Source: Prochlorococcus sp. AG-402-P18
GTDB taxonomy: Bacteria; Cyanobacteriota; Cyanobacteriia; PCC-6307; Cyanobiaceae
Length of the DNA stretch: 64,000 nt
Direction of reading: 5' to 3'
Assembly (NCBI GenBank): GCA_003216275.1
Contig: QCJC01000001.1
Coordinates: 124,001 to 188,000, forward strand
Below the pieces are notes generated by a model. That model did not search any database and was not told the origin of the DNA. It was given only the letters and a program-made list of their open reading frames with translations. Of this stretch, positions 1 to 64,000 are shown piece after piece. Each line of letters begins with the position of its first letter. Position 1 is the first letter of the stretch. The position numbers and the translations under genes were made by a program.

Positions 1-1503
1 AATGTTAAATAAAAACTCTCCCGACATTGTTAAGAAAGAGAAAGTAGCAGTTATTATCATGACTTGTGCCCAATCGAATGAGCTCAGTGATTCCTGTAAT
101 TGCCACCCTAATCCTACTCCTCCGACTGCACCTATAATTGCTGTTTCCTTGAGGATTACGTCACTTCTATATGCTCCATAAGCTAAGTAACTATTACTTT
201 GGGGTGCTAATATTCCATAAAGTGTTGCTGATTTCTTGCTTGAACCATTGCTTTTAATTGCTCGATAAATACTTTTTTCTTGATTTAGTATGTTATCTGT
301 AAGTAATCTTCCCATGACACCCATATGTGTAATTCCTAGTGATAATGCGGCTACAGATATATTAGGATTAGTAAAAAGAAGAATAATTATAGTGGTCAAT
401 GGAGGAGGTATCAATCTAAAGAGGATCCAAATAAGATTTTGAACTTTTAGAGGGAATTTACCTGGGAATAATACTAGTAAAAGTGGAGGTGTACCTATTG
501 CAATCCCAGACGCAAAAAAAGTTATTAAGATTGTTGTAATGATTAGTTTAAAAAGAGGTAAGTTATTCAATTCATTTCTTATCTCTACGAATGAAGGTAA
601 ATTTAAATACGAAAAGCTTAATGGAGTAAATATCTCGAAATTTATATTATAAAGCCAACTAATACCTAACGATAGAGATAGTAAAAATATTGAGATTGAA
701 ATTAAGAAAGAATTTTTCAAACTAATATTTTCAGATAAATAACTTCTTAAATATCTTATAAATTTCTCTAATGAAATCATAACTAACCAAAGCATCCACA
801 AACAAGTCCACATTTCATTGAACTCAAAGGATTTTAAAGTTAAATATAGTTCTGTTCCTATACCTCCTAATCCAAATATTCCAAGTAATGTTACACCTCT
901 AATTGCACATTCAAATCTGTAACTTCCATATATAGATACTATAGGTATTAACTTTGGTAGTAGAATAGTTATAAATGAGCTCATAAAATTAGATCCAGTT
1001 CTCTTAATTGCTATTAGAGGTTGTATATCAAAACTATCTAGTTGATCTGAAATTACTCTTGCTGTTAAGGCTGAATAGGGAATGACTATAGATATAATTG
1101 CCACCCAAATATTCAAACCTAAAATTTGTATAAATAGTAGACCCCAGACTACTTCATGTATTGATCTTGGAATTGCTAATGAGTATTTTATGAATTTACC
1201 TAAATAAGAAAATTTAGGAATACTTTTCCAAAATAAATCTGTAGATAGTACACCTAAAAGAATTCCAATAAGCATACTTATAACCCAGCTAGTTAAAGCA
1301 GTAGCAATTGTTATTTGAAGTCCTTCCCATGCGCTTTTAACTAATTCTTGATTGAACGATGGTTTTATTGCTGAGCTTATGAATAGAAATATGATATTTA
1401 GACCCCCAATATGAAATCCTTTGATGATTTCTATTAGAATGGGAATGTAGGCTATTGATGGGATTAATGTTAATAAAGTTGATACTGGTTTTATTAATTT
1501 CAT
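1..1503 (-). CDS. phnE: Phosphonate-type ABC transporter permease, two-domain fusion (left edge partial)
   Basis: Membrane permease that would move phosphonate or phosphite across the inner membrane with PhnC and PhnD. The frame is open from an ATG just downstream of phnC to the window edge without a stop (501 codons seen). It holds two copies of a permease domain, each with several hydrophobic segments and a cytoplasmic EAA-type loop; the second loop lies about 110-330 bases from the edge. Usual PhnE is about 270 residues with one domain, so this is a fused tandem permease. The last visible residues look close to the normal C-terminus. It is the third gene of phnDCE, 6 bases after phnC. Confidence 0.88.
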   Translation of the reverse strand, partial: MKLIKPVSTLLTLIPSIAYIPILIEIIKGFHIGGLNIIFLFISSAIKPSFNQELVKSAWEGLQITIATALTSWVISMLIGILLGVLSTDLFWKSIPKFSYLGKFIKYSLAIPRSIHEVVWGLLFIQILGLNIWVAIISIVIPYSALTARVISDQLDSFDIQPLIAIKRTGSNFMSSFITILLPKLIPIVSIYGSYRFECAIRGVTLLGIFGLGGIGTELYLTLKSFEFNEMWTCLWMLWLVMISLEKFIRYLRSYLSENISLKNSFLISISIFLLSLSLGISWLYNINFEIFTPLSFSYLNLPSFVEIRNELNNLPLFKLIITTILITFFASGIAIGTPPLLLVLFPGKFPLKVQNLIWILFRLIPPPLTTIIILLFTNPNISVAALSLGITHMGVMGRLLTDNILNQEKSIYRAIKSNGSSKKSATLYGILAPQSNSYLAYGAYRSDVILKETAIIGAVGGVGLGWQLQESLSSFDWAQVMIITATFSFLTMSGEFLFNI

Positions 1504-1509
1504 TATGAA

Positions 1510-2244
1510 TCAAAATAGCCAATCAAGATCTGATTGATTAATATTATGAATTTCTCTATCTATTACAATCTCTCCATCTTTTAACCCAATAACTCTATTG
1601 AAATTATTTATTAAATTAATTTGGTGAAGACTTATAAGTATGGTCTCAGGGATTTTAATTCTAAGATAATTTTTTTGATTAATAAATAAATTTAAGATAT
1701 TTTTTGATAATAGAGGGTCTAAATTTGAGAAAGGTTCGTCTCCAAGAAGAATCTCTGGTTCTTGTCTTAAAAGACGTGCAATTGCTATTCTTTTTTTTTG
1801 CCCACCAGAAAGTTTATTTATATTGGAATAAATAGTTTTTTTAGGCAGACAGACTGCTGCTAGGCATTCTTGGCATAAACCTTTATCTAAGACTCCGATG
1901 AGATTTCTTAAAGCCCATATGAAATTGTGTTTACCTAGTGCACCGCAGTTTATATTCTGAGCGACATTTAGCTCTTCTATCAAAGATAAATCCTGCCATA
2001 TAGTTCCTATTTTTGACGACTCAATATTTGTAATATTTTTAATGTGAGAACCTTTCCATATTACATCACCTTCGTTTGGGGTTAGTGATCCATTCGCGAT
2101 TGAGATTAATGTACTTTTACCAGAGCCACTCTTTCCAATAAGCGCTATCTTCTCACCTTGATTTATTGTTAAATTAATATCTTTTACTCGAATACTTTCT
2201 TTACTGCTATGGCTTATATCCTTTAATTCTAGTAACTTAGTCAC
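1510..2244 (-). CDS. phnC: Phosphonate-type ABC transporter ATP-binding protein
   Basis: ATPase that powers the PhnE permease. It shows a Walker A loop (GKSGSGKST), the ABC signature LSGGQKKR and a Walker B stretch ending LLGDEP, in the normal order for a single-domain ATPase of 244 residues. The start is a GTG that overlaps the phnD stop by four bases (GTGA), which fixes the start and implies translational coupling. Family membership rests mainly on its place between phnD and phnE; amino-acid importers have similar ATPases. Confidence 0.92.
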   Translation of the reverse strand: MTKLLELKDISHSSKESIRVKDINLTINQGEKIALIGKSGSGKSTLISIANGSLTPNEGDVIWKGSHIKNITNIESSKIGTIWQDLSLIEELNVAQNINCGALGKHNFIWALRNLIGVLDKGLCQECLAAVCLPKKTIYSNINKLSGGQKKRIAIARLLRQEPEILLGDEPFSNLDPLLSKNILNLFINQKNYLRIKIPETILISLHQINLINNFNRVIGLKDGEIVIDREIHNINQSDLDWLF

Positions 2245-3152
2245 TTAATCTTTCCAATTTTTCTACCTACCTTTTCTATTTTATTATAATTCTCGTTTTT
2301 GGATATTATAAATTTATTTGCGCTAAATAATTCGAGAATTTGTTTTTGTTTTTTTGACTTTTCATTGAAACGTAAAAATACATTTGTAAGCTCTTTCGTA
2401 AAGCCTTTTTTGAACTTTTTATCTAGGTTTCCTTGAGCAAGCCAATGATAATTATGATAAGAAGGAGTCTTCCAAATCACAAAGACTTTTGAGGGATCCA
2501 CGCGTCCTCTCTCAAGATTTCTCTTCCATACTTCTTCGCTAAGAGCACCTGCCTCATATGAACCACTTTGCACGAGCATTAATGTTGAATCGTGGCTACC
2601 ACTAAAGCCTGGGCTTGCACCTTTGAAATCTTTAAGTTGAACACCTGATTTGTTTAAAAAATATTGTGGCATCAATCTTCCTGATGTTGAACTTTCAGAG
2701 CCAAAAGTAAAACGCTTGCCTTTTAGTGTTTTTAAGTCATTTATGTTATTTATCTTTTGGATTGAAGTTTTCTTGTTTGCAATAAAAATACTATGGAATT
2801 TTTCATCAATATCTCTTTGTGCTATCACCTTGGATCCTTTGCTTTGAAGTCTTGCTTGTACACCCGTTAAAGCACCGAACCATACTAAATCTAAATTCCC
2901 GGTTCTAAAAGCTGTTACAGCTGCAGCATAATTAGTAACTGGTTTATAACGGACTTGAACATTAAGTTGCTCGCTTAATTCAGAGGATAATACTTTATAT
3001 AGACGATTCAGGTGCTCTGGGTTTTGATCTGGTATCGCCCCAATGCGAAGTATTTCCGCTGCTTTTAATGAACCAATATTAGATAAATTAAATATTGATA
3101 AAAGAGCAATAGTTATTTTCGTGAATTTGATTAATCTTGGTGCTTGATTCAT
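2241..3152 (-). CDS. phnD: Phosphonate/phosphite-type substrate-binding protein
   Basis: Periplasmic solute-binding protein of the PhnD family. The N-terminus is a typical Sec signal (basic start, hydrophobic core, cleavage likely after LKAAE or nearby), followed by IGAIPDQNPE, which resembles the start of mature PhnD proteins. Length 303 is normal. It is the first gene of phnDCE. In Prochlorococcus, PhnD homologues are reported to bind phosphite or methylphosphonate; which ligand this copy prefers cannot be read from the sequence. No phosphonate-cleaving genes are visible next to it. Confidence 0.92.
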   Translation of the reverse strand: MNQAPRLIKFTKITIALLSIFNLSNIGSLKAAEILRIGAIPDQNPEHLNRLYKVLSSELSEQLNVQVRYKPVTNYAAAVTAFRTGNLDLVWFGALTGVQARLQSKGSKVIAQRDIDEKFHSIFIANKKTSIQKINNINDLKTLKGKRFTFGSESSTSGRLMPQYFLNKSGVQLKDFKGASPGFSGSHDSTLMLVQSGSYEAGALSEEVWKRNLERGRVDPSKVFVIWKTPSYHNYHWLAQGNLDKKFKKGFTKELTNVFLRFNEKSKKQKQILELFSANKFIISKNENYNKIEKVGRKIGKIK

Positions 3153-3166
3153 TCTTTCTTATTAAT

Positions 3167-4345
3167 TTAAAAATCATTTAATAGACTTTCTAACCTATCA
3201 ACTCCATCGTTGATCATTTTATTTGAAGATGAATATGAAATTCTTATGCATTTGTCATCTCCGAAAGCAATCCCTGGAACTATTGCTAGCCCAACCTTTT
3301 CTAGTGCCAATTTACAGAAACTTATTGAATCGATATCCTCTAGATTAATTTCTGGGAAAACATAGAAAGCTCCAGCAGGAGGGACAAAAGAAATATTTTT
3401 TATTTTTTTTAGTCTTTCTGTTATCAATAACCTCCTTTTGTTATAAATTTCTGCCATTTCATGAACGCAATCTTTTGAGCCCTGAAGTGCGGCAATAGCT
3501 CCTTTTTGAGCAAAACTGCATACATTGCTTGTACTTTGACTTTGTAAAGCAATGGCTTTCTTTATTACCTCTGTATTTCCTGTTAAGTATCCAATCCTCC
3601 AGCCAGTCATTGCCCAAGCCTTGGCAAAACCGTTGACTGTGAAAATTCTATTTTTTAAATCTGGTGCTATTTTTGCGAAACTGTGATGAACTTGATTTGG
3701 AGAAATAAGAAATTCATAAATTTCATCACTCATTAAAAAAATTCTTTGATGTCTTCTTAAAAATTCAGAAATAGTATTCATTTCTTGCTCGGTTAAAACG
3801 CAGCCTGTTGGATTACTTGGAGAGTTGATAATTAATAACCTTGTTTTTTCAGTTACGTTTTCTTCTAGAGAATTGATATCTATTTTGAAATTATCTTTAG
3901 TTGAAGATTTAATTTTAATTGGCTTAGCACCAGCTAAAAGGGTTATCTCTGGATAACTAAGCCAATATGGTGCAGGGATGAGGACTTCATCTCCAGGATT
4001 TAAAATTACTTGAAATAAATTGTATATTGCTTGTTTCCCTCCATTAGTTACCAAAACATTGTCTGTTTTTGTGGGAACTTTATTAATATTTGATTGCTTT
4101 TGGGCAATGGCTTCTCTTAATTCTGGATCTCCAGCAGCAGGTCCATAACGAGTTTTTCCATCTTTTAAGGCTTTTATAGTCGCATCTACAATGAACTGAG
4201 GGGTATCGAAATCAGGTTCTCCAGCGCTTAAACTACAAATGTTTTTTCCTTCAGCTTTTAAAGCCTTAGCTTTTGCGCTTATCTCAAGAGTTAGAGAAGG
4301 TTTTAGGGAGAGAGCTCTTATTGATATCTGTGATTTGTCAGTCAT
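3167..4345 (-). CDS. aspC: Class I/II PLP aminotransferase (aspartate aminotransferase type)
   Basis: Fold-type I aminotransferase, probably aspartate (perhaps also prephenate) aminotransferase of subgroup I-beta. Visible hallmarks are SAGEPDFDTP near residue 40, the NPTG segment near 178-181, the SDEIY segment near 206-210 and the PLP lysine at about residue 242 in GFAKAWAMTGWR; the C-terminal substrate arginine lies in CIRISYS. Length 392 is normal. It lies 14 bases upstream of phnD on the same strand, so read-through into phnDCE is possible, but the functions are unrelated. Exact amino-donor preference is not resolvable. Confidence 0.9.
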   Translation of the reverse strand: MTDKSQISIRALSLKPSLTLEISAKAKALKAEGKNICSLSAGEPDFDTPQFIVDATIKALKDGKTRYGPAAGDPELREAIAQKQSNINKVPTKTDNVLVTNGGKQAIYNLFQVILNPGDEVLIPAPYWLSYPEITLLAGAKPIKIKSSTKDNFKIDINSLEENVTEKTRLLIINSPSNPTGCVLTEQEMNTISEFLRRHQRIFLMSDEIYEFLISPNQVHHSFAKIAPDLKNRIFTVNGFAKAWAMTGWRIGYLTGNTEVIKKAIALQSQSTSNVCSFAQKGAIAALQGSKDCVHEMAEIYNKRRLLITERLKKIKNISFVPPAGAFYVFPEINLEDIDSISFCKLALEKVGLAIVPGIAFGDDKCIRISYSSSNKMINDGVDRLESLLNDF

Positions 4346-4436
4346 CTTCGAAGCTTAACTTCAAAATGTTTTTCTTAGATTCACTTTTAAAGTGAACTGA
4401 TCTAATAACAAATTTACTACTTAATCAGATACTTGC

Positions 4437-4850
4437 ATGCCTTTGATGAACATAAATTTTGTAATTGCTTCAGAAAACCCTAAAGAATTGTCCAGCTTTT
4501 ATGCCAAGATCAATTCTGACAAGGTAAATAAGGGTTTTAATTCAACTCATTATTTTATTTCATTAAGTAATCGATCCAAGCTACATTTTTATCGCCCTAA
4601 TAAAAATCATGAATGGCATAGGAAAGGCAATTCAACATCATTGTGTTTTCAAGGCGAACCTTCTGAAGATCCAGCAAAGATTATTAAAAGTTGGACATAT
4701 GAGATCTTGAAAATAGGAGGTAGTGTTATTGGTATATCAAAATTGGCAATGTTTGGATCTGAGCAATGGATGCTTGATCCAGAAGGTAATCAATTTTTAA
4801 TTTTGATACCTTATCTTTCAAAAGGAGCTGATATGGAAGCTTTGATGTGA
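4437..4850 (+). CDS. VOC (glyoxalase/bleomycin resistance fold) family protein
   Basis: Small protein of 137 residues with a vicinal-oxygen-chelate-like pattern: an N-terminal strand INFVIASENPKELSSFYAKI and a C-terminal FGSEQWMLDPEGNQFLIL, where the D-P-x-G-N core is typical of the second half of this fold. Substrate is unknown and metal ligands cannot be assigned with confidence. Its 3' end overlaps the following uracil-DNA glycosylase start by four bases (GTGA), so the two are probably co-translated. Confidence 0.72.
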   Translation: MPLMNINFVIASENPKELSSFYAKINSDKVNKGFNSTHYFISLSNRSKLHFYRPNKNHEWHRKGNSTSLCFQGEPSEDPAKIIKSWTYEILKIGGSVIGISKLAMFGSEQWMLDPEGNQFLILIPYLSKGADMEALM

Positions 4851-5410
4851 CAGGAAAAATCAGTATAAAAAAAGACTTTGAAGAGGTTTGTAATTCAAGC
4901 AATTCGATAAATAAAATTGTTGTAGCTAGGGGCAATCCTGAAGCTAAGTTGATGATTATTGGAGAGGCTCCAGGAGCAAAGGAGGAGGAGCTAGGAGAAC
5001 CTTTCGTAGGAAGGTCTGGAAAATTACTTGACAAATTGCTTCAAAATGCTGGGATCGATATCAATCAAGATGTTTATTTTTGCAACGTGGTCAAATGTAG
5101 GCCGCCAAAAAATAGACGCCCAACAAAGACCGAAATCCAAGAAAATCTTCCCTGGTTGTATCAACAAATAAGACTTGTAAATCCAATAGTTATAGTTCTT
5201 GTTGGAGCAACAGCATTAGAAGCGATTTTAAAAGTTAAGTCGCGTATTAGTATTATCAGGGGAAATTGGATTGATTGGGAGGGAAGACTTGTAATGCCTG
5301 TTTTTCATCCATCTTATTTACTTAGGAATCCATCAAAAGAGAAAGGAACACCAATGAGCTTTACTAAATCCGATTTTTCAAAAATTAAAGAAAAAATTGA
5401 TTTTTTATAA
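4847..5410 (+). CDS. Uracil-DNA glycosylase family 4-like protein lacking two Fe-S cysteines
   Basis: Base-excision DNA repair enzyme by family. It keeps motif A (GEAPGAKEEELGEPFVGRSG, residues 39-58), the KCRPPKNR segment and motif B (HPSYLLRNP, 154-162). Family-4 enzymes hold a 4Fe-4S cluster with four cysteines, C-x2-C near the N-terminus, the C of KCRPP, and one in the next helix. Here Cys15 and Cys84 remain, but the expected second and fourth ligands appear as Ser18 and about Asn100. The protein may therefore be cluster-free or use other ligands. Start is GTG overlapping the VOC gene. Length 187 is slightly short for the family. Confidence 0.88.
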   Translation: MTGKISIKKDFEEVCNSSNSINKIVVARGNPEAKLMIIGEAPGAKEEELGEPFVGRSGKLLDKLLQNAGIDINQDVYFCNVVKCRPPKNRRPTKTEIQENLPWLYQQIRLVNPIVIVLVGATALEAILKVKSRISIIRGNWIDWEGRLVMPVFHPSYLLRNPSKEKGTPMSFTKSDFSKIKEKIDFL

Positions 5411-5461
5411 TAGCCCTTAAATATGTCATTCTTGTTTATTACGAGGCTCAATTGTTAACCC

Positions 5462-6670
5462 ATGATTGCGACCCTGGAAAATAATCTTTCTCAGCGATAT
5501 AGCACAAGAATTATTCGTAGAGATACTAGAACTGTAATGGTTGGTGATATTGGCATAGGAGGTGATAATCCAGTTCGAGTTCAGTCAATGATTAATGAAG
5601 ATACTATGGATATTGAGAGTTCTACTGCTGCAATAAGGCGATTGCATGAGGTTGGATGTGAGATTGTTAGATTGACGGTTCCCACTCTTGCAAGTGCAAA
5701 AGCAGTAGGGGAAATCAAGAAACTTTTAGCTAGTACTTATAAGCCAGTTCCTCTAGTCGCAGACGTTCACCATAATGGAATGAAAATAGCACTTGAGGTC
5801 GCTAAGCATGTAGATAAAGTTCGTATAAATCCTGGATTATTTGTTTTTGAAAAACCAGATCCCAATAGGACTGAATTTTCTCAAGATGAAATTAATGTAA
5901 TTAAAGAGAAGATTATCCAAAAATTTGAACCAATTGTTAATACTTTAAAAGAGCAAAATAAGGCACTTAGAATAGGAGTAAACCATGGTTCTTTGTCAGA
6001 AAGAATGTTATTCGCTTATGGAGATACTCCATTTGGAATGGTTGAATCAGCGATGGAGTTTATCCGAATATGTCATTCACTTGATTTTCATAATATTGTA
6101 ATTTCAATGAAGGCTTCTCGCGCACCTGTGATGCTTGCTGCTTATAGAATGATGGCGGACACAATGGATAAAGAGGGATTTAATTATCCTTTGCACTTGG
6201 GTGTAACCGAAGCAGGAGATGGGGATTATGGAAGAATTAAAAGTACAGTGGGTATAGGTACATTGCTATCTGAAGGAATAGGAGATACTATTAGAGTTTC
6301 TTTAACAGAGGCTCCTGAGAAAGAAATACCAGTTGCATATTCAATTTTACAGGCGGTTGGTTTAAGAAAGACTATGGTTGAATATATTAGTTGTCCTAGT
6401 TGTGGTAGGACTTTATTTAATTTAGAGGAAGTTGTCGCGAAAGTAAGAGAGGCTACTCATCATTTAACCGGACTTGATATCGCTGTTATGGGTTGCATTG
6501 TTAATGGACCTGGAGAGATGGCAGATGCAGATTACGGTTATGTAGGGAAAGGGGTAGGAACTATTGCTCTTTATAGAAACAGAGATGAAATTAGAAGGGT
6601 GCCTGAGGAAGATGGCGTTCAGGCATTGGTTGATTTAATAAAAGAAGATGGCAAATGGGTAGATCCATAA
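5462..6670 (+). CDS. ispG: 4-hydroxy-3-methylbut-2-enyl diphosphate synthase (flavodoxin/ferredoxin)
   Basis: Penultimate enzyme of the MEP isoprenoid pathway, converting MEcPP to HMBPP with a 4Fe-4S cluster; in cyanobacteria electrons come from ferredoxin. The TIM-barrel half shows [13 protein letters not shown] and [12 protein letters not shown]. The cluster ligands are all present: Cys311 and Cys314 (CPSCG), Cys345 ([10 protein letters not shown]) and Glu352. Length 402 agrees with cyanobacterial IspG. The gene stands alone between the glycosylase and the protease. Confidence 0.97.
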
Positions 6671-6728
6671 ATTGAAAGAATATCGTTGCTAATTCTTCTA
6701 CTATTAGAACAATACTTTTTTAATAATC

Positions 6729-8078
6729 ATGTTGAAGAGATTTATAAAATTATTTTTAACAATAGCCTTTTTCTCTTCTCCATCTTTTTCTTTTGAAGCT
6801 AATTCTTCCACTTTAGTTTCCGATAATCCGAAGGAGATTATTGATCAGGTCTGGCAAATCATTTATCGAGAGTTTTTAGATTACTCAGGAAAATATAAAG
6901 TAGACGAATGGATTAAAATAAGGAAGGAAATACTTTCATCTAAATATTATGATATTGACGATGCATATATAGCGATAAATGAAATGTTGACAAAATTAGA
7001 AGATCCTTATACAAGATTTTTGGATCCTAAGGAATTTAATGAAATGAAAATAGATACAACTGGAGAATTGATGGGAGTAGGAATACAGATTTCTCTAGAT
7101 GAAAAAACTAATGAAATTGTTGTTGTTTCACCTATAGAAGGAACTCCTGCATTTTTTGCAGGTATTAAACCTAAAGATATTATAGTATCTATTGACGATA
7201 AATCTATAGAAGGTTTGAGTATAGATAGTACAGTTAAACTTATTCGAGGCAAGAAGGGGACGAAGGTTGAATTAGGAATCATTAGAGATGATGACTTCCT
7301 GAAAATTCCATTAATAAGAGATAAAATAGAAATTAATGTAGTGAATAGTCGAATTAATAATACAGATTCAGGTGCTAAAGTTGGTTATTTAAGATTAAAA
7401 CAATTTAATGCAAAATCTCCAAAAGAGATGAGTTTGTCAATAAAGAAATTAGAGAAACAAAAACCTATAGGTTATGTATTAGATCTTAGAAGTAATCCCG
7501 GAGGGTTGTTAGAGGCTAGTATCGACATAGCAAGACAATGGATAAACAAAGGAATTATTGTAAGTACTAAAACCAAAGATGGAATTAATGATATAAGGAG
7601 AGCAAATAGTAGTGCTTTAACCAATAGACCAGTCGTTGTGCTGATAGATGAGGGTTCAGCGAGTGCTAGTGAAATCCTTTCAGGGGCGATTAAAGATAAT
7701 AATAGAGGTCTTCTGATTGGGAAAAAGACCTTTGGTAAAGGTCTTGTCCAATCTGTTAGGTCTTTATCTGATGGATCAGGTTTAACAGTTACAGTCGCTA
7801 AGTATTTAACCCCTAGTGGTAAAGACATTAATAAATATGGAATTGAGCCTGATATTCAAGCGGATTTGTTTTTAAATGATAAAACTAAATTAACAAATGC
7901 AGATCTAGGGACAAAAAAAGATAGTCAATACATGGTTGCTGAAAATATTCTGCTCAAAAGATATAGGTCTGAAGATAATAGTAATTCTTATAACCCTATG
8001 AAATCGAATATTAAGTTTGCATTAAATAAATCGGCTAAAATCTATCAATTCTCATATATCCATACCAATCTGGAGTAA
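6729..8078 (+). CDS. C-terminal processing peptidase, S41 family
   Basis: Periplasmic or lumenal serine protease of the CtpA/CtpB/CtpC family; one member matures the D1 protein of photosystem II, but which paralogue this is cannot be told. The N-terminus is a Sec signal (LKRFIKLFLTIAFFSS). A PDZ domain spans roughly residues 105-190 (MGVGIQI, ISPIEGTPA-like turn, IRGKKGT). The catalytic Ser-Lys dyad is Ser312 in GSASASEIL and Lys337 in TFGKGLVQ. Length 449 is normal. Its last 44 bases overlap the convergent DUF1543 gene. Confidence 0.93.
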   Translation: MLKRFIKLFLTIAFFSSPSFSFEANSSTLVSDNPKEIIDQVWQIIYREFLDYSGKYKVDEWIKIRKEILSSKYYDIDDAYIAINEMLTKLEDPYTRFLDPKEFNEMKIDTTGELMGVGIQISLDEKTNEIVVVSPIEGTPAFFAGIKPKDIIVSIDDKSIEGLSIDSTVKLIRGKKGTKVELGIIRDDDFLKIPLIRDKIEINVVNSRINNTDSGAKVGYLRLKQFNAKSPKEMSLSIKKLEKQKPIGYVLDLRSNPGGLLEASIDIARQWINKGIIVSTKTKDGINDIRRANSSALTNRPVVVLIDEGSASASEILSGAIKDNNRGLLIGKKTFGKGLVQSVRSLSDGSGLTVTVAKYLTPSGKDINKYGIEPDIQADLFLNDKTKLTNADLGTKKDSQYMVAENILLKRYRSEDNSNSYNPMKSNIKFALNKSAKIYQFSYIHTNLE

Positions 8079-8598
8079 GTTCTAGGCTTCTTTTCTTTTG
8101 GTCAGGTATAAGTTTGATATCCCAACTTTTTATTCTTCTTAAAGAATGTATATCATCAATTTGTTCAATATTTTTTATTCCTGAGTAATCATCATTATGT
8201 ATCATTTCTAAATTTTGTTGCCAATTTTTTTTAGCTTTATTCTTAGCCTCTATAGCTTTCTTTGCAGCAACTAATATAAACAGGTGTTCTTCATACATTT
8301 TTTTATTATTGTAGCCACCTAAATTAATAAACCACAGCGATTCATTTGTTGAAAGATCATTCTCTTCATTACCTTTAATTGCTTTGGCTTTAGATATACT
8401 TATTTTGTATCCATCAATATATTCAATACATTTGTAGCTATCAATATGAAGCCCATTTTTTGACCCGATCCATTGTTTTCTTAGTTCAGGAAAAGTATCT
8501 TCTATAGATTCACCTATAACCCATCTTACGTCGTGAATCTCTACATTGCTTTTTAAAATTCTTCCACCTAATACAACAATAAAAAGATATAAATTCAT
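8035..8598 (-). CDS. DUF1543 family protein
   Basis: A 187-residue protein with an N-terminal LYLFIVVLGGR then SNVEIHDVRWVIGESIEDTF, the conserved core I associate with DUF1543, a family of unknown function. A second similar half (ESLWFINLGGYNNKKMYEEH) suggests an internal duplication of an LGG-x(n)-H pattern. The middle is charged and may be helical (AAKKAIEAKNKAKKNW). It converges on the C-terminal protease and overlaps its coding end, and lies 9 bases downstream of nadA, so it may be co-transcribed with nadA. Confidence 0.8.
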   Translation of the reverse strand: MNLYLFIVVLGGRILKSNVEIHDVRWVIGESIEDTFPELRKQWIGSKNGLHIDSYKCIEYIDGYKISISKAKAIKGNEENDLSTNESLWFINLGGYNNKKMYEEHLFILVAAKKAIEAKNKAKKNWQQNLEMIHNDDYSGIKNIEQIDDIHSLRRIKSWDIKLIPDQKKRSLELTPDWYGYMRIDRF

Positions 8599-8607
8599 GC
8601 AATTAAA

Positions 8608-9579
8608 TTAATTACTCATATCTAGCATCTTTTTCATTGGTTTATAGGCCATTTGCCTTATCTTTTCGTCCATCTTTAACTCTGGATTCATTTCTTTTAG
8701 ACACTTGGAGACTTTCTCTAATGTATTCATTCTCATGTAAGGACATTCATTGCAACTACATCCATCTATTCCAGGTACTTCGAGATATGTTTTTGAAGGG
8801 TCTTTTAATCTCATTTGGTGAATTATTCCTGGCTCAGTTAGCACTATGAATGTATTTTTTTTGCTTTTCTGAGAATAATTAAGTAATTTGCTTGTTGACC
8901 CAATGAAATCAGCCAAATCAAGCAAGCTTTCCTGACATTCGGGGTGAGCAATGACTTCAGCAGTTGGATATTTAATTTTTAATTTAATTAAAGATTCTTC
9001 ATTAAAAGTCTCATGCACCAGACATCTTCCTGGCCATAAGGTTAACTTTCTACCACTTTGCTGTTCAACCCATCTGCCAAGATTTCTATCTGGTGAAAAT
9101 AAAATAGGTAAATCTTCAGGTAATTTTTTTACCAGATCCACTGCATTGCTACTTGTGCAAATCAGGTCACTTTTTGCCTTAACGGCTGCACTGCAATTTA
9201 TATAGCTAATAGCAAAATGATCAGGATGCTTATCTAAGAAATTTTGGAATTCATCTGGTTGGCAGTCGTCAGCGAGTGTGCATCCGGCATCAAAATCAGG
9301 AAGAAGAACAGTCTTATCTGGGCATAAGATTTTTGCTGTTTCTGCCATGAAATGAACACCACAAAAAACAATTACATCTGCATTTGTCTCAGAGGCTTTT
9401 CTTGATAATTCAAGGGAATCGCCAATAAAGTCTGCAATATCTTGAATAGGAGGTTCTTGGTAGTAATGAGCTAGAATTATTGCTTTTCTTTTTTTCCGCC
9501 AGAAATTAATCTCATTAATGAGATTTTTTTGTTTATTTGAGACTGTTGTATCAGTCTCGTAATAGGAAACAGTGGTAAT
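8608..9579 (-). CDS. nadA: Quinolinate synthase A, probably non-canonical ATT start
   Basis: Makes quinolinate from iminoaspartate and dihydroxyacetone phosphate for NAD synthesis, using a 4Fe-4S cluster. Homology runs well upstream of the first ATG: IILAHYYQEPPIQDIADFIG and VIVFCGVHFMAETAKIL are family motifs. Other features are CTSSNAV, HPECQ and the C-terminal CSCNECPYMRMN. Between the upstream in-frame stop and the conserved HYYQ there is no ATG, GTG or TTG. I placed the start at an ATT preceded by GGAAA, giving 323 residues, the usual length. The first ATG start would cut off the active-site strand. Confidence 0.9.
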   Translation of the reverse strand: MTTVSYYETDTTVSNKQKNLINEINFWRKKRKAIILAHYYQEPPIQDIADFIGDSLELSRKASETNADVIVFCGVHFMAETAKILCPDKTVLLPDFDAGCTLADDCQPDEFQNFLDKHPDHFAISYINCSAAVKAKSDLICTSSNAVDLVKKLPEDLPILFSPDRNLGRWVEQQSGRKLTLWPGRCLVHETFNEESLIKLKIKYPTAEVIAHPECQESLLDLADFIGSTSKLLNYSQKSKKNTFIVLTEPGIIHQMRLKDPSKTYLEVPGIDGCSCNECPYMRMNTLEKVSKCLKEMNPELKMDEKIRQMAYKPMKKMLDMSN

Positions 9580-9633
9580 TAGTTTCCAAGTGAACGTGTT
9601 GGGGCAGTATAGAGGTTAATTTCCTAAAAAAAC

Positions 9634-10479
9634 CTGACAGTTATCCGAATCGCTATTGCTGGGGATCTACATGGATCTTGGAGTCAGGATGATATGGAGT
9701 TGCTTTCAGTACTTAAACCTGATGGTGTTTTATTTGTCGGTGATTTGTCAGACGGAGATTTGAGAATTGCAAAGGCCATAAGTAAAATCTCTATTCCAAC
9801 ATCAGTAATACTAGGAAATCATGATAGAGGTCATGACAGATCTGGAGATATTTTAAGAGCCCAATTGGATCTTCTTGGTGAAAAGAATTGTTCGTGGGAT
9901 TTATCTAAATGGAAATTAAATGAGCTCTCAGTTGTTGGCGCCAGACCTTGTAGTGCTGGCGGAGGATTCTTTCTGGCTCCAGAGGTTAAAGAGGTGTATG
10001 GGGAGGTTACGCTTGATGAATCTGTTCTTAGAATTGTTTCTGCAGCCAAGTCAGCCCCTCTAAATCTCCCTTTATTAATACTTGCTCATTCAGGCCCCGT
10101 TGGACTTGGCTCAGAGTCTTCTAGCCCTTGTGGAAGAGATTGGAAATTACCATCAATGGATTGGGGCGATAAAGATCTTGGTATTGCAATCGATCAAATT
10201 CGTAAATTTAGGATTCCTGAATTAGTTGTTTTTGGTCATACACACCATCAATTAAGAATTGGTGGAAATCGTACTAGAAAAACTTTTGCAAAAGACCTAT
10301 GGGGAACTTCATATTTAAATGCAGCTTGTGTACCAAGAAGAGGTATTGATTCTGCTGGTGAGAATTTATGTCATTTGTCTTGGGTTGAGTTTTCTAGCGG
10401 TAAACTTACTCATGCTTCGCATAGATGGTTTCGTAATGATGCATCTATTGCATATAAAGAGATATTGTTAAATAGATAG
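9634..10479 (+). CDS. Calcineurin-like metallophosphoesterase, probably non-canonical start
   Basis: Metal-dependent phosphoesterase of unknown substrate, of a kind conserved in cyanobacteria. Motifs in order: GDLHGSW, VGDLSDGD, LGNHDRGHDR, AHSGPVG and FGHTHHQLR, which together form the dinuclear metal site. The first motif lies upstream of the first ATG (base 9694), so the true start must be earlier. The only plausible codon after the in-frame stop is a CTG at 9634 (LTVIRIAIAGDLHG). The gene diverges from nadA with about 54 bases between the two inferred starts. Confidence 0.85.
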   Translation: MTVIRIAIAGDLHGSWSQDDMELLSVLKPDGVLFVGDLSDGDLRIAKAISKISIPTSVILGNHDRGHDRSGDILRAQLDLLGEKNCSWDLSKWKLNELSVVGARPCSAGGGFFLAPEVKEVYGEVTLDESVLRIVSAAKSAPLNLPLLILAHSGPVGLGSESSSPCGRDWKLPSMDWGDKDLGIAIDQIRKFRIPELVVFGHTHHQLRIGGNRTRKTFAKDLWGTSYLNAACVPRRGIDSAGENLCHLSWVEFSSGKLTHASHRWFRNDASIAYKEILLNR

Positions 10480-10495
10480 ATTAAATCTATTTTTA
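10476..10495 (+). terminator. Possible Rho-independent terminator of the phosphoesterase gene
   Basis: A 6-bp stem ATAGAT/ATCTAT with a TAA loop is followed by five T. It begins inside the stop codon region of the metallophosphoesterase. The stem is all weak pairs but one, so activity is uncertain. It could also serve the convergent psb32 gene. Confidence 0.4.
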
Positions 10496-10525
10496 ATAAT
10501 CTAGATGATTAAAAAGTTATTAGTT

Positions 10526-11329
10526 TTAATTTTGTTTATCTAAATCAGGATCCTTAAATTTTCTTTCTGCAATTAAATAGGCACCTAAAGCAGATCCTAT
10601 AAACCCTAAGATGTTTCTCATTAGAGGTAAAATATCACTAGTTCTCGTTATCACAGGAGCGATACCGAAAATTCCAAATAACATTACCCATAGAGGTGAT
10701 AACAGTAATAGCCATCCTATAGAAAAGAATTCATTACTTTTTCTTGGAGAAGCTGCGAATCCTGCAATAATTCCTCCTAATAAAGAGGTGAATAATGTCC
10801 ATTGCCATTGTTCCTTTGGCAATCCTGGAACAACTTCACAACCTCCGCGATCTAAACAGGTCTCTACAGCTTTTATTGAAGCTAAAATGGAACCATCCTC
10901 TCCGTTATCTCTTACATAAAATTGATTACCGAATCTTGTTTGTAATTCCACCCAAAAGATTCTTGGCATTAGGGCAAAATATGCATCTCCCACATTAAAA
11001 CTAAGTAAGTTCCCGCCTCTAGGATCTGCAATAATGAGTAAACTTGTTTCATCAAGATTCCAGTAATCTTTAACAGCCAAACCAGGTGTCTTTTCATATT
11101 GAGACAAGACTCTTATTTTCCAACCAGTTTCTTTTTCATAGGAATTAAGTGAAGTCTCCAAATCTAATCTTTGTTTCTCACTCAGAGTCTTTGCAAGATC
11201 AATTATGGGTGTTTGTTCTTTGGGTAGTAGATCAGGATTATCGTAAGCCAAAGCACTTCCTTCCATGAAAAGCATTGTTATTAAGCCTAGAAAAAAGATT
11301 ATGGTTTTTTTTAGTGTTTTTTTGAGCAT
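10526..11329 (-). CDS. psb32: TPM-domain protein, Psb32-like
   Basis: Thylakoid or membrane-anchored TPM-domain protein like cyanobacterial Psb32, linked to photosystem II repair. I chose the start at MLKKTLKKTIIFF, which gives a signal/anchor sequence; a longer frame exists upstream but overlaps the divergent methyltransferase gene. The TPM domain covers about residues 35-165 (LLPKEQTPIIDLAKTLS, then LLIIADPRGGN). Two or three hydrophobic segments follow (LFTSLLGGIIAGFAA, WLLLLSPLWVMLFGIFG, NILGFIGSALGAYLIA). Cysteines in ETCLDRGGCEV could form a disulfide. Confidence 0.83.
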   Translation of the reverse strand: MLKKTLKKTIIFFLGLITMLFMEGSALAYDNPDLLPKEQTPIIDLAKTLSEKQRLDLETSLNSYEKETGWKIRVLSQYEKTPGLAVKDYWNLDETSLLIIADPRGGNLLSFNVGDAYFALMPRIFWVELQTRFGNQFYVRDNGEDGSILASIKAVETCLDRGGCEVVPGLPKEQWQWTLFTSLLGGIIAGFAASPRKSNEFFSIGWLLLLSPLWVMLFGIFGIAPVITRTSDILPLMRNILGFIGSALGAYLIAERKFKDPDLDKQN

Positions 11330-11358
11330 GTCCTTGTTTTTCTTTAAATATATTCTCC

Positions 11359-12567
11359 ATGATGATTGATTCGAATGCGAGATGTCCTGAATGGTTAATT
11401 GGTCGTATTCGTGCCAGCGGCGGTTCAATCAGTTTTTACCAATTTATGGATCTAGTTTTAAATGATCCTCAAAATGGATTTTATTCAACTGGCAGATTAA
11501 AAATTGGCAAGGATGGAGATTTCTGTACCTCACCCGCTTTAACAAAAGATTTTGCAGGCCTATTAGCGATTCAAGTTGTTGAATGGTTCATTAATCTAGA
11601 AAAAAAAATAGGAGTCAATTCTGAATTTCTCTCATTAATAGAAATTGGACCTGGAGAAGGAACTTTATCGAGAGATTTAATAAACAGTATTTTTGAAATA
11701 GAACCATCTTTAATCAGAAGAATTGAGCTTGTTCTAGTTGAGCCAAATAAAGGGATGAGGCTACGGCAAGAAAAAGTTGTTAAAAGCTTAAAGGGCGTTA
11801 AATTGCGCTGGAGTAATCTTGATGAACTTTCTATAAATCCCATAACGGGGATAGTGATAGCTAATGAGGCGCTAGACGCATTCCCGGTAGAAAGATTGGT
11901 TTTTCGAACGGATAAAGTTTTTAGGCAAGGTGTCTCTTTAGAGAGAAAGAATGATGGCTATTATTTAAAGTTCGTTGATTTAAAAATTACTCCCTCAATA
12001 AGCAGATTTTTAAAAGATGCTGAAACTCTTTTGAAGATAGATTTTCCGCCAAAGGATATTTGTAATGGATGGGTTACTGAATGGCATTGTGATATAGAAC
12101 CTTGGTTTGAGAAACTATCCAAGATTTTAATTAACGGCACTCTATTAGTAGTAGACTATGCGTTGGAGTCTAGGCGGTATTACAACAAAACGAGAGAGAC
12201 AGGAACGCTTATGTCTTATCGAAATCAAGAGGCAAGTTCTAATATTCTAAGAAATGCAGGGTTCTGCGATTTGACATCGCATTTATGTATCGAATCAACA
12301 ATTACCTATGCAATAAAAAATGGATGGAGATTTCTTGGCGAGACAAGACAGGGACAAGCATTGTTGGCACTAGGACTTTCTGAACTTCTTTACTCCCTTA
12401 GTAAATCATCCAAATCTGATCTTTCAGTAGCATTAGCTCGTAGAGAATCTTTATTAAGACTTGTTGACCCTATGGGACTGGGAGAATTTAGGTGGTTGGC
12501 TTTCCAAAAAACTAATTATGTTGATTTAAACTTAAGAAGTCGCTTTCTTGAAGAGCCAATCAGTTGA
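11359..12567 (+). CDS. MidA/NDUFAF7-type SAM-dependent methyltransferase
   Basis: Class I methyltransferase of the COG1565 (DUF185) family; the eukaryotic relative NDUFAF7/MidA methylates an arginine of complex I. Features: YQFMDLVLNDPQNGFYSTGRLKIG at the N-terminus, GDFCTSPAL, the SAM motif LIEIGPGEGTLSRD, then VIANEALDAFPVERL and GTLLVVDYALESRRYY. Length 402 is normal. A possible role in NDH-1 assembly is by analogy only. It diverges from psb32 with 29 bases between starts, and its end overlaps aroB by 8 bases. Confidence 0.88.
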   Translation: MMIDSNARCPEWLIGRIRASGGSISFYQFMDLVLNDPQNGFYSTGRLKIGKDGDFCTSPALTKDFAGLLAIQVVEWFINLEKKIGVNSEFLSLIEIGPGEGTLSRDLINSIFEIEPSLIRRIELVLVEPNKGMRLRQEKVVKSLKGVKLRWSNLDELSINPITGIVIANEALDAFPVERLVFRTDKVFRQGVSLERKNDGYYLKFVDLKITPSISRFLKDAETLLKIDFPPKDICNGWVTEWHCDIEPWFEKLSKILINGTLLVVDYALESRRYYNKTRETGTLMSYRNQEASSNILRNAGFCDLTSHLCIESTITYAIKNGWRFLGETRQGQALLALGLSELLYSLSKSSKSDLSVALARRESLLRLVDPMGLGEFRWLAFQKTNYVDLNLRSRFLEEPIS

Positions 12568-13666
12568 GCCTATGTAGGCATTCTTTGATTTCTTTGTTGG
12601 AAATATCAGTGAATATTTTTACATCTCCAATTTTAGTAGGCATAATAAAAGTTACTTTGCCATCCTTTACTTTCTTATCTCCTTGAAGTGAGTTAATTAC
12701 ATTATTTATCTCTAGTTTAGGCCATATAGATGGTAGACCGGCTTTCTCGATTAATTTCTTTTGCCTCTTAGCCTCTGTATCTTTCCATAAACCTCTTTGA
12801 ACTGCGAGCTGTCCTACTGCCACCATTCCCATAGCGACAGCTTCTCCATGTAGCCATTTACCATAGCCACAAAGATTTTCTATTACATGACCAAAAGTAT
12901 GGCCATAATTTAAGAATGCTCTAATACCTTTTTCTTTCTCATCTTCCATAACTATTTTTGCTTTTGATATTGCAGAACGCTTAATGATTTCTAGTAATAA
13001 CTTTTTTTCTATTTTTGATAGGTCAGTAATGAAATCTTGACTTTCTAGGAGTTCAAATAATTCCAAGTCTGATATGACACTATATTTTATTACTTCAGCC
13101 ATTCCTGCTTGGAACTCTCTTTGTGGGAGTGAAAATAAGGTTTGAGGATCTATTAAAACTAATTTGGGTTGATGAAATGCGCCAATTAAATTCTTACCTT
13201 TGGAATGATTGATTCCAGTTTTCCCCCCAATAGACGCATCTACCATTGCTAGTAGTGTCGTTGGGATTTGAACCACATTAATGCCACGTAACCATGTAGC
13301 AGCGGCAAATCCAGTCATATCACCAATAACTCCTCCTCCAAGAGCAATCATCAAAGAACCTCTCTCTAATCTCGCGTCATAGGCTGCATCGTGAATTCTA
13401 TTTATAGAAGATTGATTTTTTTGTTCTTCACCAGCTTTTAATATTAGAAGCGTTGGATTGAATTTATTCCCAATAAGACTTTTCATTACTCTATCTCCAT
13501 AATAATCGGAGACATCCTTGTTTGTTACGACTAAAATCTTTAACCCTTTTTTAAAGCCAATTTTATTTAGCTCATCTCCAATGGAGTCAATACTCCTATC
13601 ACCTATCACTATCTCGTGAGCATTGCTTTTCAATGAGACTTGAATACGGAAATTGTCTTTATTCAC
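12560..13666 (-). CDS. aroB: 3-dehydroquinate synthase
   Basis: Second step of the shikimate pathway, converting DAHP to 3-dehydroquinate with NAD and a divalent metal. Conserved blocks: LKAGEEQKN, MIALGGGVIGDMTGFAAAT, VQIPTTLLAMVDASIGGKTGIN, LIGAFHQP, FQAGMAEVIKY, LNYGHTFGHVIE and LHGEAVAMGM; metal ligands Glu, His and His are in these. Length 368 matches bacterial AroB. It is divergent from purK across a 274-base AT-rich gap. Confidence 0.97.
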   Translation of the reverse strand: MNKDNFRIQVSLKSNAHEIVIGDRSIDSIGDELNKIGFKKGLKILVVTNKDVSDYYGDRVMKSLIGNKFNPTLLILKAGEEQKNQSSINRIHDAAYDARLERGSLMIALGGGVIGDMTGFAAATWLRGINVVQIPTTLLAMVDASIGGKTGINHSKGKNLIGAFHQPKLVLIDPQTLFSLPQREFQAGMAEVIKYSVISDLELFELLESQDFITDLSKIEKKLLLEIIKRSAISKAKIVMEDEKEKGIRAFLNYGHTFGHVIENLCGYGKWLHGEAVAMGMVAVGQLAVQRGLWKDTEAKRQKKLIEKAGLPSIWPKLEINNVINSLQGDKKVKDGKVTFIMPTKIGDVKIFTDISNKEIKECLHRLN

Positions 13667-13940
13667 AATTATGAAAATGTAAAAGAGTACCTAATTTGTT
13701 AGGTTATTAAAATATGAAACTAGGTAAATGACTTGCTATCATGTACCTTTAATCAATGATATATGGTCAATAGCTATATATAATTATTTATAGATCATAA
13801 TAATCACATAGTGGAATAATCTTTTGGTTGTGTATAAATCAATTTTTTTTTAAAATAAATTTTTTATAAGTTCTAATTTGTTTCTAGAGTTTTATCTGTG
13901 CTGACTACGAACAACGTACTAAAAATGAGGATTTGAACCC
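13667..13940. other. Divergent aroB-purK intergenic region
   Basis: AT-rich stretch that must hold the divergent promoters for aroB and purK. I see no convincing open frame. Several TATAAT-like hexamers occur (for example in the TATATAATTATTTATAG stretch), too many to pick one. Near its right end GATTTGAACCCATG precedes the purK start. Confidence 0.4.
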
Positions 13941-15086
13941 ATGATTGGTGTAGTAGGTGGGGGACAGCTTGCGATGATGCTTGTCGAGGCTGGCAAAAAA
14001 AGAGATATTGATGTCGTAGTTCAGACAGCAGCTAGGACTGATCCCGCTGCGAAAAAAACCAAACAAGTTATTTTGTCAGAACCAACGAATCCTGATGGGA
14101 CAAAGCTACTAGCTGAAAAGTGTAATTCAATAACATTTGAGAACGAATGGGTTGATATCACAAGTTTACTTTCTCTTCAAAATGATGGAATTTCATTCTT
14201 CCCTAAACTTGAATCTATTCTTCCATTACTAAATAAAATTTCTCAAAGAGAGTTGTTAAACAAGCTTGACATACCTTGCCCTGATTGGATCTCTATCCCT
14301 TTGAAAAACAGATCGAAATTTGAACTTCCCGAAGGATGGACTTATCCTCTGATGGCAAAGGCTGCTACAGGTGGATATGATGGTAAAGGTACAAAAATTA
14401 TAAAAAACTCAAAACAATTAAAAGAATTGCTTGAAATTAAGACCGAAGAGCAATGGATGTTGGAAAAATGGATTTCATTTGAAAAAGAATTATCAATTGT
14501 CTCTAGCAGAGATTCTAAAGGGATAATTCGATGTTTACCAATAGCAGAAACATACCAGTTTAAGCAGGTATGTGATTGGGTCTTGGTTCCTGCTGATGTT
14601 AATCATTCTGTTGGTCTAATGGTGAAAAACATAGCTTCCTCTTTGTTGGCTGAGTTGGACTACGTGGGTGTTATTGCGATTGAATTTTTTTATGGCATGG
14701 ATGGATTACTTGTTAACGAAATTGCTCCAAGAACTCATAATTCGGGACATTTCTCAATAGATGCTTGTAGCAGCAGTCAATTTGATCAACAAATTTGTAT
14801 CTCTTCTGGCATTAATGTACCAATGCCCAAAATGCTTGCTGATGGTGCCTTGATGGTTAATTTACTTGGCTTATCAAGGAACTATCCAATTACACTTACA
14901 AAAAGATTGGAAGATTTAAGAAACATCCCTGGCTTAAATCTACATTGGTATGGAAAAGAAGATGAAAAGAAGGGAAGAAAACTTGGACACGTTACTTATT
15001 TGTTAACTGAAAAAGATTTTCTTTCTCGAAAAGAAGAAGCAATGAAGATTTTAGACACAATACGATCAATTTGGCCTACTACTTGA
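13941..15086 (+). CDS. purK: 5-(carboxyamino)imidazole ribonucleotide synthase
   Basis: ATP-grasp enzyme of purine biosynthesis: AIR plus bicarbonate and ATP gives N5-CAIR. The start MIGVVGGGQLAMMLVEAG is the usual PurK N-terminus; MAKAATGGYDGKGTK is the ATP-binding loop and VNEIAPRTHNSGHFSIDAC is the diagnostic C-terminal motif. Length 381 is normal. The 6S RNA gene follows about 25 bases after the stop on the same strand, an arrangement known from other cyanobacteria, so the RNA may partly arise from a purK-6S transcript. Confidence 0.96.
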   Translation: MIGVVGGGQLAMMLVEAGKKRDIDVVVQTAARTDPAAKKTKQVILSEPTNPDGTKLLAEKCNSITFENEWVDITSLLSLQNDGISFFPKLESILPLLNKISQRELLNKLDIPCPDWISIPLKNRSKFELPEGWTYPLMAKAATGGYDGKGTKIIKNSKQLKELLEIKTEEQWMLEKWISFEKELSIVSSRDSKGIIRCLPIAETYQFKQVCDWVLVPADVNHSVGLMVKNIASSLLAELDYVGVIAIEFFYGMDGLLVNEIAPRTHNSGHFSIDACSSSQFDQQICISSGINVPMPKMLADGALMVNLLGLSRNYPITLTKRLEDLRNIPGLNLHWYGKEDEKKGRKLGHVTYLLTEKDFLSRKEEAMKILDTIRSIWPTT

Positions 15087-15109
15087 GGGGATTTGGTTTA
15101 GATTAGATT

Positions 15110-15292
15110 GTAGTACTACCTTGTTGGTAAAGGCCTTCTCAAGTGCTCTGATCTGACTCTCTTTCGATTTGGGGAGACTGTCGTGAAAGTAACGTATACC
15201 AGCGTTTTGCTGGAAACGAAGCTTCACTTTGAATCCCCCTCTGGTTCTTCCAGGTCGATGCTTCTTGGGTCTTACGGCAAGGCGGTACAAAT
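15110..15292 (+). ncRNA. ssaA: 6S RNA (RNA polymerase-binding regulator)
   Basis: Long, mostly self-paired RNA of about 183 nucleotides with GC content clearly above its surroundings. The ends pair: GTACTACCTTGTTGGTAA at the 5' side with TTACGGCAAGGCGGTAC at the 3' side, allowing G-U pairs. Inside, GGGGA pairs with TCCCC, GTGAA with TTCAC, and the apex is CCAGC-GTTTT-GCTGG. A long rod with an internal bubble is the 6S fold that mimics an open promoter and binds the housekeeping RNA polymerase. Position just after purK matches cyanobacterial 6S loci. Exact ends are approximate. Confidence 0.82.
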
Positions 15293-15379
15293 ATTTATAA
15301 AGAATAAAGTGGATTTTATTTGTTATTGCCTCCGTCTAATTTAATTGATATTTTCTCTTTCTGATTAGTTCGGGCTCAT

Positions 15380-15727
15380 TCAGTTCAATCTTCTAGATTG
15401 GGCATTTTTTCTAATTAGCTCATGGTCATCTCTTGCTCTTTTATCGAGGAAGGCTATATCTTTTCTGGCTTTTTGATCAATCTTTTGAATATCCTTTCTT
15501 GCTCTTTGGTCTAAAAGAGCTATATCTTTTCTTGCTCTTTGATCAATATTCTCAAGATCAGCCCTGGCTCTTTGATCAGCATTCTCAATATCTATTTTTG
15601 CTCTTTCTACCATGCTAGTCATAGAGTCGATCATCATTGACAACGCTGCAGGAACCTCCCTGTCTTCTGGTGGGAGAGGAACTTGATTATTAAGACTAAT
15701 ACTGGGGTTTGCTCTATTCGAGGCCAT
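15380..15727 (-). CDS. Small protein with tandem 11-residue helical repeats
   Basis: Unrecognised 115-residue protein. The first ~45 residues are a low-complexity head containing PLPPEDREVPAALSMMIDSM. From about residue 45 to 105 it is built of about five copies of an 11-residue unit with consensus DQRARKDIxxx (for example DQRARADLENI, DQRARKDIALL, DQKARKDIAFL). Charged and hydrophobic positions recur every 11 residues, as in right-handed coiled coils. The DNA repeats too, with CTCTTTGATCAAT-like 33-base units. It faces the 6S RNA. Function unknown; filament or scaffold is only a guess. Confidence 0.75.
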   Translation of the reverse strand: MASNRANPSISLNNQVPLPPEDREVPAALSMMIDSMTSMVERAKIDIENADQRARADLENIDQRARKDIALLDQRARKDIQKIDQKARKDIAFLDKRARDDHELIRKNAQSRRLN

Positions 15728-16166
15728 GGTTGTATTAAATAGGCTTGGGAAAATCAGAAGCTATTTTCTTGACATTTGTATTATCTCCTTTTCTTGAACC
15801 TAATAAATAAAAATCTGATGAAGAAAAACGAGATGTAATAGTCTTTACTTTTTATAGTGAAGAATTAGGTGGCTTTCCCTTCAGAACCCTAATTCTTAGA
15901 TGGATTTTTAGGCGAGATAGTAAATTTACAGACAAAAACTTTAGATAGAAGAACCAAAAGATGAAAAAGCTATCAAGAAAATTTTTATCTTTATTAAAGT
16001 ATTAAATTAATGAACTCATTAATTTTCCAGAAAGAATAACATTTCTAATCAATTAAATTGAGGATCTAAAATTAATTAATTGCTTTGATATTTGAACACA
16101 TTAAGTACTATGTCTTAATTTTCTTGTTAATATATTTTAGTAAGGAATTTTAATTAACTATTTATA
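15728..16166. other. Gene-free AT-rich gap with one stem-loop
   Basis: No frame longer than about 15 codons looks coding. The only structure I see is the inverted repeat listed separately. Confidence 0.4.
15860..15897. repeat. 10-bp inverted repeat / stem-loop
   Basis: AAGAATTAGG and CCTAATTCTT form a perfect 10-bp stem around an 18-base loop rich in C and T. No T-run follows on either strand, so it is not a clear terminator. It could be a processing site, a small RNA element or a binding site. Confidence 0.45.
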
Positions 16167-16385
16167 CTAATTATTTTTAGGATATAATCTTGCGATCCTT
16201 TCCATCTGCTGAGCCTTTTCTAGCTTTTTTCTTTTTTTGTCTTTGTATGACTCATCATCATCAGTTAACTTAAAAAAGACAAAAAAGAACATTGCGCCTG
16301 TGAAAATCAATCCTATAAAAAGAATCCAAAAGCCAATCAATCCAGTTGGTGAAAAATAGTCTAGATTAAACGTGGCAATCATCAT
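16167..16385 (-). CDS. Small single-span membrane protein
   Basis: Unrecognised protein of 72 residues (71 if the second ATG is used). One strong hydrophobic segment (about residues 15-38, ending MFFFVFFKL) is followed by an acidic DDDES patch and a highly basic tail (KDKKRKKLEKAQQ). The pattern suggests a membrane protein with a cytosolic charged tail. No SD is obvious. It lies alone in the small-gene region. Confidence 0.65.
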   Translation of the reverse strand: MMIATFNLDYFSPTGLIGFWILFIGLIFTGAMFFFVFFKLTDDDESYKDKKRKKLEKAQQMERIARLYPKNN

Positions 16386-16597
16386 CTTATTGACTTTGAT
16401 AGTTATTCCTAAATGATATCTAGTTTATTAAGAAAATGTCAGAATATTTATATCATAAAAATATACAATGTGATTTTATTATAGGTTCTTTAATTTAGAT
16501 TTGTTTCTAAGCTGTCTTTATTATATTTTTAATGAGGATTTTTACGCATTACTTCTTCTTTTGATATCACTAAAATTTATTTAGTTTAATTTTCAAG

Positions 16598-16732
16598 ATG
16601 GAAGATACTCATAACTATGCAATGAACCTCATCATTCCACTCATGGGTATAGCCCCGCTGCTTATGGTCTTCATTTTGAAAGGAGAAAAGAAAAAAAAAT
16701 CGACAAAAAGTTGGACAAGATCTGTAAATTAA
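16598..16732 (+). CDS. Small hydrophobic peptide, 44 residues
   Basis: Starts MEDTHNYAMNLIIPLMGI, has one hydrophobic stretch (NLIIPLMGIAPLLMVFIL) and a lysine-rich tail (KGEKKKKSTK). That acid-helix-basic layout is typical of small thylakoid or membrane proteins in picocyanobacteria. A convincing terminator lies about 100 bases downstream on the same strand, which supports a transcribed unit here. Function unknown. Confidence 0.55.
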   Translation: MEDTHNYAMNLIIPLMGIAPLLMVFILKGEKKKKSTKSWTRSVN

Positions 16733-16830
16733 AACCAATTAAAATTTTTAGAGAGATTTTCAGAAATACATACTTAACTATAAAAATATGTATGGTATTT
16801 TTTCTGGTATGAAATGTAAATACATTTAGC

Positions 16831-16852
16831 AACCTAACTTTTAGGTTTTTTT
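16831..16852 (+). terminator. Rho-independent terminator
   Basis: A 7-bp perfect stem AACCTAA/TTAGGTT with loop CTT runs straight into a T-run. It is placed to end the transcript of the 44-residue membrane peptide gene. Confidence 0.65.
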
Positions 16853-17119
16853 ATACTTCATTTTGATATAAAATTATCAACTTTGTTCATATAAGTTACG
16901 TTATTGGAAAATTTAGAATTATCGGATCTCAGATGAATTCCAATAATCTCGATTGATACTTCATTGATAATCAGATTGCCACCAATTGTTTTGGAAAGCT
17001 AAACATAGTCGATTTGTTCGGCTTTCCACTCACAGTTTTCATTTTAACTTAGCTATCGTTTATGAAGATTTCTTATTTGAGAAACTTTTAATTTTTCACT
17101 AGATCCTCCTCATCAATCA
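16853..17119. other. Gap without a recognisable gene
   Basis: AT-rich. A weak 7-bp inverted repeat (GGAAAGC at 16993, GCTTTCC at 17021) has a 21-base loop; I cannot tell whether it is functional. No credible frame. Confidence 0.35.
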
Positions 17120-17242
17120 ATGAAAGATACTAAAACTCAGCAGTTTGCCAGATTTTTTATAAAGGATATCAAAAATGAGTCAGCAGAACATAAGGAAGAA
17201 GATTTAATTTTGGAAGACGCAGATTTAATTGCTGCTAAATAA
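17120..17242 (+). CDS. Small acidic protein, 40 residues
   Basis: Reads MKDTKTQQFARFFIKDIKNE then an acidic second half containing HKEEDLILEDADLIAAK. Amphipathic N-terminal helix plus acidic tail looks like a real small protein, and the frame is clean ATG to TAA. No homologue is recognised. Support is only composition, so existence is uncertain. Confidence 0.45.
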   Translation: MKDTKTQQFARFFIKDIKNESAEHKEEDLILEDADLIAAK

Positions 17243-17513
17243 TTAATCTATTTTCAATTTATACACTTAATCGTAAATTCCTATACATATGTTTTTGATA
17301 CTTTAGACCGGAATTTAATCCTATATAAATTTTCTATTATTATAAATATATAAATATAAATATAAATTTTTAATTATTGCATAGCTCGCAATATAATCTT
17401 CTTATTCCTATGTAGCTTATACCTATTAATAAGCAGAAAATAAAAATAATATAAAATTCGAAAAGGAGAAGTCTTGTTTTATGTTATTTGTTATCTAGTT
17501 TGATTTGAGGGAA
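17243..17513. other. AT-rich gap
   Basis: Contains runs such as TATAAATATATAAATATAAATATAAA. No gene seen; probably promoter DNA for the next small gene. Confidence 0.3.
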
Positions 17514-17696
17514 ATGAACAAGCCCATTCAAAGAAAAACCACCTTGAAATGGAGCACCGATGGTGAGTTGTCATCTATTGATATGGCAAGAATTTTAGAA
17601 CTTCTTGCAAATAAAGACTTAACAGAGTGTGTATTAGCTTGTGATGCAAATAATAAATCCCCTGAGATATTATTTCATTTAAAAGATCGTAAATAA
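17514..17696 (+). CDS. Conserved-looking small protein, 60 residues
   Basis: I chose the ATG 5 bases after a GAGG ribosome-binding site (TTTGAGGGAAATG). The product begins MNKPIQRKTTLKWSTDGEL and continues with an alternating strand/helix pattern, IDMARILELLANKDLTECVLACD then ILFHLKDR. It looks like a compact alpha/beta domain. Function not recognised. Confidence 0.65.
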   Translation: MNKPIQRKTTLKWSTDGELSSIDMARILELLANKDLTECVLACDANNKSPEILFHLKDRK

Positions 17697-17780
17697 GTGC
17701 ATTTACCTAAAAAAGTTTTGTTAATTTATCTCGGATATTTCACTTCGAAATAGTATGTTTGGATACCAAACAAGAAAAAT

Positions 17781-17927
17781 ATGAAAACAGCACAAGATAG
17801 ATATTTTGAATGCTTAGAAGTATGTATTGAAGATGAGCAAGGAATGTCTTGCCGTCAAGTATGTGCACCTATTTTAAATGATGATCCTACTGATCATCCT
17901 GTAGTACCCATTAGTAAAAGTATATAA
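17781..17927 (+). CDS. Small protein with paired CX3C motifs, 48 residues
   Basis: Reads MKTAQDRYFECLEVCIEDEQ, then GMSCRQVCAPILNDD and a short proline-valine tail. Cysteines fall at 10, 14, 24 and 28, that is CX3C-X9-CX3C, which would put two disulfides or a metal site between two antiparallel helices. ATG is preceded by an A-rich stretch without a strong SD. I do not recognise a family. Confidence 0.55.
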   Translation: MKTAQDRYFECLEVCIEDEQGMSCRQVCAPILNDDPTDHPVVPISKSI

Positions 17928-18102
17928 AGATGAAGATTCATATTTTTTTCTTGTCTAAAATCGTATTTTTTACTTATAAATGAGTTTGGAAATCAATAAT
18001 TAGATTGAAATAAACTATTGATAGATAGAGGGTCAGTTTTTCGATTGGAAACAATATATCAATAATTTTTTTGTTAAGATATTTACTTAATTATTTTCTA
18101 AC

Positions 18103-18258
18103 ATGGATAATCCTGCATCCCATATAAACCTATTCAATGCAATTCTTTCGCTTTATGTTATTGGTTATCAAATATCCATATGTAGTGATTGGAGTTGGAT
18201 ACCAATGAATAAAGAAGACTATCAGCTTCCCTACCAAGATAAGTGGAGCCGAGTTTGA
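18103..18258 (+). CDS. Small aromatic-rich protein, 51 residues
   Basis: Begins MDNPASHINLFNAILSLYVI, with a moderately hydrophobic first half, then SDWSWIPMNKEDYQLPYQDKWSRV rich in Trp and Tyr. Clean ATG to TGA. It may be a single-span membrane protein. Function unknown. Confidence 0.5.
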   Translation: MDNPASHINLFNAILSLYVIGYQISICSDWSWIPMNKEDYQLPYQDKWSRV

Positions 18259-18362
18259 TACCTTGTAGTTATAATTAATAAACTTTAAAAACAACTAGCA
18301 AGTACAAAAAACAAATAATAATATAAGTTCTTTCAAGTTGAACAGTTATTCACTTTGATAAC

Positions 18363-18539
18363 TTATATATTTTGTACTACGTGAAATAAACCAAATGAAT
18401 ATCCTCCTATTAGTATCCAACCTAGAATAGCTGAAATTATTGTTGAGCGTCTATTGTGCCTTCTTATTGCATTTTCAATCATCTCGTTTACGACCTCTCT
18501 ATCTATAGAAGTTGCTTTTTGAGAATTAGTGGAAGTCAT
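18363..18539 (-). CDS. Small C-tail-anchored membrane protein, 58 residues
   Basis: N-terminal half is polar and helical (IDREVVNEMIENAIRRHNRR); the C-terminal half is one hydrophobic helix (STIISAILGWILIGGYSFGL). This is a cytosolic head with a C-terminal anchor. Function unrecognised, but the composition is strongly protein-like. Confidence 0.6.
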   Translation of the reverse strand: MTSTNSQKATSIDREVVNEMIENAIRRHNRRSTIISAILGWILIGGYSFGLFHVVQNI

Positions 18540-19040
18540 TAGTTATGTAAAATGGAATGTTTTAGATGCCTTTAGCTCGAAATTAGTTACAGAATATACT
18601 GGAAGAATAGTTTGGGAAAACTAGTGCTAGCAGGCATAACTTCAGTAAAGTCTTGTCTTTTAAGCGGTTGAAGCAAGAAGTGCTCAAAACAAACGAATAC
18701 ATATGTGAACAATTGTTAAGACTATAAAGGATTTTTATGGAAGTTGTGTAGGTAAAATCACTTTATTGTTTTTTGCTTGAAATAGCTGGCTATTGCTTTT
18801 TTCATATATGCATTAAAAAAGCTTCATTTCATTTATAAAAAGTTTTAATTTATTAAATACGGATCATGATTATTTGAAATGTTTAGCTTTTAATTATTGA
18901 TACATTTTATTTTAATTAAGACAATAAGTGTTTTAGAGGAATTTAAGTATTCTCTTCGTCAAAGACTTTACTTATAAAAAAGGTATTTCTTTCTTTATCC
19001 ACGGTTATAGGTAAATTCTGTAAGAATAATAATAAAAATT
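18540..19040. other. 500-base gap without a supported gene
   Basis: Only frames of about 15 codons are present. One terminator-like hairpin, AATAGCTGGCTATT followed by GCTTTTTT, lies near 18781-18802 on the + strand and could end a short untranslated transcript from this gap. Nothing else stands out. Confidence 0.3.
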
Positions 19041-19196
19041 ATGGCTGTTCATTCTTTACCTGAGATAGATCACCAACTTGAGAAACTTGAGTTTTATCTT
19101 GCACTTTCTCAAGCTATAGGTGACCATAAGAAATCAGATCGAATCAAATCTCAAATCGATTTAATTGAGCATGAAGTACTTGAGCCAGGTACTTGA
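19041..19196 (+). CDS. Small helical protein, 51 residues
   Basis: Begins MAVHSLPEIDHQLEKLEFYL and continues ALSQAIGDHKKSDRIKSQIDLIEHEV, predicted as two amphipathic helices forming a hairpin. Clean frame with A-rich upstream sequence. Unknown function; probably a real picocyanobacterial small protein. Confidence 0.6.
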   Translation: MAVHSLPEIDHQLEKLEFYLALSQAIGDHKKSDRIKSQIDLIEHEVLEPGT

Positions 19197-19267
19197 AACA
19201 TATTTAAATTACTGCATTCGTTATTGATATTTACTTATTTTAGGATACTTTTATATATTAATTTTAT

Positions 19268-19723
19268 TTAGCAATATTCATCATTACTACCATTTTCCTC
19301 AATTTCTAGGTTCTTTTTTGTCAAAAAAGAATAGGAAGCTTGGTGCTTTTCTTTCCATTCTTTATGATCCTTTATCTGTCTTCTCAATTTCGCAAGGCTT
19401 TCTTTCTCATCAGGGTAAAATTTCTCTAGATATTCTGGACTTAGATTTATGTTCCCTTCAAACTCATAAACCATTTCTTCAAATGTTTCGCATATTCCCA
19501 GAATATCGGCCATAAAGTCCTCAAATTCATCAACGTGAATTTCCTGAAGTAATTTTCTTAATTTGCTTTGGCTTGAGTCTTCTGGCTCCCACTCTTTTTT
19601 TAAGACATGTAAAAGATTAAGTTGACCCATTCGGTCTAGAAGATCCCATTTTGAGGCATCTTCAGCTGAATAAAAGTAGGAACCATCACCTGATTGATAA
19701 AACTTAGTCCTTTCTTTATCCAT
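19268..19723 (-). CDS. Hypothetical acidic protein, 151 residues
   Basis: Not recognised. The N-terminus has FYQSGDGSYFYSAEDASKWDLL, followed by helical acidic segments (EIHVDEFEDFMADILGICETFEEMVYEFEG) and a charged C-terminal helix (LAKLRRQIKDHKEWKEKH). No signal or membrane segment. Composition and length support a genuine cytosolic protein. Confidence 0.7.
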   Translation of the reverse strand: MDKERTKFYQSGDGSYFYSAEDASKWDLLDRMGQLNLLHVLKKEWEPEDSSQSKLRKLLQEIHVDEFEDFMADILGICETFEEMVYEFEGNINLSPEYLEKFYPDEKESLAKLRRQIKDHKEWKEKHQASYSFLTKKNLEIEENGSNDEYC

Positions 19724-19968
19724 CTAATTAAAAAGATAATTGCATTTAATTTTTTATTAGTTCAAAGGGTCGAGGAAATGTATGCCCTTTAATCACTAAG
19801 TTTGATTTTTAGTAATCTATAAAATGAGTAAACAATTCTCAATTAGGATAGCATTCCTATTGTAATCTAATGCTATTTTTTGATTGTTTCTAGATTTGAA
19901 GTGTTTGACTAAGTATGAACATCATTCAACTTCTAGTTAGATTGATATTTTATTGGCTAATTAATATT

Positions 19969-20370
19969 TTATTTAAAAAAATCCAATGGAAATGGCCCAA
20001 CTGTATTAGCTGTAATAGCGATATCATTATTTTGGCAACTAATTAATATACCTTTACCAAGACCATATTCAATTCTTGCGTTTATTTCACCTGTCTTTTG
20101 ATTGGCTTTTAAATATACAGGACCACCAGAGGTTAGCTCAGAGACACACTTCATTTCTTTGATTTGAAATTTCTCCTCAAACTGTCTCATGGTATTTAAA
20201 CCTTCTTCTAGAGATGGAGCCATTACTCCTATTGTTAGCCAGTCTGCTTTAGCAATAATATTGTAGACTTCATTGAACAAATATTCTGATTGCTTATCGT
20301 TCAGAATTGGGGCAGTTCTTAATCTATTAAGATCTTTCAATGTTATTATGTCTGTGTTTTCGATAATCAT
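19969..20370 (-). CDS. DUF1824 family protein
   Basis: A 133-residue protein matching the pattern I know for DUF1824, a cyanobacterial family of unknown role: LRTAPILNDKQSEYLFNEV, WLTIGVMAPSLEEGLNTMRQFE, then GPVYLKANQKTGEINARIEYGLGKGILISCQ. The fold looks alpha plus beta. It sits alone among small genes. Confidence 0.75.
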   Translation of the reverse strand: MIIENTDIITLKDLNRLRTAPILNDKQSEYLFNEVYNIIAKADWLTIGVMAPSLEEGLNTMRQFEEKFQIKEMKCVSELTSGGPVYLKANQKTGEINARIEYGLGKGILISCQNNDIAITANTVGPFPLDFFK

Positions 20371-20621
20371 TTTCCTTCACTATTTTCGTAATTATATTAT
20401 ATAATTTTAAATTTTACTTAACTTTAATGATAATTTCAATTATTCAATTTAAATTGTATGAATTTAATTAAACATCATTTAATTAAGAAGTATATTAAAA
20501 CTTATTAATTAACTATAATCGTTTCAATCTTAATAAATGTTATATAACGGTCTGAAATTAATTATTATGAATTTTTGTCGGGATTTCAATATCAGAATTA
20601 ATTATCTCATTAGCTATTCAT
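20371..20621. other. AT-rich gap
   Basis: Very AT-rich with TTAATTAA-type runs; no gene or clear hairpin seen. Probably promoter DNA for the DUF1824 gene. Confidence 0.3.
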
Positions 20622-20813
20622 TTAATTAGTGTCATTTGATTCTTTTATTCTTCTTGATTCATGAATTTGTTCTAATTCGTTGTAAACATCACGTAAATTC
20701 TTCTGTATGTGATCCAAGTTCTCTATTGCTCCAAGTGAGTTCATCGCTCTGATAAGGCTTTCTTTAGCCTCGATTAACCCTCTACATTGAGGGCTTCCAG
20801 CTTCATAAGACAT
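20622..20813 (-). CDS. Small helical protein, 63 residues
   Basis: Begins MSYEAGSPQCRGLIEAKESL and is predicted to be two helices (GLIEAKESLIRAMNSLGAI and HIQKNLRDVYNELEQIHES). No membrane segment. Family unknown; the pattern of heptad-spaced hydrophobic residues suggests a coiled coil. Confidence 0.6.
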   Translation of the reverse strand: MSYEAGSPQCRGLIEAKESLIRAMNSLGAIENLDHIQKNLRDVYNELEQIHESRRIKESNDTN

Positions 20814-21124
20814 CTTTATTTGTCAAATTTTTAAAAATCTTACATCCACACTCGTTTTCGGCTAATTATTTTCCAGATTTTTTAACTTATCATGTGAATT
20901 AAATCGAAAGTGACATTATCTTGTTTCTTTGGCTATGAGAGTTGCATAATTTATTTGTACACCTCAGAAGATAACTAAGTTTTTTATGCATTTTTTGTTG
21001 CATTCTTTTTAGAAATCAGCCAATGTTTTTTTTTCTACGCTATTTCTTTAACTTCGCTTTAGATTTTTAGACTTGACGTAGGCTCTTTTTTTATTTAAAA
21101 ACGAAATTAAGACATTATTTTTTG
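20814..21124. other. Gap of about 310 bases
   Basis: T-rich on the + strand. No credible open frame or strong hairpin; may carry the two divergent promoters for its neighbours. Confidence 0.3.
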
Positions 21125-21394
21125 ATGGCAAAAGTAAAAAACATAGATGAACCTATTGGCTGGCTTATTGATCCCCATAATAAATGGGCTATTCATTTTT
21201 TATTTAAGAAAGATTCTGCCGAAAATTCTGGATCAGACTTTACTATTGATATGTGGGGAGTCGATTCAAGCGGTAAGCCTGTGATATTTAAAAGCAGAAG
21301 AAAGGCTACAAAGAAAGATTCTCTTAGAACATGGAACCAGCTAATTTCATCAAACTGGACTGAAGTAGATATTTCTAGAATTAAATCAGCTTGA
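21125..21394 (+). CDS. Hypothetical protein, possible DUF1651 relative
   Basis: An 89-residue protein: IGWLIDPHNKWAIHFLFKK, then a segment with DMWGVDSSGKPVIFKSRRKA and a C-terminal SLRTWNQLISSNWTEVDIS. The W-L near the start, basic RR-A-T in the middle and xxW-xxL-xxxxW end recall DUF1651, a family expanded in marine picocyanobacteria; I am not sure of the match. Start ATG chosen over the TTG one codon upstream. Confidence 0.65.
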   Translation: MAKVKNIDEPIGWLIDPHNKWAIHFLFKKDSAENSGSDFTIDMWGVDSSGKPVIFKSRRKATKKDSLRTWNQLISSNWTEVDISRIKSA

Positions 21395-21503
21395 AGTTTA
21401 GATTAAAACAACCTATTTTTTTATCGTATCTTAGATTAATTTTATAGAGCTTTTTCGTCAAAACTAGTTAGTATTTTAAAAGAATCTTAATACTCGTATA
21501 AAC

Positions 21504-21737
21504 TTGATAAAGTCATTAAATAAAATTTTAACCTTTTGTATTCTATTCTTTACCCTTATAGGTAGTTGGACAACATTTGCTTTACTAACACAAAGCTCCT
21601 ATAGCTCTGAGATTAAGGAGATAATTAATAATATGTATTTGAATCAGAGGGATGTATTTAAGAATGTGAGGACATTGTCAATTTTATTAGTTAAAGATGC
21701 CAATAATCGTCTTTCTTCTCATGAATCAGTAGAGTGA
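21504..21737 (+). CDS. Small exported or membrane-anchored protein
   Basis: TTG start giving MIKSLNKILTFCILFFTLIG, a signal-anchor of about 20 hydrophobic residues, then a polar domain of about 50 residues (EIKEIINNMYLNQRDVFKNV). Total 77 residues. Function unknown. Start uncertain because no ATG is available at the N-terminus. Confidence 0.5.
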   Translation: MIKSLNKILTFCILFFTLIGSWTTFALLTQSSYSSEIKEIINNMYLNQRDVFKNVRTLSILLVKDANNRLSSHESVE

Positions 21738-21838
21738 AATTAATACATAATTAAATCATAATGTTTGATATTAAAAATGATATTACGGAATTATATTTTA
21801 ATGCTAGTTTATAGCTTGTTATTATTATTTAATGAATA

Positions 21839-22309
21839 ATGCATGAGAAAAAACTTTACCTTGCTTCTCCGTATGGTTTCTCAGAACATTGGAGAACTAA
21901 TTTAATACCTGATTTTATTAACACTCTTGAAAAAATGGGGGCGATAGTTTATGAGCCATTTATTCGTAATATTGATACTAATTACTCATTATCTGGATGG
22001 GCTAATAAAGTAGCATGTTCAAACTTTAATGATTTAAAAAGTTCTGATGGAATATTTGCGATAGTAAATGGTACTCCACCCGATGAGGGAGTTATGGTGG
22101 AGCTTGGCATAGCTATTGCTTTAGGCAAACCTACTTTTTTATTTCGAGATGATTTCAGAAAATGTAGTGACTCAGATGAATACCCACTTAATCTAATGAT
22201 TTTTACAGGCGTTCCTTATGACTCATGGGAGGATTATTACTACCGATCATTGCTTGAAATTAATAATCCAAACAAAGCAATTTATAGATGGTTGAAAAAT
22301 GAGATTTAA
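21839..22309 (+). CDS. Nucleoside 2-deoxyribosyltransferase-like protein
   Basis: 156-residue protein with the fold signature of nucleoside 2-deoxyribosyltransferases: KLYLASPYGFSEHWRT at the N-terminus, a DGIFAIVNGTPPDEGVMVELG block holding the Asp and catalytic Glu region, and IAIALGKPTFLFRDDFR after it. Such enzymes swap bases on deoxynucleosides or hydrolyse modified nucleotides. Here it could serve salvage or nucleotide-pool cleaning; substrate is unknown. It lies among small orphan genes with no nucleotide genes beside it. Confidence 0.8.
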   Translation: MHEKKLYLASPYGFSEHWRTNLIPDFINTLEKMGAIVYEPFIRNIDTNYSLSGWANKVACSNFNDLKSSDGIFAIVNGTPPDEGVMVELGIAIALGKPTFLFRDDFRKCSDSDEYPLNLMIFTGVPYDSWEDYYYRSLLEINNPNKAIYRWLKNEI

Positions 22310-22441
22310 AACTATTTATATATACAGTATTAATATTGGTATTTTAATATATAAATTAACTAATCTTCTTAGTATATAAAATAATTGATTTTAATTTATA
22401 TTTATTTATAGATCATTTTTTTTTTTAATGATATATGTGAT

Positions 22442-23317
22442 ATGATTTTACAAAAACAAAATATACATACAATGCAGGAATCTTTATTTAGACTAAACGA
22501 CATAAGAATGGAAATATCTTTTTCAAGTATAGAGGAGTTGATTTCAATACTATCATTTTATCAAAAAAAAAATATTAATAAGCTCAATATACCATGTAAA
22601 AATAAACTTAAAAAAGATTTTTTAAAACAATCAATTATGATTTCTAGGAATGAATTTCCAAATATAGATATTATTCCTCATTTTAGTATTCAGCATCAAT
22701 TTAGAAGGAATAAAACTAATACTTTAAATGATTTGATTGAGTTTTCCTATTCTATTAAACTTTTTGGCTGTAGAGAAATACTACTCATTTCTGGATCTAA
22801 TAAAAAATCTTCTTTAGATACCGTCTCTGCCTTAAAGCATTTAGAATCAGAACCACTTTTTTTTCATAGAAATTCTTTTATTGGTATTGCTTTTAACCCG
22901 TATTTACCCGATGATCAATTTGAATTAGAGATATCTAGATTTAGGCAAAAAATAAATACTGGTTTTATTAGCTCAATTTGGTTTCAATTTGGAACGGATT
23001 ATGAGCTTTTAAATATAAGGATTAATCGACTAATGAATATAATAAATAAGTCATTACGAACTAATTTTAATAGCACTCACCCTCTTCTTTATGGAAGCAT
23101 TTTAATACCTACAAGGAAATTTATAGCTAGATTTAAATTTAGACCTTGGAAAGGAGTATATTGTTCGAGTGAATTTTTAGATTCTTTAGATTACGCTAAT
23201 ATTGTGGTTAAAAACTTACTATTGATATATAAAAGATTTAATATAATTCCGATTGTTGAGACGAGTACGTCTACAAATCAGGAACTAACAAACTTAAACA
23301 AGTTTTTTAAATTATAG
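22442..23317 (+). CDS. Divergent methylenetetrahydrofolate-reductase-like TIM-barrel protein
   Basis: 291 residues, very AT-rich codons. It keeps MTHFR-like landmarks: RMEISFSSIEEL near the N-terminus (the E of the VSFEFFPP region), LFGCREILLISGS where MTHFR has the folate/FAD strand, and FNPYLPDDQFELEISRFRQKINTGFISSIWFQFGTD where MTHFR has the YPE-H...K-DAGADF-TQ-FFD block. The His/Thr-Gln residues of that block are altered, so catalysis as MTHFR is doubtful. Could be a folate-binding or methyltransferase-associated relative. No met genes adjoin it. Confidence 0.62.
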   Translation: MILQKQNIHTMQESLFRLNDIRMEISFSSIEELISILSFYQKKNINKLNIPCKNKLKKDFLKQSIMISRNEFPNIDIIPHFSIQHQFRRNKTNTLNDLIEFSYSIKLFGCREILLISGSNKKSSLDTVSALKHLESEPLFFHRNSFIGIAFNPYLPDDQFELEISRFRQKINTGFISSIWFQFGTDYELLNIRINRLMNIINKSLRTNFNSTHPLLYGSILIPTRKFIARFKFRPWKGVYCSSEFLDSLDYANIVVKNLLLIYKRFNIIPIVETSTSTNQELTNLNKFFKL

Positions 23318-23878
23318 GATATTATTTATAAATTTCAGCATTTTAGATTAAATCTAAAACCAAGTTTCTCATTTTATTTTTGATAGTGACAAAAGAAATT
23401 AGATTGCCTTTAATGAGATTACTTTAAATAGACTTTAGTACCATTAATTTTTGCATAAGTTTATTTTCACAAAGTCTTTCACAGAATTGTACGAACGGCT
23501 TGAAAGGATTCATTTCCATGATTTGATTAAGAAAGTGATTAAAAGTTAGATAGATCCAATTTTGGTAGTGATTTAATTCCAGCTACCAACGATGAATTCA
23601 AATCCTAGACGATATTTATTTAGTATTGTAACGTTTCTATGACTTTATGTGAATAGCATTTCAGGTTCGGGTTTCTCTTTCCGCTTTTGACTCTTTTCCT
23701 AGTATTTTCAGAATGCCAATAGAGAAAGGCATGCTGATTGAAATGCAGCTCTATTTTTAATTCTTCTTAAGACTTCCCGCCTTCGCCAGTGTGTAACAGT
23801 GTGACACTCTAAGCTGCAGATTTTTTTTAAAAAATTTTCACGGTCATAGGAAATTTCCATTAATTTATCTATAGATTA
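23318..23878. other. 560-base gap; possible small RNA at its right end
   Basis: No open frame above about 23 codons. GC content rises near 23640-23820. A GCAGCT at 23745 and AGCTGC at 23812 could pair around a region containing the repeated CAGTGTG-TAA-CAGTGTG, and eight T follow at 23821, so a + strand small RNA ending there is possible. Confidence 0.35.
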
Positions 23879-24094
23879 ATGAGTTTAATGTTTTCAGCAT
23901 CCAGAAAAAAAAAGGAACAGCAAGCTATTGCAATTTCAAACTCTTTTGCCGCTGATACACTATTCTTCAGGAGGTTTTCAGAAGCCGGTAGATATAAAAT
24001 AGCGGCGCTAATGATGTTTATTTTCGGTTTCTTATTACTTACTTTAGGAACCTGGGTTCTTAATGATTTTAATTTTCTCTCATTTACTAATTAA
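23879..24094 (+). CDS. Small single-span membrane protein, 71 residues
   Basis: A basic, helical N-terminus (RKKKEQQAIAISNSFAADTL) is followed by FRRFSEAGRYKIAA and one hydrophobic helix (ALMMFIFGFLLLTLGTWVL). Not a high-light-inducible protein: the ExxNGR motif is absent. Function unknown. Confidence 0.65.
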   Translation: MSLMFSASRKKKEQQAIAISNSFAADTLFFRRFSEAGRYKIAALMMFIFGFLLLTLGTWVLNDFNFLSFTN

Positions 24095-24161
24095 TTTAAG
24101 GAAAAAACATTTGCAATTTTCTGCTTAAATGCTAATTAATAGATAGTCAGATAAGTACTAT

Positions 24162-24497
24162 ATGTCAAATTCATGGGATAACTATTACACGAATTACCAA
24201 GATTGGGATGAGGCACACCGATTTATTGTAAGAATTGAACTTAAATATGAGAATAAGTTGAAAAGCCTTGGATACACTGAGTTTCTACAAGTTGATGATT
24301 TTTACCTCCCAGATAAAAAATTATCAAGTAGTATATTGCCTCAAAGCAAAACTTATATTAAAAGTAAAAACGAAATTACTTTATCTTTTGAAGTTCCCTA
24401 CGATTGGTCAATTGATATCGATTGGGAGGACAAGGCTCTCTCATTACTAGGATTACTGGAAGAATGGGTAATCGATTCCTCTGTAGAAGATAAATGA
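24162..24497 (+). CDS. Hypothetical protein, 111 residues
   Basis: Unrecognised soluble protein, rich in aromatic residues: WDNYYTNYQDWDEAHRFI at the start, a central EITLSFEVPYDWSIDIDWED, and LLGLLEEWVIDSS at the end. Strand-rich middle flanked by helices. No motif suggests an activity. Confidence 0.65.
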   Translation: MSNSWDNYYTNYQDWDEAHRFIVRIELKYENKLKSLGYTEFLQVDDFYLPDKKLSSSILPQSKTYIKSKNEITLSFEVPYDWSIDIDWEDKALSLLGLLEEWVIDSSVEDK

Positions 24498-24533
24498 CAA
24501 ATATTTATATTTATAATTGTTTGCCTATTTAGA

Positions 24534-24800
24534 TCAAGAATAGAAAATTAGAGCTAATCCATTCTGAGTTTGATGAAACTCCTTTTCTTCTCGGCTTAAA
24601 TCCATCGCTAATTGTTCTCCTTCTTTAATAGCTTGCTCATAAGGCGGTTTTGATGTAGCTGTTCCTTTGTAAATAGCGGCAATACCAAGTGGAGTTGCAT
24701 TCCACGCGAAATTTTCAGTCTCTCCTATTGGAGGTTGTTTTAATGCTTCTTCAAGCAGATTTGTTGTTGAGGACTTATGCTGAGTGGTTGTAGAGGTCAT
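24534..24800 (-). CDS. Hypothetical protein, 88 residues
   Basis: A Thr/Ser-rich head (MTSTTTQHKSSTTNLL), then NFAWNATPLGIAAIYKGTA and a helical, acidic tail (KEGEQLAMDLSREEKEF). No family recognised. Convergent with the preceding 111-residue gene, 36 bases apart. Confidence 0.62.
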   Translation of the reverse strand: MTSTTTQHKSSTTNLLEEALKQPPIGETENFAWNATPLGIAAIYKGTATSKPPYEQAIKEGEQLAMDLSREEKEFHQTQNGLALIFYS

Positions 24801-25034
24801 GTTTATATTTAAGTATTTCTTAAAAAAAAAACTTTTGAGTATTCCTTAAAAGAGCTTGTCCTTTTATTTTTAGTCGATAAATTTCTGTTTTGTGTCAATT
24901 TTGTTGATCTCTGCATTCTTTATTCTCTATAAAAATTGGTTTCTTCTTGAGCGCTTTTTGACAAAATATTTTATAAGGCTTTTATTTGAGTTGTAATTGT
25001 AAATTTCAAATGATATTTCTTTAATAATTCAGTT
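24801..25034. other. AT-rich gap
   Basis: No gene seen. Probably the promoter region of the 88-residue gene on its left. Confidence 0.3.
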
Positions 25035-25436
25035 TTATTCCAGCTCATCTTTTTGGTAAATAAGAAACTGCTTGAACTGTTCAATCAAATCTAGATTATG
25101 TTGTTGCTTTGAGTTTAATAAATTATCTTCATTCGATTTCCCATGAACTTTGTATCCTTTTCTATTGTAAGTAATACCTTTGTCTGAAATTAATTCATGC
25201 ACATCGTCTTTTTTTAAAAAAGGTATACCATTATCGACTCTGTTTTTAAGCCAGGATTGGTGATTAAAATGTTTTGCTTGTTGAGGCTTTAGTAAACCTC
25301 TGGCTGATAATGCTTCTTCTACTAATTTGCCAACTACTTTAGATTGACTGAGATTCTCGTTATTTGCTATCTCAATTATTAGCTCCTGTATTCCTGGCAA
25401 AGGAAGATAGCCTATCCTTTTTCTTATGGAGGGCAT
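25035..25436 (-). CDS. Ribbon-helix-helix-like putative DNA-binding protein
   Basis: 133 residues. The first 50 look like a CopG-type ribbon-helix-helix domain: a short basic strand (IRKRIGYLP), then helix LIIEIANNENLSQSKVVGKL and VEEALSARG. This is the layout of small transcriptional regulators and antitoxins. The rest (HFNHQSWLKNRVDNGIPFLK, then a glutamine-rich tail) is unknown. No toxin gene adjoins it; the next gene downstream of its start is the 58-residue frame. Could regulate island genes, by inference only. Confidence 0.65.
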   Translation of the reverse strand: MPSIRKRIGYLPLPGIQELIIEIANNENLSQSKVVGKLVEEALSARGLLKPQQAKHFNHQSWLKNRVDNGIPFLKKDDVHELISDKGITYNRKGYKVHGKSNEDNLLNSKQQHNLDLIEQFKQFLIYQKDELE

Positions 25437-25514
25437 GCTTATTGAGCCAAAAATTTAACTTACTTTGTATTTTGAACTAATCAATATGCTTTTATATTAC
25501 TTGACTTTAAATTG

Positions 25515-25691
25515 TTATAAAATCCAATCACTTAATATGATCTGAGCTTTTTCCCATTCATTCTTCACTTTAAGCTCATTTATTCTTTTTATTGCCGTAT
25601 AGGGCATTTCGCCTTTCTCCCAAAAGGAAATGTAATTTACTGGTCTAATGATGTTAGACCCTCCATTAGAGATAGGATGTTTGTTAGGCAT
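25515..25691 (-). CDS. Small protein, 58 residues
   Basis: Reads MPNKHPISNGGSNIIRPVNY, then ISFWEKGEMPYTAIKRINEL and a C-terminal amphipathic helix (VKNEWEKAQIILSDWIL). Clean ATG to TAA frame. No family recognised. Confidence 0.55.
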   Translation of the reverse strand: MPNKHPISNGGSNIIRPVNYISFWEKGEMPYTAIKRINELKVKNEWEKAQIILSDWIL

Positions 25692-25871
25692 AAGATTTTG
25701 TGCAAGATAATTATTTCCAGGATTGGTTTTTTATTATTAATTCCAGAATAGACTATTAAACACCCCCTGTTTTCAAATATTTAAAGTATTAATTCAATTT
25801 TTTCAAGAAATTTCTTTATTTTTAAAAGTTAGATTTTCGTACTGTACTTTATATAGTGTATTAAATTCTTA

Positions 25872-26087
25872 TTAGTATTTTTTATCTTCTGGGAATTCTG
25901 GCTTCTCTTTCTTTTTTCTTCTACCGTCTGAAAGCTCCAGTAATGTAGAAAGTTGTTCATACACTGACCTTAGTGATGATAATTCAGGTAATAAACCATC
26001 GTTTCTTAGGTCTTCATCCATATATCTAAGTTCTTGCCTAACATAGGAGAGGATTGATTTTGCCTCATCTCTTTTTGGGCCAGCCAT
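25872..26087 (-). CDS. Small helical protein, paralogue of the 67-residue gene at 29.2 kb
   Basis: 71 residues from the ATG at MAGPKRDEAKSILSYV; a longer frame exists but the paralogue starts at the equivalent place. Shared core: YVRQELRYMDEDLRNDGLLPEL followed by a second helix and a basic tail ending KKKEKPEF. The second copy has YIRQELRDLDQMLGQYGLLPEL and KKKPKPEF. Two helices joined by a GLLPEL turn. Unknown function. Confidence 0.72.
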   Translation of the reverse strand: MAGPKRDEAKSILSYVRQELRYMDEDLRNDGLLPELSSLRSVYEQLSTLLELSDGRRKKKEKPEFPEDKKY

Positions 26088-26314
26088 ATTAAATTTTTTT
26101 AATGAAAGAAAGATACAACATAAAAGTTCTAAATCAGGTTTTGAACTGCGAATCAAGACAATGGCTTCTCATTTGATAACAATGTTTTGTATAAAAAACA
26201 TGATTATTATTTGTTCGAATTAGTTTTTTCCTTTTTGATTTTATAAATATTTTATTTATATAGGTTATTTATTTATTATCATTAAAATATAATATGTGTA
26301 ATATTTAGTAATTA

Positions 26315-27541
26315 ATGATTTCAGACCTTATAGTTGTAGGAGGGGGTGCTTCTGGTTTTATGGGAGCTATTACTGCTGTAAGTAGTGGTCTTAAATCAGT
26401 TATTATTCTTGAAGGGACTACAAAAGTATTAGAAAAAGTTCGAATTAGTGGTGGTGGCAGATGTAATATTACCAATTCTTGTGGAGATGTCTCTAATTTA
26501 GTTAACAATTATCCTCGAGGAGAAAAGCAGCTGAAAGGATTATTTAGCCGTTTTTCTACAAAAGAAGCTTTTGATTGGTTTCAAGAAAGGGGGCTTAAAT
26601 TAAAGGTTGAAAAAGATGGACGAGTTTTTCCTCTTTCGGATTCTTCTAATGAAGTAATAACTTGTTTGTCAGAACTAGCTCGGAATGCAGGTATAAAGGT
26701 GTTTACTGATTTACATGTTCAACAAATTTCGAATACCAATATTGGTTTTACGTTAGTAGCGAAAGGCAATAAAACTTTTAATGCTAAAAATATTTTGTTG
26801 TGCACAGGTAGTCACCCTAGTGGGAGGAAATTGGCTAAAAGTCTTGGTCATTCAATTATTAGCCCTGTCCCGTCCCTTTTTTCATTTTGTACAACAACAG
26901 CTAACCTTCAGTCTTGTTCAGGCGTTTCGATAAATGCTCACATAAAACTTCTTGTTAATAAAAAAAAATATTCAGAAACCGGACCGATATTGATTACTCA
27001 TCTTGGGTTTAGTGGTCCTGCAATATTACGTCTCTCTGCATTTGCGGCAAGGACTTTACATGCTAATAAATATTTAGCTGAATTAAGAGTTAATTGGTTA
27101 TGTATGAACGAGAATGATGTTAGATCAAAAATTAATTTATACAAACAAGAAAATGGTAGAAAAATTGTATTTAAAAGCAAACCTTTTGAATGCCTTCCTA
27201 AGAGCTTATGGAAAGCACTTCTCTTATCAATAAATATAGATAAACAATTAAAATGGGCCGATTTATCTAGATCAGATAAGGAGTGTATTGTTAAATCCTT
27301 AACTCAAAAATGTTATTCAATAAAAAGTAGAGGGCCTTATGGAGACGAATTTGTTACAGCGGGAGGTATTCCTCTTCAAGAGGTTAATTTCAAGACTATG
27401 GAAAGCAAAATTTGCAAGGGGTTGTTTTTTGCTGGTGAGGTAATGGATATTGATGGAATAACGGGCGGTTTTAATTTTCAACATTGCTGGACAAGTGGAT
27501 GGATAGCAGGAAAAGGGATTTATTCTAATTCATCTAACTAA
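26315..27541 (+). CDS. NAD(P)/FAD-dependent oxidoreductase, HI0933/BaiN family
   Basis: Flavoprotein of the YhiN/HI0933 family, substrate unknown in most bacteria. The FAD dinucleotide loop is LIVVGGGASGFMGAI; then EKVRISGGGRCNITN, a diagnostic motif; HLGFSGPAILRLSAF in the middle; and GGFNFQHCWTSGWIAGKGI at the end. Length 408 is typical. It is the only large conserved enzyme gene in the flexible stretch; upstream 155 bases are AT-rich promoter-like DNA. Confidence 0.92.
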   Translation: MISDLIVVGGGASGFMGAITAVSSGLKSVIILEGTTKVLEKVRISGGGRCNITNSCGDVSNLVNNYPRGEKQLKGLFSRFSTKEAFDWFQERGLKLKVEKDGRVFPLSDSSNEVITCLSELARNAGIKVFTDLHVQQISNTNIGFTLVAKGNKTFNAKNILLCTGSHPSGRKLAKSLGHSIISPVPSLFSFCTTTANLQSCSGVSINAHIKLLVNKKKYSETGPILITHLGFSGPAILRLSAFAARTLHANKYLAELRVNWLCMNENDVRSKINLYKQENGRKIVFKSKPFECLPKSLWKALLLSINIDKQLKWADLSRSDKECIVKSLTQKCYSIKSRGPYGDEFVTAGGIPLQEVNFKTMESKICKGLFFAGEVMDIDGITGGFNFQHCWTSGWIAGKGIYSNSSN

Positions 27542-27605
27542 TACTATTTTTATAAAAATGTCTTGACTTATAGGTTTTATAAACTAAATAGAGTAATTAA
27601 AATCT

Positions 27606-27758
27606 GTGTACATTAAGGCTAAAACCAAAGGAATTATTTATCAGCTCAATGCAGCAATTAAAGCTGGTACAGCAACTATTATTAGGCCAATCGCGGCAGT
27701 AGCAGTTAGGAGTGATGTACTCAAGACTTTTTTTATTCATTATAACTATAAACTATAA
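27606..27758 (+). CDS. Possible small protein, 50 residues, GTG start
   Basis: Reads MYIKAKTKGIIYQLNAAIKA, then GTATIIRPIAAVAVRSDVLK. The Ala/Ile-rich composition and clean frame look coding, but there is no ATG and no strong SD. No homologue is recognised. Uncertain. Confidence 0.38.
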   Translation: MYIKAKTKGIIYQLNAAIKAGTATIIRPIAAVAVRSDVLKTFFIHYNYKL

Positions 27759-28034
27759 AATTACTTCTTTCTGTGAGTATTAATACTATTTAAATTTACT
27801 TTTTGTACGTTATTTCTTTAAGTTAAGTGTAAATTTAGACCGAATTTTTTATTTGCTAACTGACCCACTCACTTCCCCTTTTCCAGGTTAAGCCTAAATT
27901 CTTTAAGCCATGCTCCGACCAAGCGAATGCCAGAAAGCTAGTATTAATACTTATAGGTAATATTTTCTGTCTAATTTTCCACGCTTTATGGCTGGTATAA
28001 CTAGAGTCCCATCAATTATCTATTAGTAGTCAAA
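27759..28034. other. Gap with a GC-richer segment
   Basis: No credible gene. The part from about 27860 to 28010 is less AT-rich than its surroundings and could be a leader or small RNA for the DoxX gene, but I cannot fold it convincingly by eye. Confidence 0.3.
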
Positions 28035-28592
28035 TTGTTTATTTCAGTTCTTTATAAATCGATATTTAAGGACTTTGCCTTCCTTGTACTAAGAGTTTTT
28101 TCCGGAGCCTTGCTTATCCATCATGGATTTGAGAAATTAAATGACATTAATAATTTTGCGGATGCCTTCGTTCGCCCTCTTCACTTGCCTTTCCCTATTG
28201 CTCTGTCTTACTTAGCAGCTGCTTCGGAAATTGGTGGCAGTTGGTTAATTATTCTTGGGCTTGGAACTCGATTGGGCGCCTTGGCAATATTGGGGACAAT
28301 GAGTGTCGCAATTTATCATGCACTTGTTACGTCTGGGTTCAATATTTATTTAATTGAACTTTTGGCTCTTTATTTTGCCTCTGCATTTTCAATAATCTTG
28401 TTAGGCCCTGGTATGTTCTCTGCTGATTACGTTATACGGGAAGTCTTCATTGCCAAATCTAACCCGTTTAAATCTTTCCCTAAAAATAAACCAACCACGA
28501 ATTACTTTTCCAATACGAAAAAAGATTCTTCATTAAATTCTAAACAAAAAAAATCATTAGCATTTCCTTTCTCTAGTTTCTTGTCTTCTTAA
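28035..28592 (+). CDS. DoxX family membrane protein
   Basis: Four-helix membrane protein of the DoxX family, often tied to redox or thiol stress. TTG start; LRVFSGALLIHHGFEKL is the family N-terminal motif, followed by LGLGTRLGALAILGTMSVAI and LLALYFASAFSIILLGPG. After the last helix there is a Lys/Ser/Asn-rich C-terminal tail of about 40 residues (NPFKSFPKNKPTTNYF...), longer than usual. Function in this organism unknown. Confidence 0.85.
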   Translation: MFISVLYKSIFKDFAFLVLRVFSGALLIHHGFEKLNDINNFADAFVRPLHLPFPIALSYLAAASEIGGSWLIILGLGTRLGALAILGTMSVAIYHALVTSGFNIYLIELLALYFASAFSIILLGPGMFSADYVIREVFIAKSNPFKSFPKNKPTTNYFSNTKKDSSLNSKQKKSLAFPFSSFLSS

Positions 28593-28603
28593 TTGTAGTA
28601 AAT

Positions 28604-28918
28604 TTATTTGTTGATAACTTCTTTTCTCTTCATTGATAAGTAAAACCACATCCAAGTTGGCAAAGTAATAAAAAAACCAATTAAAATAATATAACTTTTA
28701 GTAGTATCCCATGCCGCTTCATCGCAAGTTTTTTTGATTTCTTTTGAGGCTTGCACCTTAGTGCTAAGACTTCTGCATATATTTAGGCCATGAATACTGA
28801 GCGTGCCATATGTTATAGCTGTTGGAACAGTAGCAAGGAATATTGCGAGTATAAGATTGCCTAGCCTCAAATTGAGGTCTTTTCTTTTTTGTGGATCCAT
28901 ATATATATTTTTATCCAT
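28604..28918 (-). CDS. Two-span membrane protein, 104 residues
   Basis: Two hydrophobic helices (LILAIFLATVPTAITYGTL and YIILIGFFITLPTWMWFYL) flank a polar loop with two cysteines (NICRSLSTK and KKTCDEAAW). Residue 7 is also Met and could be the start. Convergent to DoxX, 11 bases apart. No family recognised. Confidence 0.68.
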   Translation of the reverse strand: MDKNIYMDPQKRKDLNLRLGNLILAIFLATVPTAITYGTLSIHGLNICRSLSTKVQASKEIKKTCDEAAWDTTKSYIILIGFFITLPTWMWFYLSMKRKEVINK

Positions 28919-29175
28919 AATTCAGATATGGCCAATTATAGTTCTTATTTTTTTACAAAACAGTTAGCTTTCTTTCATTATCTCCTTTTGAATAGATCGA
29001 TTTAATTTTTTCTTATATCTAGTAGCTAATAATTCATTTTATGTTTTTCAAGTAATTAACTTGCTTGAAATACAGATGTAAGATTGTGGGTTTATAAACT
29101 TTTCAAATTTATATATGCTCAATATACTTACATTAGGCTAAAATTAAGAATTAGTATCAATTTATCCATTTCATA
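28919..29175. other. AT-rich gap between divergent genes
   Basis: No gene seen. Likely holds promoters for the membrane protein to the left and the paralogous small gene to the right. Confidence 0.3.
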
Positions 29176-29379
29176 ATGTCTACAAGTAAGAGAGAGGAAG
29201 TTAGTTCTCATTTGCGTTATATTCGACAAGAACTTCGTGACTTGGATCAAATGCTTGGGCAATATGGTTTATTGCCTGAATTGTCTGAGCTTAAAGAGGT
29301 CTATAATTCATTAGATGCATTACATCAATTGCTTTCAGGCAAAGTTAAAAAGAAACCTAAACCCGAGTTTGATGATTGA
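29176..29379 (+). CDS. Small helical protein, paralogue of the 71-residue gene at 25.9 kb
   Basis: 67 residues. Begins MSTSKREEVSSHLRYIRQEL, with the shared GLLPEL turn, second helix LKEVYNSLDALHQLLSG and basic end KVKKKPKPEF. Aligns to its paralogue over nearly its whole length without gaps until the tail. Possibly a small dimeric coiled-coil adaptor; unknown function. Confidence 0.75.
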   Translation: MSTSKREEVSSHLRYIRQELRDLDQMLGQYGLLPELSELKEVYNSLDALHQLLSGKVKKKPKPEFDD

Positions 29380-29522
29380 AACGATTAATTATTTTTAAAA
29401 TATAAGTTAAATTTTCAAGGTTGGGGTAATTCAAAACAATTAGATTTATTTAATGATAGTTTTAGGGGGTTGCAACAAAACGAACTAATAACAATATATA
29501 TATAAGGGCATTATTTGAACTA

Positions 29523-29729
29523 ATGAAAGATGAGACTTGGAAAATAGAATACAAACAATGGAAAAAATTAAAACCTTATCAAATTAAATTGATTGATGAG
29601 TTTCCTAAAACGCAGTCTCAAGCTTGTCTTCTATACTCTATGTGGCGTGAATGGATGAATATAAAAAAATTAAACTTGTCTGAAAATACTGATGTAAGCA
29701 ATTCATGGATTGATCCCTGGGATAATTAG
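29523..29729 (+). CDS. Hypothetical protein, 68 residues
   Basis: Tryptophan- and lysine-rich small protein: MKDETWKIEYKQWKKLKPYQ at the start, QACLLYSMWREWMNIKK in the middle, and NSWIDPWDN at the end. Predicted helical and soluble. Unrecognised. Confidence 0.6.
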   Translation: MKDETWKIEYKQWKKLKPYQIKLIDEFPKTQSQACLLYSMWREWMNIKKLNLSENTDVSNSWIDPWDN

Positions 29730-29750
29730 GAGTTGATTTTTATATTAGTT

Positions 29751-30821
29751 TTAAATAGATAAATAATTTCTTTCTAATATGTCATGAACAATTATTTCTT
29801 TGACAAATACTTGTATTACTACAGCCATGGGTATAGCTAGCAGTAATCCCAGTGCCCCAAAAAGAATGGTAGATATTAACTGTGCAGTAATGGTTAGAGC
29901 TGGCAATAATTTTACTTGTTTTTGCATTATTGAAGGAGTAATTATATAGCTCTCAATATTCTGAATAACTATATATAAGCCTAGAACAGCTAATGATTTC
30001 CAGGGAGTATCTAGCAATGCAACAGATATTGGAAAAATTGTACTTATTGTCGGACCGACATTTGGAATAACATTCAGAAGGCCTGCAATTAATGCATTAG
30101 CAATTACTAGTTTTATTCCTAATAGATAAAGACCTATGGCTGTAAGTATTGCTACACATATTGAGCTTAGAACTAATCCTGTCATCCAACTGCTTAAAGC
30201 ATTTCCACATTTTAGAAATATTGATCTAGCTCGCCTTCTATAAAATGAAGGAACTAATAATATTGCTACCTCCCTGTATGCATTTGGCTGCACCGTTATC
30301 ATTAAACCAACTGAGGTAATGAAAAATATTTGAATAATACCTATTCCCACATTACTGGCTAGATTGATCAATTTTGCGATACTTTCTGTAACACCATTAG
30401 CAAGTGTTTTGCCATCTGGAAAAATATTTAGCTTGTTGCTTAATAATGATTCATCTGTTAAATCAGGTACATTATCTTTATATATAATTTCTACAATATC
30501 AATAAATGTATTTATAATAAGATCCCATAGTTTGCTTGCTGCAGATGGTATCTGATTAATTAATTCTTGAAACTCACTTGTGAATTGCGGAATTATTATT
30601 ACTATTCCGATGCTTGAAATTAAAATAATAGAAATTAATGTTATCCCAAAGGAAAGCCAGCGGGGAATGTGAAGGACTCTTACAAGTTTCCCTATAATAG
30701 TACAAAGAGCCATAGCTATAATTATCGACGCAAAAAAAAGTATAAATATTTCTTTTAAGCTCCATAAAATTAATATGGAAACTATTAGAGCTGTTATTGA
30801 TAGCCAAGCACTTGTTTTCAA
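29751..30821 (-). CDS. AI-2E family (PerM-type) membrane transporter
   Basis: 356-residue membrane protein with the AI-2E/PerM layout: two or three N-terminal helices (LKEIFILFFASIIIAMALC), a long extracytoplasmic segment (about residues 85-145), then five helices including LVIANALIAGLLNVIPNVGPTIS, the family signature, and FGALGLLLAIPMAVVIQVFV at the end. Substrate unknown; relatives export autoinducer 2 or ions. Lies 11 bases after psb28 on the same strand. Confidence 0.9.
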   Translation of the reverse strand: MKTSAWLSITALIVSILILWSLKEIFILFFASIIIAMALCTIIGKLVRVLHIPRWLSFGITLISIILISSIGIVIIIPQFTSEFQELINQIPSAASKLWDLIINTFIDIVEIIYKDNVPDLTDESLLSNKLNIFPDGKTLANGVTESIAKLINLASNVGIGIIQIFFITSVGLMITVQPNAYREVAILLVPSFYRRRARSIFLKCGNALSSWMTGLVLSSICVAILTAIGLYLLGIKLVIANALIAGLLNVIPNVGPTISTIFPISVALLDTPWKSLAVLGLYIVIQNIESYIITPSIMQKQVKLLPALTITAQLISTILFGALGLLLAIPMAVVIQVFVKEIIVHDILERNYLSI

Positions 30822-30832
30822 ATTAATAGATT

Positions 30833-31171
30833 TTAATAGTCATGAGCATTAGAGAATCTTTCAGCAAAGCGCATGAATCTTTCGAACTCTTTTTCAGAAT
30901 TCCAGCTATATGTAGATTTTACTTCCCTTATTTCATTGCCTGAGATAGATAGATCTATTTTTTTTGTTGAAAGTTCACCTTCTTCGTCGATTAAATACAT
31001 TTTCTGTACGGATGTGAAATTTTTTGATGTTATAGATAGAGGGTTGTAAAACTTGTATGTTGCACTTCCTCTCTTTCCATCATTATTTCTATTGAGACGA
31101 ATTTCAGGATGATCTTTTTCATCTTCTCCTTTTATAAATTGAATCCTTACTGTCTTATTGATGTTTGTCAT
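30833..31171 (-). CDS. psb28: Photosystem II assembly protein Psb28
   Basis: Cytosolic-side photosystem II assembly factor that binds CP47 intermediates. The 112-residue protein has VRIQFIKGEDE, HPEIRLNRNNDGKRGSATYK, MYLIDEEGELSTKKIDL and YSWNSEKEFERFMRFAERFS, all family hallmarks. Length matches Psb28. It lies between mnmH (42 bases upstream) and the AI-2E gene, all on one strand. Confidence 0.96.
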   Translation of the reverse strand: MTNINKTVRIQFIKGEDEKDHPEIRLNRNNDGKRGSATYKFYNPLSITSKNFTSVQKMYLIDEEGELSTKKIDLSISGNEIREVKSTYSWNSEKEFERFMRFAERFSNAHDY

Positions 31172-31213
31172 TTTATCTAAAGGATAAATAATGAGATTTT
31201 TCCTATATTTGAA

Positions 31214-32266
31214 TTATAAGGGATATAGCTTTTCGTTTAAGATTTTATTCAAAGATGATTGCAAGTTTAAACCACTTAGATCAATTGAGTTTAAAATTGT
31301 AGTTTTTTGAAGTTCATAATCATAACATCTATCGTAATAATCCAGCATGGCTATACAGGCTTTTGACCATTCTTTTTTTTCAATAGCTATTATTGCTTCT
31401 TTTGTTCTCTGTGACCCTAGCCTTTTGCTTATCCTAGTCACAGCATCTTTTAATTCATTCTCAGAGTTTCGACTATAAACATTGACTAAATTATCAATTC
31501 GTTCGTTCTTCGTTTTTGTCACTTCTAGAACTGGTGCCTTTTTCATTTTCTTAAATAAATCATTTGGTATTCGACACTTTCCTAAGCTAGAACTTTCAGC
31601 TTCTATCCATATTTCTTTTGCGCTACTTTTAGCAAATTTATCAAGACTTTCTGCGATTGCATTTTCAAATTGTTGAGTTGAAGGTTGCTTATTCATTCCT
31701 AACGACCCAAAGCTACTACCTCTATGATTCGCAAGCCCTTCTAAGTCTATTACATGTATTTTTTTTGAATTAATTTGATTGAGGAGATCTGTTTTCCCAG
31801 TGCCTGTTCTTCCTCCTAACAGTCTTATTGGTAAATCAGCTTCAAACTGATTTAAAGCCCATTCCCGGTAGCTTTTATATCCATCTTTTAATAAATAAGT
31901 CTTTATGCCAACTGTCCTCGCAAGCCAGGCAAAAGCACTTGATCTCATTCCACCTCTCCAGCAATATATTCTTAATGATTTATTTGAGTAATTCTTAGTA
32001 GAAGCTGTTTTTAAAATTATACTTTTGAGTTTAGTTGATTTTGGTATGGTCACTTTTAATCCATTAAAAGTTGCCTTTAATCGGCCTTCTTGCTTGTAGC
32101 TTTTGCCTATAAACTCTCTTTCATTATCTGAAAACAATGGAATATTAATAGCCCCTGGCCAATGCCCTTTGGCAAATTCCACTGGACTTCTTACATCAAT
32201 GATTGGAATTGCTAAATTCCGAAAATCCGTTACGGGATAAACTGAATTGGTAGGTTTCTCTGACAT
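31214..32266 (-). CDS. mnmH: tRNA 2-selenouridine/geranyl-2-thiouridine synthase
   Basis: Modifies U34 of tRNA. A rhodanese domain (PIIDVRSPVEFAKGHWPGA, catalytic Cys102 in YCWRGGMRS) precedes a P-loop domain (GGRTGTGKT, residues 151-159). Both halves and the 350-residue length are normal, so the gene looks intact. MnmH needs SelD-made selenophosphate for selenation but can geranylate without it; whether this organism has selD is not visible here. Confidence 0.92.
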   Translation of the reverse strand: MSEKPTNSVYPVTDFRNLAIPIIDVRSPVEFAKGHWPGAINIPLFSDNEREFIGKSYKQEGRLKATFNGLKVTIPKSTKLKSIILKTASTKNYSNKSLRIYCWRGGMRSSAFAWLARTVGIKTYLLKDGYKSYREWALNQFEADLPIRLLGGRTGTGKTDLLNQINSKKIHVIDLEGLANHRGSSFGSLGMNKQPSTQQFENAIAESLDKFAKSSAKEIWIEAESSSLGKCRIPNDLFKKMKKAPVLEVTKTKNERIDNLVNVYSRNSENELKDAVTRISKRLGSQRTKEAIIAIEKKEWSKACIAMLDYYDRCYDYELQKTTILNSIDLSGLNLQSSLNKILNEKLYPL

Positions 32267-32305
32267 AGTATTAGTTCCGTGGTCATATTAGACCGGAAGT
32301 TGAGA

Positions 32306-33022
32306 ATGACTGACGAAAAACCAAAATCAAATACAGACACCATAAGTGAATTTTTGGAGTCTTTTAATCAGGCGTCAGAAAGAAAACGTCTAACTTTGTT
32401 GCCTGTCTTGGAAGAGAGAGTTGAGGAGCTTATTAACCTTGGCACTTGCTTAATGTCTTGTTTTAGCACTGATACTTGTGATTGGGCTGCTGGTAGTATT
32501 TTGCAACTGATTCATAAAACTGACGAAAATTTTATAAGAAAAAATCTTGATTGTGATGATCTTGGATGGTTTACCGCTCCATCTGAAGTTGGTTTTGATT
32601 ATGCACCTCTTCAGCAATGCTTATTGACTGAACATTATGAGGAAGCAGATCGTATAACAAGCTCAAAGCTAAGAGAACTAGTAGGTGAGAAGGCGGTAAA
32701 GAGAGGATATGTTTATTTTTCAGAAGTTGAATCAATACCAGGAACTGATTTGGCAACTTTAGATAGGCTATGGATAATATATTCCAAAGGCAAATTTGGA
32801 TTCACCGTTCAAGCGAGAATATTAGATTCATTAGACGGTCGTTATGACAAGCTTTGGCCTCGTATTGGATGGAAAAAAGATGGTATATGGACTAGATATC
32901 CTAAAGCTTTTAATTGGTCTATTGATGCTCCCAACGGTCATATGCCATTGGTTAATCAGCTTCGTGGAGTAAGGCTTATGGATTCATTACTTAATCATCC
33001 TGCATTATTAGCTAGACGCTAG
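32306..33022 (+). CDS. gun4: GUN4-domain protein, Mg-chelatase activator
   Basis: Binds protoporphyrin IX and Mg-protoporphyrin and stimulates the ChlH subunit of Mg-chelatase. A helical N-terminal domain (residues 10-80) precedes the GUN4 core: DDLGWFTAPSEVGFDYAPLQ, ITSSKLRELVGEKAVKRGYV, IPGTDLATLDRLWIIYSKGKFGF and IGWKKDGIWTRYPKAFNWS. I chose the ATG at MTDEKPKS, preceded by TGAG, over an upstream GTG; 238 residues matches other GUN4. Confidence 0.94.
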   Translation: MTDEKPKSNTDTISEFLESFNQASERKRLTLLPVLEERVEELINLGTCLMSCFSTDTCDWAAGSILQLIHKTDENFIRKNLDCDDLGWFTAPSEVGFDYAPLQQCLLTEHYEEADRITSSKLRELVGEKAVKRGYVYFSEVESIPGTDLATLDRLWIIYSKGKFGFTVQARILDSLDGRYDKLWPRIGWKKDGIWTRYPKAFNWSIDAPNGHMPLVNQLRGVRLMDSLLNHPALLARR

Positions 33023-33148
33023 GAGTTTAACGATTGATTTTTAATTTTATTATTGAACATCGTTTATGATTTCAAATATAAAAAGATTTCTTTTGATTAA
33101 ACTAGTTCTAAGGAAAAGGGTTGATTTAAAAAAATGTTTTAATTAATT

Positions 33149-33550
33149 GTGGATTCTTCAACAAACTGGGCTGTATTTATTCATCCCTCTACTTTAAAAT
33201 TATCTTCTTTTATTGAAACTCTTTTAGAGCCTGTAATATGTAGTGAAACTTCCAAGAAAATCGAATTGGGACTTCATGAAGCACTTGTTAATGCAGTTGT
33301 TCATGGTAATTTATCCAATCCAAATAAGGTTATACGTGTAAGAAGAATTCTCACACCAAATTGGTTTGTTTGGCAAATCCAGGATGAAGGGATTGGCATC
33401 GTAAAGAATAAAAGAATAAGCTCATTACCTTTGGAGATTGATGCTAATACTGGAAGAGGTATATATTTAATACATCAGTGTTTTGATGATGTTAGATGGA
33501 GTAGAAAAGGCAATAGATTGCAATTATCTTTAAAAAAAATAAGATTTTAA
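33149..33550 (+). CDS. Anti-sigma-factor-type ATP-binding protein (HATPase)
   Basis: 133-residue GHKL ATPase like RsbW/SpoIIAB: N-box helix KIELGLHEALVNAVVHGN, G1-like DEGIGI and G2-like TGRGIYLIHQ. Such proteins phosphorylate an anti-anti-sigma partner or bind a sigma factor; no partner gene lies beside it. GTG start. Overlaps the end of the convergent 93-residue gene by four bases. Confidence 0.85.
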   Translation: MDSSTNWAVFIHPSTLKLSSFIETLLEPVICSETSKKIELGLHEALVNAVVHGNLSNPNKVIRVRRILTPNWFVWQIQDEGIGIVKNKRISSLPLEIDANTGRGIYLIHQCFDDVRWSRKGNRLQLSLKKIRF

Positions 33551-33828
33551 TGATTTTTACATCCAGTATCTTTTATATCTTCATTTATCCACATTATTGC
33601 TTGATTAAGTAAATCTTTAATGTCTGTTTCATCTCCATCGTTAATTAATTGTGAGATTGCAGAGGTTATTAATTCAGCACTTCTTCTTCGTTTATTTCCT
33701 CGGAATTTATGCCATGCGTAGTTGTCAATGCTGATTTCATTATGAAGATCTTTCGCAAGTAACTTTGCTTTTTGAGTCCAAATAGATTTATTTTCTTTCA
33801 TAGTAATCTTATGATGAATTTTAGACAT
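33547..33828 (-). CDS. Small conserved-looking protein, 93 residues
   Basis: Helical soluble protein with IWTQKAKLLAKDLHNEISI, NYAWHKFRGNKRRRSAELIT and LLNQAIMWINEDIKDTGCKN. The start could also be Met10. It looks like a cyanobacterial protein of unknown function; I cannot name the family securely. It lies downstream of nothing on its strand except the methyltransferase gene behind it. Confidence 0.7.
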   Translation of the reverse strand: MSKIHHKITMKENKSIWTQKAKLLAKDLHNEISIDNYAWHKFRGNKRRRSAELITSAISQLINDGDETDIKDLLNQAIMWINEDIKDTGCKNH

Positions 33829-33855
33829 ATGTACATATTAATAATTAATTAAATT

Positions 33856-34917
33856 TTAAATGGGTTTATTTGCTTTCCATACTTTAGTCATGAAGTGTGA
33901 TTCAGATGAGATTGAAGAAAAACCACTATCTTTTAGTCTCAGACTTAAATCATCTATTATGTAATCTCTGTAATAAGGTTCATGGAAAATTTTATGAAAG
34001 TTTTCCATTATGGATGAGAATTTTGGAGAATCTTCAATTTGAATAGAGTCTGCAAGTACAAAAGTCCCTCCTGGAACTAATACTCTAAAACATTCGTTAA
34101 TAACATTTTGCCGAGCTTCTCTAGGTAGTTCGTGAAAAAGAAATACACAAGTTATTGCTTCGAAACTACTTGAAGGGAAAGGCATTTTTTCGGCATTTGC
34201 TTTTGTTAGTTGAACGAGGTCACCACTTCTAGAACTCAAATATTTACTTGCTTGTTTTAAATATGAACCTGATAGATCTAGTCCATGGAGTTCAACTTCT
34301 GGTAAGGCACTTTGTATTTGTTGAAGTGTTCTTCCAGTTCCTGTAGCGATATCTAGAACTTTTGCTTTTTTTGTATTTTCAGAAATATATTTTTTTAAAC
34401 CTCTTTTAAGAGGAGCTAGGATTCTTCTTCTCATGGAGTCAGCTGTTCCATTAAAAAGAATCTCAACTTGTAAATCATAAATTTCTGCTGAATGCTGACT
34501 CAAGTATCCATCTGTTTGGTGATGAAAATTTTGTAAATAATACTTTGGATAGTCTTCTTCGTTAATATTTTCTGGGATCTCTCTTGTTTTATTTTTTTTT
34601 CTTCTTTCCCAAGTTAAGGGCATGTCCAACCAAACGAGTGGATATTTCTTTGCCCATTCCAGCCATGGAGCATCAAAAAGTTGAGATTTGGGATAAATGC
34701 CTTCTTCTGCGTCTCTCCAGTCAATTTTTTCTAATTCGTACATTGATTGTCTAACTTCTTTGAATAATTCTTTATTTATTGGGAATTTTCCAGGTGCTGC
34801 CTCAGGTGCAAAAACCTCCATCAGTTTTGTGCTTAATTCTTTGTGAGCTAATCCTGCAAGTGTTTTTCCCTGTTGAAGTGTGTGATATGCAATTTTTTTA
34901 AGGCTTGGCGCTGCCAT
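33856..34917 (-). CDS. Class I SAM-dependent methyltransferase
   Basis: 353 residues. The C-terminal half is a Rossmann methyltransferase domain: KVLDIATGTGRTLQQIQ (SAM loop), VELHGLDLSGSYLKQA, AEKMPFPSSSFEAITCVFLF and GGTFVLADSIQ. The N-terminal ~150 residues (EKIDWRDAEEGIYPKSQLFD, then YPLVWLDMPLTWERRK) are a conserved cyanobacterial extension. Substrate unknown; some related proteins are membrane-associated and act on lipids or quinones, but that is a guess. Confidence 0.85.
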   Translation of the reverse strand: MAAPSLKKIAYHTLQQGKTLAGLAHKELSTKLMEVFAPEAAPGKFPINKELFKEVRQSMYELEKIDWRDAEEGIYPKSQLFDAPWLEWAKKYPLVWLDMPLTWERRKKNKTREIPENINEEDYPKYYLQNFHHQTDGYLSQHSAEIYDLQVEILFNGTADSMRRRILAPLKRGLKKYISENTKKAKVLDIATGTGRTLQQIQSALPEVELHGLDLSGSYLKQASKYLSSRSGDLVQLTKANAEKMPFPSSSFEAITCVFLFHELPREARQNVINECFRVLVPGGTFVLADSIQIEDSPKFSSIMENFHKIFHEPYYRDYIIDDLSLRLKDSGFSSISSESHFMTKVWKANKPI

Positions 34918-35047
34918 GAACCATTGGATAATTTTCTAATATCTAACAGATTAGTTTGAATAGTGACGAATTTAATAAAAAAATTTTAAGGTCTATGCAC
35001 AATCTGCACACCGACCTTAAATTTATACTTTTTGATAAACGAGTTTT

Positions 35048-36466
35048 TTACGCGTCGTAATACATAGTGAATTCATGCGGATGAGGCCTTTGTCGTAACT
35101 GTTGAACCTCTTCGTATTTTAGCTCGATCCAATTGTTGATGAAATCATCAGTAAATACACCACCTTCAGTTAGATATTTGTTGTCAGCTTTTAATGCTTC
35201 CAATGCATCATTTAAAGAGGAAGGCACTGTGTTGATTTTAGATAATTCTTCTGAAGATTCAAAAAGGTCAATATCCACTCCATCTCCAGGATCAATTTGA
35301 TTTTTGATACCATCAATGCCTGCCATCATCATTGCTGAGAAAGCTATATATGGATTAGCTAATGCGTCTCCTGAGCGGAATTCAAGCCTCTTAGCTTTTG
35401 GATTTGATCCAGTTAAGGGTATCCTCACAGCAGCTGATCTATTGCCTTGTGAATAAACTAAATTTACTGGTGCTTCAAATCCAGGCACCAATCTTTTATA
35501 ACTATTGGTTGTTGGATTAGTAAAAGCCAAGAATGAAGGAGCGTGTTTTAATATTCCTCCTATGTACCATTTAGCTGTTTGTGAAAGGTTTGCATAAGTA
35601 CCTTCCCCATAAAATAAAGGTTGACCACCTTTCCATAAACTTTGATGAACATGCATTCCTGTTCCGTTGTCATTGTAAACAGGCTTAGGCATGAATGTTG
35701 CGGTCTTTCCGTATTTTTTGGCTACATTTCTGACAATGTACTTATAGATCATTACATTATCAGCCGCATTAATTAGGGGCGCAAATTTCATTCCTAGCTC
35801 ATGTTGTCCAGCCCCTGCAACTTCATGATGATGTTTTTCAATAGGTATTCCAAGTTCGCCCATTAAAAGCAGCATCTCAGATCTAATGTCTTGAGCTGTG
35901 TCGTTTGGAGAGACAGGGAAATATCCTTCTTTAAGTTGGATTTTGTATCCTAAATTTCCGCCTTCTTCTTCTCTTCCTGTATTCCATGGAGCTTCGATCG
36001 TATCAACACTGTAAGAACTTTGACCTTCTCCTGAGTTGTATTTGACATCATCAAAAATAAAGAACTCTGGCTCGGGTCCAAAAAAGGCAGCATCTGCAAC
36101 ACTTGTGCTTCCAAGATAATCTAAGGCCTTTTGAGCCAATGCTCTTGGACATCTGGCATATGGCTCTCCGCTTCTTGGCTCTTGAATAGAGCAAATTAAG
36201 CTAAGAGTTTTGTGGCGATAAAAAGGATCAATCCAACTTGTTGAAGCATCAGGAACCATTGCCATATCTGATTCGTTTATAGCTTTCCATCCACGTATAG
36301 AGGAGCCATCAAAAGCAAGTCCCTCAGAAAAAGAACTTTCTTCTATTAAATCTGAAGCTACTGTTAAATGTTGCCACTTCCCATGAAGATCAGAGAATTT
36401 TAAATCTATTAGCTCAATGCCCTCGTCCTTAATTTGACGAAGAACATCTTGAGGGGTTTTGCTCAT
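35048..36466 (-). CDS. glnA: Glutamine synthetase type I
   Basis: Assimilates ammonium: glutamate + NH3 + ATP to glutamine. Conserved blocks include [20 protein letters not shown]-like strand ([13 protein letters not shown]), [34 protein letters not shown] and [15 protein letters not shown]. Length 472 is typical GSI. A perfect NtcA box and a matching -10 lie upstream, so nitrogen control is directly supported. It is the only gene on this strand before the divergent aminotransferase. Confidence 0.97.
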
Positions 36467-36505
36467 GGTGAATTTGATTTGCGACTAAGTTATTTAATTA
36501 TGAAC

Positions 36506-36544
36506 GTAATAAGTGGTTGAATCTCTTTTTGTATCAAAGAGTAC
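36506..36544 (-). promoter_or_regulatory. NtcA-activated promoter of glnA
   Basis: A perfect NtcA palindrome GTA-N8-TAC (GTATCAAAGAGTAC) lies at 36531-36544. On the glnA strand, TATTAC at 36511-36506 sits 19 bases after it, giving the class II spacing (box centre about 38-40 bases before the expected start near 36499). NtcA is the cyanobacterial global nitrogen regulator and glnA is a known target. Confidence 0.85.
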
Positions 36545-36701
36545 TTTTTTTGGACTTTTAATAGAAAAGTTTTATTATTTTCCCCCCATTTTGTGCATTT
36601 AGATAAATTTGTGGCTAATTCCTATTGCAATCCCTAAAAAAAACTCCCCGACTTTGCCTATCGCTGTTTAGGCTCTGAAATATATGAGCTGATCTGTTTT
36701 C

Positions 36702-37865
36702 TTGGCTACACAAACTCTTCCTTCTGTTGATAATCAACATCGTAAAGATTTTGGTCCAACTGTTTCACCTGAAAGGTTATTACTAGGGCCAGGCCCATCA
36801 AATGCAGATCCTGCAGTACTAAAAGCTCTTTCTCGACCTCCTATTGGACATCTAGATCCCTTTTATGTGGATTTAATGAGTGAGGTTCAAGAGTTACTAA
36901 GATATGCATGGCAAACTAGCAATCGACTAACTCTTCCAATGAGTGGAACTGGAAGTGCAGCGATGGAGGCAACTTTAGCTAATGTTGTAGAGCCTGGAGA
37001 CAAGGTTCTTGTCGCAATAAAAGGATATTTTGGACATCGACTTGCAGATATGGCTGGGAGGTACAAAGCAAATGTTTCAACAATTCAAAAAAGTTGGGGT
37101 AGCGCTTTCTCTCTTGAAGAATTAGAAAATGCTCTTAAAGAACATCAACCTGCTGTTCTAGCAATTGTTCATGCAGAGACCTCAACTGGTGTATGTCAAC
37201 CCATGAATGGAATAGGTGATTTATGCAGAAAGTATAATTGTTTACTTTTAGTTGACACCGTAACTTCTTTAGGAGGTGTTCCTCTTTATTTAGATGAATG
37301 GAAAATCGACTTAGCTTATAGCTGTAGTCAAAAAGGATTAAGTTGCCCTCCTGGTTTGGGACCCTTTTCAATGAATGAAAGAGCTGAAGAGAAAATGAGT
37401 AATAGAAAAGATAAAGTTCCAAATTGGTATCTTGATGTTTCTTTGTTAAATAAATATTGGGGAAGTGATCGTGTCTATCACCATACAGCTCCAGTAAATA
37501 TGAATTTCGGTATTAGAGAAGCTCTTAGATTATTAGCAGAGGAAGGCTTGGAATCATCATGGGATAGACACAGGAAAAACGCAGAATCTTTATGGAATTC
37601 TTTAGAGAATATGGGTCTAAAATTACATGTTAACGAAGAACTACGTTTGCCAACGTTAACCACTGTTAAAATCCCAACTGGGATAGATGGCAAGGCTTTT
37701 TCGACTCATTTGTTAACTAACTTTGGGGTCGAAATTGGCGGTGGACTTGGTGATTTAGCTGGAAAAGTATGGAGAATAGGCTTGATGGGATATAATTCAA
37801 ATTCTGAGAATGTAGATAAGATAGTTAATATTTTTGAAACTGAATTACCTAAGTTTGGTAATTAG
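36702..37865 (+). CDS. Class V aminotransferase (alanine/serine-glyoxylate type)
   Basis: PLP aminotransferase that probably uses alanine or serine with glyoxylate or pyruvate in photorespiration. RLLLGPGPSNADP and PIGHLDPFYVDLM are family N-terminal motifs; VDTVTSLGGVPLYLDEWKID and YSCSQKGLSCPPGLGP (PLP lysine after SCSQ) follow. Length 387. The start is TTG. It diverges from glnA and might share the NtcA site, though the box is about 160 bases from its start. Its end overlaps tadA by 21 bases. Confidence 0.9.
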   Translation: MATQTLPSVDNQHRKDFGPTVSPERLLLGPGPSNADPAVLKALSRPPIGHLDPFYVDLMSEVQELLRYAWQTSNRLTLPMSGTGSAAMEATLANVVEPGDKVLVAIKGYFGHRLADMAGRYKANVSTIQKSWGSAFSLEELENALKEHQPAVLAIVHAETSTGVCQPMNGIGDLCRKYNCLLLVDTVTSLGGVPLYLDEWKIDLAYSCSQKGLSCPPGLGPFSMNERAEEKMSNRKDKVPNWYLDVSLLNKYWGSDRVYHHTAPVNMNFGIREALRLLAEEGLESSWDRHRKNAESLWNSLENMGLKLHVNEELRLPTLTTVKIPTGIDGKAFSTHLLTNFGVEIGGGLGDLAGKVWRIGLMGYNSNSENVDKIVNIFETELPKFGN

Positions 37866-38387
37866 ATATTTTGTATTTCTAGATATCCTTTTTTCTTTAA
37901 ACCAATCCAATATTATCTTTTTAGACTCTTCCTCCAGTACTCCTTTCTCAACCAACATATTGTGATGAGCGCTTTTATGTTCAGCTAGATTAATAGTTCC
38001 TCCTAGAGCTCCCCTCTTAGGATCTTTAGCTCCATAGATAACTTGTCCCATTCTTGCTTGTATTAATGCACCTGCACACATTGGACATGGCTCCAGATTT
38101 ACTATCAAAGTACAGTCGTTGAATCTCCAGTCGTTTTTGATCCAAGAAGCTTGTCGAAGAGCAAATAACTCTGCATGACCCAGAGGGTCCTTGTCCGTTT
38201 CCCTTCTGTTTCCTCCATAGCCTATGCATCTACCTTTATTGTCTAGAATTATCGCTGCTATCGGAACCTCTCCACTTTCGCCTACATGTTTCGCTTTGGA
38301 TAACAATCTTTTCATCCACTCAATTTTTTTTTGGTGACTCAGTGAAATTGGTTTCGACAATTTTTTAGATGTTTTGAGAATTATCAA
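37845..38387 (-). CDS. tadA: tRNA-specific adenosine deaminase
   Basis: Zinc enzyme that converts A34 to inosine in tRNA-Arg(ACG). The deaminase motif is complete: His71-Ala-Glu73 and the PCPMC block with Cys101 and Cys104, followed by RMGQVIYGAKDPKRGALGG. Length 180 is slightly above the bacterial norm because of an N-terminal extension (about 20 residues). Convergent with the aminotransferase gene. Confidence 0.95.
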   Translation of the reverse strand: MIILKTSKKLSKPISLSHQKKIEWMKRLLSKAKHVGESGEVPIAAIILDNKGRCIGYGGNRRETDKDPLGHAELFALRQASWIKNDWRFNDCTLIVNLEPCPMCAGALIQARMGQVIYGAKDPKRGALGGTINLAEHKSAHHNMLVEKGVLEEESKKIILDWFKEKRISRNTKYLITKLR

Positions 38388-38468
38388 ATAAAATGATTAC
38401 CTAGACATTAATCCTTAACCCTAAGTTTGAACTGGATCATCTAATACCACAAAAAGAGACTTGATTTT

Positions 38469-39839
38469 TTGAACCCATTTGCCTCCCCTGACAATTTAGA
38501 TAAGGAATTGCGATCTTTACTTTGCGAAGCCTCTATTAATCTTTGTGATTGGTTTGCTGAATCTGGCAATCAAGGACCAATTCCCGATTCATTTGAGTTG
38601 CCCAATGTTGCGCCTGAGAAAGAGGGAGTTACTAATAATATTTTGTTAAGGGATCTTCAGTTGTTAATGGAGGGAGCATATAGACCATCTCATCCAGGCG
38701 CTCTTGCTCATTTAGATCCTCCTCCGCTTTCAGCTTCCATTATTGGTGATCTAATTTGTGCGGGGTTAAATAATAACCTCTTAGCCGAAGAACTCTCACC
38801 TAGTCTTTCGTCTTTAGAAAGAAAGTTAAGCGAGTGGTTTAGCAATAAACTTGGTCTTGGACCTTTATCAAGTGGAGTAGCAGTTAGTGGTGGAACTTTA
38901 AGTAATTTAATGGCATTGGTTATGGCTAGAAATCTAGCAGGTTTAGGAAGTGATCCAAGCGCTGTGTTCTTTGCGAGCGAAGATGCTCATGTTTCACTCT
39001 TAAAAGCAGTAGAGGTAATGGGCTTAAAGAAAGACTCTTTTCAAAAAATTCCCACGGATGAAAAAGGAAAATTAAGTATTTACGAATTATCTTTAATTTT
39101 AAAAAAAATCAAGTCAGAGGGAAAGAAATGTTTTGCTGTAGTTGCTACAGCAGGAACAACGGTAAGAGGAGCTATTGATCCGATTAATGAGGTTGCTAAA
39201 TTTTGTAATAAGGAAAATATATGGCTGCATGTTGATGGGGCAATTGGCGGAGTCTTTGGACTTTCTCCAAACACTTCAGAACTTTTAGAAGGTTTATCCT
39301 GTGCGAATTCAATAACTGTGAATCCACAGAAAATACTAGGAATTACAAAAACTTCCTCTTTGCTGCTTGTTGCCAATAAAGATGATCTCTCTTCTGTTTT
39401 CTCTACTGGTTTGCCTTATGCTGAACCCATTTCTGGAAATCACTTTCATGGAGGTGAACTTGGCATTCAAGGTACAAGATCAGCTGAGTCTCTAAAATTG
39501 TGGATAGGTTTGAGGCAATTAGGCGAGAAGGGAATTGAAAAATTACTATTGAATTCTATAAGTCGGAGATCTTATTTGGAGTCACTAATTGACAATTCAA
39601 AGTTTAAAATAATATCTGGTTCATTGCATCTATTGGCAATAACTCCATTGAACTATAGTTCTTCAGAATCTTTTGAGTGGTCAATAAAAACTAGAAAGTC
39701 TTTATTGACAAATAATTTTATGTTATCTAGACCCATATATAAAGATAGATATTATTTAAAAGCTGTCTTAGGAAATCCCAATACTAAATTTGAGGATTTA
39801 AAGCTATTAGCAGATTTAATTAATCAATCAATCCTTTGA
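38469..39839 (+). CDS. Group II PLP-dependent amino acid decarboxylase
   Basis: Fold-type I decarboxylase of the glutamate/DOPA/diaminobutyrate group. YRPSHPGALAHLDPPP at the substrate end, GVAVSGGTLSNLMAL, VVATAGTTVRGAIDPI and HVDGAIGG (Asp pairing with PLP) are present. The PLP lysine is Lys288 in VNPQKIL; the residue before it is Gln where the family usually has His. Length 456. TTG start. Followed 5 bases later by a small membrane protein gene, so probably one transcript. Substrate unknown. Confidence 0.85.
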   Translation: MNPFASPDNLDKELRSLLCEASINLCDWFAESGNQGPIPDSFELPNVAPEKEGVTNNILLRDLQLLMEGAYRPSHPGALAHLDPPPLSASIIGDLICAGLNNNLLAEELSPSLSSLERKLSEWFSNKLGLGPLSSGVAVSGGTLSNLMALVMARNLAGLGSDPSAVFFASEDAHVSLLKAVEVMGLKKDSFQKIPTDEKGKLSIYELSLILKKIKSEGKKCFAVVATAGTTVRGAIDPINEVAKFCNKENIWLHVDGAIGGVFGLSPNTSELLEGLSCANSITVNPQKILGITKTSSLLLVANKDDLSSVFSTGLPYAEPISGNHFHGGELGIQGTRSAESLKLWIGLRQLGEKGIEKLLLNSISRRSYLESLIDNSKFKIISGSLHLLAITPLNYSSSESFEWSIKTRKSLLTNNFMLSRPIYKDRYYLKAVLGNPNTKFEDLKLLADLINQSIL

Positions 39840-39844
39840 TTCAA

Positions 39845-40009
39845 ATGAATAAAGATTTTTTTGATAAAAGAAAAATATTGCCTCTTTTAACGGCTTTAAT
39901 ATCGATTGTAATAGGATTAATATACTTGGGCTTTGTTTTCGTTTTAGATTTCAGAGGCCCGATGAATCCACCTCCCTCGGAGGCCTTGATTTCGGTGGTA
40001 ACTTATTAA
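39845..40009 (+). CDS. Small membrane protein, 54 residues
   Basis: Begins MNKDFFDKRKILPLLTALIS, one hydrophobic helix (LLTALISIVIGLIYLGFVFVL), then a RGPMNPPPSEA turn and short tail. The RGPxNPP end looks conserved, by my memory of similar picocyanobacterial proteins after this decarboxylase gene. Its last 59 bases overlap the convergent GTPase gene. Confidence 0.65.
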   Translation: MNKDFFDKRKILPLLTALISIVIGLIYLGFVFVLDFRGPMNPPPSEALISVVTY

Positions 40010-41504
40010 ATTTTTCCTCAACTATCGGATCAATAACTCTCTCATAAGCCCTCTGAATAAAACTTTTGAAATATTGATCTCTTTTATTTAAATTGTAATG
40101 ATATTGAACAACTTTTTGAATTCCTCCATCTCCCCAAGTTTGATCTTGTTGGAAATAAGTTATAAAACTTGCACCTGCAATTCTAGTAAGCCAGGATACA
40201 CTTATTCCTTGAATTACTTTACTAATGAAAAAGGTTGGCAACGTTAAGGCTAAAGTTGAACTTATTAATGATACTCCACCCTTAACTAAACCCATTGTTG
40301 CAAGTGTTTTTCCAACTGATATGGCTAAATCCTTAGCATTTTCTTTTGTTATTTCAACACCATAGATTTTAGCTATTTCTATTACCATTTGTGCATTAAC
40401 AGCCGCTGCTGCAATCATATCTATAACAGGCAAAGGTGTTATTATTAATACTCCACTGCTAATCCAACCATATTTATCAATACATTTTCTAGCTGATTGT
40501 CTTCTTTGTTTATCTAGTAATCTTCTGCCTTCTTTTCCTAGATTATTACATTGAAGTAAAATATTATCAGCAATCAACTCTTCACCCTCTTCATGTAGAA
40601 TAAACGCTAATCTTCTAATTAAACTATTGATTTCTGGAGAAGGTTGATAAGGATTCCTTCCAGCTATAGCAACCGTTTGAGGTGATGCAGATGTGCAAAC
40701 AATATCTTCTGACTTTATAAAGTCACTACATCTAGTGTTGAGAACATTAATTAATTTTGTTTCTTCATTTTCACCTCTTAAATCTATTTTATTTAGTACC
40801 ATTATTAGTCTTTTACCTACATTAGAAAATCCCTTTATTGTGTTAATTTCAGCAGAACGCAAGTCCCCTTCAATCACCACTAGAATTAAATCGGCCTTGC
40901 TAGCTTGAATTAAGGCATTTTTCTCTCTTTCCCTTCCTTCTGTTCCTGGTTCTAATATTCCTGGTGTATCAACTATTCTTATTCCTCTGCGTAACCCTTT
41001 AAGTTTAAGCCTATATGTATTTTCTGATTTTGTTGACCCCATCTCAGGACTAACTTGACCAACTATTTTCTTTAGTAGAGCTCTTATAAGTGACGTTTTT
41101 CCACTAGAACCTATTCCGAAAACAACTAAAACAATATCGCCTCTTTTTAGTTCACGAGAAACTCTTTTCTTTTCAGCATTTAGTGCTCTAGCTTTAACTT
41201 TATCATTGATTAATTCAATTAACTGATCAATACTTTTTAATGATTCGTTTGCGGCCTGTTTTTTTGTTGACGGAGAATAATCTAAAAACTTCTTATCTTC
41301 ATTTAAGTTGAATTTGGATGTAATCAGATTTTGCCACCATGTAATTTTTTTTTTATAAATTAAAAAGCCAATCAAGATTAGTGTAATTATTATAGCTGGA
41401 ATATTTATTAACCTAACAATTGCACCAATTATACCTGCGAATATTAAGCTGAAAAAAACTAGCATTAGGCCAAATATAAGCTTTTTCGAATTGTTTACCT
41501 TCAT
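39951..41504 (-). CDS. Membrane-associated GTPase with DUF697-like C-terminus
   Basis: 517 residues. Two N-terminal membrane helices (residues 10-50), then an Era-like G domain: G1 GIGSSGKTS (130-138), G3 DTPGIL, G4 NKIDLR and a SASPQ loop. The C-terminal ~200 residues are the YcjF/DUF697-like helical domain (PLPVIDMIAAAAVNAQMVIE) common to such GTPases. Role unknown; possibly envelope or thylakoid related. Lies 26 bases after lspA's start region's neighbour on the same strand only by orientation; no operon partner is clear. Confidence 0.88.
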   Translation of the reverse strand: MKVNNSKKLIFGLMLVFFSLIFAGIIGAIVRLINIPAIIITLILIGFLIYKKKITWWQNLITSKFNLNEDKKFLDYSPSTKKQAANESLKSIDQLIELINDKVKARALNAEKKRVSRELKRGDIVLVVFGIGSSGKTSLIRALLKKIVGQVSPEMGSTKSENTYRLKLKGLRRGIRIVDTPGILEPGTEGREREKNALIQASKADLILVVIEGDLRSAEINTIKGFSNVGKRLIMVLNKIDLRGENEETKLINVLNTRCSDFIKSEDIVCTSASPQTVAIAGRNPYQPSPEINSLIRRLAFILHEEGEELIADNILLQCNNLGKEGRRLLDKQRRQSARKCIDKYGWISSGVLIITPLPVIDMIAAAAVNAQMVIEIAKIYGVEITKENAKDLAISVGKTLATMGLVKGGVSLISSTLALTLPTFFISKVIQGISVSWLTRIAGASFITYFQQDQTWGDGGIQKVVQYHYNLNKRDQYFKSFIQRAYERVIDPIVEEKFNKLPPKSRPPREVDSSGL

Positions 41505-41530
41505 AGGATAAGTGACATGTCTTAAAAGAA

Positions 41531-42019
41531 TTATTGGTTCTTATAAGTTTTGAACCGGTTTCTACTTTTAATTATATCAATAATAAAACATAGCACAGCA
41601 ATATTAATTGCTATATCTGCTACATTGAAAATGGGAAATGTGATTGGAACTATCTCAATAAAATCATAAACATATCCTTTAAGTAATCTATCTATACCAT
41701 TTCCGATAGTACCACCTAAAAGATATCCTAGACCTATATTGTTCCAATATGATCTTGGTGGAAATCGTAATATGATTATAATTAATATTATAGAAGCCAT
41801 AATACTTATGGCTGTTAAAAACTTTGTAGAATCATTTAAAAGACTAAAAGCAGCACCTGTGTTCTTTACTAAGTTTATACTAAGAAAATTTGGAATTATT
41901 TCTTTTGATTGTTCGTAGCCGACTATATTTATTACTATTGACTTGCTAACTTGATCAATTATGATAATACATAAGGAATAAAAGATAGTTTTTAAAGATG
42001 TTTTTCTATTGAATTTCAT
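41531..42019 (-). CDS. lspA: Lipoprotein signal peptidase (SPase II)
   Basis: Cleaves prolipoprotein signal peptides in the inner membrane. Four hydrophobic segments; conserved IDQVSK near residue 21, NTGAAFS near 53, GNGIDRL near 106, catalytic Asp119 (GYVYDFIE) and Asp135 (FNVADIAIN). Length 162 is normal. Its start overlaps the end of bioY by four bases, so the two are co-translated. Confidence 0.95.
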   Translation of the reverse strand: MKFNRKTSLKTIFYSLCIIIIDQVSKSIVINIVGYEQSKEIIPNFLSINLVKNTGAAFSLLNDSTKFLTAISIMASIILIIIILRFPPRSYWNNIGLGYLLGGTIGNGIDRLLKGYVYDFIEIVPITFPIFNVADIAINIAVLCFIIDIIKSRNRFKTYKNQ

Positions 42020-42588
42020 TTTATTAATAGAATATTTCTAAGTAATAAAGATATAAGACTTGTAGATATACAAAGTAATACTTGAGAAGGTAATTGAATT
42101 AAAGAGTTTATGAAGATTAAATCAATTAGATTGCTATCTAGTCTTCCTAAAATATTGCATATTATTAAATATGATATACCTATAATATGCAAAATAAGCA
42201 AAGATATTATTGTGTATATTGAATAACTTATTAAATTGGGATTTGCATTTTTTGAAGCTAAAACACCACAGATCCATGCGGCTGGCACAAATCCTAACAG
42301 GTAACCAAACTCTGGAGTAAGCAGATAACCAATACTCCCTCCGCCATGAAAAATAGGTAAATAGAATAGTCCTATAAATAAATAAGAAATAGCAGAAATT
42401 GTACCTATTTTATAGCCACAAAGTAGAGAAGGTAAAAAGAGTCCTTGAGTCTGCCATGTGCTTTGTAAATGAATAATTGATAATGAGAGGTCTTTTTGAG
42501 GCAGAATTAGTCCAGATGGAATCATTGCAAATATTAATATCAACATAATCCCAGTTAAGGCTTTGCTCCAGTCACTAATTATTTTCAA
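42016..42588 (-). CDS. bioY: Biotin transporter BioY
   Basis: S-component of a biotin ECF transporter. Hydrophobic throughout with six predicted helices; LYLPIFHGGGSIGYLLTPEFGYLLGF and AAWICGVLAS are the BioY substrate-site motifs. Length 190. No ECF A/A' or T genes adjoin it, so it may work alone or with a shared ECF module. Downstream partner is lspA, overlapping by four bases. Confidence 0.92.
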   Translation of the reverse strand: MKIISDWSKALTGIMLILIFAMIPSGLILPQKDLSLSIIHLQSTWQTQGLFLPSLLCGYKIGTISAISYLFIGLFYLPIFHGGGSIGYLLTPEFGYLLGFVPAAWICGVLASKNANPNLISYSIYTIISLLILHIIGISYLIICNILGRLDSNLIDLIFINSLIQLPSQVLLCISTSLISLLLRNILLIK

Positions 42589-42694
42589 TGACTTTTATAT
42601 GAGAACTTATATATAGTATTATTTACAAATTCATTGAGTTGTCAATGTAAATCATTTAAAAGTATTTAACTGTTCTAAAACTTATTTTCGGAAA

Positions 42695-42910
42695 ATGAAA
42701 TTTTCAATAGGAGACAAAGTTGCATTGCAGGTTCCTATGCCTTATTTGAAAACTGTTGATAATGTTTCAATGCTTAGACCCCCAGATCTAGTTTCTTTAG
42801 ATGAAGTAGGTATAGTTATTGGATTGAGACCGATGGATTTGCTAGAAGTAAGTTTTAGAAGAGGTAAATTCTTAATACCTGCAGAAAGACTTAATATGAT
42901 AAAAGACTGA
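42695..42910 (+). CDS. sipA: SipA-like regulatory protein (DUF3148)
   Basis: 71-residue SH3-like protein: MKFSIGDKVALQVPMPYLKT, LVSLDEVGIVIGLRPMDLLE and RGKFLIPAERLNMI match the family that includes SipA, which binds the NblS histidine kinase controlling high-light and nutrient stress genes, and the plant CRR42 protein. Assignment to SipA is by family only. Convergent with an M16 peptidase gene, 15 bases apart. Confidence 0.82.
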   Translation: MKFSIGDKVALQVPMPYLKTVDNVSMLRPPDLVSLDEVGIVIGLRPMDLLEVSFRRGKFLIPAERLNMIKD

Positions 42911-42925
42911 AATAATGATTGAAAA

Positions 42926-44173
42926 TTAACTTTTCCATTCATTAATAACATTATCTACAATTTTCTTTCTACCACATACGCTTAATGATGGATTTAAGAG
43001 GTATCGTTCCGCAGCATTCTTAATATCTTTACTATTTACGTTCTCTAGTCTCATAAGTAATTTACTGTCATGATTTATTTCCATCCCAATTCCTAATAAA
43101 TGAGCTTTTCGTTCGGCTATTTGACTAGTACTCTGCAAGGAATGGGCTATTTGACCTTTAAACTTTGTTTTTACAAGTTCTAACTCTTCCTCTGGAATTC
43201 CAGATTCGATAATAGTGTTCCAACATTCTTTTAATAATTTAATAGTAAATATTGCTTTCTCGATAGTAGTAGATGCATGTATAACAAATGGTGTTTTATT
43301 CTCTCTTATCGGATGGTAGACACCCGCTTCATAAACGACTCCATGTTTTTCTCTTAGAATTTTAAATAATAAACTTGACATACCGTAACCTAAATAACAA
43401 GAAATTAATCTGAGTAAAACATCTGATTGATTGTTATAAGAGATAGTTGATTTACCTAACAATAGAACTATTTGTTTTGTATCCGAATATCTAATACAAA
43501 AATCACTTTTCAGGTTAGAGTATGATTTATTACATTTACTTATATATCCAATTTTATTTGGCTCTAAAGCCGAAGTTTTAACTTCTTGAAATGCAATTGA
43601 TTCTTTAATAAATTCTTCTATGTCACTAGGAAATGAACCTGTAATTACTAGATTTTTCTTTCTATAAATTAATGAATTTGCTAAGGGCAGAATATTTTCT
43701 CTGTTTATTTTGTATAAGTCATCTACTGATCCAAGTGGATCATGACCGTAAGGCCCTGACTTGTATATCATTTGTCTCCAACCATCAAATGCTTGTTGAT
43801 AAGAACTTTCTTTTTGCCTTTTAATGGCTTTTATTGTCAAATCTTTTTCTAATTCAATCTGATCAGTTTCTAGAAGAGGTTTGCTGATCATATATCCTAT
43901 TAATGGCAGAAGTTTATAAGCATCGTCACTTATGCATTTAAGGCTTATTAAAATGCCATCTTCAAATGTTTCGCAATTTAAAATAGAACCTGAGCTTTCT
44001 ACTATCTCAGCAATTTGATTATTATTGTATGGTCCGCAACCTCTAGAAATTGTTGAACTAAGTATTTGATGAATTCCTTTGCCTTCATTAGGGTCAGCTC
44101 TACTTCCATCTTCTATCCATAGCTTTACAGCCATTATTTTTTTTGAGTTGTATTTGTCTAAAATGATTCTCAT
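42926..44173 (-). CDS. M16 peptidase-like subunit, zinc site missing
   Basis: 415 residues of M16B type. The place of the HxxEH zinc motif reads GIHQILSSTISRG, so it lacks the catalytic site. The C-terminal half keeps the pattern of the partner subunit (SCYLGYGMSSLLFKILREKHGVVYEA). In bacterial M16B pairs one subunit is catalytic and the other supplies substrate-binding residues; this would be the non-catalytic one. It follows the catalytic subunit gene by 5 bases. Confidence 0.88.
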   Translation of the reverse strand: MRIILDKYNSKKIMAVKLWIEDGSRADPNEGKGIHQILSSTISRGCGPYNNNQIAEIVESSGSILNCETFEDGILISLKCISDDAYKLLPLIGYMISKPLLETDQIELEKDLTIKAIKRQKESSYQQAFDGWRQMIYKSGPYGHDPLGSVDDLYKINRENILPLANSLIYRKKNLVITGSFPSDIEEFIKESIAFQEVKTSALEPNKIGYISKCNKSYSNLKSDFCIRYSDTKQIVLLLGKSTISYNNQSDVLLRLISCYLGYGMSSLLFKILREKHGVVYEAGVYHPIRENKTPFVIHASTTIEKAIFTIKLLKECWNTIIESGIPEEELELVKTKFKGQIAHSLQSTSQIAERKAHLLGIGMEINHDSKLLMRLENVNSKDIKNAAERYLLNPSLSVCGRKKIVDNVINEWKS

Positions 44174-44178
44174 ATTAA

Positions 44179-45414
44179 TTACTTTGGTTCTGCTATTAAT
44201 GTGTAAGAATCTTTTGGATTCAATAGGGGGAAAACTACTTCATTCAGCCTTTCCGCTGTCCAATAAGGTATGTTTTTTATAGGTTCTAAAATAGCTTGAT
44301 TTCTTCCCCAAAGAGTATGATTACCTGAAATTGCGGCCACTTGACTGCTTACCTCAACGCCATAATATAAATTATTTGAAACTATTTTTTTCGCTCTATC
44401 TATGTCTTTATTGGTAAAGGGCTTTTCAATTGAGTCATAAAGAATATTATTTATTTCTCTCTCTGCATTTTTAAGATTCCCAATTGGGCAACATACATCC
44501 AATAGAATCAAGCCACCCTCTTCGAGGATTTGTAAATCCATTTCAATTGATTCGACTATTCGTAGCTCTTCCCTTAACCTTTTAACCATTGGGCTAATTC
44601 TACCTTCACATAAAAGTGTGCTAGCTATCTCTACGCCTAATATTAACAGTTGATTTTTTGCAGGAGGTAGTTCCCATGCTTTTAATATCCTTCCTCCCTC
44701 TAGTCTTGGTATACGTTCTTTTGTGTAACCTTTATTAAATTTAACTTTGCTTTGTTTGTTTACTTTTCCTATTGAACTTTTTAATTGTTTGATTTTACTA
44801 TTTTCAATTATTAAATATATTTCTTCCGGTATTTTACCAGCTATAGATAATGTACAGTTTCCCCCAATATATTGATTTTCATGAAATGATTTCATTTGTC
44901 TTGGCTCTATTCTTTCGACGGTTTGTTTGTAGCCAAGTATAGGTTTTGAATATCTATGAGGTGAATAACATTCTTTGAATAATTTCATATAGATTATTTC
45001 ATCTGGTTGATCATGACTTTGTGCAATTTCTTCTAAAACTACTTGTTTTTCAACTTCAAACGCATTCTCTTTAATCTGTGGAAACATTAACAAATCCAAA
45101 AGTAATTTTAATGCTTCTTCTAAATTTTGAGGAGGTATTAAAATATAAAAATGAACATCATCAAGACCAGTTGCAGCATTACTACTTCCACCCAGTGACT
45201 CAATTTTATTATCAAATTCTCCTTCTACTAGCTTTTCACTTCCCTTGAAAATCATATGTTCAAGAAAATGTGCCATTCCCTCCTCATTTTTTGACTCATA
45301 AATACTTCCTCCTTTGCACCAAAAGTTTATAGATGTCAATGTCGAATGCTCCATTTCTGTTATGACACATCTAACACCATTAGATAAAGACCAATGATTT
45401 AACTTCATTTCCAA
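44179..45414 (-). CDS. M16 zinc peptidase, catalytic subunit
   Basis: 411-residue processing-protease-like enzyme (MPP/PqqL family). Zinc motif HFLEH is present in GMAHFLEHMIFKG near residue 50, with the downstream glutamate likely in EEIAQSHDQPDE (about residue 130). Pairs with the following inactive subunit to form a heterodimer, by analogy to other M16B pairs. Substrate unknown; the plant relative is a stromal/mitochondrial processing peptidase. Confidence 0.93.
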   Translation of the reverse strand: MEMKLNHWSLSNGVRCVITEMEHSTLTSINFWCKGGSIYESKNEEGMAHFLEHMIFKGSEKLVEGEFDNKIESLGGSSNAATGLDDVHFYILIPPQNLEEALKLLLDLLMFPQIKENAFEVEKQVVLEEIAQSHDQPDEIIYMKLFKECYSPHRYSKPILGYKQTVERIEPRQMKSFHENQYIGGNCTLSIAGKIPEEIYLIIENSKIKQLKSSIGKVNKQSKVKFNKGYTKERIPRLEGGRILKAWELPPAKNQLLILGVEIASTLLCEGRISPMVKRLREELRIVESIEMDLQILEEGGLILLDVCCPIGNLKNAEREINNILYDSIEKPFTNKDIDRAKKIVSNNLYYGVEVSSQVAAISGNHTLWGRNQAILEPIKNIPYWTAERLNEVVFPLLNPKDSYTLIAEPK

Positions 45415-45783
45415 GAATTACTCATGATATTTTATTTATGTATAACTAATTATAATACTAAGACCTTTTTAAGATTATGCTATAGCGTCAATTTATTTAA
45501 TGCTTTGATAAAGGTCAATTTATCATTATGAATCAATGTTAATAAGTTTATTACCATAATTTGATCTTATATTTAATTCATCCATTTTTTTCTATTTTTA
45601 AAGATATGATAATTTTTATTTAGGATAAGATTAGTGCTAGCAAAGCTAATTAACTATATTTAGAGAAAAATTTTTTTTTTGAACTTAAGTACCAAAATAA
45701 TTATATAATTATTTTGTATGTTTCAAGCTTTTAGATAGCTTACAAGATGCAAACTCAATTTCTATTCGCTTGAGTCTCTGGTT
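45415..45783. other. 370-base divergent intergenic region
   Basis: Very AT-rich (several T and A runs, for example nine T at about 45670). No gene seen. It must carry promoters for the M16 pair to the left and the pcyA-devBCA unit to the right. Confidence 0.35.
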
Positions 45784-46509
45784 TTGAAAGCAGTTTTTCG
45801 TAGTGAAAATAAATTACATCCTCTTTTAATAGAGGTCATCGAACTTATTAATCAAAAAATAACTTCTTTGTCTGATCTTAGAGCATTAATGCTTGAACCA
45901 AAGTTGGCTGAAAAATACGCCAATCTTAATGAAAAAGATCTATTCATTAACAATGAGTTTTATCAAGCGAAAGGTTTCAGGAGAATTCATCTGGAGGTAG
46001 CAAAGCTTGGAAAGTCTCTGCAAATTCTTCACTGTGTATTTTTCCCTGATCCACGTTATGACCTTCCAATATTTGGTTTAGATATTGTAATCGTCTCCAA
46101 TAGTATTTCGGCTGCGATCGTTGACTTGTCACCTGTAGGAATACATACATCGGACTTTATACGCACTCAAATGAAATTAATAAAAGTGCCAAAATTTAAA
46201 GAAATTAAGATTTTGCCTGACTGGGGAGATATTTTTTCACCTTACGTTTGTTTCATTCGTCCTGTAGATCCATGTGAAGAAAAACTTTTTTATAATCTAA
46301 TTAATGATTATTTGTCAATTCTATTTTCTTTAGTTCTCTTTGTTAGAAGAGATGAAATTAATTCCACAAATATGATTAAGAGATCTAATTATCAGAAAAG
46401 GTATTGTCTAAACCAAAAACGCAATGATAAAACTAGACTTATCCTAACTAGATTCTTTGGCGCCTCGTGGGCTGATGAATATATAGATAGTATCCTTTTC
46501 GATTATTAG
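45784..46509 (+). CDS. pcyA: Phycocyanobilin:ferredoxin oxidoreductase
   Basis: Reduces biliverdin to phycocyanobilin with ferredoxin. The catalytic residues of PcyA are present at a constant offset of five from Synechocystis numbering: Glu71 (IHLEVA), His83 (ILHCVFFPDPRYD) and Asp100 (FGLDIV). Length 241; TTG start. In Prochlorococcus, which has no classical phycobilisomes, the product probably serves residual phycoerythrin or photosensors. The next gene, devB, starts 2 bases after its stop. Confidence 0.95.
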   Translation: MKAVFRSENKLHPLLIEVIELINQKITSLSDLRALMLEPKLAEKYANLNEKDLFINNEFYQAKGFRRIHLEVAKLGKSLQILHCVFFPDPRYDLPIFGLDIVIVSNSISAAIVDLSPVGIHTSDFIRTQMKLIKVPKFKEIKILPDWGDIFSPYVCFIRPVDPCEEKLFYNLINDYLSILFSLVLFVRRDEINSTNMIKRSNYQKRYCLNQKRNDKTRLILTRFFGASWADEYIDSILFDY

Positions 46510-46511
46510 TG

Positions 46512-47423
46512 ATGATTAAAAATCGATCATTTAGTTCCTTATTACTTGTCTCAATAGTACCTTTGTGTTTATCTTCTCTTTATGGATGTAAGAGGGAAGA
46601 TGTCAATCGGAATAAACTTCCAGATAATACTGATTTTATCAGGAAAATAGAAGCTGTAGCTGCTCTAGGAAAGCTTAACCCTTTGGGGGAAGTAAGAAAA
46701 CTAGCAGCTCCAAATACTGGGAAAGGAGGGACGCCAAGATTATCTAAGTTATTTGTAGAAGAAGGTGATTCTATTCTTAAAAATCAGATTTTGGCTGTTT
46801 TTGAAAATCGCCCTAGACTTACCGCTGATTTGGCTGTTGAGGTTGCTAAATTAAATAATTTAAAGAAAGAAATCATCTTCCAAAAAAGAGAAATTAATAG
46901 ATATCAGAAACTATTCAAAACAGGAGCAGTAGCTTCGATTGTGTTAGAAAAGTTACAGGATGATTTAATTATTTTAGAGGGGAAGAAAGATGAGATATCT
47001 TCTCGTATTGATGCTATTAATTTTGACTTAGAACAAACTCAATTAAAAAGTCCAATTAATGGAATAGTACTTCAAATATTAGCTCGAGAAGGAGAACGTC
47101 CAGATTCAGATGGAGTTATGAATGTTGGCGCTAATGAATTAATGGAAGCATTGATTGAGGTATATGAATCAGATATTGAAAGAGTCGAGATTGGTCAGGA
47201 CGTGGATTTGATAAGTGAGAATGGTGGATTCAATGGCTCGTTAAGAGGACAAGTAAGTTTAATAAGTCCTCAAGTTAGACAAAGACGAGTACTTTCTACA
47301 GATCCTACAGGAGACGCTGATTCAAGAGTTATTGAAGTTAGAGTGAAACTAGATAATGTTTCTGCCAAAATGGTGTCTCATTTAACAGGAATGAAAGTTA
47401 TTGCTCGTTTTAGCCCCAAGTGA
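46512..47423 (+). CDS. devB: Membrane-fusion subunit of a DevBCA-type ABC exporter
   Basis: Periplasmic adaptor (HlyD family). N-terminal lipoprotein-like signal ending LSSLYGC (Cys27). A coiled-coil hairpin (about residues 95-165, LKKEIIFQKREINRYQKLFK) is flanked by lipoyl-like halves (AAPNTGKGGTPRLSKLFVEE and LKSPINGIVLQ). Forms a pump with DevC, DevA and a TolC-like outer membrane partner. In Anabaena the homologue exports heterocyst glycolipids; this organism has no heterocysts. A GTG one codon upstream is the alternative start. Confidence 0.88.
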   Translation: MIKNRSFSSLLLVSIVPLCLSSLYGCKREDVNRNKLPDNTDFIRKIEAVAALGKLNPLGEVRKLAAPNTGKGGTPRLSKLFVEEGDSILKNQILAVFENRPRLTADLAVEVAKLNNLKKEIIFQKREINRYQKLFKTGAVASIVLEKLQDDLIILEGKKDEISSRIDAINFDLEQTQLKSPINGIVLQILAREGERPDSDGVMNVGANELMEALIEVYESDIERVEIGQDVDLISENGGFNGSLRGQVSLISPQVRQRRVLSTDPTGDADSRVIEVRVKLDNVSAKMVSHLTGMKVIARFSPK

Positions 47424-48592
47424 TTAGAGATTTTCTTGGAAAACGAAAAATTCCTTTGGCTTGGCTTTTGCTAACTAGGCAACCTTTAAGAATATTGGTT
47501 GCAATCGCGGGAATATCTTTCGCAGGGATATTAATGTTTATGCAACTAGGTTTTAGAGATGGTTTATTTGATGCAAGTGTAACCGTCCATAAGTTGTTTG
47601 ATGCAGATCTTGTCCTAATTAGCCCACGTTCAAAAAGTTCAATAAGTATGAGTGGATTCCCTCGTAGAAGATTAGTTCAAGCTATGGCACATAAAGATGT
47701 TATCGGCACAACTGCTATAAATTGGAATTTTCTTCTTTGGCGAAACCCGGAAAATTTATCTACAAGATCTATTCTCGCTTTAGGTTTTGAACCTAATAAG
47801 CCACTTCTAATTGATCCTAATTTTGAGAAAAAGGCGTCATCTCTAAAAAACAAAGGGAGAGTTTTGTTCGACGATTTGTCTAGAGATGAATTTGGTCCAA
47901 TATCTTCCTGGTTTAATGATGGTCGTTTGGTAGAAACTGAGGTAGCTGGAAAAAGAGTACGAGTATCTGGAATAGTCAGCTTAGGTCCATCTTTTGGTGC
48001 AGATGGAAATTTAATTACCAGTAGAGAGACATTTTTAGGCTTATCACCAGGCAACCCTCCTGGTAGTATTGAAATTGGATTGGTGAGAGTCAAAAACGGA
48101 TCTGATATTGACAATATTGTACGCACATTAAATTTGAGTTTACCTAGTGACGTTAGAGTTTTGTCGCTTCAATCCTTTATAGACTTTGAGAAAAATTATT
48201 GGCGAAGTAGTACATCAATAGGATTCATTTTTACATTGGGAGCTGCAATGGGATTTATCGTAGGTTGTGTAATAGTTTATCAAATTCTTTATAGTGATGT
48301 TAGCGATCATTTGCCAGAATATGCAACTTTAATGGCAATGGGTTATAACCTCAGAAGTCTGTTGGGTGTTGTAGCTAGAGAAGGTTTTATTTTATCAATA
48401 ATGGGTTATGTCCCAGCATATATTTCCGGTCAAGCTTTATATGCTTTAGTAAGATCATCAACAAAACTACCTGTTGAAATGAGCTTTAGTAGAGCATTTA
48501 TTATATTTTCTTTGATATTATTTATGTGCATGGGCTCTGCAATAGCTGCCATGAAGAAACTGGCAGATGCTGACCCTGCTGAGATCTTTTAG
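47420..48592 (+). CDS. devC: DevC-type ABC transporter permease
   Basis: 390-residue MacB/FtsX-like permease: an N-terminal helix (ILVAIAGISFAGILMFMQLGF), an extracytoplasmic domain (about 45-260) and three C-terminal helices (IGFIFTLGAAMGFIVGCVIV, LSIMGYVPAYISGQALYAL and the last LILFMCMGSAIA). Starts with GTG overlapping devB by four bases. This family is characteristic of cyanobacterial DevBCA exporters. Confidence 0.92.
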   Translation: MIRDFLGKRKIPLAWLLLTRQPLRILVAIAGISFAGILMFMQLGFRDGLFDASVTVHKLFDADLVLISPRSKSSISMSGFPRRRLVQAMAHKDVIGTTAINWNFLLWRNPENLSTRSILALGFEPNKPLLIDPNFEKKASSLKNKGRVLFDDLSRDEFGPISSWFNDGRLVETEVAGKRVRVSGIVSLGPSFGADGNLITSRETFLGLSPGNPPGSIEIGLVRVKNGSDIDNIVRTLNLSLPSDVRVLSLQSFIDFEKNYWRSSTSIGFIFTLGAAMGFIVGCVIVYQILYSDVSDHLPEYATLMAMGYNLRSLLGVVAREGFILSIMGYVPAYISGQALYALVRSSTKLPVEMSFSRAFIIFSLILFMCMGSAIAAMKKLADADPAEIF

Positions 48593-48614
48593 CAAGAAAA
48601 TTTAAATAAATTTG

Positions 48615-49307
48615 ATGAGAAGTTCTAATACAAATACTTTAAAAATTTTTTCTTTGAATCATTGGTATGGGCAAGGGCAGATGAGAAGACAAGTTCTACA
48701 ATCTATTTCAATGGAAATATTCCCTGGGGAAGTTGTACTTCTTACTGGTCCTTCTGGTTGCGGAAAGACAACTCTCTTAACTTTAATTGGTGCACTTCGG
48801 AGGGTTCAAGATGGAGATCTTAAAGTTTTTGGTACTCAACTTTATGGAGCTAACAGAAAAATAAGGCAAAACCTAAGAAAAAAGATTGGAATGATTTTTC
48901 AGGGGCATAATCTTTTGAGATGTCTTAGTGCAGAGCAAAATGTTCAGATGGGTTCAGACTTGTTAAATGGATATTCCTATAGGGCTCGTAGAGATCAAGC
49001 CAGAGAATGGCTTAGAGCAGTGGGTTTGAAAGATCATATGTCTAAGCTTCCACATGATTTATCGGGAGGACAAAAACAAAGAGTAGCTATTGCTCGAGCT
49101 CTAGCTGCTAAGCCAAAATTATTATTAGCAGATGAACCTACTTCTGCTTTAGATAGTTCCACAGGTCGGGAGATAGTTGATTTATTAAAAAAATTAGCCT
49201 TAGAACAATCCTGCTCTGTTTTGATGGTTACCCATGATCCAAGAATATTGGATGTAGCAGATCGTCTCTTACGTATGGAAGATGGCCAATTATTGCCCTC
49301 TGTTTAG
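48615..49307 (+). CDS. devA: DevA-type ABC transporter ATP-binding protein
   Basis: ATPase of the exporter, MacB/LolD type. Walker A GPSGCGKTT, signature LSGGQKQRVAIARAL, Walker B LLLADEPTSALD and the His switch in LMVTHDPR. Length about 230. I used the ATG; a TTG just upstream is also in frame. Follows devC by 22 bases, completing pcyA-devBCA. Confidence 0.94.
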   Translation: MRSSNTNTLKIFSLNHWYGQGQMRRQVLQSISMEIFPGEVVLLTGPSGCGKTTLLTLIGALRRVQDGDLKVFGTQLYGANRKIRQNLRKKIGMIFQGHNLLRCLSAEQNVQMGSDLLNGYSYRARRDQAREWLRAVGLKDHMSKLPHDLSGGQKQRVAIARALAAKPKLLLADEPTSALDSSTGREIVDLLKKLALEQSCSVLMVTHDPRILDVADRLLRMEDGQLLPSV

Positions 49308-49344
49308 TAAATTGGGTAAAGATAAAATTGTGGAATTTCAAAGC

Positions 49345-49500
49345 ATGTCCAAAAGAAGAAATCTCAAGAAAGAAAAACAAGAGAGAAACCGAGCTTATGC
49401 TAGGAAATTTAAGAAGCGGAAACTGCGTAATGATGGCAGAGGTGAGGGTGCTGGTAATGGAGTTACAGGCACTGCGAACAATGGTGGTGCTGCCGATTGA
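49345..49500 (+). CDS. Small basic protein, 51 residues
   Basis: Reads MSKRRNLKKEKQERNRAYAR, then KFKKRKLRNDGRGEGAGNG and a Gly/Ala/Asn end. Strongly basic helix followed by a glycine-rich tail suggests RNA or DNA binding; the unchanging look of the motif hints at conservation in picocyanobacteria, but I cannot check it. A GTG 15 bases upstream is the alternative start. Lies just after devA. Confidence 0.7.
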   Translation: MSKRRNLKKEKQERNRAYARKFKKRKLRNDGRGEGAGNGVTGTANNGGAAD

Positions 49501-49578
49501 TGTTTTTATTAGAGTGATAAGATCATTCTGTAATAGTTCAATTTTAAGTGTTTTTAAGGGTCTTTAATTTTATTTAGG

Positions 49579-50511
49579 ATGTTAGTTAGCGTTGTAATTC
49601 CGACCTACAATAGGCTTTCAATACTAAAAAAATGTATATATGCATTAGAAAATCAAGACTTGAATGAATTTATTGATAATTTTGAGATTGTTATTGTTGA
49701 TGATGGCTCTACAGATGGAACAGTTGAATGGTTAAAAACAAATTCTAATGATTTCCCGCATTTAAAGCTTTTTGAACAATCACATGGTGGTCCAGCTTTA
49801 GGTCGCAATCTTGGAGTGCATAAATCAAGAGGAGATATAATTGTTTTTATTGATAGTGATCTTATTGTTGATAAAAATTTTTTGATTTATCACGTTAGAT
49901 TATTAATTAAATCTTGGCAAAAGCTTGGACATAAGAAGTGCTTTACATATGGTTCTGTAATTAATACTTCTAATTTTGATAATCCAGATTATGAACCTTT
50001 TAAACTTCAAGATTTATCTTGGGCTTACTTCGCCACTGGTAACGTTGCTATTGATAAAAAGATTCTAGAAAAATCTGGTCTTTTTGATACATCTTTTAAA
50101 CTCTATGGTTGGGAAGATTTGGAATTAGGAGAAAGATTAAGAAATATGGGAGTTAAACTTATTAAATGCCCAAAGGCAATTGGCTATCATTGGCATCCAG
50201 CTTTGACTCTTGATCAAATTCCTGATTTGATTCGAATCGAAAAAGAGAGAGCAAAGATGGGATTAGTTTTTTATCGAAAGCATCCAACCCTAAGAGTTAA
50301 ATTTATTGTTCAATTTACTTTGATTCACAGAATCCTTTGGGAGCTATTAAGTTTTGGTGGGTTAATAAATACAAAGACACTTAGACCTTTATTAGCATTT
50401 CTCATAAAACAAGGATATTCGAGTTTGGCTATGCAATTACTTAGACTTCCTTTAAATTTAATTGGAGTTAGGCAGATTTTTAGAGAAGCATCATTAATTG
50501 GACTTCGATGA
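49579..50511 (+). CDS. Glycosyltransferase family 2
   Basis: GT-A type glycosyltransferase. SVVIPTYNRLSILKKCI, IVIVDDGSTDGTVEWL, DSDLIVDKNF (metal-binding DxD region) and the acceptor-side GWEDLELGERLRNMG (catalytic E/D) are present. Length 310. The C-terminal ~90 residues are hydrophobic/basic and may touch membrane. Acceptor unknown; likely cell-surface polysaccharide. Lies alone before rpsB. Confidence 0.9.
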   Translation: MLVSVVIPTYNRLSILKKCIYALENQDLNEFIDNFEIVIVDDGSTDGTVEWLKTNSNDFPHLKLFEQSHGGPALGRNLGVHKSRGDIIVFIDSDLIVDKNFLIYHVRLLIKSWQKLGHKKCFTYGSVINTSNFDNPDYEPFKLQDLSWAYFATGNVAIDKKILEKSGLFDTSFKLYGWEDLELGERLRNMGVKLIKCPKAIGYHWHPALTLDQIPDLIRIEKERAKMGLVFYRKHPTLRVKFIVQFTLIHRILWELLSFGGLINTKTLRPLLAFLIKQGYSSLAMQLLRLPLNLIGVRQIFREASLIGLR

Positions 50512-50559
50512 ACCATTGTTTGATAGATTGGTAAGGCAAATAAAAACCGCACATCTGAC

Positions 50560-50648
50560 TGTTTCGGGTGATAAATAAATTTTGGTTTATTGATCATTAT
50601 TTAATTTGTCCCTGTTAGGTGGAGGCGAACCCGGAACCCTAAAAAAAC
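50560..50648 (+). promoter_or_regulatory. rpsB leader with GC-rich motif
   Basis: The 89 bases before rpsB end in AGGTGGAGGCGAACCCGGAA-CCCT, much more GC-rich than its surroundings, and include GGTTTATTG. A leader that binds S2 or another regulator would fit, since rpsB-tsf leaders are often autoregulated, but I see no consensus I can prove. Confidence 0.4.
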
Positions 50649-51341
50649 ATGGCTGTAGTATCTCTCTCAGAGATGATGGAGGCTGGTGCTCACTTTGGGC
50701 ACCAGACCCGTCGATGGAATCCAAAAATGTCTCGTTACATCTATTGCGCTCGCAATGGAGTACATATTATTGATTTGGTTAAAACTGCTGTTTGTATGAA
50801 CAGTGCCTATAAATGGACTAGAGGAGCTGCTCGAAGCGGAAAGAGATTTCTTTTCGTAGGGACAAAAAAACAAGCCTCTGAAGTTGTTGCGCAAGAAGCT
50901 ACAAGGTGTGGCGCTTCATACGTAAATCAAAGATGGCTGGGGGGAATGCTAACCAACTGGACCACTATGAAAGCAAGAATAGACCGACTAAAAGATCTTG
51001 AAAGGATGGAATCCAGCGGTGCCATAGCAATGCGACCTAAGAAAGAGGGAGCAGTTTTGCGCAGAGAATTAGAAAGATTACAAAAATATTTAGGAGGCTT
51101 GAAAGGTATGCGCCGCTTACCAGATGTCGTTGTATTAGTTGATCAAAGGAGAGAGACCAATGCAGTTTTAGAGGCGAGAAAACTTGATATACCTTTAGTC
51201 TCAATGCTAGATACCAATTGTGATCCGGATCTTTGTGAAGTCCCTATTCCATGCAATGATGATGCTGTTAGGTCTGTTCAACTAGTTTTGGGTAGATTAG
51301 CTGATGCTATCAACGAAGGGAGACATGGCCCAAATGATTAA
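50649..51341 (+). CDS. rpsB: 30S ribosomal protein S2
   Basis: Small-subunit protein S2. Opening [20 protein letters not shown] and [20 protein letters not shown] are universal S2 motifs; [26 protein letters not shown] and [19 protein letters not shown] follow. Length 230 is normal. Begins the rpsB-tsf cluster, with tsf 62 bases downstream. Confidence 0.98.
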
Positions 51342-51403
51342 ATTCTTATACTGAATAATTAATTTCATTTACTTTCACCTTACTTTCACTACATCAAAAT
51401 AAA

Positions 51404-52060
51404 ATGACGGAAATAACAGCTAAACTCGTCAAGGAGCTGCGTGATAAAACATCCGCAGGCATGATGGATTGCAAAAAAGCCCTTATTGAGAATAAGGGGG
51501 ATATGGAGAAATCTATAGAGTGGCTAAGACAAAAGGGTATTGCTAGTGCTGAGAAAAAGTCAGGACGAGTAGCGGCTGAAGGTGCTGTAGGGAGTTACAT
51601 TCACACAGGAGCTCGTGTGGGTGTTCTTTTAGAATTGAATTGTGAAACTGATTTTGTAGCAAGGGGAGAATTATTTCAAGGCTTATTGAGGGATCTATCT
51701 ATGCAAGTTGCAGCATGTCCTAACGTTGAATTTGTAAGTGTTGATCAAATACCGGAAGCAATAGCAAATAAAGAAAAAGAAATAGAGATGGGTAGAGATG
51801 ATTTAGCTGGGAAGCCTGAACAAATAAAGGTAAAAATTGTAGAGGGAAGGATAGGAAAAAGATTAAAAGAAATGGCTCTTTTAGAGCAACCATTTATCAA
51901 GGATAGTTCAATTAATGTTGAGGAACTTGTTAAACAAGTTGCTGGTAAAATTGGAGAGAATTTAAAGGTTCGTAGATTTACCAGATATACTCTAGGTGAA
52001 GGAATTGAAGTTGAAGGACTTGATTTCGCAGAAGAAGTAGCATCTATGACTTCCAGTTGA
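51404..52060 (+). CDS. tsf: Elongation factor Ts
   Basis: Nucleotide exchange factor for EF-Tu. [18 protein letters not shown] and [12 protein letters not shown] are the N-terminal UBA-like region, [18 protein letters not shown] the core. Cyanobacterial EF-Ts is short, 218 residues, as here. Follows rpsB by 62 bases and overlaps the next gene by four bases. Confidence 0.98.
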
Positions 52061-53259
52061 TTTTGTCTAATCATCATTTGCTTGCATCTAAGTTTGATCC
52101 GATAGATCAGCTAAAATTGCTTAGAGAAAAATGTAATAATATTTCTTCTTATTTATATAAAGTTCATGCCTCTTACCTTGAGGAGATAAGGAATGTTTTA
52201 CCTCAAGCTATTAGGTCATCTATATTCTCAATTATAACTGATCAGATTAAATATGATGCTGGATTTTCAACTCCTAAATCAAGAAAGAGTTTTCAAATAA
52301 AAATTGACAAGCTAGTTTCTAATAATATTTCTACTCTTACAATTGAGCATTTGAATGAGTTAGCTAAAACAATTGACGAAGAGAATAAGCGCCAAGTGAA
52401 TCAGGCCAAAGAAGAAATGGCTAGGGCTCTAAAAATAAGAAATGATTCTGAAAAATCATCAAAACTCTCAGGAAGTGGTTCAATCAATTTAAGTTCTTTA
52501 CCTCCTTTAGAGAATTTATCAATCATTGATGGGTGGAATGGTGAATTGCAAACTCCTTATTCAATTGATAATCCAAATTATTTTGTAAAAAGTAGTCAAG
52601 ATCCACCAGCATTATCTGAAGACGCTAATCCAAATGACCTCCCTCCTTTACTAGGCGAAGAAGAGAAGATGGATACTTTTAATTTAAAAGGTAAAGAGAT
52701 TGAACTTTTGCAATCAATATTTGCTTTGTCTGAGGATTCTCATCTAAATGAGGTTGATTCGAATAATCAAGATCCTTATGAAGATTCAAATTCTTATCTT
52801 GATTTAAAGAATAATCGTCTGTTGCCAGAAACTCCTATCGGTTTATATGAGTGGATGATTTCAATAGATGTTGCTTTAATTAGAAGTCTCCGGGATCTTT
52901 CCCATGCAATTAATGGAGAACTTCTAAGATCAGGCTTGGTTAATACACTTGTACCCTTAAATATTTTAGATGCTGCCTTGGCTGGTCAATTAGTCTCTAC
53001 TAAATCAATTTCTAATATTTTGACTTTAAAATTGCCAACCAATAGTTCCTTAGGAGCAGGCGGATTAGACATAGATTGTTTGCTAATTACTTCTTCAGAC
53101 CTTGAATTTGATAACCCAAGACTTAGAAGAAACAGAACGAATTTAAAGCATTATCAAAATGAACTTTTAGGTATGATCAAACAACAACGCTATTGGCAAG
53201 CCCGTTCTTTAGAAGAAGAGGTCAGTAAGGAATGGTGGAAGGATACGACCAAGATCTAA
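52057..53259 (+). CDS. Conserved picocyanobacterial protein between tsf and recG
   Basis: 400 residues, not recognised. N-terminal helical region ([20 protein letters not shown]), a long acidic, Ser/Asn/Pro-rich linker (residues ~140-255) and a C-terminal domain ([22 protein letters not shown], then a [20 protein letters not shown] helix). Starts with a TTG that overlaps the tsf stop, and its last 28 bases overlap recG. Tight coupling suggests a linked role in translation or DNA repair, by inference only. Confidence 0.75.
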
Positions 53260-55778
53260 TAATCAATGAGCCCCCTGTGATTCTTAAAGGTGAAGCAGAT
53301 GAATTAACAGTATGGATTAGATCTTTACAACAAGCATTAACAGTCGAAGTTGATCATGGGTTTAGGAATATACAAGGAAGAACAAATAAATTTTCTTCTT
53401 TCGTGAGTAGTTACTTATTGAATTACCCTTCTTTACTTATTCCTGAAAATGAACAGCAAAAACTACAGAAATTAGCCTTGTGTTTTGAGCAATATCCCGA
53501 TATGTCTACCGAAATTAGACGTAGAACAATTGTAAAGACAAGACAATATCTACATGGCTTTTATAAATATGGTGAAGGTGCAGAGACAAGAGCAACATCA
53601 AGTCTGAAAATAAGAAGATCAAATGACTTTAATTCTAATGTATATAAAAAAGTGTCATCAATAGATTCTTTAAGTTTAGATAGTTCGATTGAAAATGTTA
53701 AAGGTGTTGGTTCGAAACAGGCTGCGAGATTATCGGGGATGGGGCTTATTTTAATTCGTGATCTGATTAATTATTTTCCTCGTGATTATGTCGATTACAC
53801 CGCATTGAAAACTATAGATAAAACTCAAGCAGGGCAAAATGTGACTATTATCGGAAAAATAAGACGATGTAGTTCATTTAAAAGCCCAAAAAATCAAAAT
53901 CTCTCAATCCTTGAGTTGTTTATCAAAGATAAGACAGGAGTGATGAAATTAACCAGATTTTTCGCAGGTCGTCGCAATAGTAGTTTTGCATATGTGAAAT
54001 CGCAGCAAAATTTATATCCCGTAGGCTCAACAGTAGCGGTAAGTGGTTTAGTTAAAGAAAGTAAATATGGTAAATCAATTAATGATCCTCTAATAGAAAT
54101 TATTGACAGTCCTAATAGCTATTTAAAATCAAAGACAATAGGACAAATATTTCCTATTTACTCATTAACTGAAGGAATTACTGCGGATAAATTTAGAGAT
54201 CTAATGCTATCGATTCTTTATTTAACATCTAACTTTAAAGAATCAATCCCTCCAGATACGCTAAAAAGATTAGACTTACCTGGCAAGCAACAGGCGCTAT
54301 CTCATATTCATAATCCTGATAATTCAAAGCAATTGTCTAAAGCAAAAAGAAGAATAGTTTTTGAAGAGTTTTTATTGCTTCAGCTAAGTCTCTTGCTAAG
54401 ACGTGATCAACAAAAGAAATGTGATTCTCCTCTATTACATATTGAATCAAATAGTAATAGTTTAGTGGCAAAGTTTTTAAATATGCTTCCTTTCTCTCTG
54501 ACAAATGCTCAAAAAAGAGTTTTAAAAGAAATTGAGTCAGATATAGTCAAAGCCGAGCCCATGTCTAGATTATTACAAGGTGATGTTGGCAGTGGAAAAA
54601 CAGTTATCGCAATTGCTGCTCTCTTAACTGCTGTTCAATCGGGTTGGCAGGGAGCTTTCATGGCTCCAACAGAGGTGCTTGCTTCTCAACATTTTCAGAC
54701 CTTAGGTAAATGGGTTCCCCTTCTTGACCTTAATATCGATTTATTGACTGGTTCTACTCCTAAGTCTCGGCGGAAACAAATTCTTACTGATTTAATAAAT
54801 GGATCTACAAAAATCCTTGTAGGTACTCATGCTTTATTTGAGGATCCTGTTGTATTCGAAAGACTTGGACTAGTAGTTGTAGATGAACAACATCGTTTCG
54901 GCGTAAAGCAGAGGAATAGACTTTTGAATAAAGGTTTGCAACCTCATCTCCTTACTATGACAGCAACTCCCATCCCAAGAACTTTGGCACTTACTTTGCA
55001 TGGTGATCTTGATGTTAGTCAATTGGATGAGCTTCCTCCAGGTAGAACGCCTATAATTACTAAACTCATCTCCTCCAAAGATAAGAATTATGCATATGAT
55101 TTGATAAGAAGTGAGATCAAGAAAGGACATCAAATTTATGTAGTCTTACCTTTGATCGAGGAATCTGAAAAACTCGAACTTAGTTCTGCTGTAGATGTTC
55201 ATCATAATATGTCTACTAATATCTTCTCTGATTTTACAGTTGAATTACTTCACGGCAAAATGAAAAGTAATGAGAAGAAAGAGGTTATACAGAATTTTGT
55301 TGAGAAGAAAAGTGACATACTAGTCTCAACAACTGTAATAGAGGTTGGTGTTGATGTTCAAAATGCGAGTGTGATGCTTATAGAGAATGCCGACCGTTTT
55401 GGCCTGGCTCAATTGCATCAATTAAGGGGGCGCGTGGGCAGAGGAGCCTCTAAATCTTATTGTCTTTTAGGTTATGAAAGTACCAATAAACTATCTAGAC
55501 AAAGATTAGAAGTATTGCTCAATTCTAATGATGGGTTTGAAATTTCTGAGATTGATTTACGTTTTCGAGGACCTGGTCAGGTACTAGGGACAAGGCAATC
55601 AGGGTTACCTGACTTTGCTCTTGCATCATTAGTTGATGATGCTGAGATTCTAGATTTAGCAAGGCAAGAAGCTCGTAATATTTTAGACTTGGATCCTCTA
55701 CTTATCAGAAATTCCGAACTTCGTAAATCAATTAAAGATCAATGGAAAAAACTTAGAATTGCTAATAAATTAAATTAA
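53232..55778 (+). CDS. recG: ATP-dependent DNA helicase RecG
   Basis: Branch-migration helicase that restores stalled forks. N-terminal ~150 residues are an extension before the wedge/OB domain (VKGVGSKQAARLSGMGLI then IGKIRRC). Helicase motifs: Walker A GDVGSGKTV, DEQH in VVDEQHRFGVKQR, TMTATPIPRTLAL, and the C-terminal ALLHG-like LLHGKMKSNEKK, STTVIEVGVDV and HQLRGRVGRG. Length 848 is longer than E. coli RecG (about 690), mainly from the N-terminal extension, common in cyanobacteria. Confidence 0.95.
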   Translation: MVEGYDQDLIINEPPVILKGEADELTVWIRSLQQALTVEVDHGFRNIQGRTNKFSSFVSSYLLNYPSLLIPENEQQKLQKLALCFEQYPDMSTEIRRRTIVKTRQYLHGFYKYGEGAETRATSSLKIRRSNDFNSNVYKKVSSIDSLSLDSSIENVKGVGSKQAARLSGMGLILIRDLINYFPRDYVDYTALKTIDKTQAGQNVTIIGKIRRCSSFKSPKNQNLSILELFIKDKTGVMKLTRFFAGRRNSSFAYVKSQQNLYPVGSTVAVSGLVKESKYGKSINDPLIEIIDSPNSYLKSKTIGQIFPIYSLTEGITADKFRDLMLSILYLTSNFKESIPPDTLKRLDLPGKQQALSHIHNPDNSKQLSKAKRRIVFEEFLLLQLSLLLRRDQQKKCDSPLLHIESNSNSLVAKFLNMLPFSLTNAQKRVLKEIESDIVKAEPMSRLLQGDVGSGKTVIAIAALLTAVQSGWQGAFMAPTEVLASQHFQTLGKWVPLLDLNIDLLTGSTPKSRRKQILTDLINGSTKILVGTHALFEDPVVFERLGLVVVDEQHRFGVKQRNRLLNKGLQPHLLTMTATPIPRTLALTLHGDLDVSQLDELPPGRTPIITKLISSKDKNYAYDLIRSEIKKGHQIYVVLPLIEESEKLELSSAVDVHHNMSTNIFSDFTVELLHGKMKSNEKKEVIQNFVEKKSDILVSTTVIEVGVDVQNASVMLIENADRFGLAQLHQLRGRVGRGASKSYCLLGYESTNKLSRQRLEVLLNSNDGFEISEIDLRFRGPGQVLGTRQSGLPDFALASLVDDAEILDLARQEARNILDLDPLLIRNSELRKSIKDQWKKLRIANKLN

Positions 55779-55881
55779 GCTTTTTAATATATATGAACAT
55801 TGAACTACATTCTTTTACGGATATAATTAAGTATGGATAATGTTGTTCAATTAAAACTGTTACTAATATTTTTTATTACTA

Positions 55882-56637
55882 ATGAAATTTAAGCTCTGGA
55901 ATAAAAAAAAAATAATTGAATGTCATGAGCCTTTAATTCCGATCCCAAAATCTTTATTTAGATTGACTCCTCACCCTTATATGTCTTTAGGTGCACCATA
56001 TCCTAATGGAGTAGATCCATGGGTACTTCGAAAAAGTGTTGTAAATAGATTGCTTAAAGCTCAGGCATATCTAACTGAAAATAATTCTTCTCTTCAATTG
56101 GCTTTGTTTGATGCATGGAGGCCTATTTCTGTTCAAAAATTCATGATTAATTATGCTGTCCAAGAAACTTGTAAGTCTAGAGGGATTGATATTAATGATT
56201 CTTCTTTGACTGAAAGCATCAGCCAAGTAGTTGATGATGTTTGTCGGTTCTGGGCCAAACCATCATCTAATCCAGGAAAACCTCCTCCTCATTCTACTGG
56301 TGCTGCGATTGATTTAACACTTGCAGATATGAATGGCACACAGTTAGATCTTGGTGGGGAAATAGATTTTATTGGTGATATTTCTAGACCTGATTTTTAT
56401 AAGACACTTTCTTTAAGTAGGCCTAAATCTAAATATCATGTTTTCCATTCAAGAAGATTATTGTTGATGTCAGTTATGATTAAGGCAGGGTTTGTTCAAC
56501 ATCCAAATGAGTGGTGGCATTTTAGTTATGGGGATCAATTATGGAGTTGGACAAATAATCACAGCGAAGCAGTTTATGGAGCTACATCCGAAGTAAGTAA
56601 TGACAATACATTTTCATTGCCAAGTCTAGTTACATGA
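55882..56637 (+). CDS. D-alanyl-D-alanine dipeptidase, M15D (VanX) family
   Basis: Zinc peptidase that cleaves D-Ala-D-Ala. LFDAWRPISVQKF (substrate Arg), HSTGAAIDLTLAD (His and Asp zinc ligands) and EWWHFSYGDQ (Glu base, His zinc ligand) are all in place. Length 251 is longer than VanX because of a front loop. Cytosolic or periplasmic location unclear, no signal seen. Its last 64 bases overlap the convergent sulfite reductase gene. Confidence 0.9.
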   Translation: MKFKLWNKKKIIECHEPLIPIPKSLFRLTPHPYMSLGAPYPNGVDPWVLRKSVVNRLLKAQAYLTENNSSLQLALFDAWRPISVQKFMINYAVQETCKSRGIDINDSSLTESISQVVDDVCRFWAKPSSNPGKPPPHSTGAAIDLTLADMNGTQLDLGGEIDFIGDISRPDFYKTLSLSRPKSKYHVFHSRRLLLMSVMIKAGFVQHPNEWWHFSYGDQLWSWTNNHSEAVYGATSEVSNDNTFSLPSLVT

Positions 56638-58754
56638 TCCCCAAGGCTTGAGGCTTTACCTGAATTTTTCCAATTTAGAAATAAAGGCCTTAAAGTTTTT
56701 TCTAAATCATTGATTGACATTTTTTGCAGATATGGTGTAGCTAATCTTTTTAAATCAGGACTCCCCCCAAGCCATAATTGATATTGCTTAAGACCACTAC
56801 CAACAAGAGCTAATTCTGCCATATAAGGACGAGCGCATCCGTTTGGGCATCCTGTTACTCTTATTATAATTGACTTTTCAATCTTGAGCTCTTTAAGTTG
56901 ATTGTTTATTCGGTCTAAAAGTTCTGGTAAAAATCGCTCTGCTTCTGTCATCGCAAGCCCACATAATGGAAGTGCTGGACATGCCATTGCGTACCTTGCT
57001 AGTGGTTCTGGATTGCCAGGGTCTGTAAAACCCATATTGGCTAATTCTTCATTAACACTGTTTTTTTGGTAGTTGCCAATATTGCACAACAATAGATCTT
57101 GGTTGGGAGTTAAACGTACATCTAATGCATATCTTTCAACAATATTTCTAAGATCTTTTTTGACTTTCCCCTGAAGCCTGCCAGACAATAGAGGTAGACC
57201 GACAAACCATAGCCCTTTAGATTGCCTATGCCAGCCTAAATAATCTTCTAGTTTTGTTTCCCCCTCATACCTCAGCTTGTGTATCTTTTTCGTGAAATAT
57301 TTTGTTGTTAGTTGTTTCTTAAACCAATCTACACCCATATCATTCAAGACGTATTTTAATCTAGAGTGTCTTCTGATTTTTCTGTCTCCATAATCTCTTT
57401 GAAGTGCAAGTATTGATTGAACAAGCTCTAATATATTTTTCCCTTCTACAAATCCAATTGGGTCGGCAATTCTTGCGAATGTAGTATCCAAGTTATGTGT
57501 TCTACCCATACCTCCGCCAACATAGACATTACATCCCTGTAATTCTCCTTCTTTATTTGTAAAAGTAACTAATCCTATGTCATGAGTAAGAATATCAACA
57601 GAGTTATCACCAGGAACTGTTGTGGCGCATTTAAATTTTCGTGGTAAATAGGTTGAACCATATAAAGGTTCGTTTTTATCTCCGCTAAAAATACCTTTCT
57701 CTAATTGTTTCTTGCGACTTCTCTGGACTTCAGAAGAAGGCTTAATTGCATACTTGAGTTCACCATCAACCCATAAATCTAGGTATGTCTTTTCTGCTTC
57801 TTTAGGTGACAATACATCTGCTATTTCCTTGGCTAATTTTCTGGCAGCAGGGTAAGAACCTTTTGTATATGGCGCTGCTGGAGCCATAACATTTCTGTTG
57901 ATATCTCCACATGCTGCAAGAGTTGATCCCATGGATTTGACTATGGTTCCAATTACTTTTTTTAGACTCTCTTTCTTTATTCCATGCATTTGAAAGCATT
58001 GACGGGTAGTCGCTCTGAGAGTCTGATTCCCAAGTTGATCAGAGAGATCATCTAATGCAATAAATAGTGGACCTGGGACTAAACCAGCAGGATTCCTAAG
58101 CCTAAGCATCATTTGCCAATCCTTGCCTATTCCGCCTCTCTTTCTATGTTCTCGATCATCTTGTTGATAACTGCCATGAAATTTCAAAAGTTGAACTGCA
58201 TCATTTGTAAAATGATCACTTTCATTAAATAATTCACTTTGAAGAGGTTCCTTTAAATAGTTACTGTCGGCTTTGAATTGTTCAAATTTGGCTCGAGGTG
58301 AATTATTAGCTATGCAAGGTGAAGGAATTTTCTTTTCTATAGCTTCTTCACTTGTGATTTCTTTTTCTTCGAAATTTAGTAGAGCCTCTATAGCTGCATT
58401 ACTAAATCCGGCATTTTTTAAATCTTTTTCAATGTTTTTGGATGATTGATTTGAAGAAGTATTACTGGAAATTTCTTCAACTTTCAATCCATTAGGTAAG
58501 GAGCTATTGATTTTTTTTATCTCTTCTTCTCTTAGCTTTTCATCAAATTTTTGCTTAATAGCGAATTCTGCTGAACTTATGTTTTCCTCGGCCTCTTTCT
58601 TTGTGTTCCCTATCTTTTTCACAACATCACATGTTCCTAAAGCGTCCCTTAATTTTCCTCTTGGCACTGCAACTCTGAGGTAAAATCCAGACCTTCCAGG
58701 TATTTTTATGATCTTAGGCAAATGGTACCTACAGCGGTACCTACACTGTATCAT
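56574..58754 (-). CDS. sir: Ferredoxin-sulfite reductase with integrase-like N-terminal extension
   Basis: Reduces sulfite to sulfide with ferredoxin, sirohaem and a 4Fe-4S cluster. The enzyme homology starts near residue 154 (KFEQFKADSNYL) and runs 573 residues, the normal length. Cluster cysteines lie in CPALPLC and CPNGC; RATTRQCFQMHGI and GCNVYVGGGMGRTH are also conserved. The first ~75 residues (CRYRCRYHLPKIIKI, GFYLRVAVPRGKLRDALG, VVKKIGNTKKEAEE) look like the N-terminal domain of tyrosine recombinases, followed by a ~75-residue linker. A TTG at residue 90 is the only internal alternative start before the enzyme. Extension function unknown. Confidence 0.9.
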   Translation of the reverse strand: MIQCRYRCRYHLPKIIKIPGRSGFYLRVAVPRGKLRDALGTCDVVKKIGNTKKEAEENISSAEFAIKQKFDEKLREEEIKKINSSLPNGLKVEEISSNTSSNQSSKNIEKDLKNAGFSNAAIEALLNFEEKEITSEEAIEKKIPSPCIANNSPRAKFEQFKADSNYLKEPLQSELFNESDHFTNDAVQLLKFHGSYQQDDREHRKRGGIGKDWQMMLRLRNPAGLVPGPLFIALDDLSDQLGNQTLRATTRQCFQMHGIKKESLKKVIGTIVKSMGSTLAACGDINRNVMAPAAPYTKGSYPAARKLAKEIADVLSPKEAEKTYLDLWVDGELKYAIKPSSEVQRSRKKQLEKGIFSGDKNEPLYGSTYLPRKFKCATTVPGDNSVDILTHDIGLVTFTNKEGELQGCNVYVGGGMGRTHNLDTTFARIADPIGFVEGKNILELVQSILALQRDYGDRKIRRHSRLKYVLNDMGVDWFKKQLTTKYFTKKIHKLRYEGETKLEDYLGWHRQSKGLWFVGLPLLSGRLQGKVKKDLRNIVERYALDVRLTPNQDLLLCNIGNYQKNSVNEELANMGFTDPGNPEPLARYAMACPALPLCGLAMTEAERFLPELLDRINNQLKELKIEKSIIIRVTGCPNGCARPYMAELALVGSGLKQYQLWLGGSPDLKRLATPYLQKMSINDLEKTLRPLFLNWKNSGKASSLGDHVTRLGNENVLSLLTSDVAP

Positions 58755-58919
58755 TCTTCCTGCTGATTGGTGACTAATTGTTCTAATGAAATGATGAGTT
58801 ATTAAAACGAACTGATTGGATGTACGTTATGTTGTCGGTTTTATTTTTTTTTAGTACACAGAATGTAGAAGTTATTCAAAATTAGATCTAATCTTTAAAA
58901 GAACATAAGATTAAATTTT

Positions 58920-61082
58920 TTGTCTACTTACCTTTTAGAAATTGGCACTGAGGAACTTCCAGCAGATTTAGCTGAATCAGTGATTTCTCAACTTGAGTTA
59001 AACGTAAGAAATGATTTGAATTCTTCTCAAATTAAATTTTGTGATATTAAGGTTACTACTACTCCTAGGAGGATTGCATTACTGATTGAAGGAATTGCTT
59101 CTTGCTCTGAAGATAATATTGAGGAACGAAAGGGACCCCCTGTTTCTGAAGCCTTCAATGAAGGAAAACCGACAAAAGCAGCAATCGGTTTCGCTAATAG
59201 GTATGAGATTCCTCCTGAAGAGTTAGAGATTCGAAAAACGAAAAAGGGAGAATTCGTTTTCGCTAAATTAATTGAGAAAGGTAAACCAGTCGAAAGTTTG
59301 TTGACTGAACTTTTACCTTATTGGATTAGTAAGATTCAAGGGCGAAGATTCATGAGATGGGGGAAAGGTGAATTCCGTTTCTCTAGGCCTATACGTTGGA
59401 TCGTTTCTTTACTTGATTCGGAAATTGTGCCTTTTGAAATTAATGGATGTGACCCTGTAGTTGAAATTGGAAATATCTCAAGACCTCACAGATTGTATGG
59501 ATCAGAATTTCAAATAAACGAAGCGAATACTTATCTTGAACAATTGAGTGATTCTGGAGTTATCGTTGACAGACAGATTCGCATGTTACGTATTAAAGAT
59601 TTAGTTAGTAATCAGAATATAAATAATAAATTCAAACCTGACTTGTCTGATCAACTTCTAAATGAATTAACTGATTTAGTTGAGTCTCCTTTACTTATCA
59701 ATGGGACTTTTGATGAATCTTTTCTTGATTTACCCCCAGAGGTTCTTTCTACTGTCATGAAAGTCCATCAACGTTATATCCCTTTATTTAAAGAAAATAT
59801 CGAGATAGATCCACTATCACTTGATTCTAAAGACATTTTATTTCCATCTTTTTTATGTATTAGCAATGGATTACCCTCTTCTAAAGAAGCAATTATTTCA
59901 GGGAATGAAAAAGTTTTAAATGCCAGATTTTCTGATGCATCATATTTCATAAAATCTGATTTATTAATTAAGAGTTCTGATCGTATAAACTACCTTAAAA
60001 ATGTTACTTTTTCCGAAGGTTTAGGATCTTTATATGATCGTGTAAATCGTATAGAATGGCTCACTGAATTCCTTACAAATAAACTTGGATTTAATCAAGA
60101 ATGTATTAAAAAATCTATTAAGGTCGCACATTATTGCAAGCATGACTTGGCAAGTAATATGGTTGATGAATTTCCTGAGCTCCAGGGAATAATTGGATCT
60201 AAATACTTGCTTCATGAAGGGGAATCGAGAGATGTATGCCTTGGTGTTTTAGACCATTACAAACCTAAAGGATCTTCAGATTCCTTCCCATCAAATCATC
60301 TTGGTAACGCTGTTTCATTAGCTGAGCGTTTTGAAACGTTGTTTAGCATTTTTGGTAAGGGCGAAAGACCCACTGGATCATCTGATCCATATGCTTTAAG
60401 AAGAGCTGCAAATGGAATACTATTGATTTTGTGGAAGAATAATTGGAAGCTAGATCTTAATCAAATAATTAACGATTCACTTATTTACTGGTGCCAGCTT
60501 TTTCCTTCAATTAATATTGATATAAGTAGTCTTTCTTTTGAATTAAAGGAGTTTTTCCGTCAAAGAATTATTAGCTTATTAGAAGACAAAAATATTGATT
60601 TAGATATTATTCAATCAATTTCAGGAGATTCAATTTTAACAACAACATTATTAGATGATCCTACAGATGTGGATTTCCGTGCATCACTATTAATGGATAT
60701 GAGGCAAAAAAATACACTTATATCACTACAAGCAGTTGTAACTCGTGCATCGAAATTGGCAGCTAAAAGCTCTATCTCAAGCAATGAAATAGATCCAATT
60801 AATTTTGTTGATAAGTCCCTTTTTGAGAAAGATTGCGAAATGCAAATGTTTACTGTTCTAGAGAAATTAAAACCTTTGGCAATGAACTGTGATCGTGTTA
60901 AATACAAACTATTGGCAGATGGCCTAGCTTCAAGCGCTGATGTTTTATCTAATTTTTTTGATGGAGATGGCAGCGTTATGGTTATGACCGACAATATTCA
61001 TTTAAGAGATAATAGAATTAACTTACTATCTATCTTAAGGAATCAATCTTTAAAAATTGCAGATTTCAGTAAACTTTGTTAA
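58920..61082 (+). CDS. glyS: Glycyl-tRNA synthetase beta subunit
   Basis: Beta subunit of the bacterial heterotetrameric GlyRS. Start TTG giving STYLLEIGTEELPADLAES, the family N-terminus. TTPRRIALLI, RRFMRWGKGEFRFSRPIRW and DPYALRRAANGILLIL are diagnostic. Length 720 is normal. Divergent from sir across 165 bases. The glyQ gene is elsewhere. Confidence 0.97.
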   Translation: MSTYLLEIGTEELPADLAESVISQLELNVRNDLNSSQIKFCDIKVTTTPRRIALLIEGIASCSEDNIEERKGPPVSEAFNEGKPTKAAIGFANRYEIPPEELEIRKTKKGEFVFAKLIEKGKPVESLLTELLPYWISKIQGRRFMRWGKGEFRFSRPIRWIVSLLDSEIVPFEINGCDPVVEIGNISRPHRLYGSEFQINEANTYLEQLSDSGVIVDRQIRMLRIKDLVSNQNINNKFKPDLSDQLLNELTDLVESPLLINGTFDESFLDLPPEVLSTVMKVHQRYIPLFKENIEIDPLSLDSKDILFPSFLCISNGLPSSKEAIISGNEKVLNARFSDASYFIKSDLLIKSSDRINYLKNVTFSEGLGSLYDRVNRIEWLTEFLTNKLGFNQECIKKSIKVAHYCKHDLASNMVDEFPELQGIIGSKYLLHEGESRDVCLGVLDHYKPKGSSDSFPSNHLGNAVSLAERFETLFSIFGKGERPTGSSDPYALRRAANGILLILWKNNWKLDLNQIINDSLIYWCQLFPSINIDISSLSFELKEFFRQRIISLLEDKNIDLDIIQSISGDSILTTTLLDDPTDVDFRASLLMDMRQKNTLISLQAVVTRASKLAAKSSISSNEIDPINFVDKSLFEKDCEMQMFTVLEKLKPLAMNCDRVKYKLLADGLASSADVLSNFFDGDGSVMVMTDNIHLRDNRINLLSILRNQSLKIADFSKLC

Positions 61083-61095
61083 ATAATTCCAAGAG

Positions 61096-62436
61096 TTAGC
61101 TTTTAGTTGCTTTTGCTTTTATACCACCTTTAATTGTACTTTCCGCTAACATTTTATTTACTTCTTTGTCATCTCTTACAGCACTCGGTACTGGTTTATA
61201 AGTGCTTGGTGCAAGTGCCTTTCCTCTTAAAACAGATCCAATTGTTAATAGAGTTAGCTTTAATTGTTGTAGCGGCTTCATCGCAACTACAGTTTTATAA
61301 AGATAACTATCAAAAGTTAGCCTCTGAACGTCCATATCACCGCACATTTCCACAAAAGCTTCTCTAGCTCCATCACTTGTATAGAAAATTCTTTGAAGAA
61401 TGTCTAAAACTGTATAAGTCGTTCCATATTTTTTATCCCATTTCTTTAAATATTTTTTTAGATCATTTTCTGTTGGTATTATCTCCCCATTTTGACTTGA
61501 TTCGACTATTTGCTCGGCACACATTCTTCCACTTTTGGCAGCAAAATATATCCCTTCTCCTGAGCTTTTGGTTACATATCCAGCTGCATCGCCTACTAAA
61601 GCCATTCTTCCTACAACTCTTCTTGGTCTTGGATGCTCAGGAATAGGATGAGCTTCTACTTTTATTACTTCTCCATTTACTAGTCTTTTCTTTGCTCTTT
61701 CTCTAACACCAATTTGGAGACTTTTTATCAAGCTACCGTTTTGTTTCATTGTTCCAGTTCCTGCTGCAACATGATCATATTTTGGAAAAACCCAGCCATA
61801 AAAATCTGGAGAGACATCAGTTCCTACATACATTTCGGCTCTGTCTTCATAATATTTCATCTCTTCTTTAGGAAGCTTTATTCGTTCTTGAATTGCTACT
61901 GCGTAGTTGTAGTCACCTGCATCCATTGCTTTAGCAACTCTGCTTGTAGCACCATCAGCTCCAACAATTAAATCCACTTCAAGTTGTTTGCCTTTCTCTT
62001 CTGATTTTTCATCTATTACCTGAGTGTAATGAAGTGTGTATGGCCCTTGTTTGTTTTTGCCTGTTTCTATTTTTGATACCAATCCGTTTACCAATGTTGC
62101 TCCTAATTCCGCGGCGCGATTTCTCATGAATGAATCCATTACTTCTCTTCTGAGCATTCCGATATACTCTTTATCACTTCCTGGATATATGTCATCTAAA
62201 ATAATATCTACTTCTCTATTTGAAGGAGATATCATTTTCATATTCCTGACTTTCCTATCTATGATTGATTCGGGAAGATCAAATTCAGAAACCATGCACA
62301 ATGGTATTGCTCCTCCACATGGCTTGGCATTGTCAAGCTTTCTCTCGAAAATCCAAGTTTTAATTCCTGCCTTGGCCAAAATTTCCGCGGCACATGATCC
62401 ACTTGGACCACCACCAATAACAGCAACTCTTAACAT
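61096..62436 (-). CDS. chlP: Geranylgeranyl diphosphate/chlorophyll reductase
   Basis: Reduces geranylgeranyl chains to phytyl for chlorophyll and tocopherol. FAD-binding RVAVIGGGPSGSCAAEILAKAG, substrate-side KPCGGAIPLCMVSEFDLPE, GADGATSRVAKAM and RRVVGRMALVGDAAGYVTKSSGEGIYFA are all present. Length 446 is normal. Convergent with glyS, 13 bases apart. Some picocyanobacterial ChlP leave part of the chain unreduced; not visible here. Confidence 0.97.
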   Translation of the reverse strand: MLRVAVIGGGPSGSCAAEILAKAGIKTWIFERKLDNAKPCGGAIPLCMVSEFDLPESIIDRKVRNMKMISPSNREVDIILDDIYPGSDKEYIGMLRREVMDSFMRNRAAELGATLVNGLVSKIETGKNKQGPYTLHYTQVIDEKSEEKGKQLEVDLIVGADGATSRVAKAMDAGDYNYAVAIQERIKLPKEEMKYYEDRAEMYVGTDVSPDFYGWVFPKYDHVAAGTGTMKQNGSLIKSLQIGVRERAKKRLVNGEVIKVEAHPIPEHPRPRRVVGRMALVGDAAGYVTKSSGEGIYFAAKSGRMCAEQIVESSQNGEIIPTENDLKKYLKKWDKKYGTTYTVLDILQRIFYTSDGAREAFVEMCGDMDVQRLTFDSYLYKTVVAMKPLQQLKLTLLTIGSVLRGKALAPSTYKPVPSAVRDDKEVNKMLAESTIKGGIKAKATKS

Positions 62437-62573
62437 CTTTGGATGAAAAATTTAGTTCTCTATATATAAAACTTACATCCTTAACTCATAGAAAGTATAA
62501 AGATTGGAGATACTCGTTACTATCGAAACATCATTTTTTTGAATTCCAATTGTTTTGACCATAAGTAGTTCGT

Positions 62574-63284
62574 ATGAATTATCAAGATGACATCCCACTG
62601 GCAAAAAGGATTAAATCCATTAAAACCATTACTACCAAAACTTTTTTACGCATAGCTCTTCTTTCACTTGGGCTTGGCGTAACATTAACTTTGCTTGCTA
62701 ATCAATCATTTTTAAGACAAACAAAATATTCCAATAATTCGAATATTTCTTCTGAAAAAAGTCAAAATAAAAGTTTGTTAGGCCATTTGCCTTATCCTGA
62801 GGCTCCAAATAACGAGTTAGTTCTCTTTTCCCCGGGTATTTACGTACATAAAGATATCTATGAAAATTTTAAAGAGATGCAATTTCGTGCGGCTCAAAAA
62901 GGGATTGCTCTTAAATTATTGAGTGGCTATAGATCAATTGATTTGCAAAGACAAATTTTTTATGAAAATAAATCTATTAGAAATCAAACAGCTGTTGAAA
63001 GATCAAGGGATTCAGCTCCACCTGGGTACTCTGAGCACAGCACTGGGTATGCAATAGATGTCGGGGATGGGGATTATCCAAATACTCATTTTGAAGTTGA
63101 ATTTGAACAAACACCTGCCTTTAAGTGGATGAAGAGGTTTGCGTCTAAATATCACTTTGTTCTTTCTTTCCCTCCTAACAATAAACAAGGAGTAACTTAT
63201 GAACCTTGGCATTGGCGATTTGAGGGTACTGTTAATGCTTTGAGAAAATTTGAAGCTGCTAATAAAATTACAAAATTCAAATAA
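62574..63284 (+). CDS. D-alanyl-D-alanine carboxypeptidase, M15B (VanY) family
   Basis: Envelope zinc carboxypeptidase. A single N-terminal membrane anchor (FLRIALLSLGLGVTLTLLAN) puts the rest outside the cytoplasm. LSGYRSIDLQRQIFY, HSTGYAIDVGDG (His, Asp ligands) and EPWHWRFEG (Glu base, His ligand) form the VanY site. Length 236. It differs from the VanX-type gene 6 kb away; both trim peptidoglycan D-Ala ends. Confidence 0.9.
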   Translation: MNYQDDIPLAKRIKSIKTITTKTFLRIALLSLGLGVTLTLLANQSFLRQTKYSNNSNISSEKSQNKSLLGHLPYPEAPNNELVLFSPGIYVHKDIYENFKEMQFRAAQKGIALKLLSGYRSIDLQRQIFYENKSIRNQTAVERSRDSAPPGYSEHSTGYAIDVGDGDYPNTHFEVEFEQTPAFKWMKRFASKYHFVLSFPPNNKQGVTYEPWHWRFEGTVNALRKFEAANKITKFK

Positions 63285-63420
63285 GTTGAACTTTCTAATT
63301 TTTTATTTATTCTGTTTGATTCGATATTATTATTGACCTTTCAAAACTGCTAAAAGATGTCATTGTGAGATATTCTTTATGTTTACATTAACCAAAAGAA
63401 TTTCTAAATTTTTTTAAATT

Positions 63421-64000
63421 ATGAGTTTTGATATACAAGCCATAAGGAATATTGCAATTATTGCTCACGTTGACCATGGGAAAACGACATTGGTTGATGC
63501 TCTTTTAAATCAATCAGGGACTTTTCGAGATAATGAGGAGGTCCCAACTTGTGTAATGGATTCAAATGATTTGGAACGTGAAAGAGGGATAACGATTCTT
63601 TCAAAAAATACAGCTGTTACTTATAACGATACCCGGATTAATATTGTTGATACGCCTGGGCACGCAGATTTTGGGGGAGAAGTTGAGAGGGTTTTGGGTA
63701 TGGTAGACGGCTGCCTTCTTGTTGTTGATGCTAATGAGGGACCTATGCCACAAACACGCTTTGTTCTTAAAAAAGCTTTAGAGCAAGGTTTAAGACCTAT
63801 CGTGTTTGTCAATAAAATTGATCGAGCAAGGGTAGAACCTGAAACAGCAGTTGACAAAGTTTTAGATCTATTCTTGGAACTTGGAGCTGATGACGATCAA
63901 TGTGATTTTCCGTATTTGTTTGGGAGTGGGTTAGGTGGATTTGCAAAGACTGAAGTAAAGAATGAAAGTGACAATATGAAACCCTTATTTGATGCAATTA
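63421..64000 (+). CDS. typA: Ribosome-associated GTPase TypA/BipA (right edge partial)
   Basis: Translational GTPase acting on 70S/50S assembly and stress. Starts [20 protein letters not shown] with G1 [18 protein letters not shown] is switch I/G2, [10 protein letters not shown] is G3 and [10 protein letters not shown] is G4. Only about 193 codons are in the window and the frame is open to the edge. Family is certain; LepA and EF-G start differently. Confidence 0.96.

Follow-up and report, generated by a model that had tools for sequence, protein, structure and literature searches.

The enzyme PutA carries a DNA-binding domain at its N-terminus and acts as the repressor of its own regulon (PMC5293562), and the sulfite reductase of plastids, DCP68, binds and compacts DNA as a protein of the nucleoid (PMC4154389). 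In mobile elements, the promoter of an integrase gene frequently overlaps attL, and several integrases repress their own genes, in some cases by way of sites that overlap the promoter (PMC2951348). In Prochlorococcus and Synechococcus, a family of tyrosine recombinases with an unusual domain structure has been described from genomic islands near tRNA-Phe or tRNA-Cys genes (PMC10187409).

The gene for ferredoxin-dependent sulfite reductase (Sir) analysed here, located in a 64-kb window (the whole stretch of DNA that was analysed), shares traits with each of these systems. It resembles a gene for a tyrosine recombinase with an arm-binding domain in its homologous sequence, in the predicted layout of three strands and one helix and in the tandem direct repeats just before the gene, but the protein has neither a core-binding nor a catalytic domain, and its partner is a metabolic enzyme. 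With ferredoxin-dependent sulfite reductases (TIGR02042) it shares a complete body that scores above the cut-off and has intact cysteine motifs, whereas none of the other cyanobacterial genera in the search showed its N-terminal extension of about 143 residues. As in PutA (PMC5293562), a metabolic enzyme is combined with an N-terminal domain of DNA-binding type, and its gene has a probable operator, although the operator is only a candidate here and repression is inferred; the PutA domain is a ribbon-helix-helix, whereas both the domain and the site of Sir come from the integrase of a mobile element. Like DCP68 (PMC4154389), the fused protein would be a sulfite reductase associated with DNA, but DNA binding is inferred in its case, and the plastid enzyme is described as compacting DNA broadly whereas the fused Sir has a recognisable integrase domain added. 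Finally, as in autoregulated integrases of the KplE1 intS type (PMC2951348), integrase binding sites, putative in sir, lie at the start of the gene, except that the regulated gene would here be sir.

Results

The sulfite reductase gene and its extension

The open reading frame listed for this locus spans positions 56574-58754 on the minus strand and contains 726 codons from an ATG. Homology to Sir starts at about residue 147-151 (NCBIfam TIGR02042/NF010029, E ~1e-224), close to residue 154 as given in a preliminary description of the locus, and the frame is indeed open over the approximately 150 codons upstream that were reported there. The C-terminal ~570 residues cover the full length of a ferredoxin-dependent sulfite reductase (744.9 bits with TIGR02042, curated cut-off 731.5), in which the cysteine motifs ACPALPLCG and TGCPNGCARP, read from the sequence, are intact. 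The unfused Sirs of the family open with the same SPCIAN...KFEQFKADSNYL as the Sir part of the fusion. Since a Pfam scan of the whole protein gave only Sir domains above the cut-off, with no Phage_integrase catalytic domain among them, the fused Sir is not an integrase. The gene order recG-M15 peptidase-sir-glyS is identical in fused and unfused genomes, and the fusion thus arose in place. The features of the locus are listed in Table 1. At their 3' ends, sir and the Peptidase_M15 gene (55882-56637), which converges on it, overlap by 64 bp (window positions 56574-56637).

Table 1. Features of the sir fusion locus, with positions in the window.
Feature	Position	Strand	Evidence
Upstream copy of the twin repeat, TGTAGGTACC	58736..58745	-	High identity in the genus; 18/20 repeat bases unchanged in the sister genus
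Downstream copy of the twin repeat, TGTAGGTACC	58724..58733	-	Separated by 2 nt each from the first copy and from the start codon
Predicted start codon TTG, residue 12 of the listed ORF	58719..58721	-	TTG/GTG exchange at the site; upstream TAG in most relatives
Fused sir gene, read from its predicted start TTG at 58721-58719 (715 aa + stop)	56574..58721	-	Sole in-frame start codon common to 30/30 fused genes
Integrase-derived N-terminal domain (arm-binding-like), residues 2-76 counted from the TTG	58494..58718	-	Profile and BLAST homology to tyrosine recombinases; dN/dS 0.072; AlphaFold2
Variable linker	58440..58493	-	dN/dS 0.17; 10% identity to the sister-genus protein; low pLDDT
Second integrase-derived segment, two-helix KNIEKDLKNAGFSNAAIEALLNF	58371..58439	-	hhalign to the same integrase segment (LEQRLKxAGFxxDQI); dN/dS 0.067
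Junction/tail, integrase-derived part to Sir body	58290..58370	-	dN/dS 0.33; Sir's own SPCIAN begins at 58322
Ferredoxin-dependent sulfite reductase body	56574..58289	-	TIGR02042 above cut-off; cysteine motifs

Homology to tyrosine recombinases

The extension is related to a 422-residue ORF of genome G002 that contains Phage_integrase and SAM-like domains, with 40% identity to residues 12-74 (BLASTP, 63 aa, E 7e-11 for the pair), and its N-terminal motif GRSGFYLRVAVPR...VVKKIGNT matches integrases. A profile of the Sir extension and this recombinase detected about 25 additional loci among the family genomes, most of them ORFs of recombinase size (about 400-466 residues), with E-values down to 1e-32 in the genomes and 1e-25 for integrases outside the profile; several of these relatives were confirmed by Pfam Phage_integrase matches in their own C-terminal parts. 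When compared with the alignment of recombinase N-termini using hhalign, the Sir extension obtained a probability of 99.4-99.6% (E 5e-22 to 3e-24) over about 114 of 142 columns, and KDLKxAGFSxxAIEAL of Sir was paired with LEQRLKxAGFxxDQI of the recombinases. Most of the extension, also beyond its first 75 residues, is therefore recombinase-derived. The preliminary description had likened only the first ~75 residues to tyrosine recombinases; the homology is real, but the homologous stretch extends over about 115 residues. The recombinase-invariant residues R10, G12, Y14, P20 and K36 are retained in Sir.

The same description had suggested an integrase N-terminal domain of the DUF6538 kind, joined in frame to sir, a reading that would have been refuted had the extension been absent from integrase profiles. 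The extension does match integrase profiles, while a Pfam scan gave no match of the Sir extension itself to DUF6538 (PF20172), the gathering cut-off not being reached. The suggestion is supported through the recombinase relatives, to which the extension aligns at 99.6% and which match DUF6538 weakly (17-24 bits, E 2e-5 to 4e-3, with 14.5 bits for the Rieske fusion described below; cut-off 27). Only sub-threshold and inconsistent matches were obtained for the extension alone in Pfam, NCBIfam and PHROGs, and no relative of it was found in the viral contigs and phage records searched. The lack of a convincing match in these three databases is what would be expected if the likeness to integrases were a chance or compositional effect of a basic, helical stretch. 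Such an effect is hardly conceivable given the hhalign E-value of 3e-24, the 40% identity to a 422-aa recombinase and the comparable twin repeats ahead of the start codon in Sir and integrase genes. On the basis of the sequence comparisons, we conclude that the stretch of ~143 residues preceding Sir shares ancestry with the N-terminal part of tyrosine recombinases from picocyanobacteria, and there is very little doubt in our minds that it was captured from a recombinase.

For the extension, AlphaFold2 predicted strands at residues 3-5, 13-18 and 32-38 and helices at residues 23-28 and 41-74 (pLDDT ~90), followed by two short helices. In the prediction for the full protein (mean pLDDT 67) the domain retained its form and was followed by low-confidence linkers. 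Three strands and a helix represent the canonical arm-binding layout (PMC8138268), yet the structure searches with the extension gave no significant match: Foldseek returned none, and the best Z-scores in VIA were 3-4, with unrelated entries among them. One of the VIA matches, 3rmp (attP recognition by P4-like integrases), was rejected since it reached a Z-score of 3.0 only, among unrelated entries, and is not used as evidence.

Distribution of the fusion

Every Sir in the window's genus that was long enough to judge contains the extension (n = 30, of which 29 are complete and one is split over two contigs), and so does the Sir of a sister-genus genome (G097), with 70% overall identity. A search of 400 family genomes with the extension profile found the domain joined to Sir in these two genera only. 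In the listed Sirs of other genera (300 family genomes), the alignment mostly begins at residue 127-155 and the ORFs are mostly about 600 residues in size. A few unfused alignments extend further upstream, to residues 75 (G112), 99 (G069), 112 (G075) and 117 (G108), only through stop codons, and no integrase relics were detected upstream of sir in these four genomes with the domain profile in frames of at least 40 residues. The extension is thus lineage-specific, as the preliminary description had proposed to examine, and its presence in all Prochlorococcus Sirs, which would have argued against a capture, is ruled out since most of them lack it. The fusion is old and genus-wide rather than an accident of one genome, and the best explanation is that an integrase 5' end was joined to sir in an ancestor common to one Prochlorococcus genus and its sister genus. 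We found no earlier description of this fusion in a literature search, which did not cover subscription journals.

Translation start and selection

The codon for residue 12 of the listed ORF is TTG in 28 genes and GTG in 2, and it is the sole start codon common to all 30 (29 from the genus and G097). In most of the genus, a TAG within the second repeat, three codons before the TTG, shuts the upstream frame, so that no earlier start is possible in most relatives. In the window and in the genomes closest to it, an upstream ATG is in frame owing to a single extra T, and this creates the apparent start MIQCRYRCRYH. The listed ATG was rejected as the start for these reasons, only the TTG/GTG being universal. 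Because the frame of residues 1-11 (MIQCRYRCRYH) reads through the repeats and is closed by TAG in most relatives, these residues are very probably untranslated. Judged by conservation, translation likely begins at residue 12.

Median dN/dS values for the 29 genus sequences were as low in the integrase domain (0.072) and the second segment (0.067) as in the Sir core (0.077), and higher in the linker (0.17) and the tail (0.33). These are pairwise Nei-Gojobori estimates rather than a codon-model fit, and synonymous differences averaged 0.37-0.48 per site. The two captured segments are constrained as much as the catalytic body, with loosely constrained linkers between them. Contrary to one of the two readings in the preliminary description, the integrase piece is thus not decayed. 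An open frame is in itself no proof of translation, and 25 of the 30 genes have an ATG at residue ~126 of the listed ORF; the extension could accordingly be an untranslated remnant that is merely read through, with Sir starting downstream, for example at a TTG near residue 90 as had been offered as an alternative. However, the frame is open in all 30 genes, dN/dS is about 0.07 across the integrase domain, the ATG is missing in the window and the TTG is private to it (1 of 30 genomes, absent in the 29 relatives). The start at residue 90 is rejected, and an untranslated extension is in general very improbable.

The low dN/dS values instead imply that the captured segments are translated and functional, which we hold to be practically certain, though not which function they have. 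Selection on the domain leaves the kept activity unspecified, and domain and repeats could be conserved independently of each other; the captured domain might thus have lost DNA binding and now serve protein contacts, such as Sir oligomerisation, ferredoxin docking or a sulfur-enzyme complex. We consider this unlikely, as the residues conserved across recombinases have been retained and a putative binding site has been retained next to the gene.

Twin repeats ahead of the start codon

The sequence TGTAGGTACC occurs exactly twice in the window, with a period of 12 bp and with both copies ahead of the extension. Counted as the pattern TGTWGGTACC, shuffled sequences contained 0.08 copies on average and reached two in 0 of 100 cases. 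The preliminary description had noticed this duplication at the beginning of the domain; the two copies do exist, but what they form is a conserved site outside the coding sequence and no repeat within it. The two 10-bp units have a mean pairwise identity of 99.3% in the genus, as compared to 82% for the preceding 60 bp, and the spacer is always 2 nt long while its sequence varies (72%). In the sister genus, 18 of the 20 repeat bases are kept versus 40 of 98 outside the repeats. The twin site is single in its own genome in a pattern search that allowed up to 3 mismatches.

Related recombinases have tandem repeats of other sequences before their start codons, such as TGGTAGGACC-ATT-TGGTAGGACC in G002, pairs of TGGTCCTGCA in g33, GTTGGAACCA in G309 and three copies of TGTGGGTACC in G206. 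An ungapped repeat score of at least 9 was obtained for 11 of 20 non-Sir representatives and for both Sirs versus 4 of 112 comparison gene starts, a set that may contain some of the same integrase genes; the remaining 9 representatives had no strong tandem repeat by this score. Since roughly half of the related integrase genes have twin repeats of other sequences at the same position, we infer that the integrase 5' end, consisting of the repeats and the arm-binding-like domain, was captured intact. The repeats are placed and arranged as would be expected of arm-type sites to which the N-terminal domain binds, an inference for which there are no binding data.

More distant integrase N-termini (L124 in G214 and L125 in G145) follow two or three TGTCAGTCA repeats with a 12-bp period; there, the repeat sequence changes while the layout stays. 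A motif like catcgacctggaaaaaccataag is common to L032, L108, L109, L110, L112 and L116, about 70-110 bp upstream of the integrase start, and could be an attachment core; the surroundings of this motif contained neither a tRNA nor an Rfam family. Searches around the integrases with Rfam and ARAGORN gave nothing, so that no tRNA attachment site was identified. The integrases studied here are tyrosine recombinases like those of the island family (PMC10187409), but stretches of about 20 kb around three of them contained no tRNA, islands being variable in length, and it is not established whether the two families are identical.

Conservation of the repeats could have another cause. The domain may bind DNA or RNA mainly non-specifically or act on the nucleoid, in which case the repeats would be kept otherwise, for example for translation initiation. 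The plastid enzyme DCP68 provides a precedent as a DNA-compacting nucleoid protein (PMC4154389), and the repeats sit at the start codon and contain AGG. Both copies are conserved, however, and not just the one adjacent to the start, the spacer is fixed in length but variable in sequence, and the integrase genes have different repeat sequences at the same place, an observation at odds with a common ribosome-binding sequence. Non-specific binding is thus possible but not probable.

A second fusion, to a Rieske oxygenase

The same integrase domain precedes a Rieske oxygenase in two g33 genomes, G380 (L154:11311-12636) and G399 (L155:1086-2402), with Pfam matches to Rieske (E 9e-13) and Ring_hydroxyl_A (E 9e-12) for the fusion in G380. 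Repeats are located ahead of these fusions at the same place as in sir, perfect in G380 and imperfect in G399, and the period is 12 bp as in Sir versus 13 bp in most related integrases. The Rieske part is 66% identical between G380 and G399 and is fused in both genomes with a high-identity match. The neighbouring genes are presumably KASIII-like and SDR-like, as named by reading their sequences. In a tree of the N-terminal domain, the Rieske pair was monophyletic (100) and separate from Sir, so that the two captures look independent. Deep branches were weakly supported and long branches misplaced some integrases, one of them within the Sir group, and the donor lineage is therefore unresolved. 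With the same reservation about deep support, the Rieske fusion apparently represents a capture of its own in another Prochlorococcus genus. A search of other genera for further captures gave recombinases or short fragments only. A 177-residue ORF in L114 and L146 (G256) consists of about 105 residues of an integrase N-terminus and an unrelated tail, and is either a truncated integrase or a third fusion.

Discussion

We propose that the 5' end of a tyrosine recombinase gene, including the repeats, the start codon, the arm-binding-like domain and a helical segment, would have been joined in frame to sir and taken the place of sir's own start. The predicted product is one chain, with a small domain of DNA-binding type, a flexible linker and a normal sulfite reductase. 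If the captured domain still binds DNA, most likely at the two 10-bp repeats, the second of which lies 2 nt from the start codon, the fused Sir would attach to this twin site and regulate sir in the manner of PutA. Sir would thereby control its own expression, probably by repression when it is abundant or not engaged in catalysis. A DNA-binding autoregulator of this kind, acting at its own twin repeats, is in our view the best explanation, held with moderate confidence.

The proposal starts from a homology, a clade-wide presence, a start codon (by conservation), purifying selection and a co-conservation of repeats and domain that the data establish, whereas DNA binding, its target, the sign of the regulation and any link to sulfur or redox state are inferred in the absence of binding or expression data. 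Several observations speak against autoregulation or leave it without support. Foldseek gave no significant match and the VIA Z-scores were low. A sigma-70-like promoter was looked for in the region near the sir start and none was found, so that an overlap of promoter and repeats is conjectural. The repeat period differs by 1 bp from that of most related integrases, and close to half of the non-Sir representatives (9 of 20) were without a strong tandem repeat by score. The repeats could also in part persist as a ribosome-binding region, although the first copy is not explained in this way.

A DNA-binding-type domain of a mobile element has been domesticated by a core assimilation enzyme together with repeats that resemble binding sites, a rare case in which a domain and its putative site can be traced side by side through a clade. 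To our knowledge, the plastid sulfite reductase has no such integrase domain, and the fusion may bear on why that enzyme binds DNA.

Prochlorococcus has few transcription factors, and the capture of a ready-made domain with its operator would therefore be a simple route to new feedback control. We suggest, tentatively and with more doubt than for Sir alone, that integrase 5' ends with twin repeats and an arm-binding domain could be a portable cassette for self-regulation in picocyanobacteria, making the enzymes that capture them their own regulators. If true, this would have happened at least twice, in Sir, a core assimilation enzyme in which it is fixed in the clade, and in a Rieske oxygenase located in a variable region. 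With selection strong on both domain and repeats, a sulfur-assimilation enzyme in one Prochlorococcus clade may bind DNA at its own gene.
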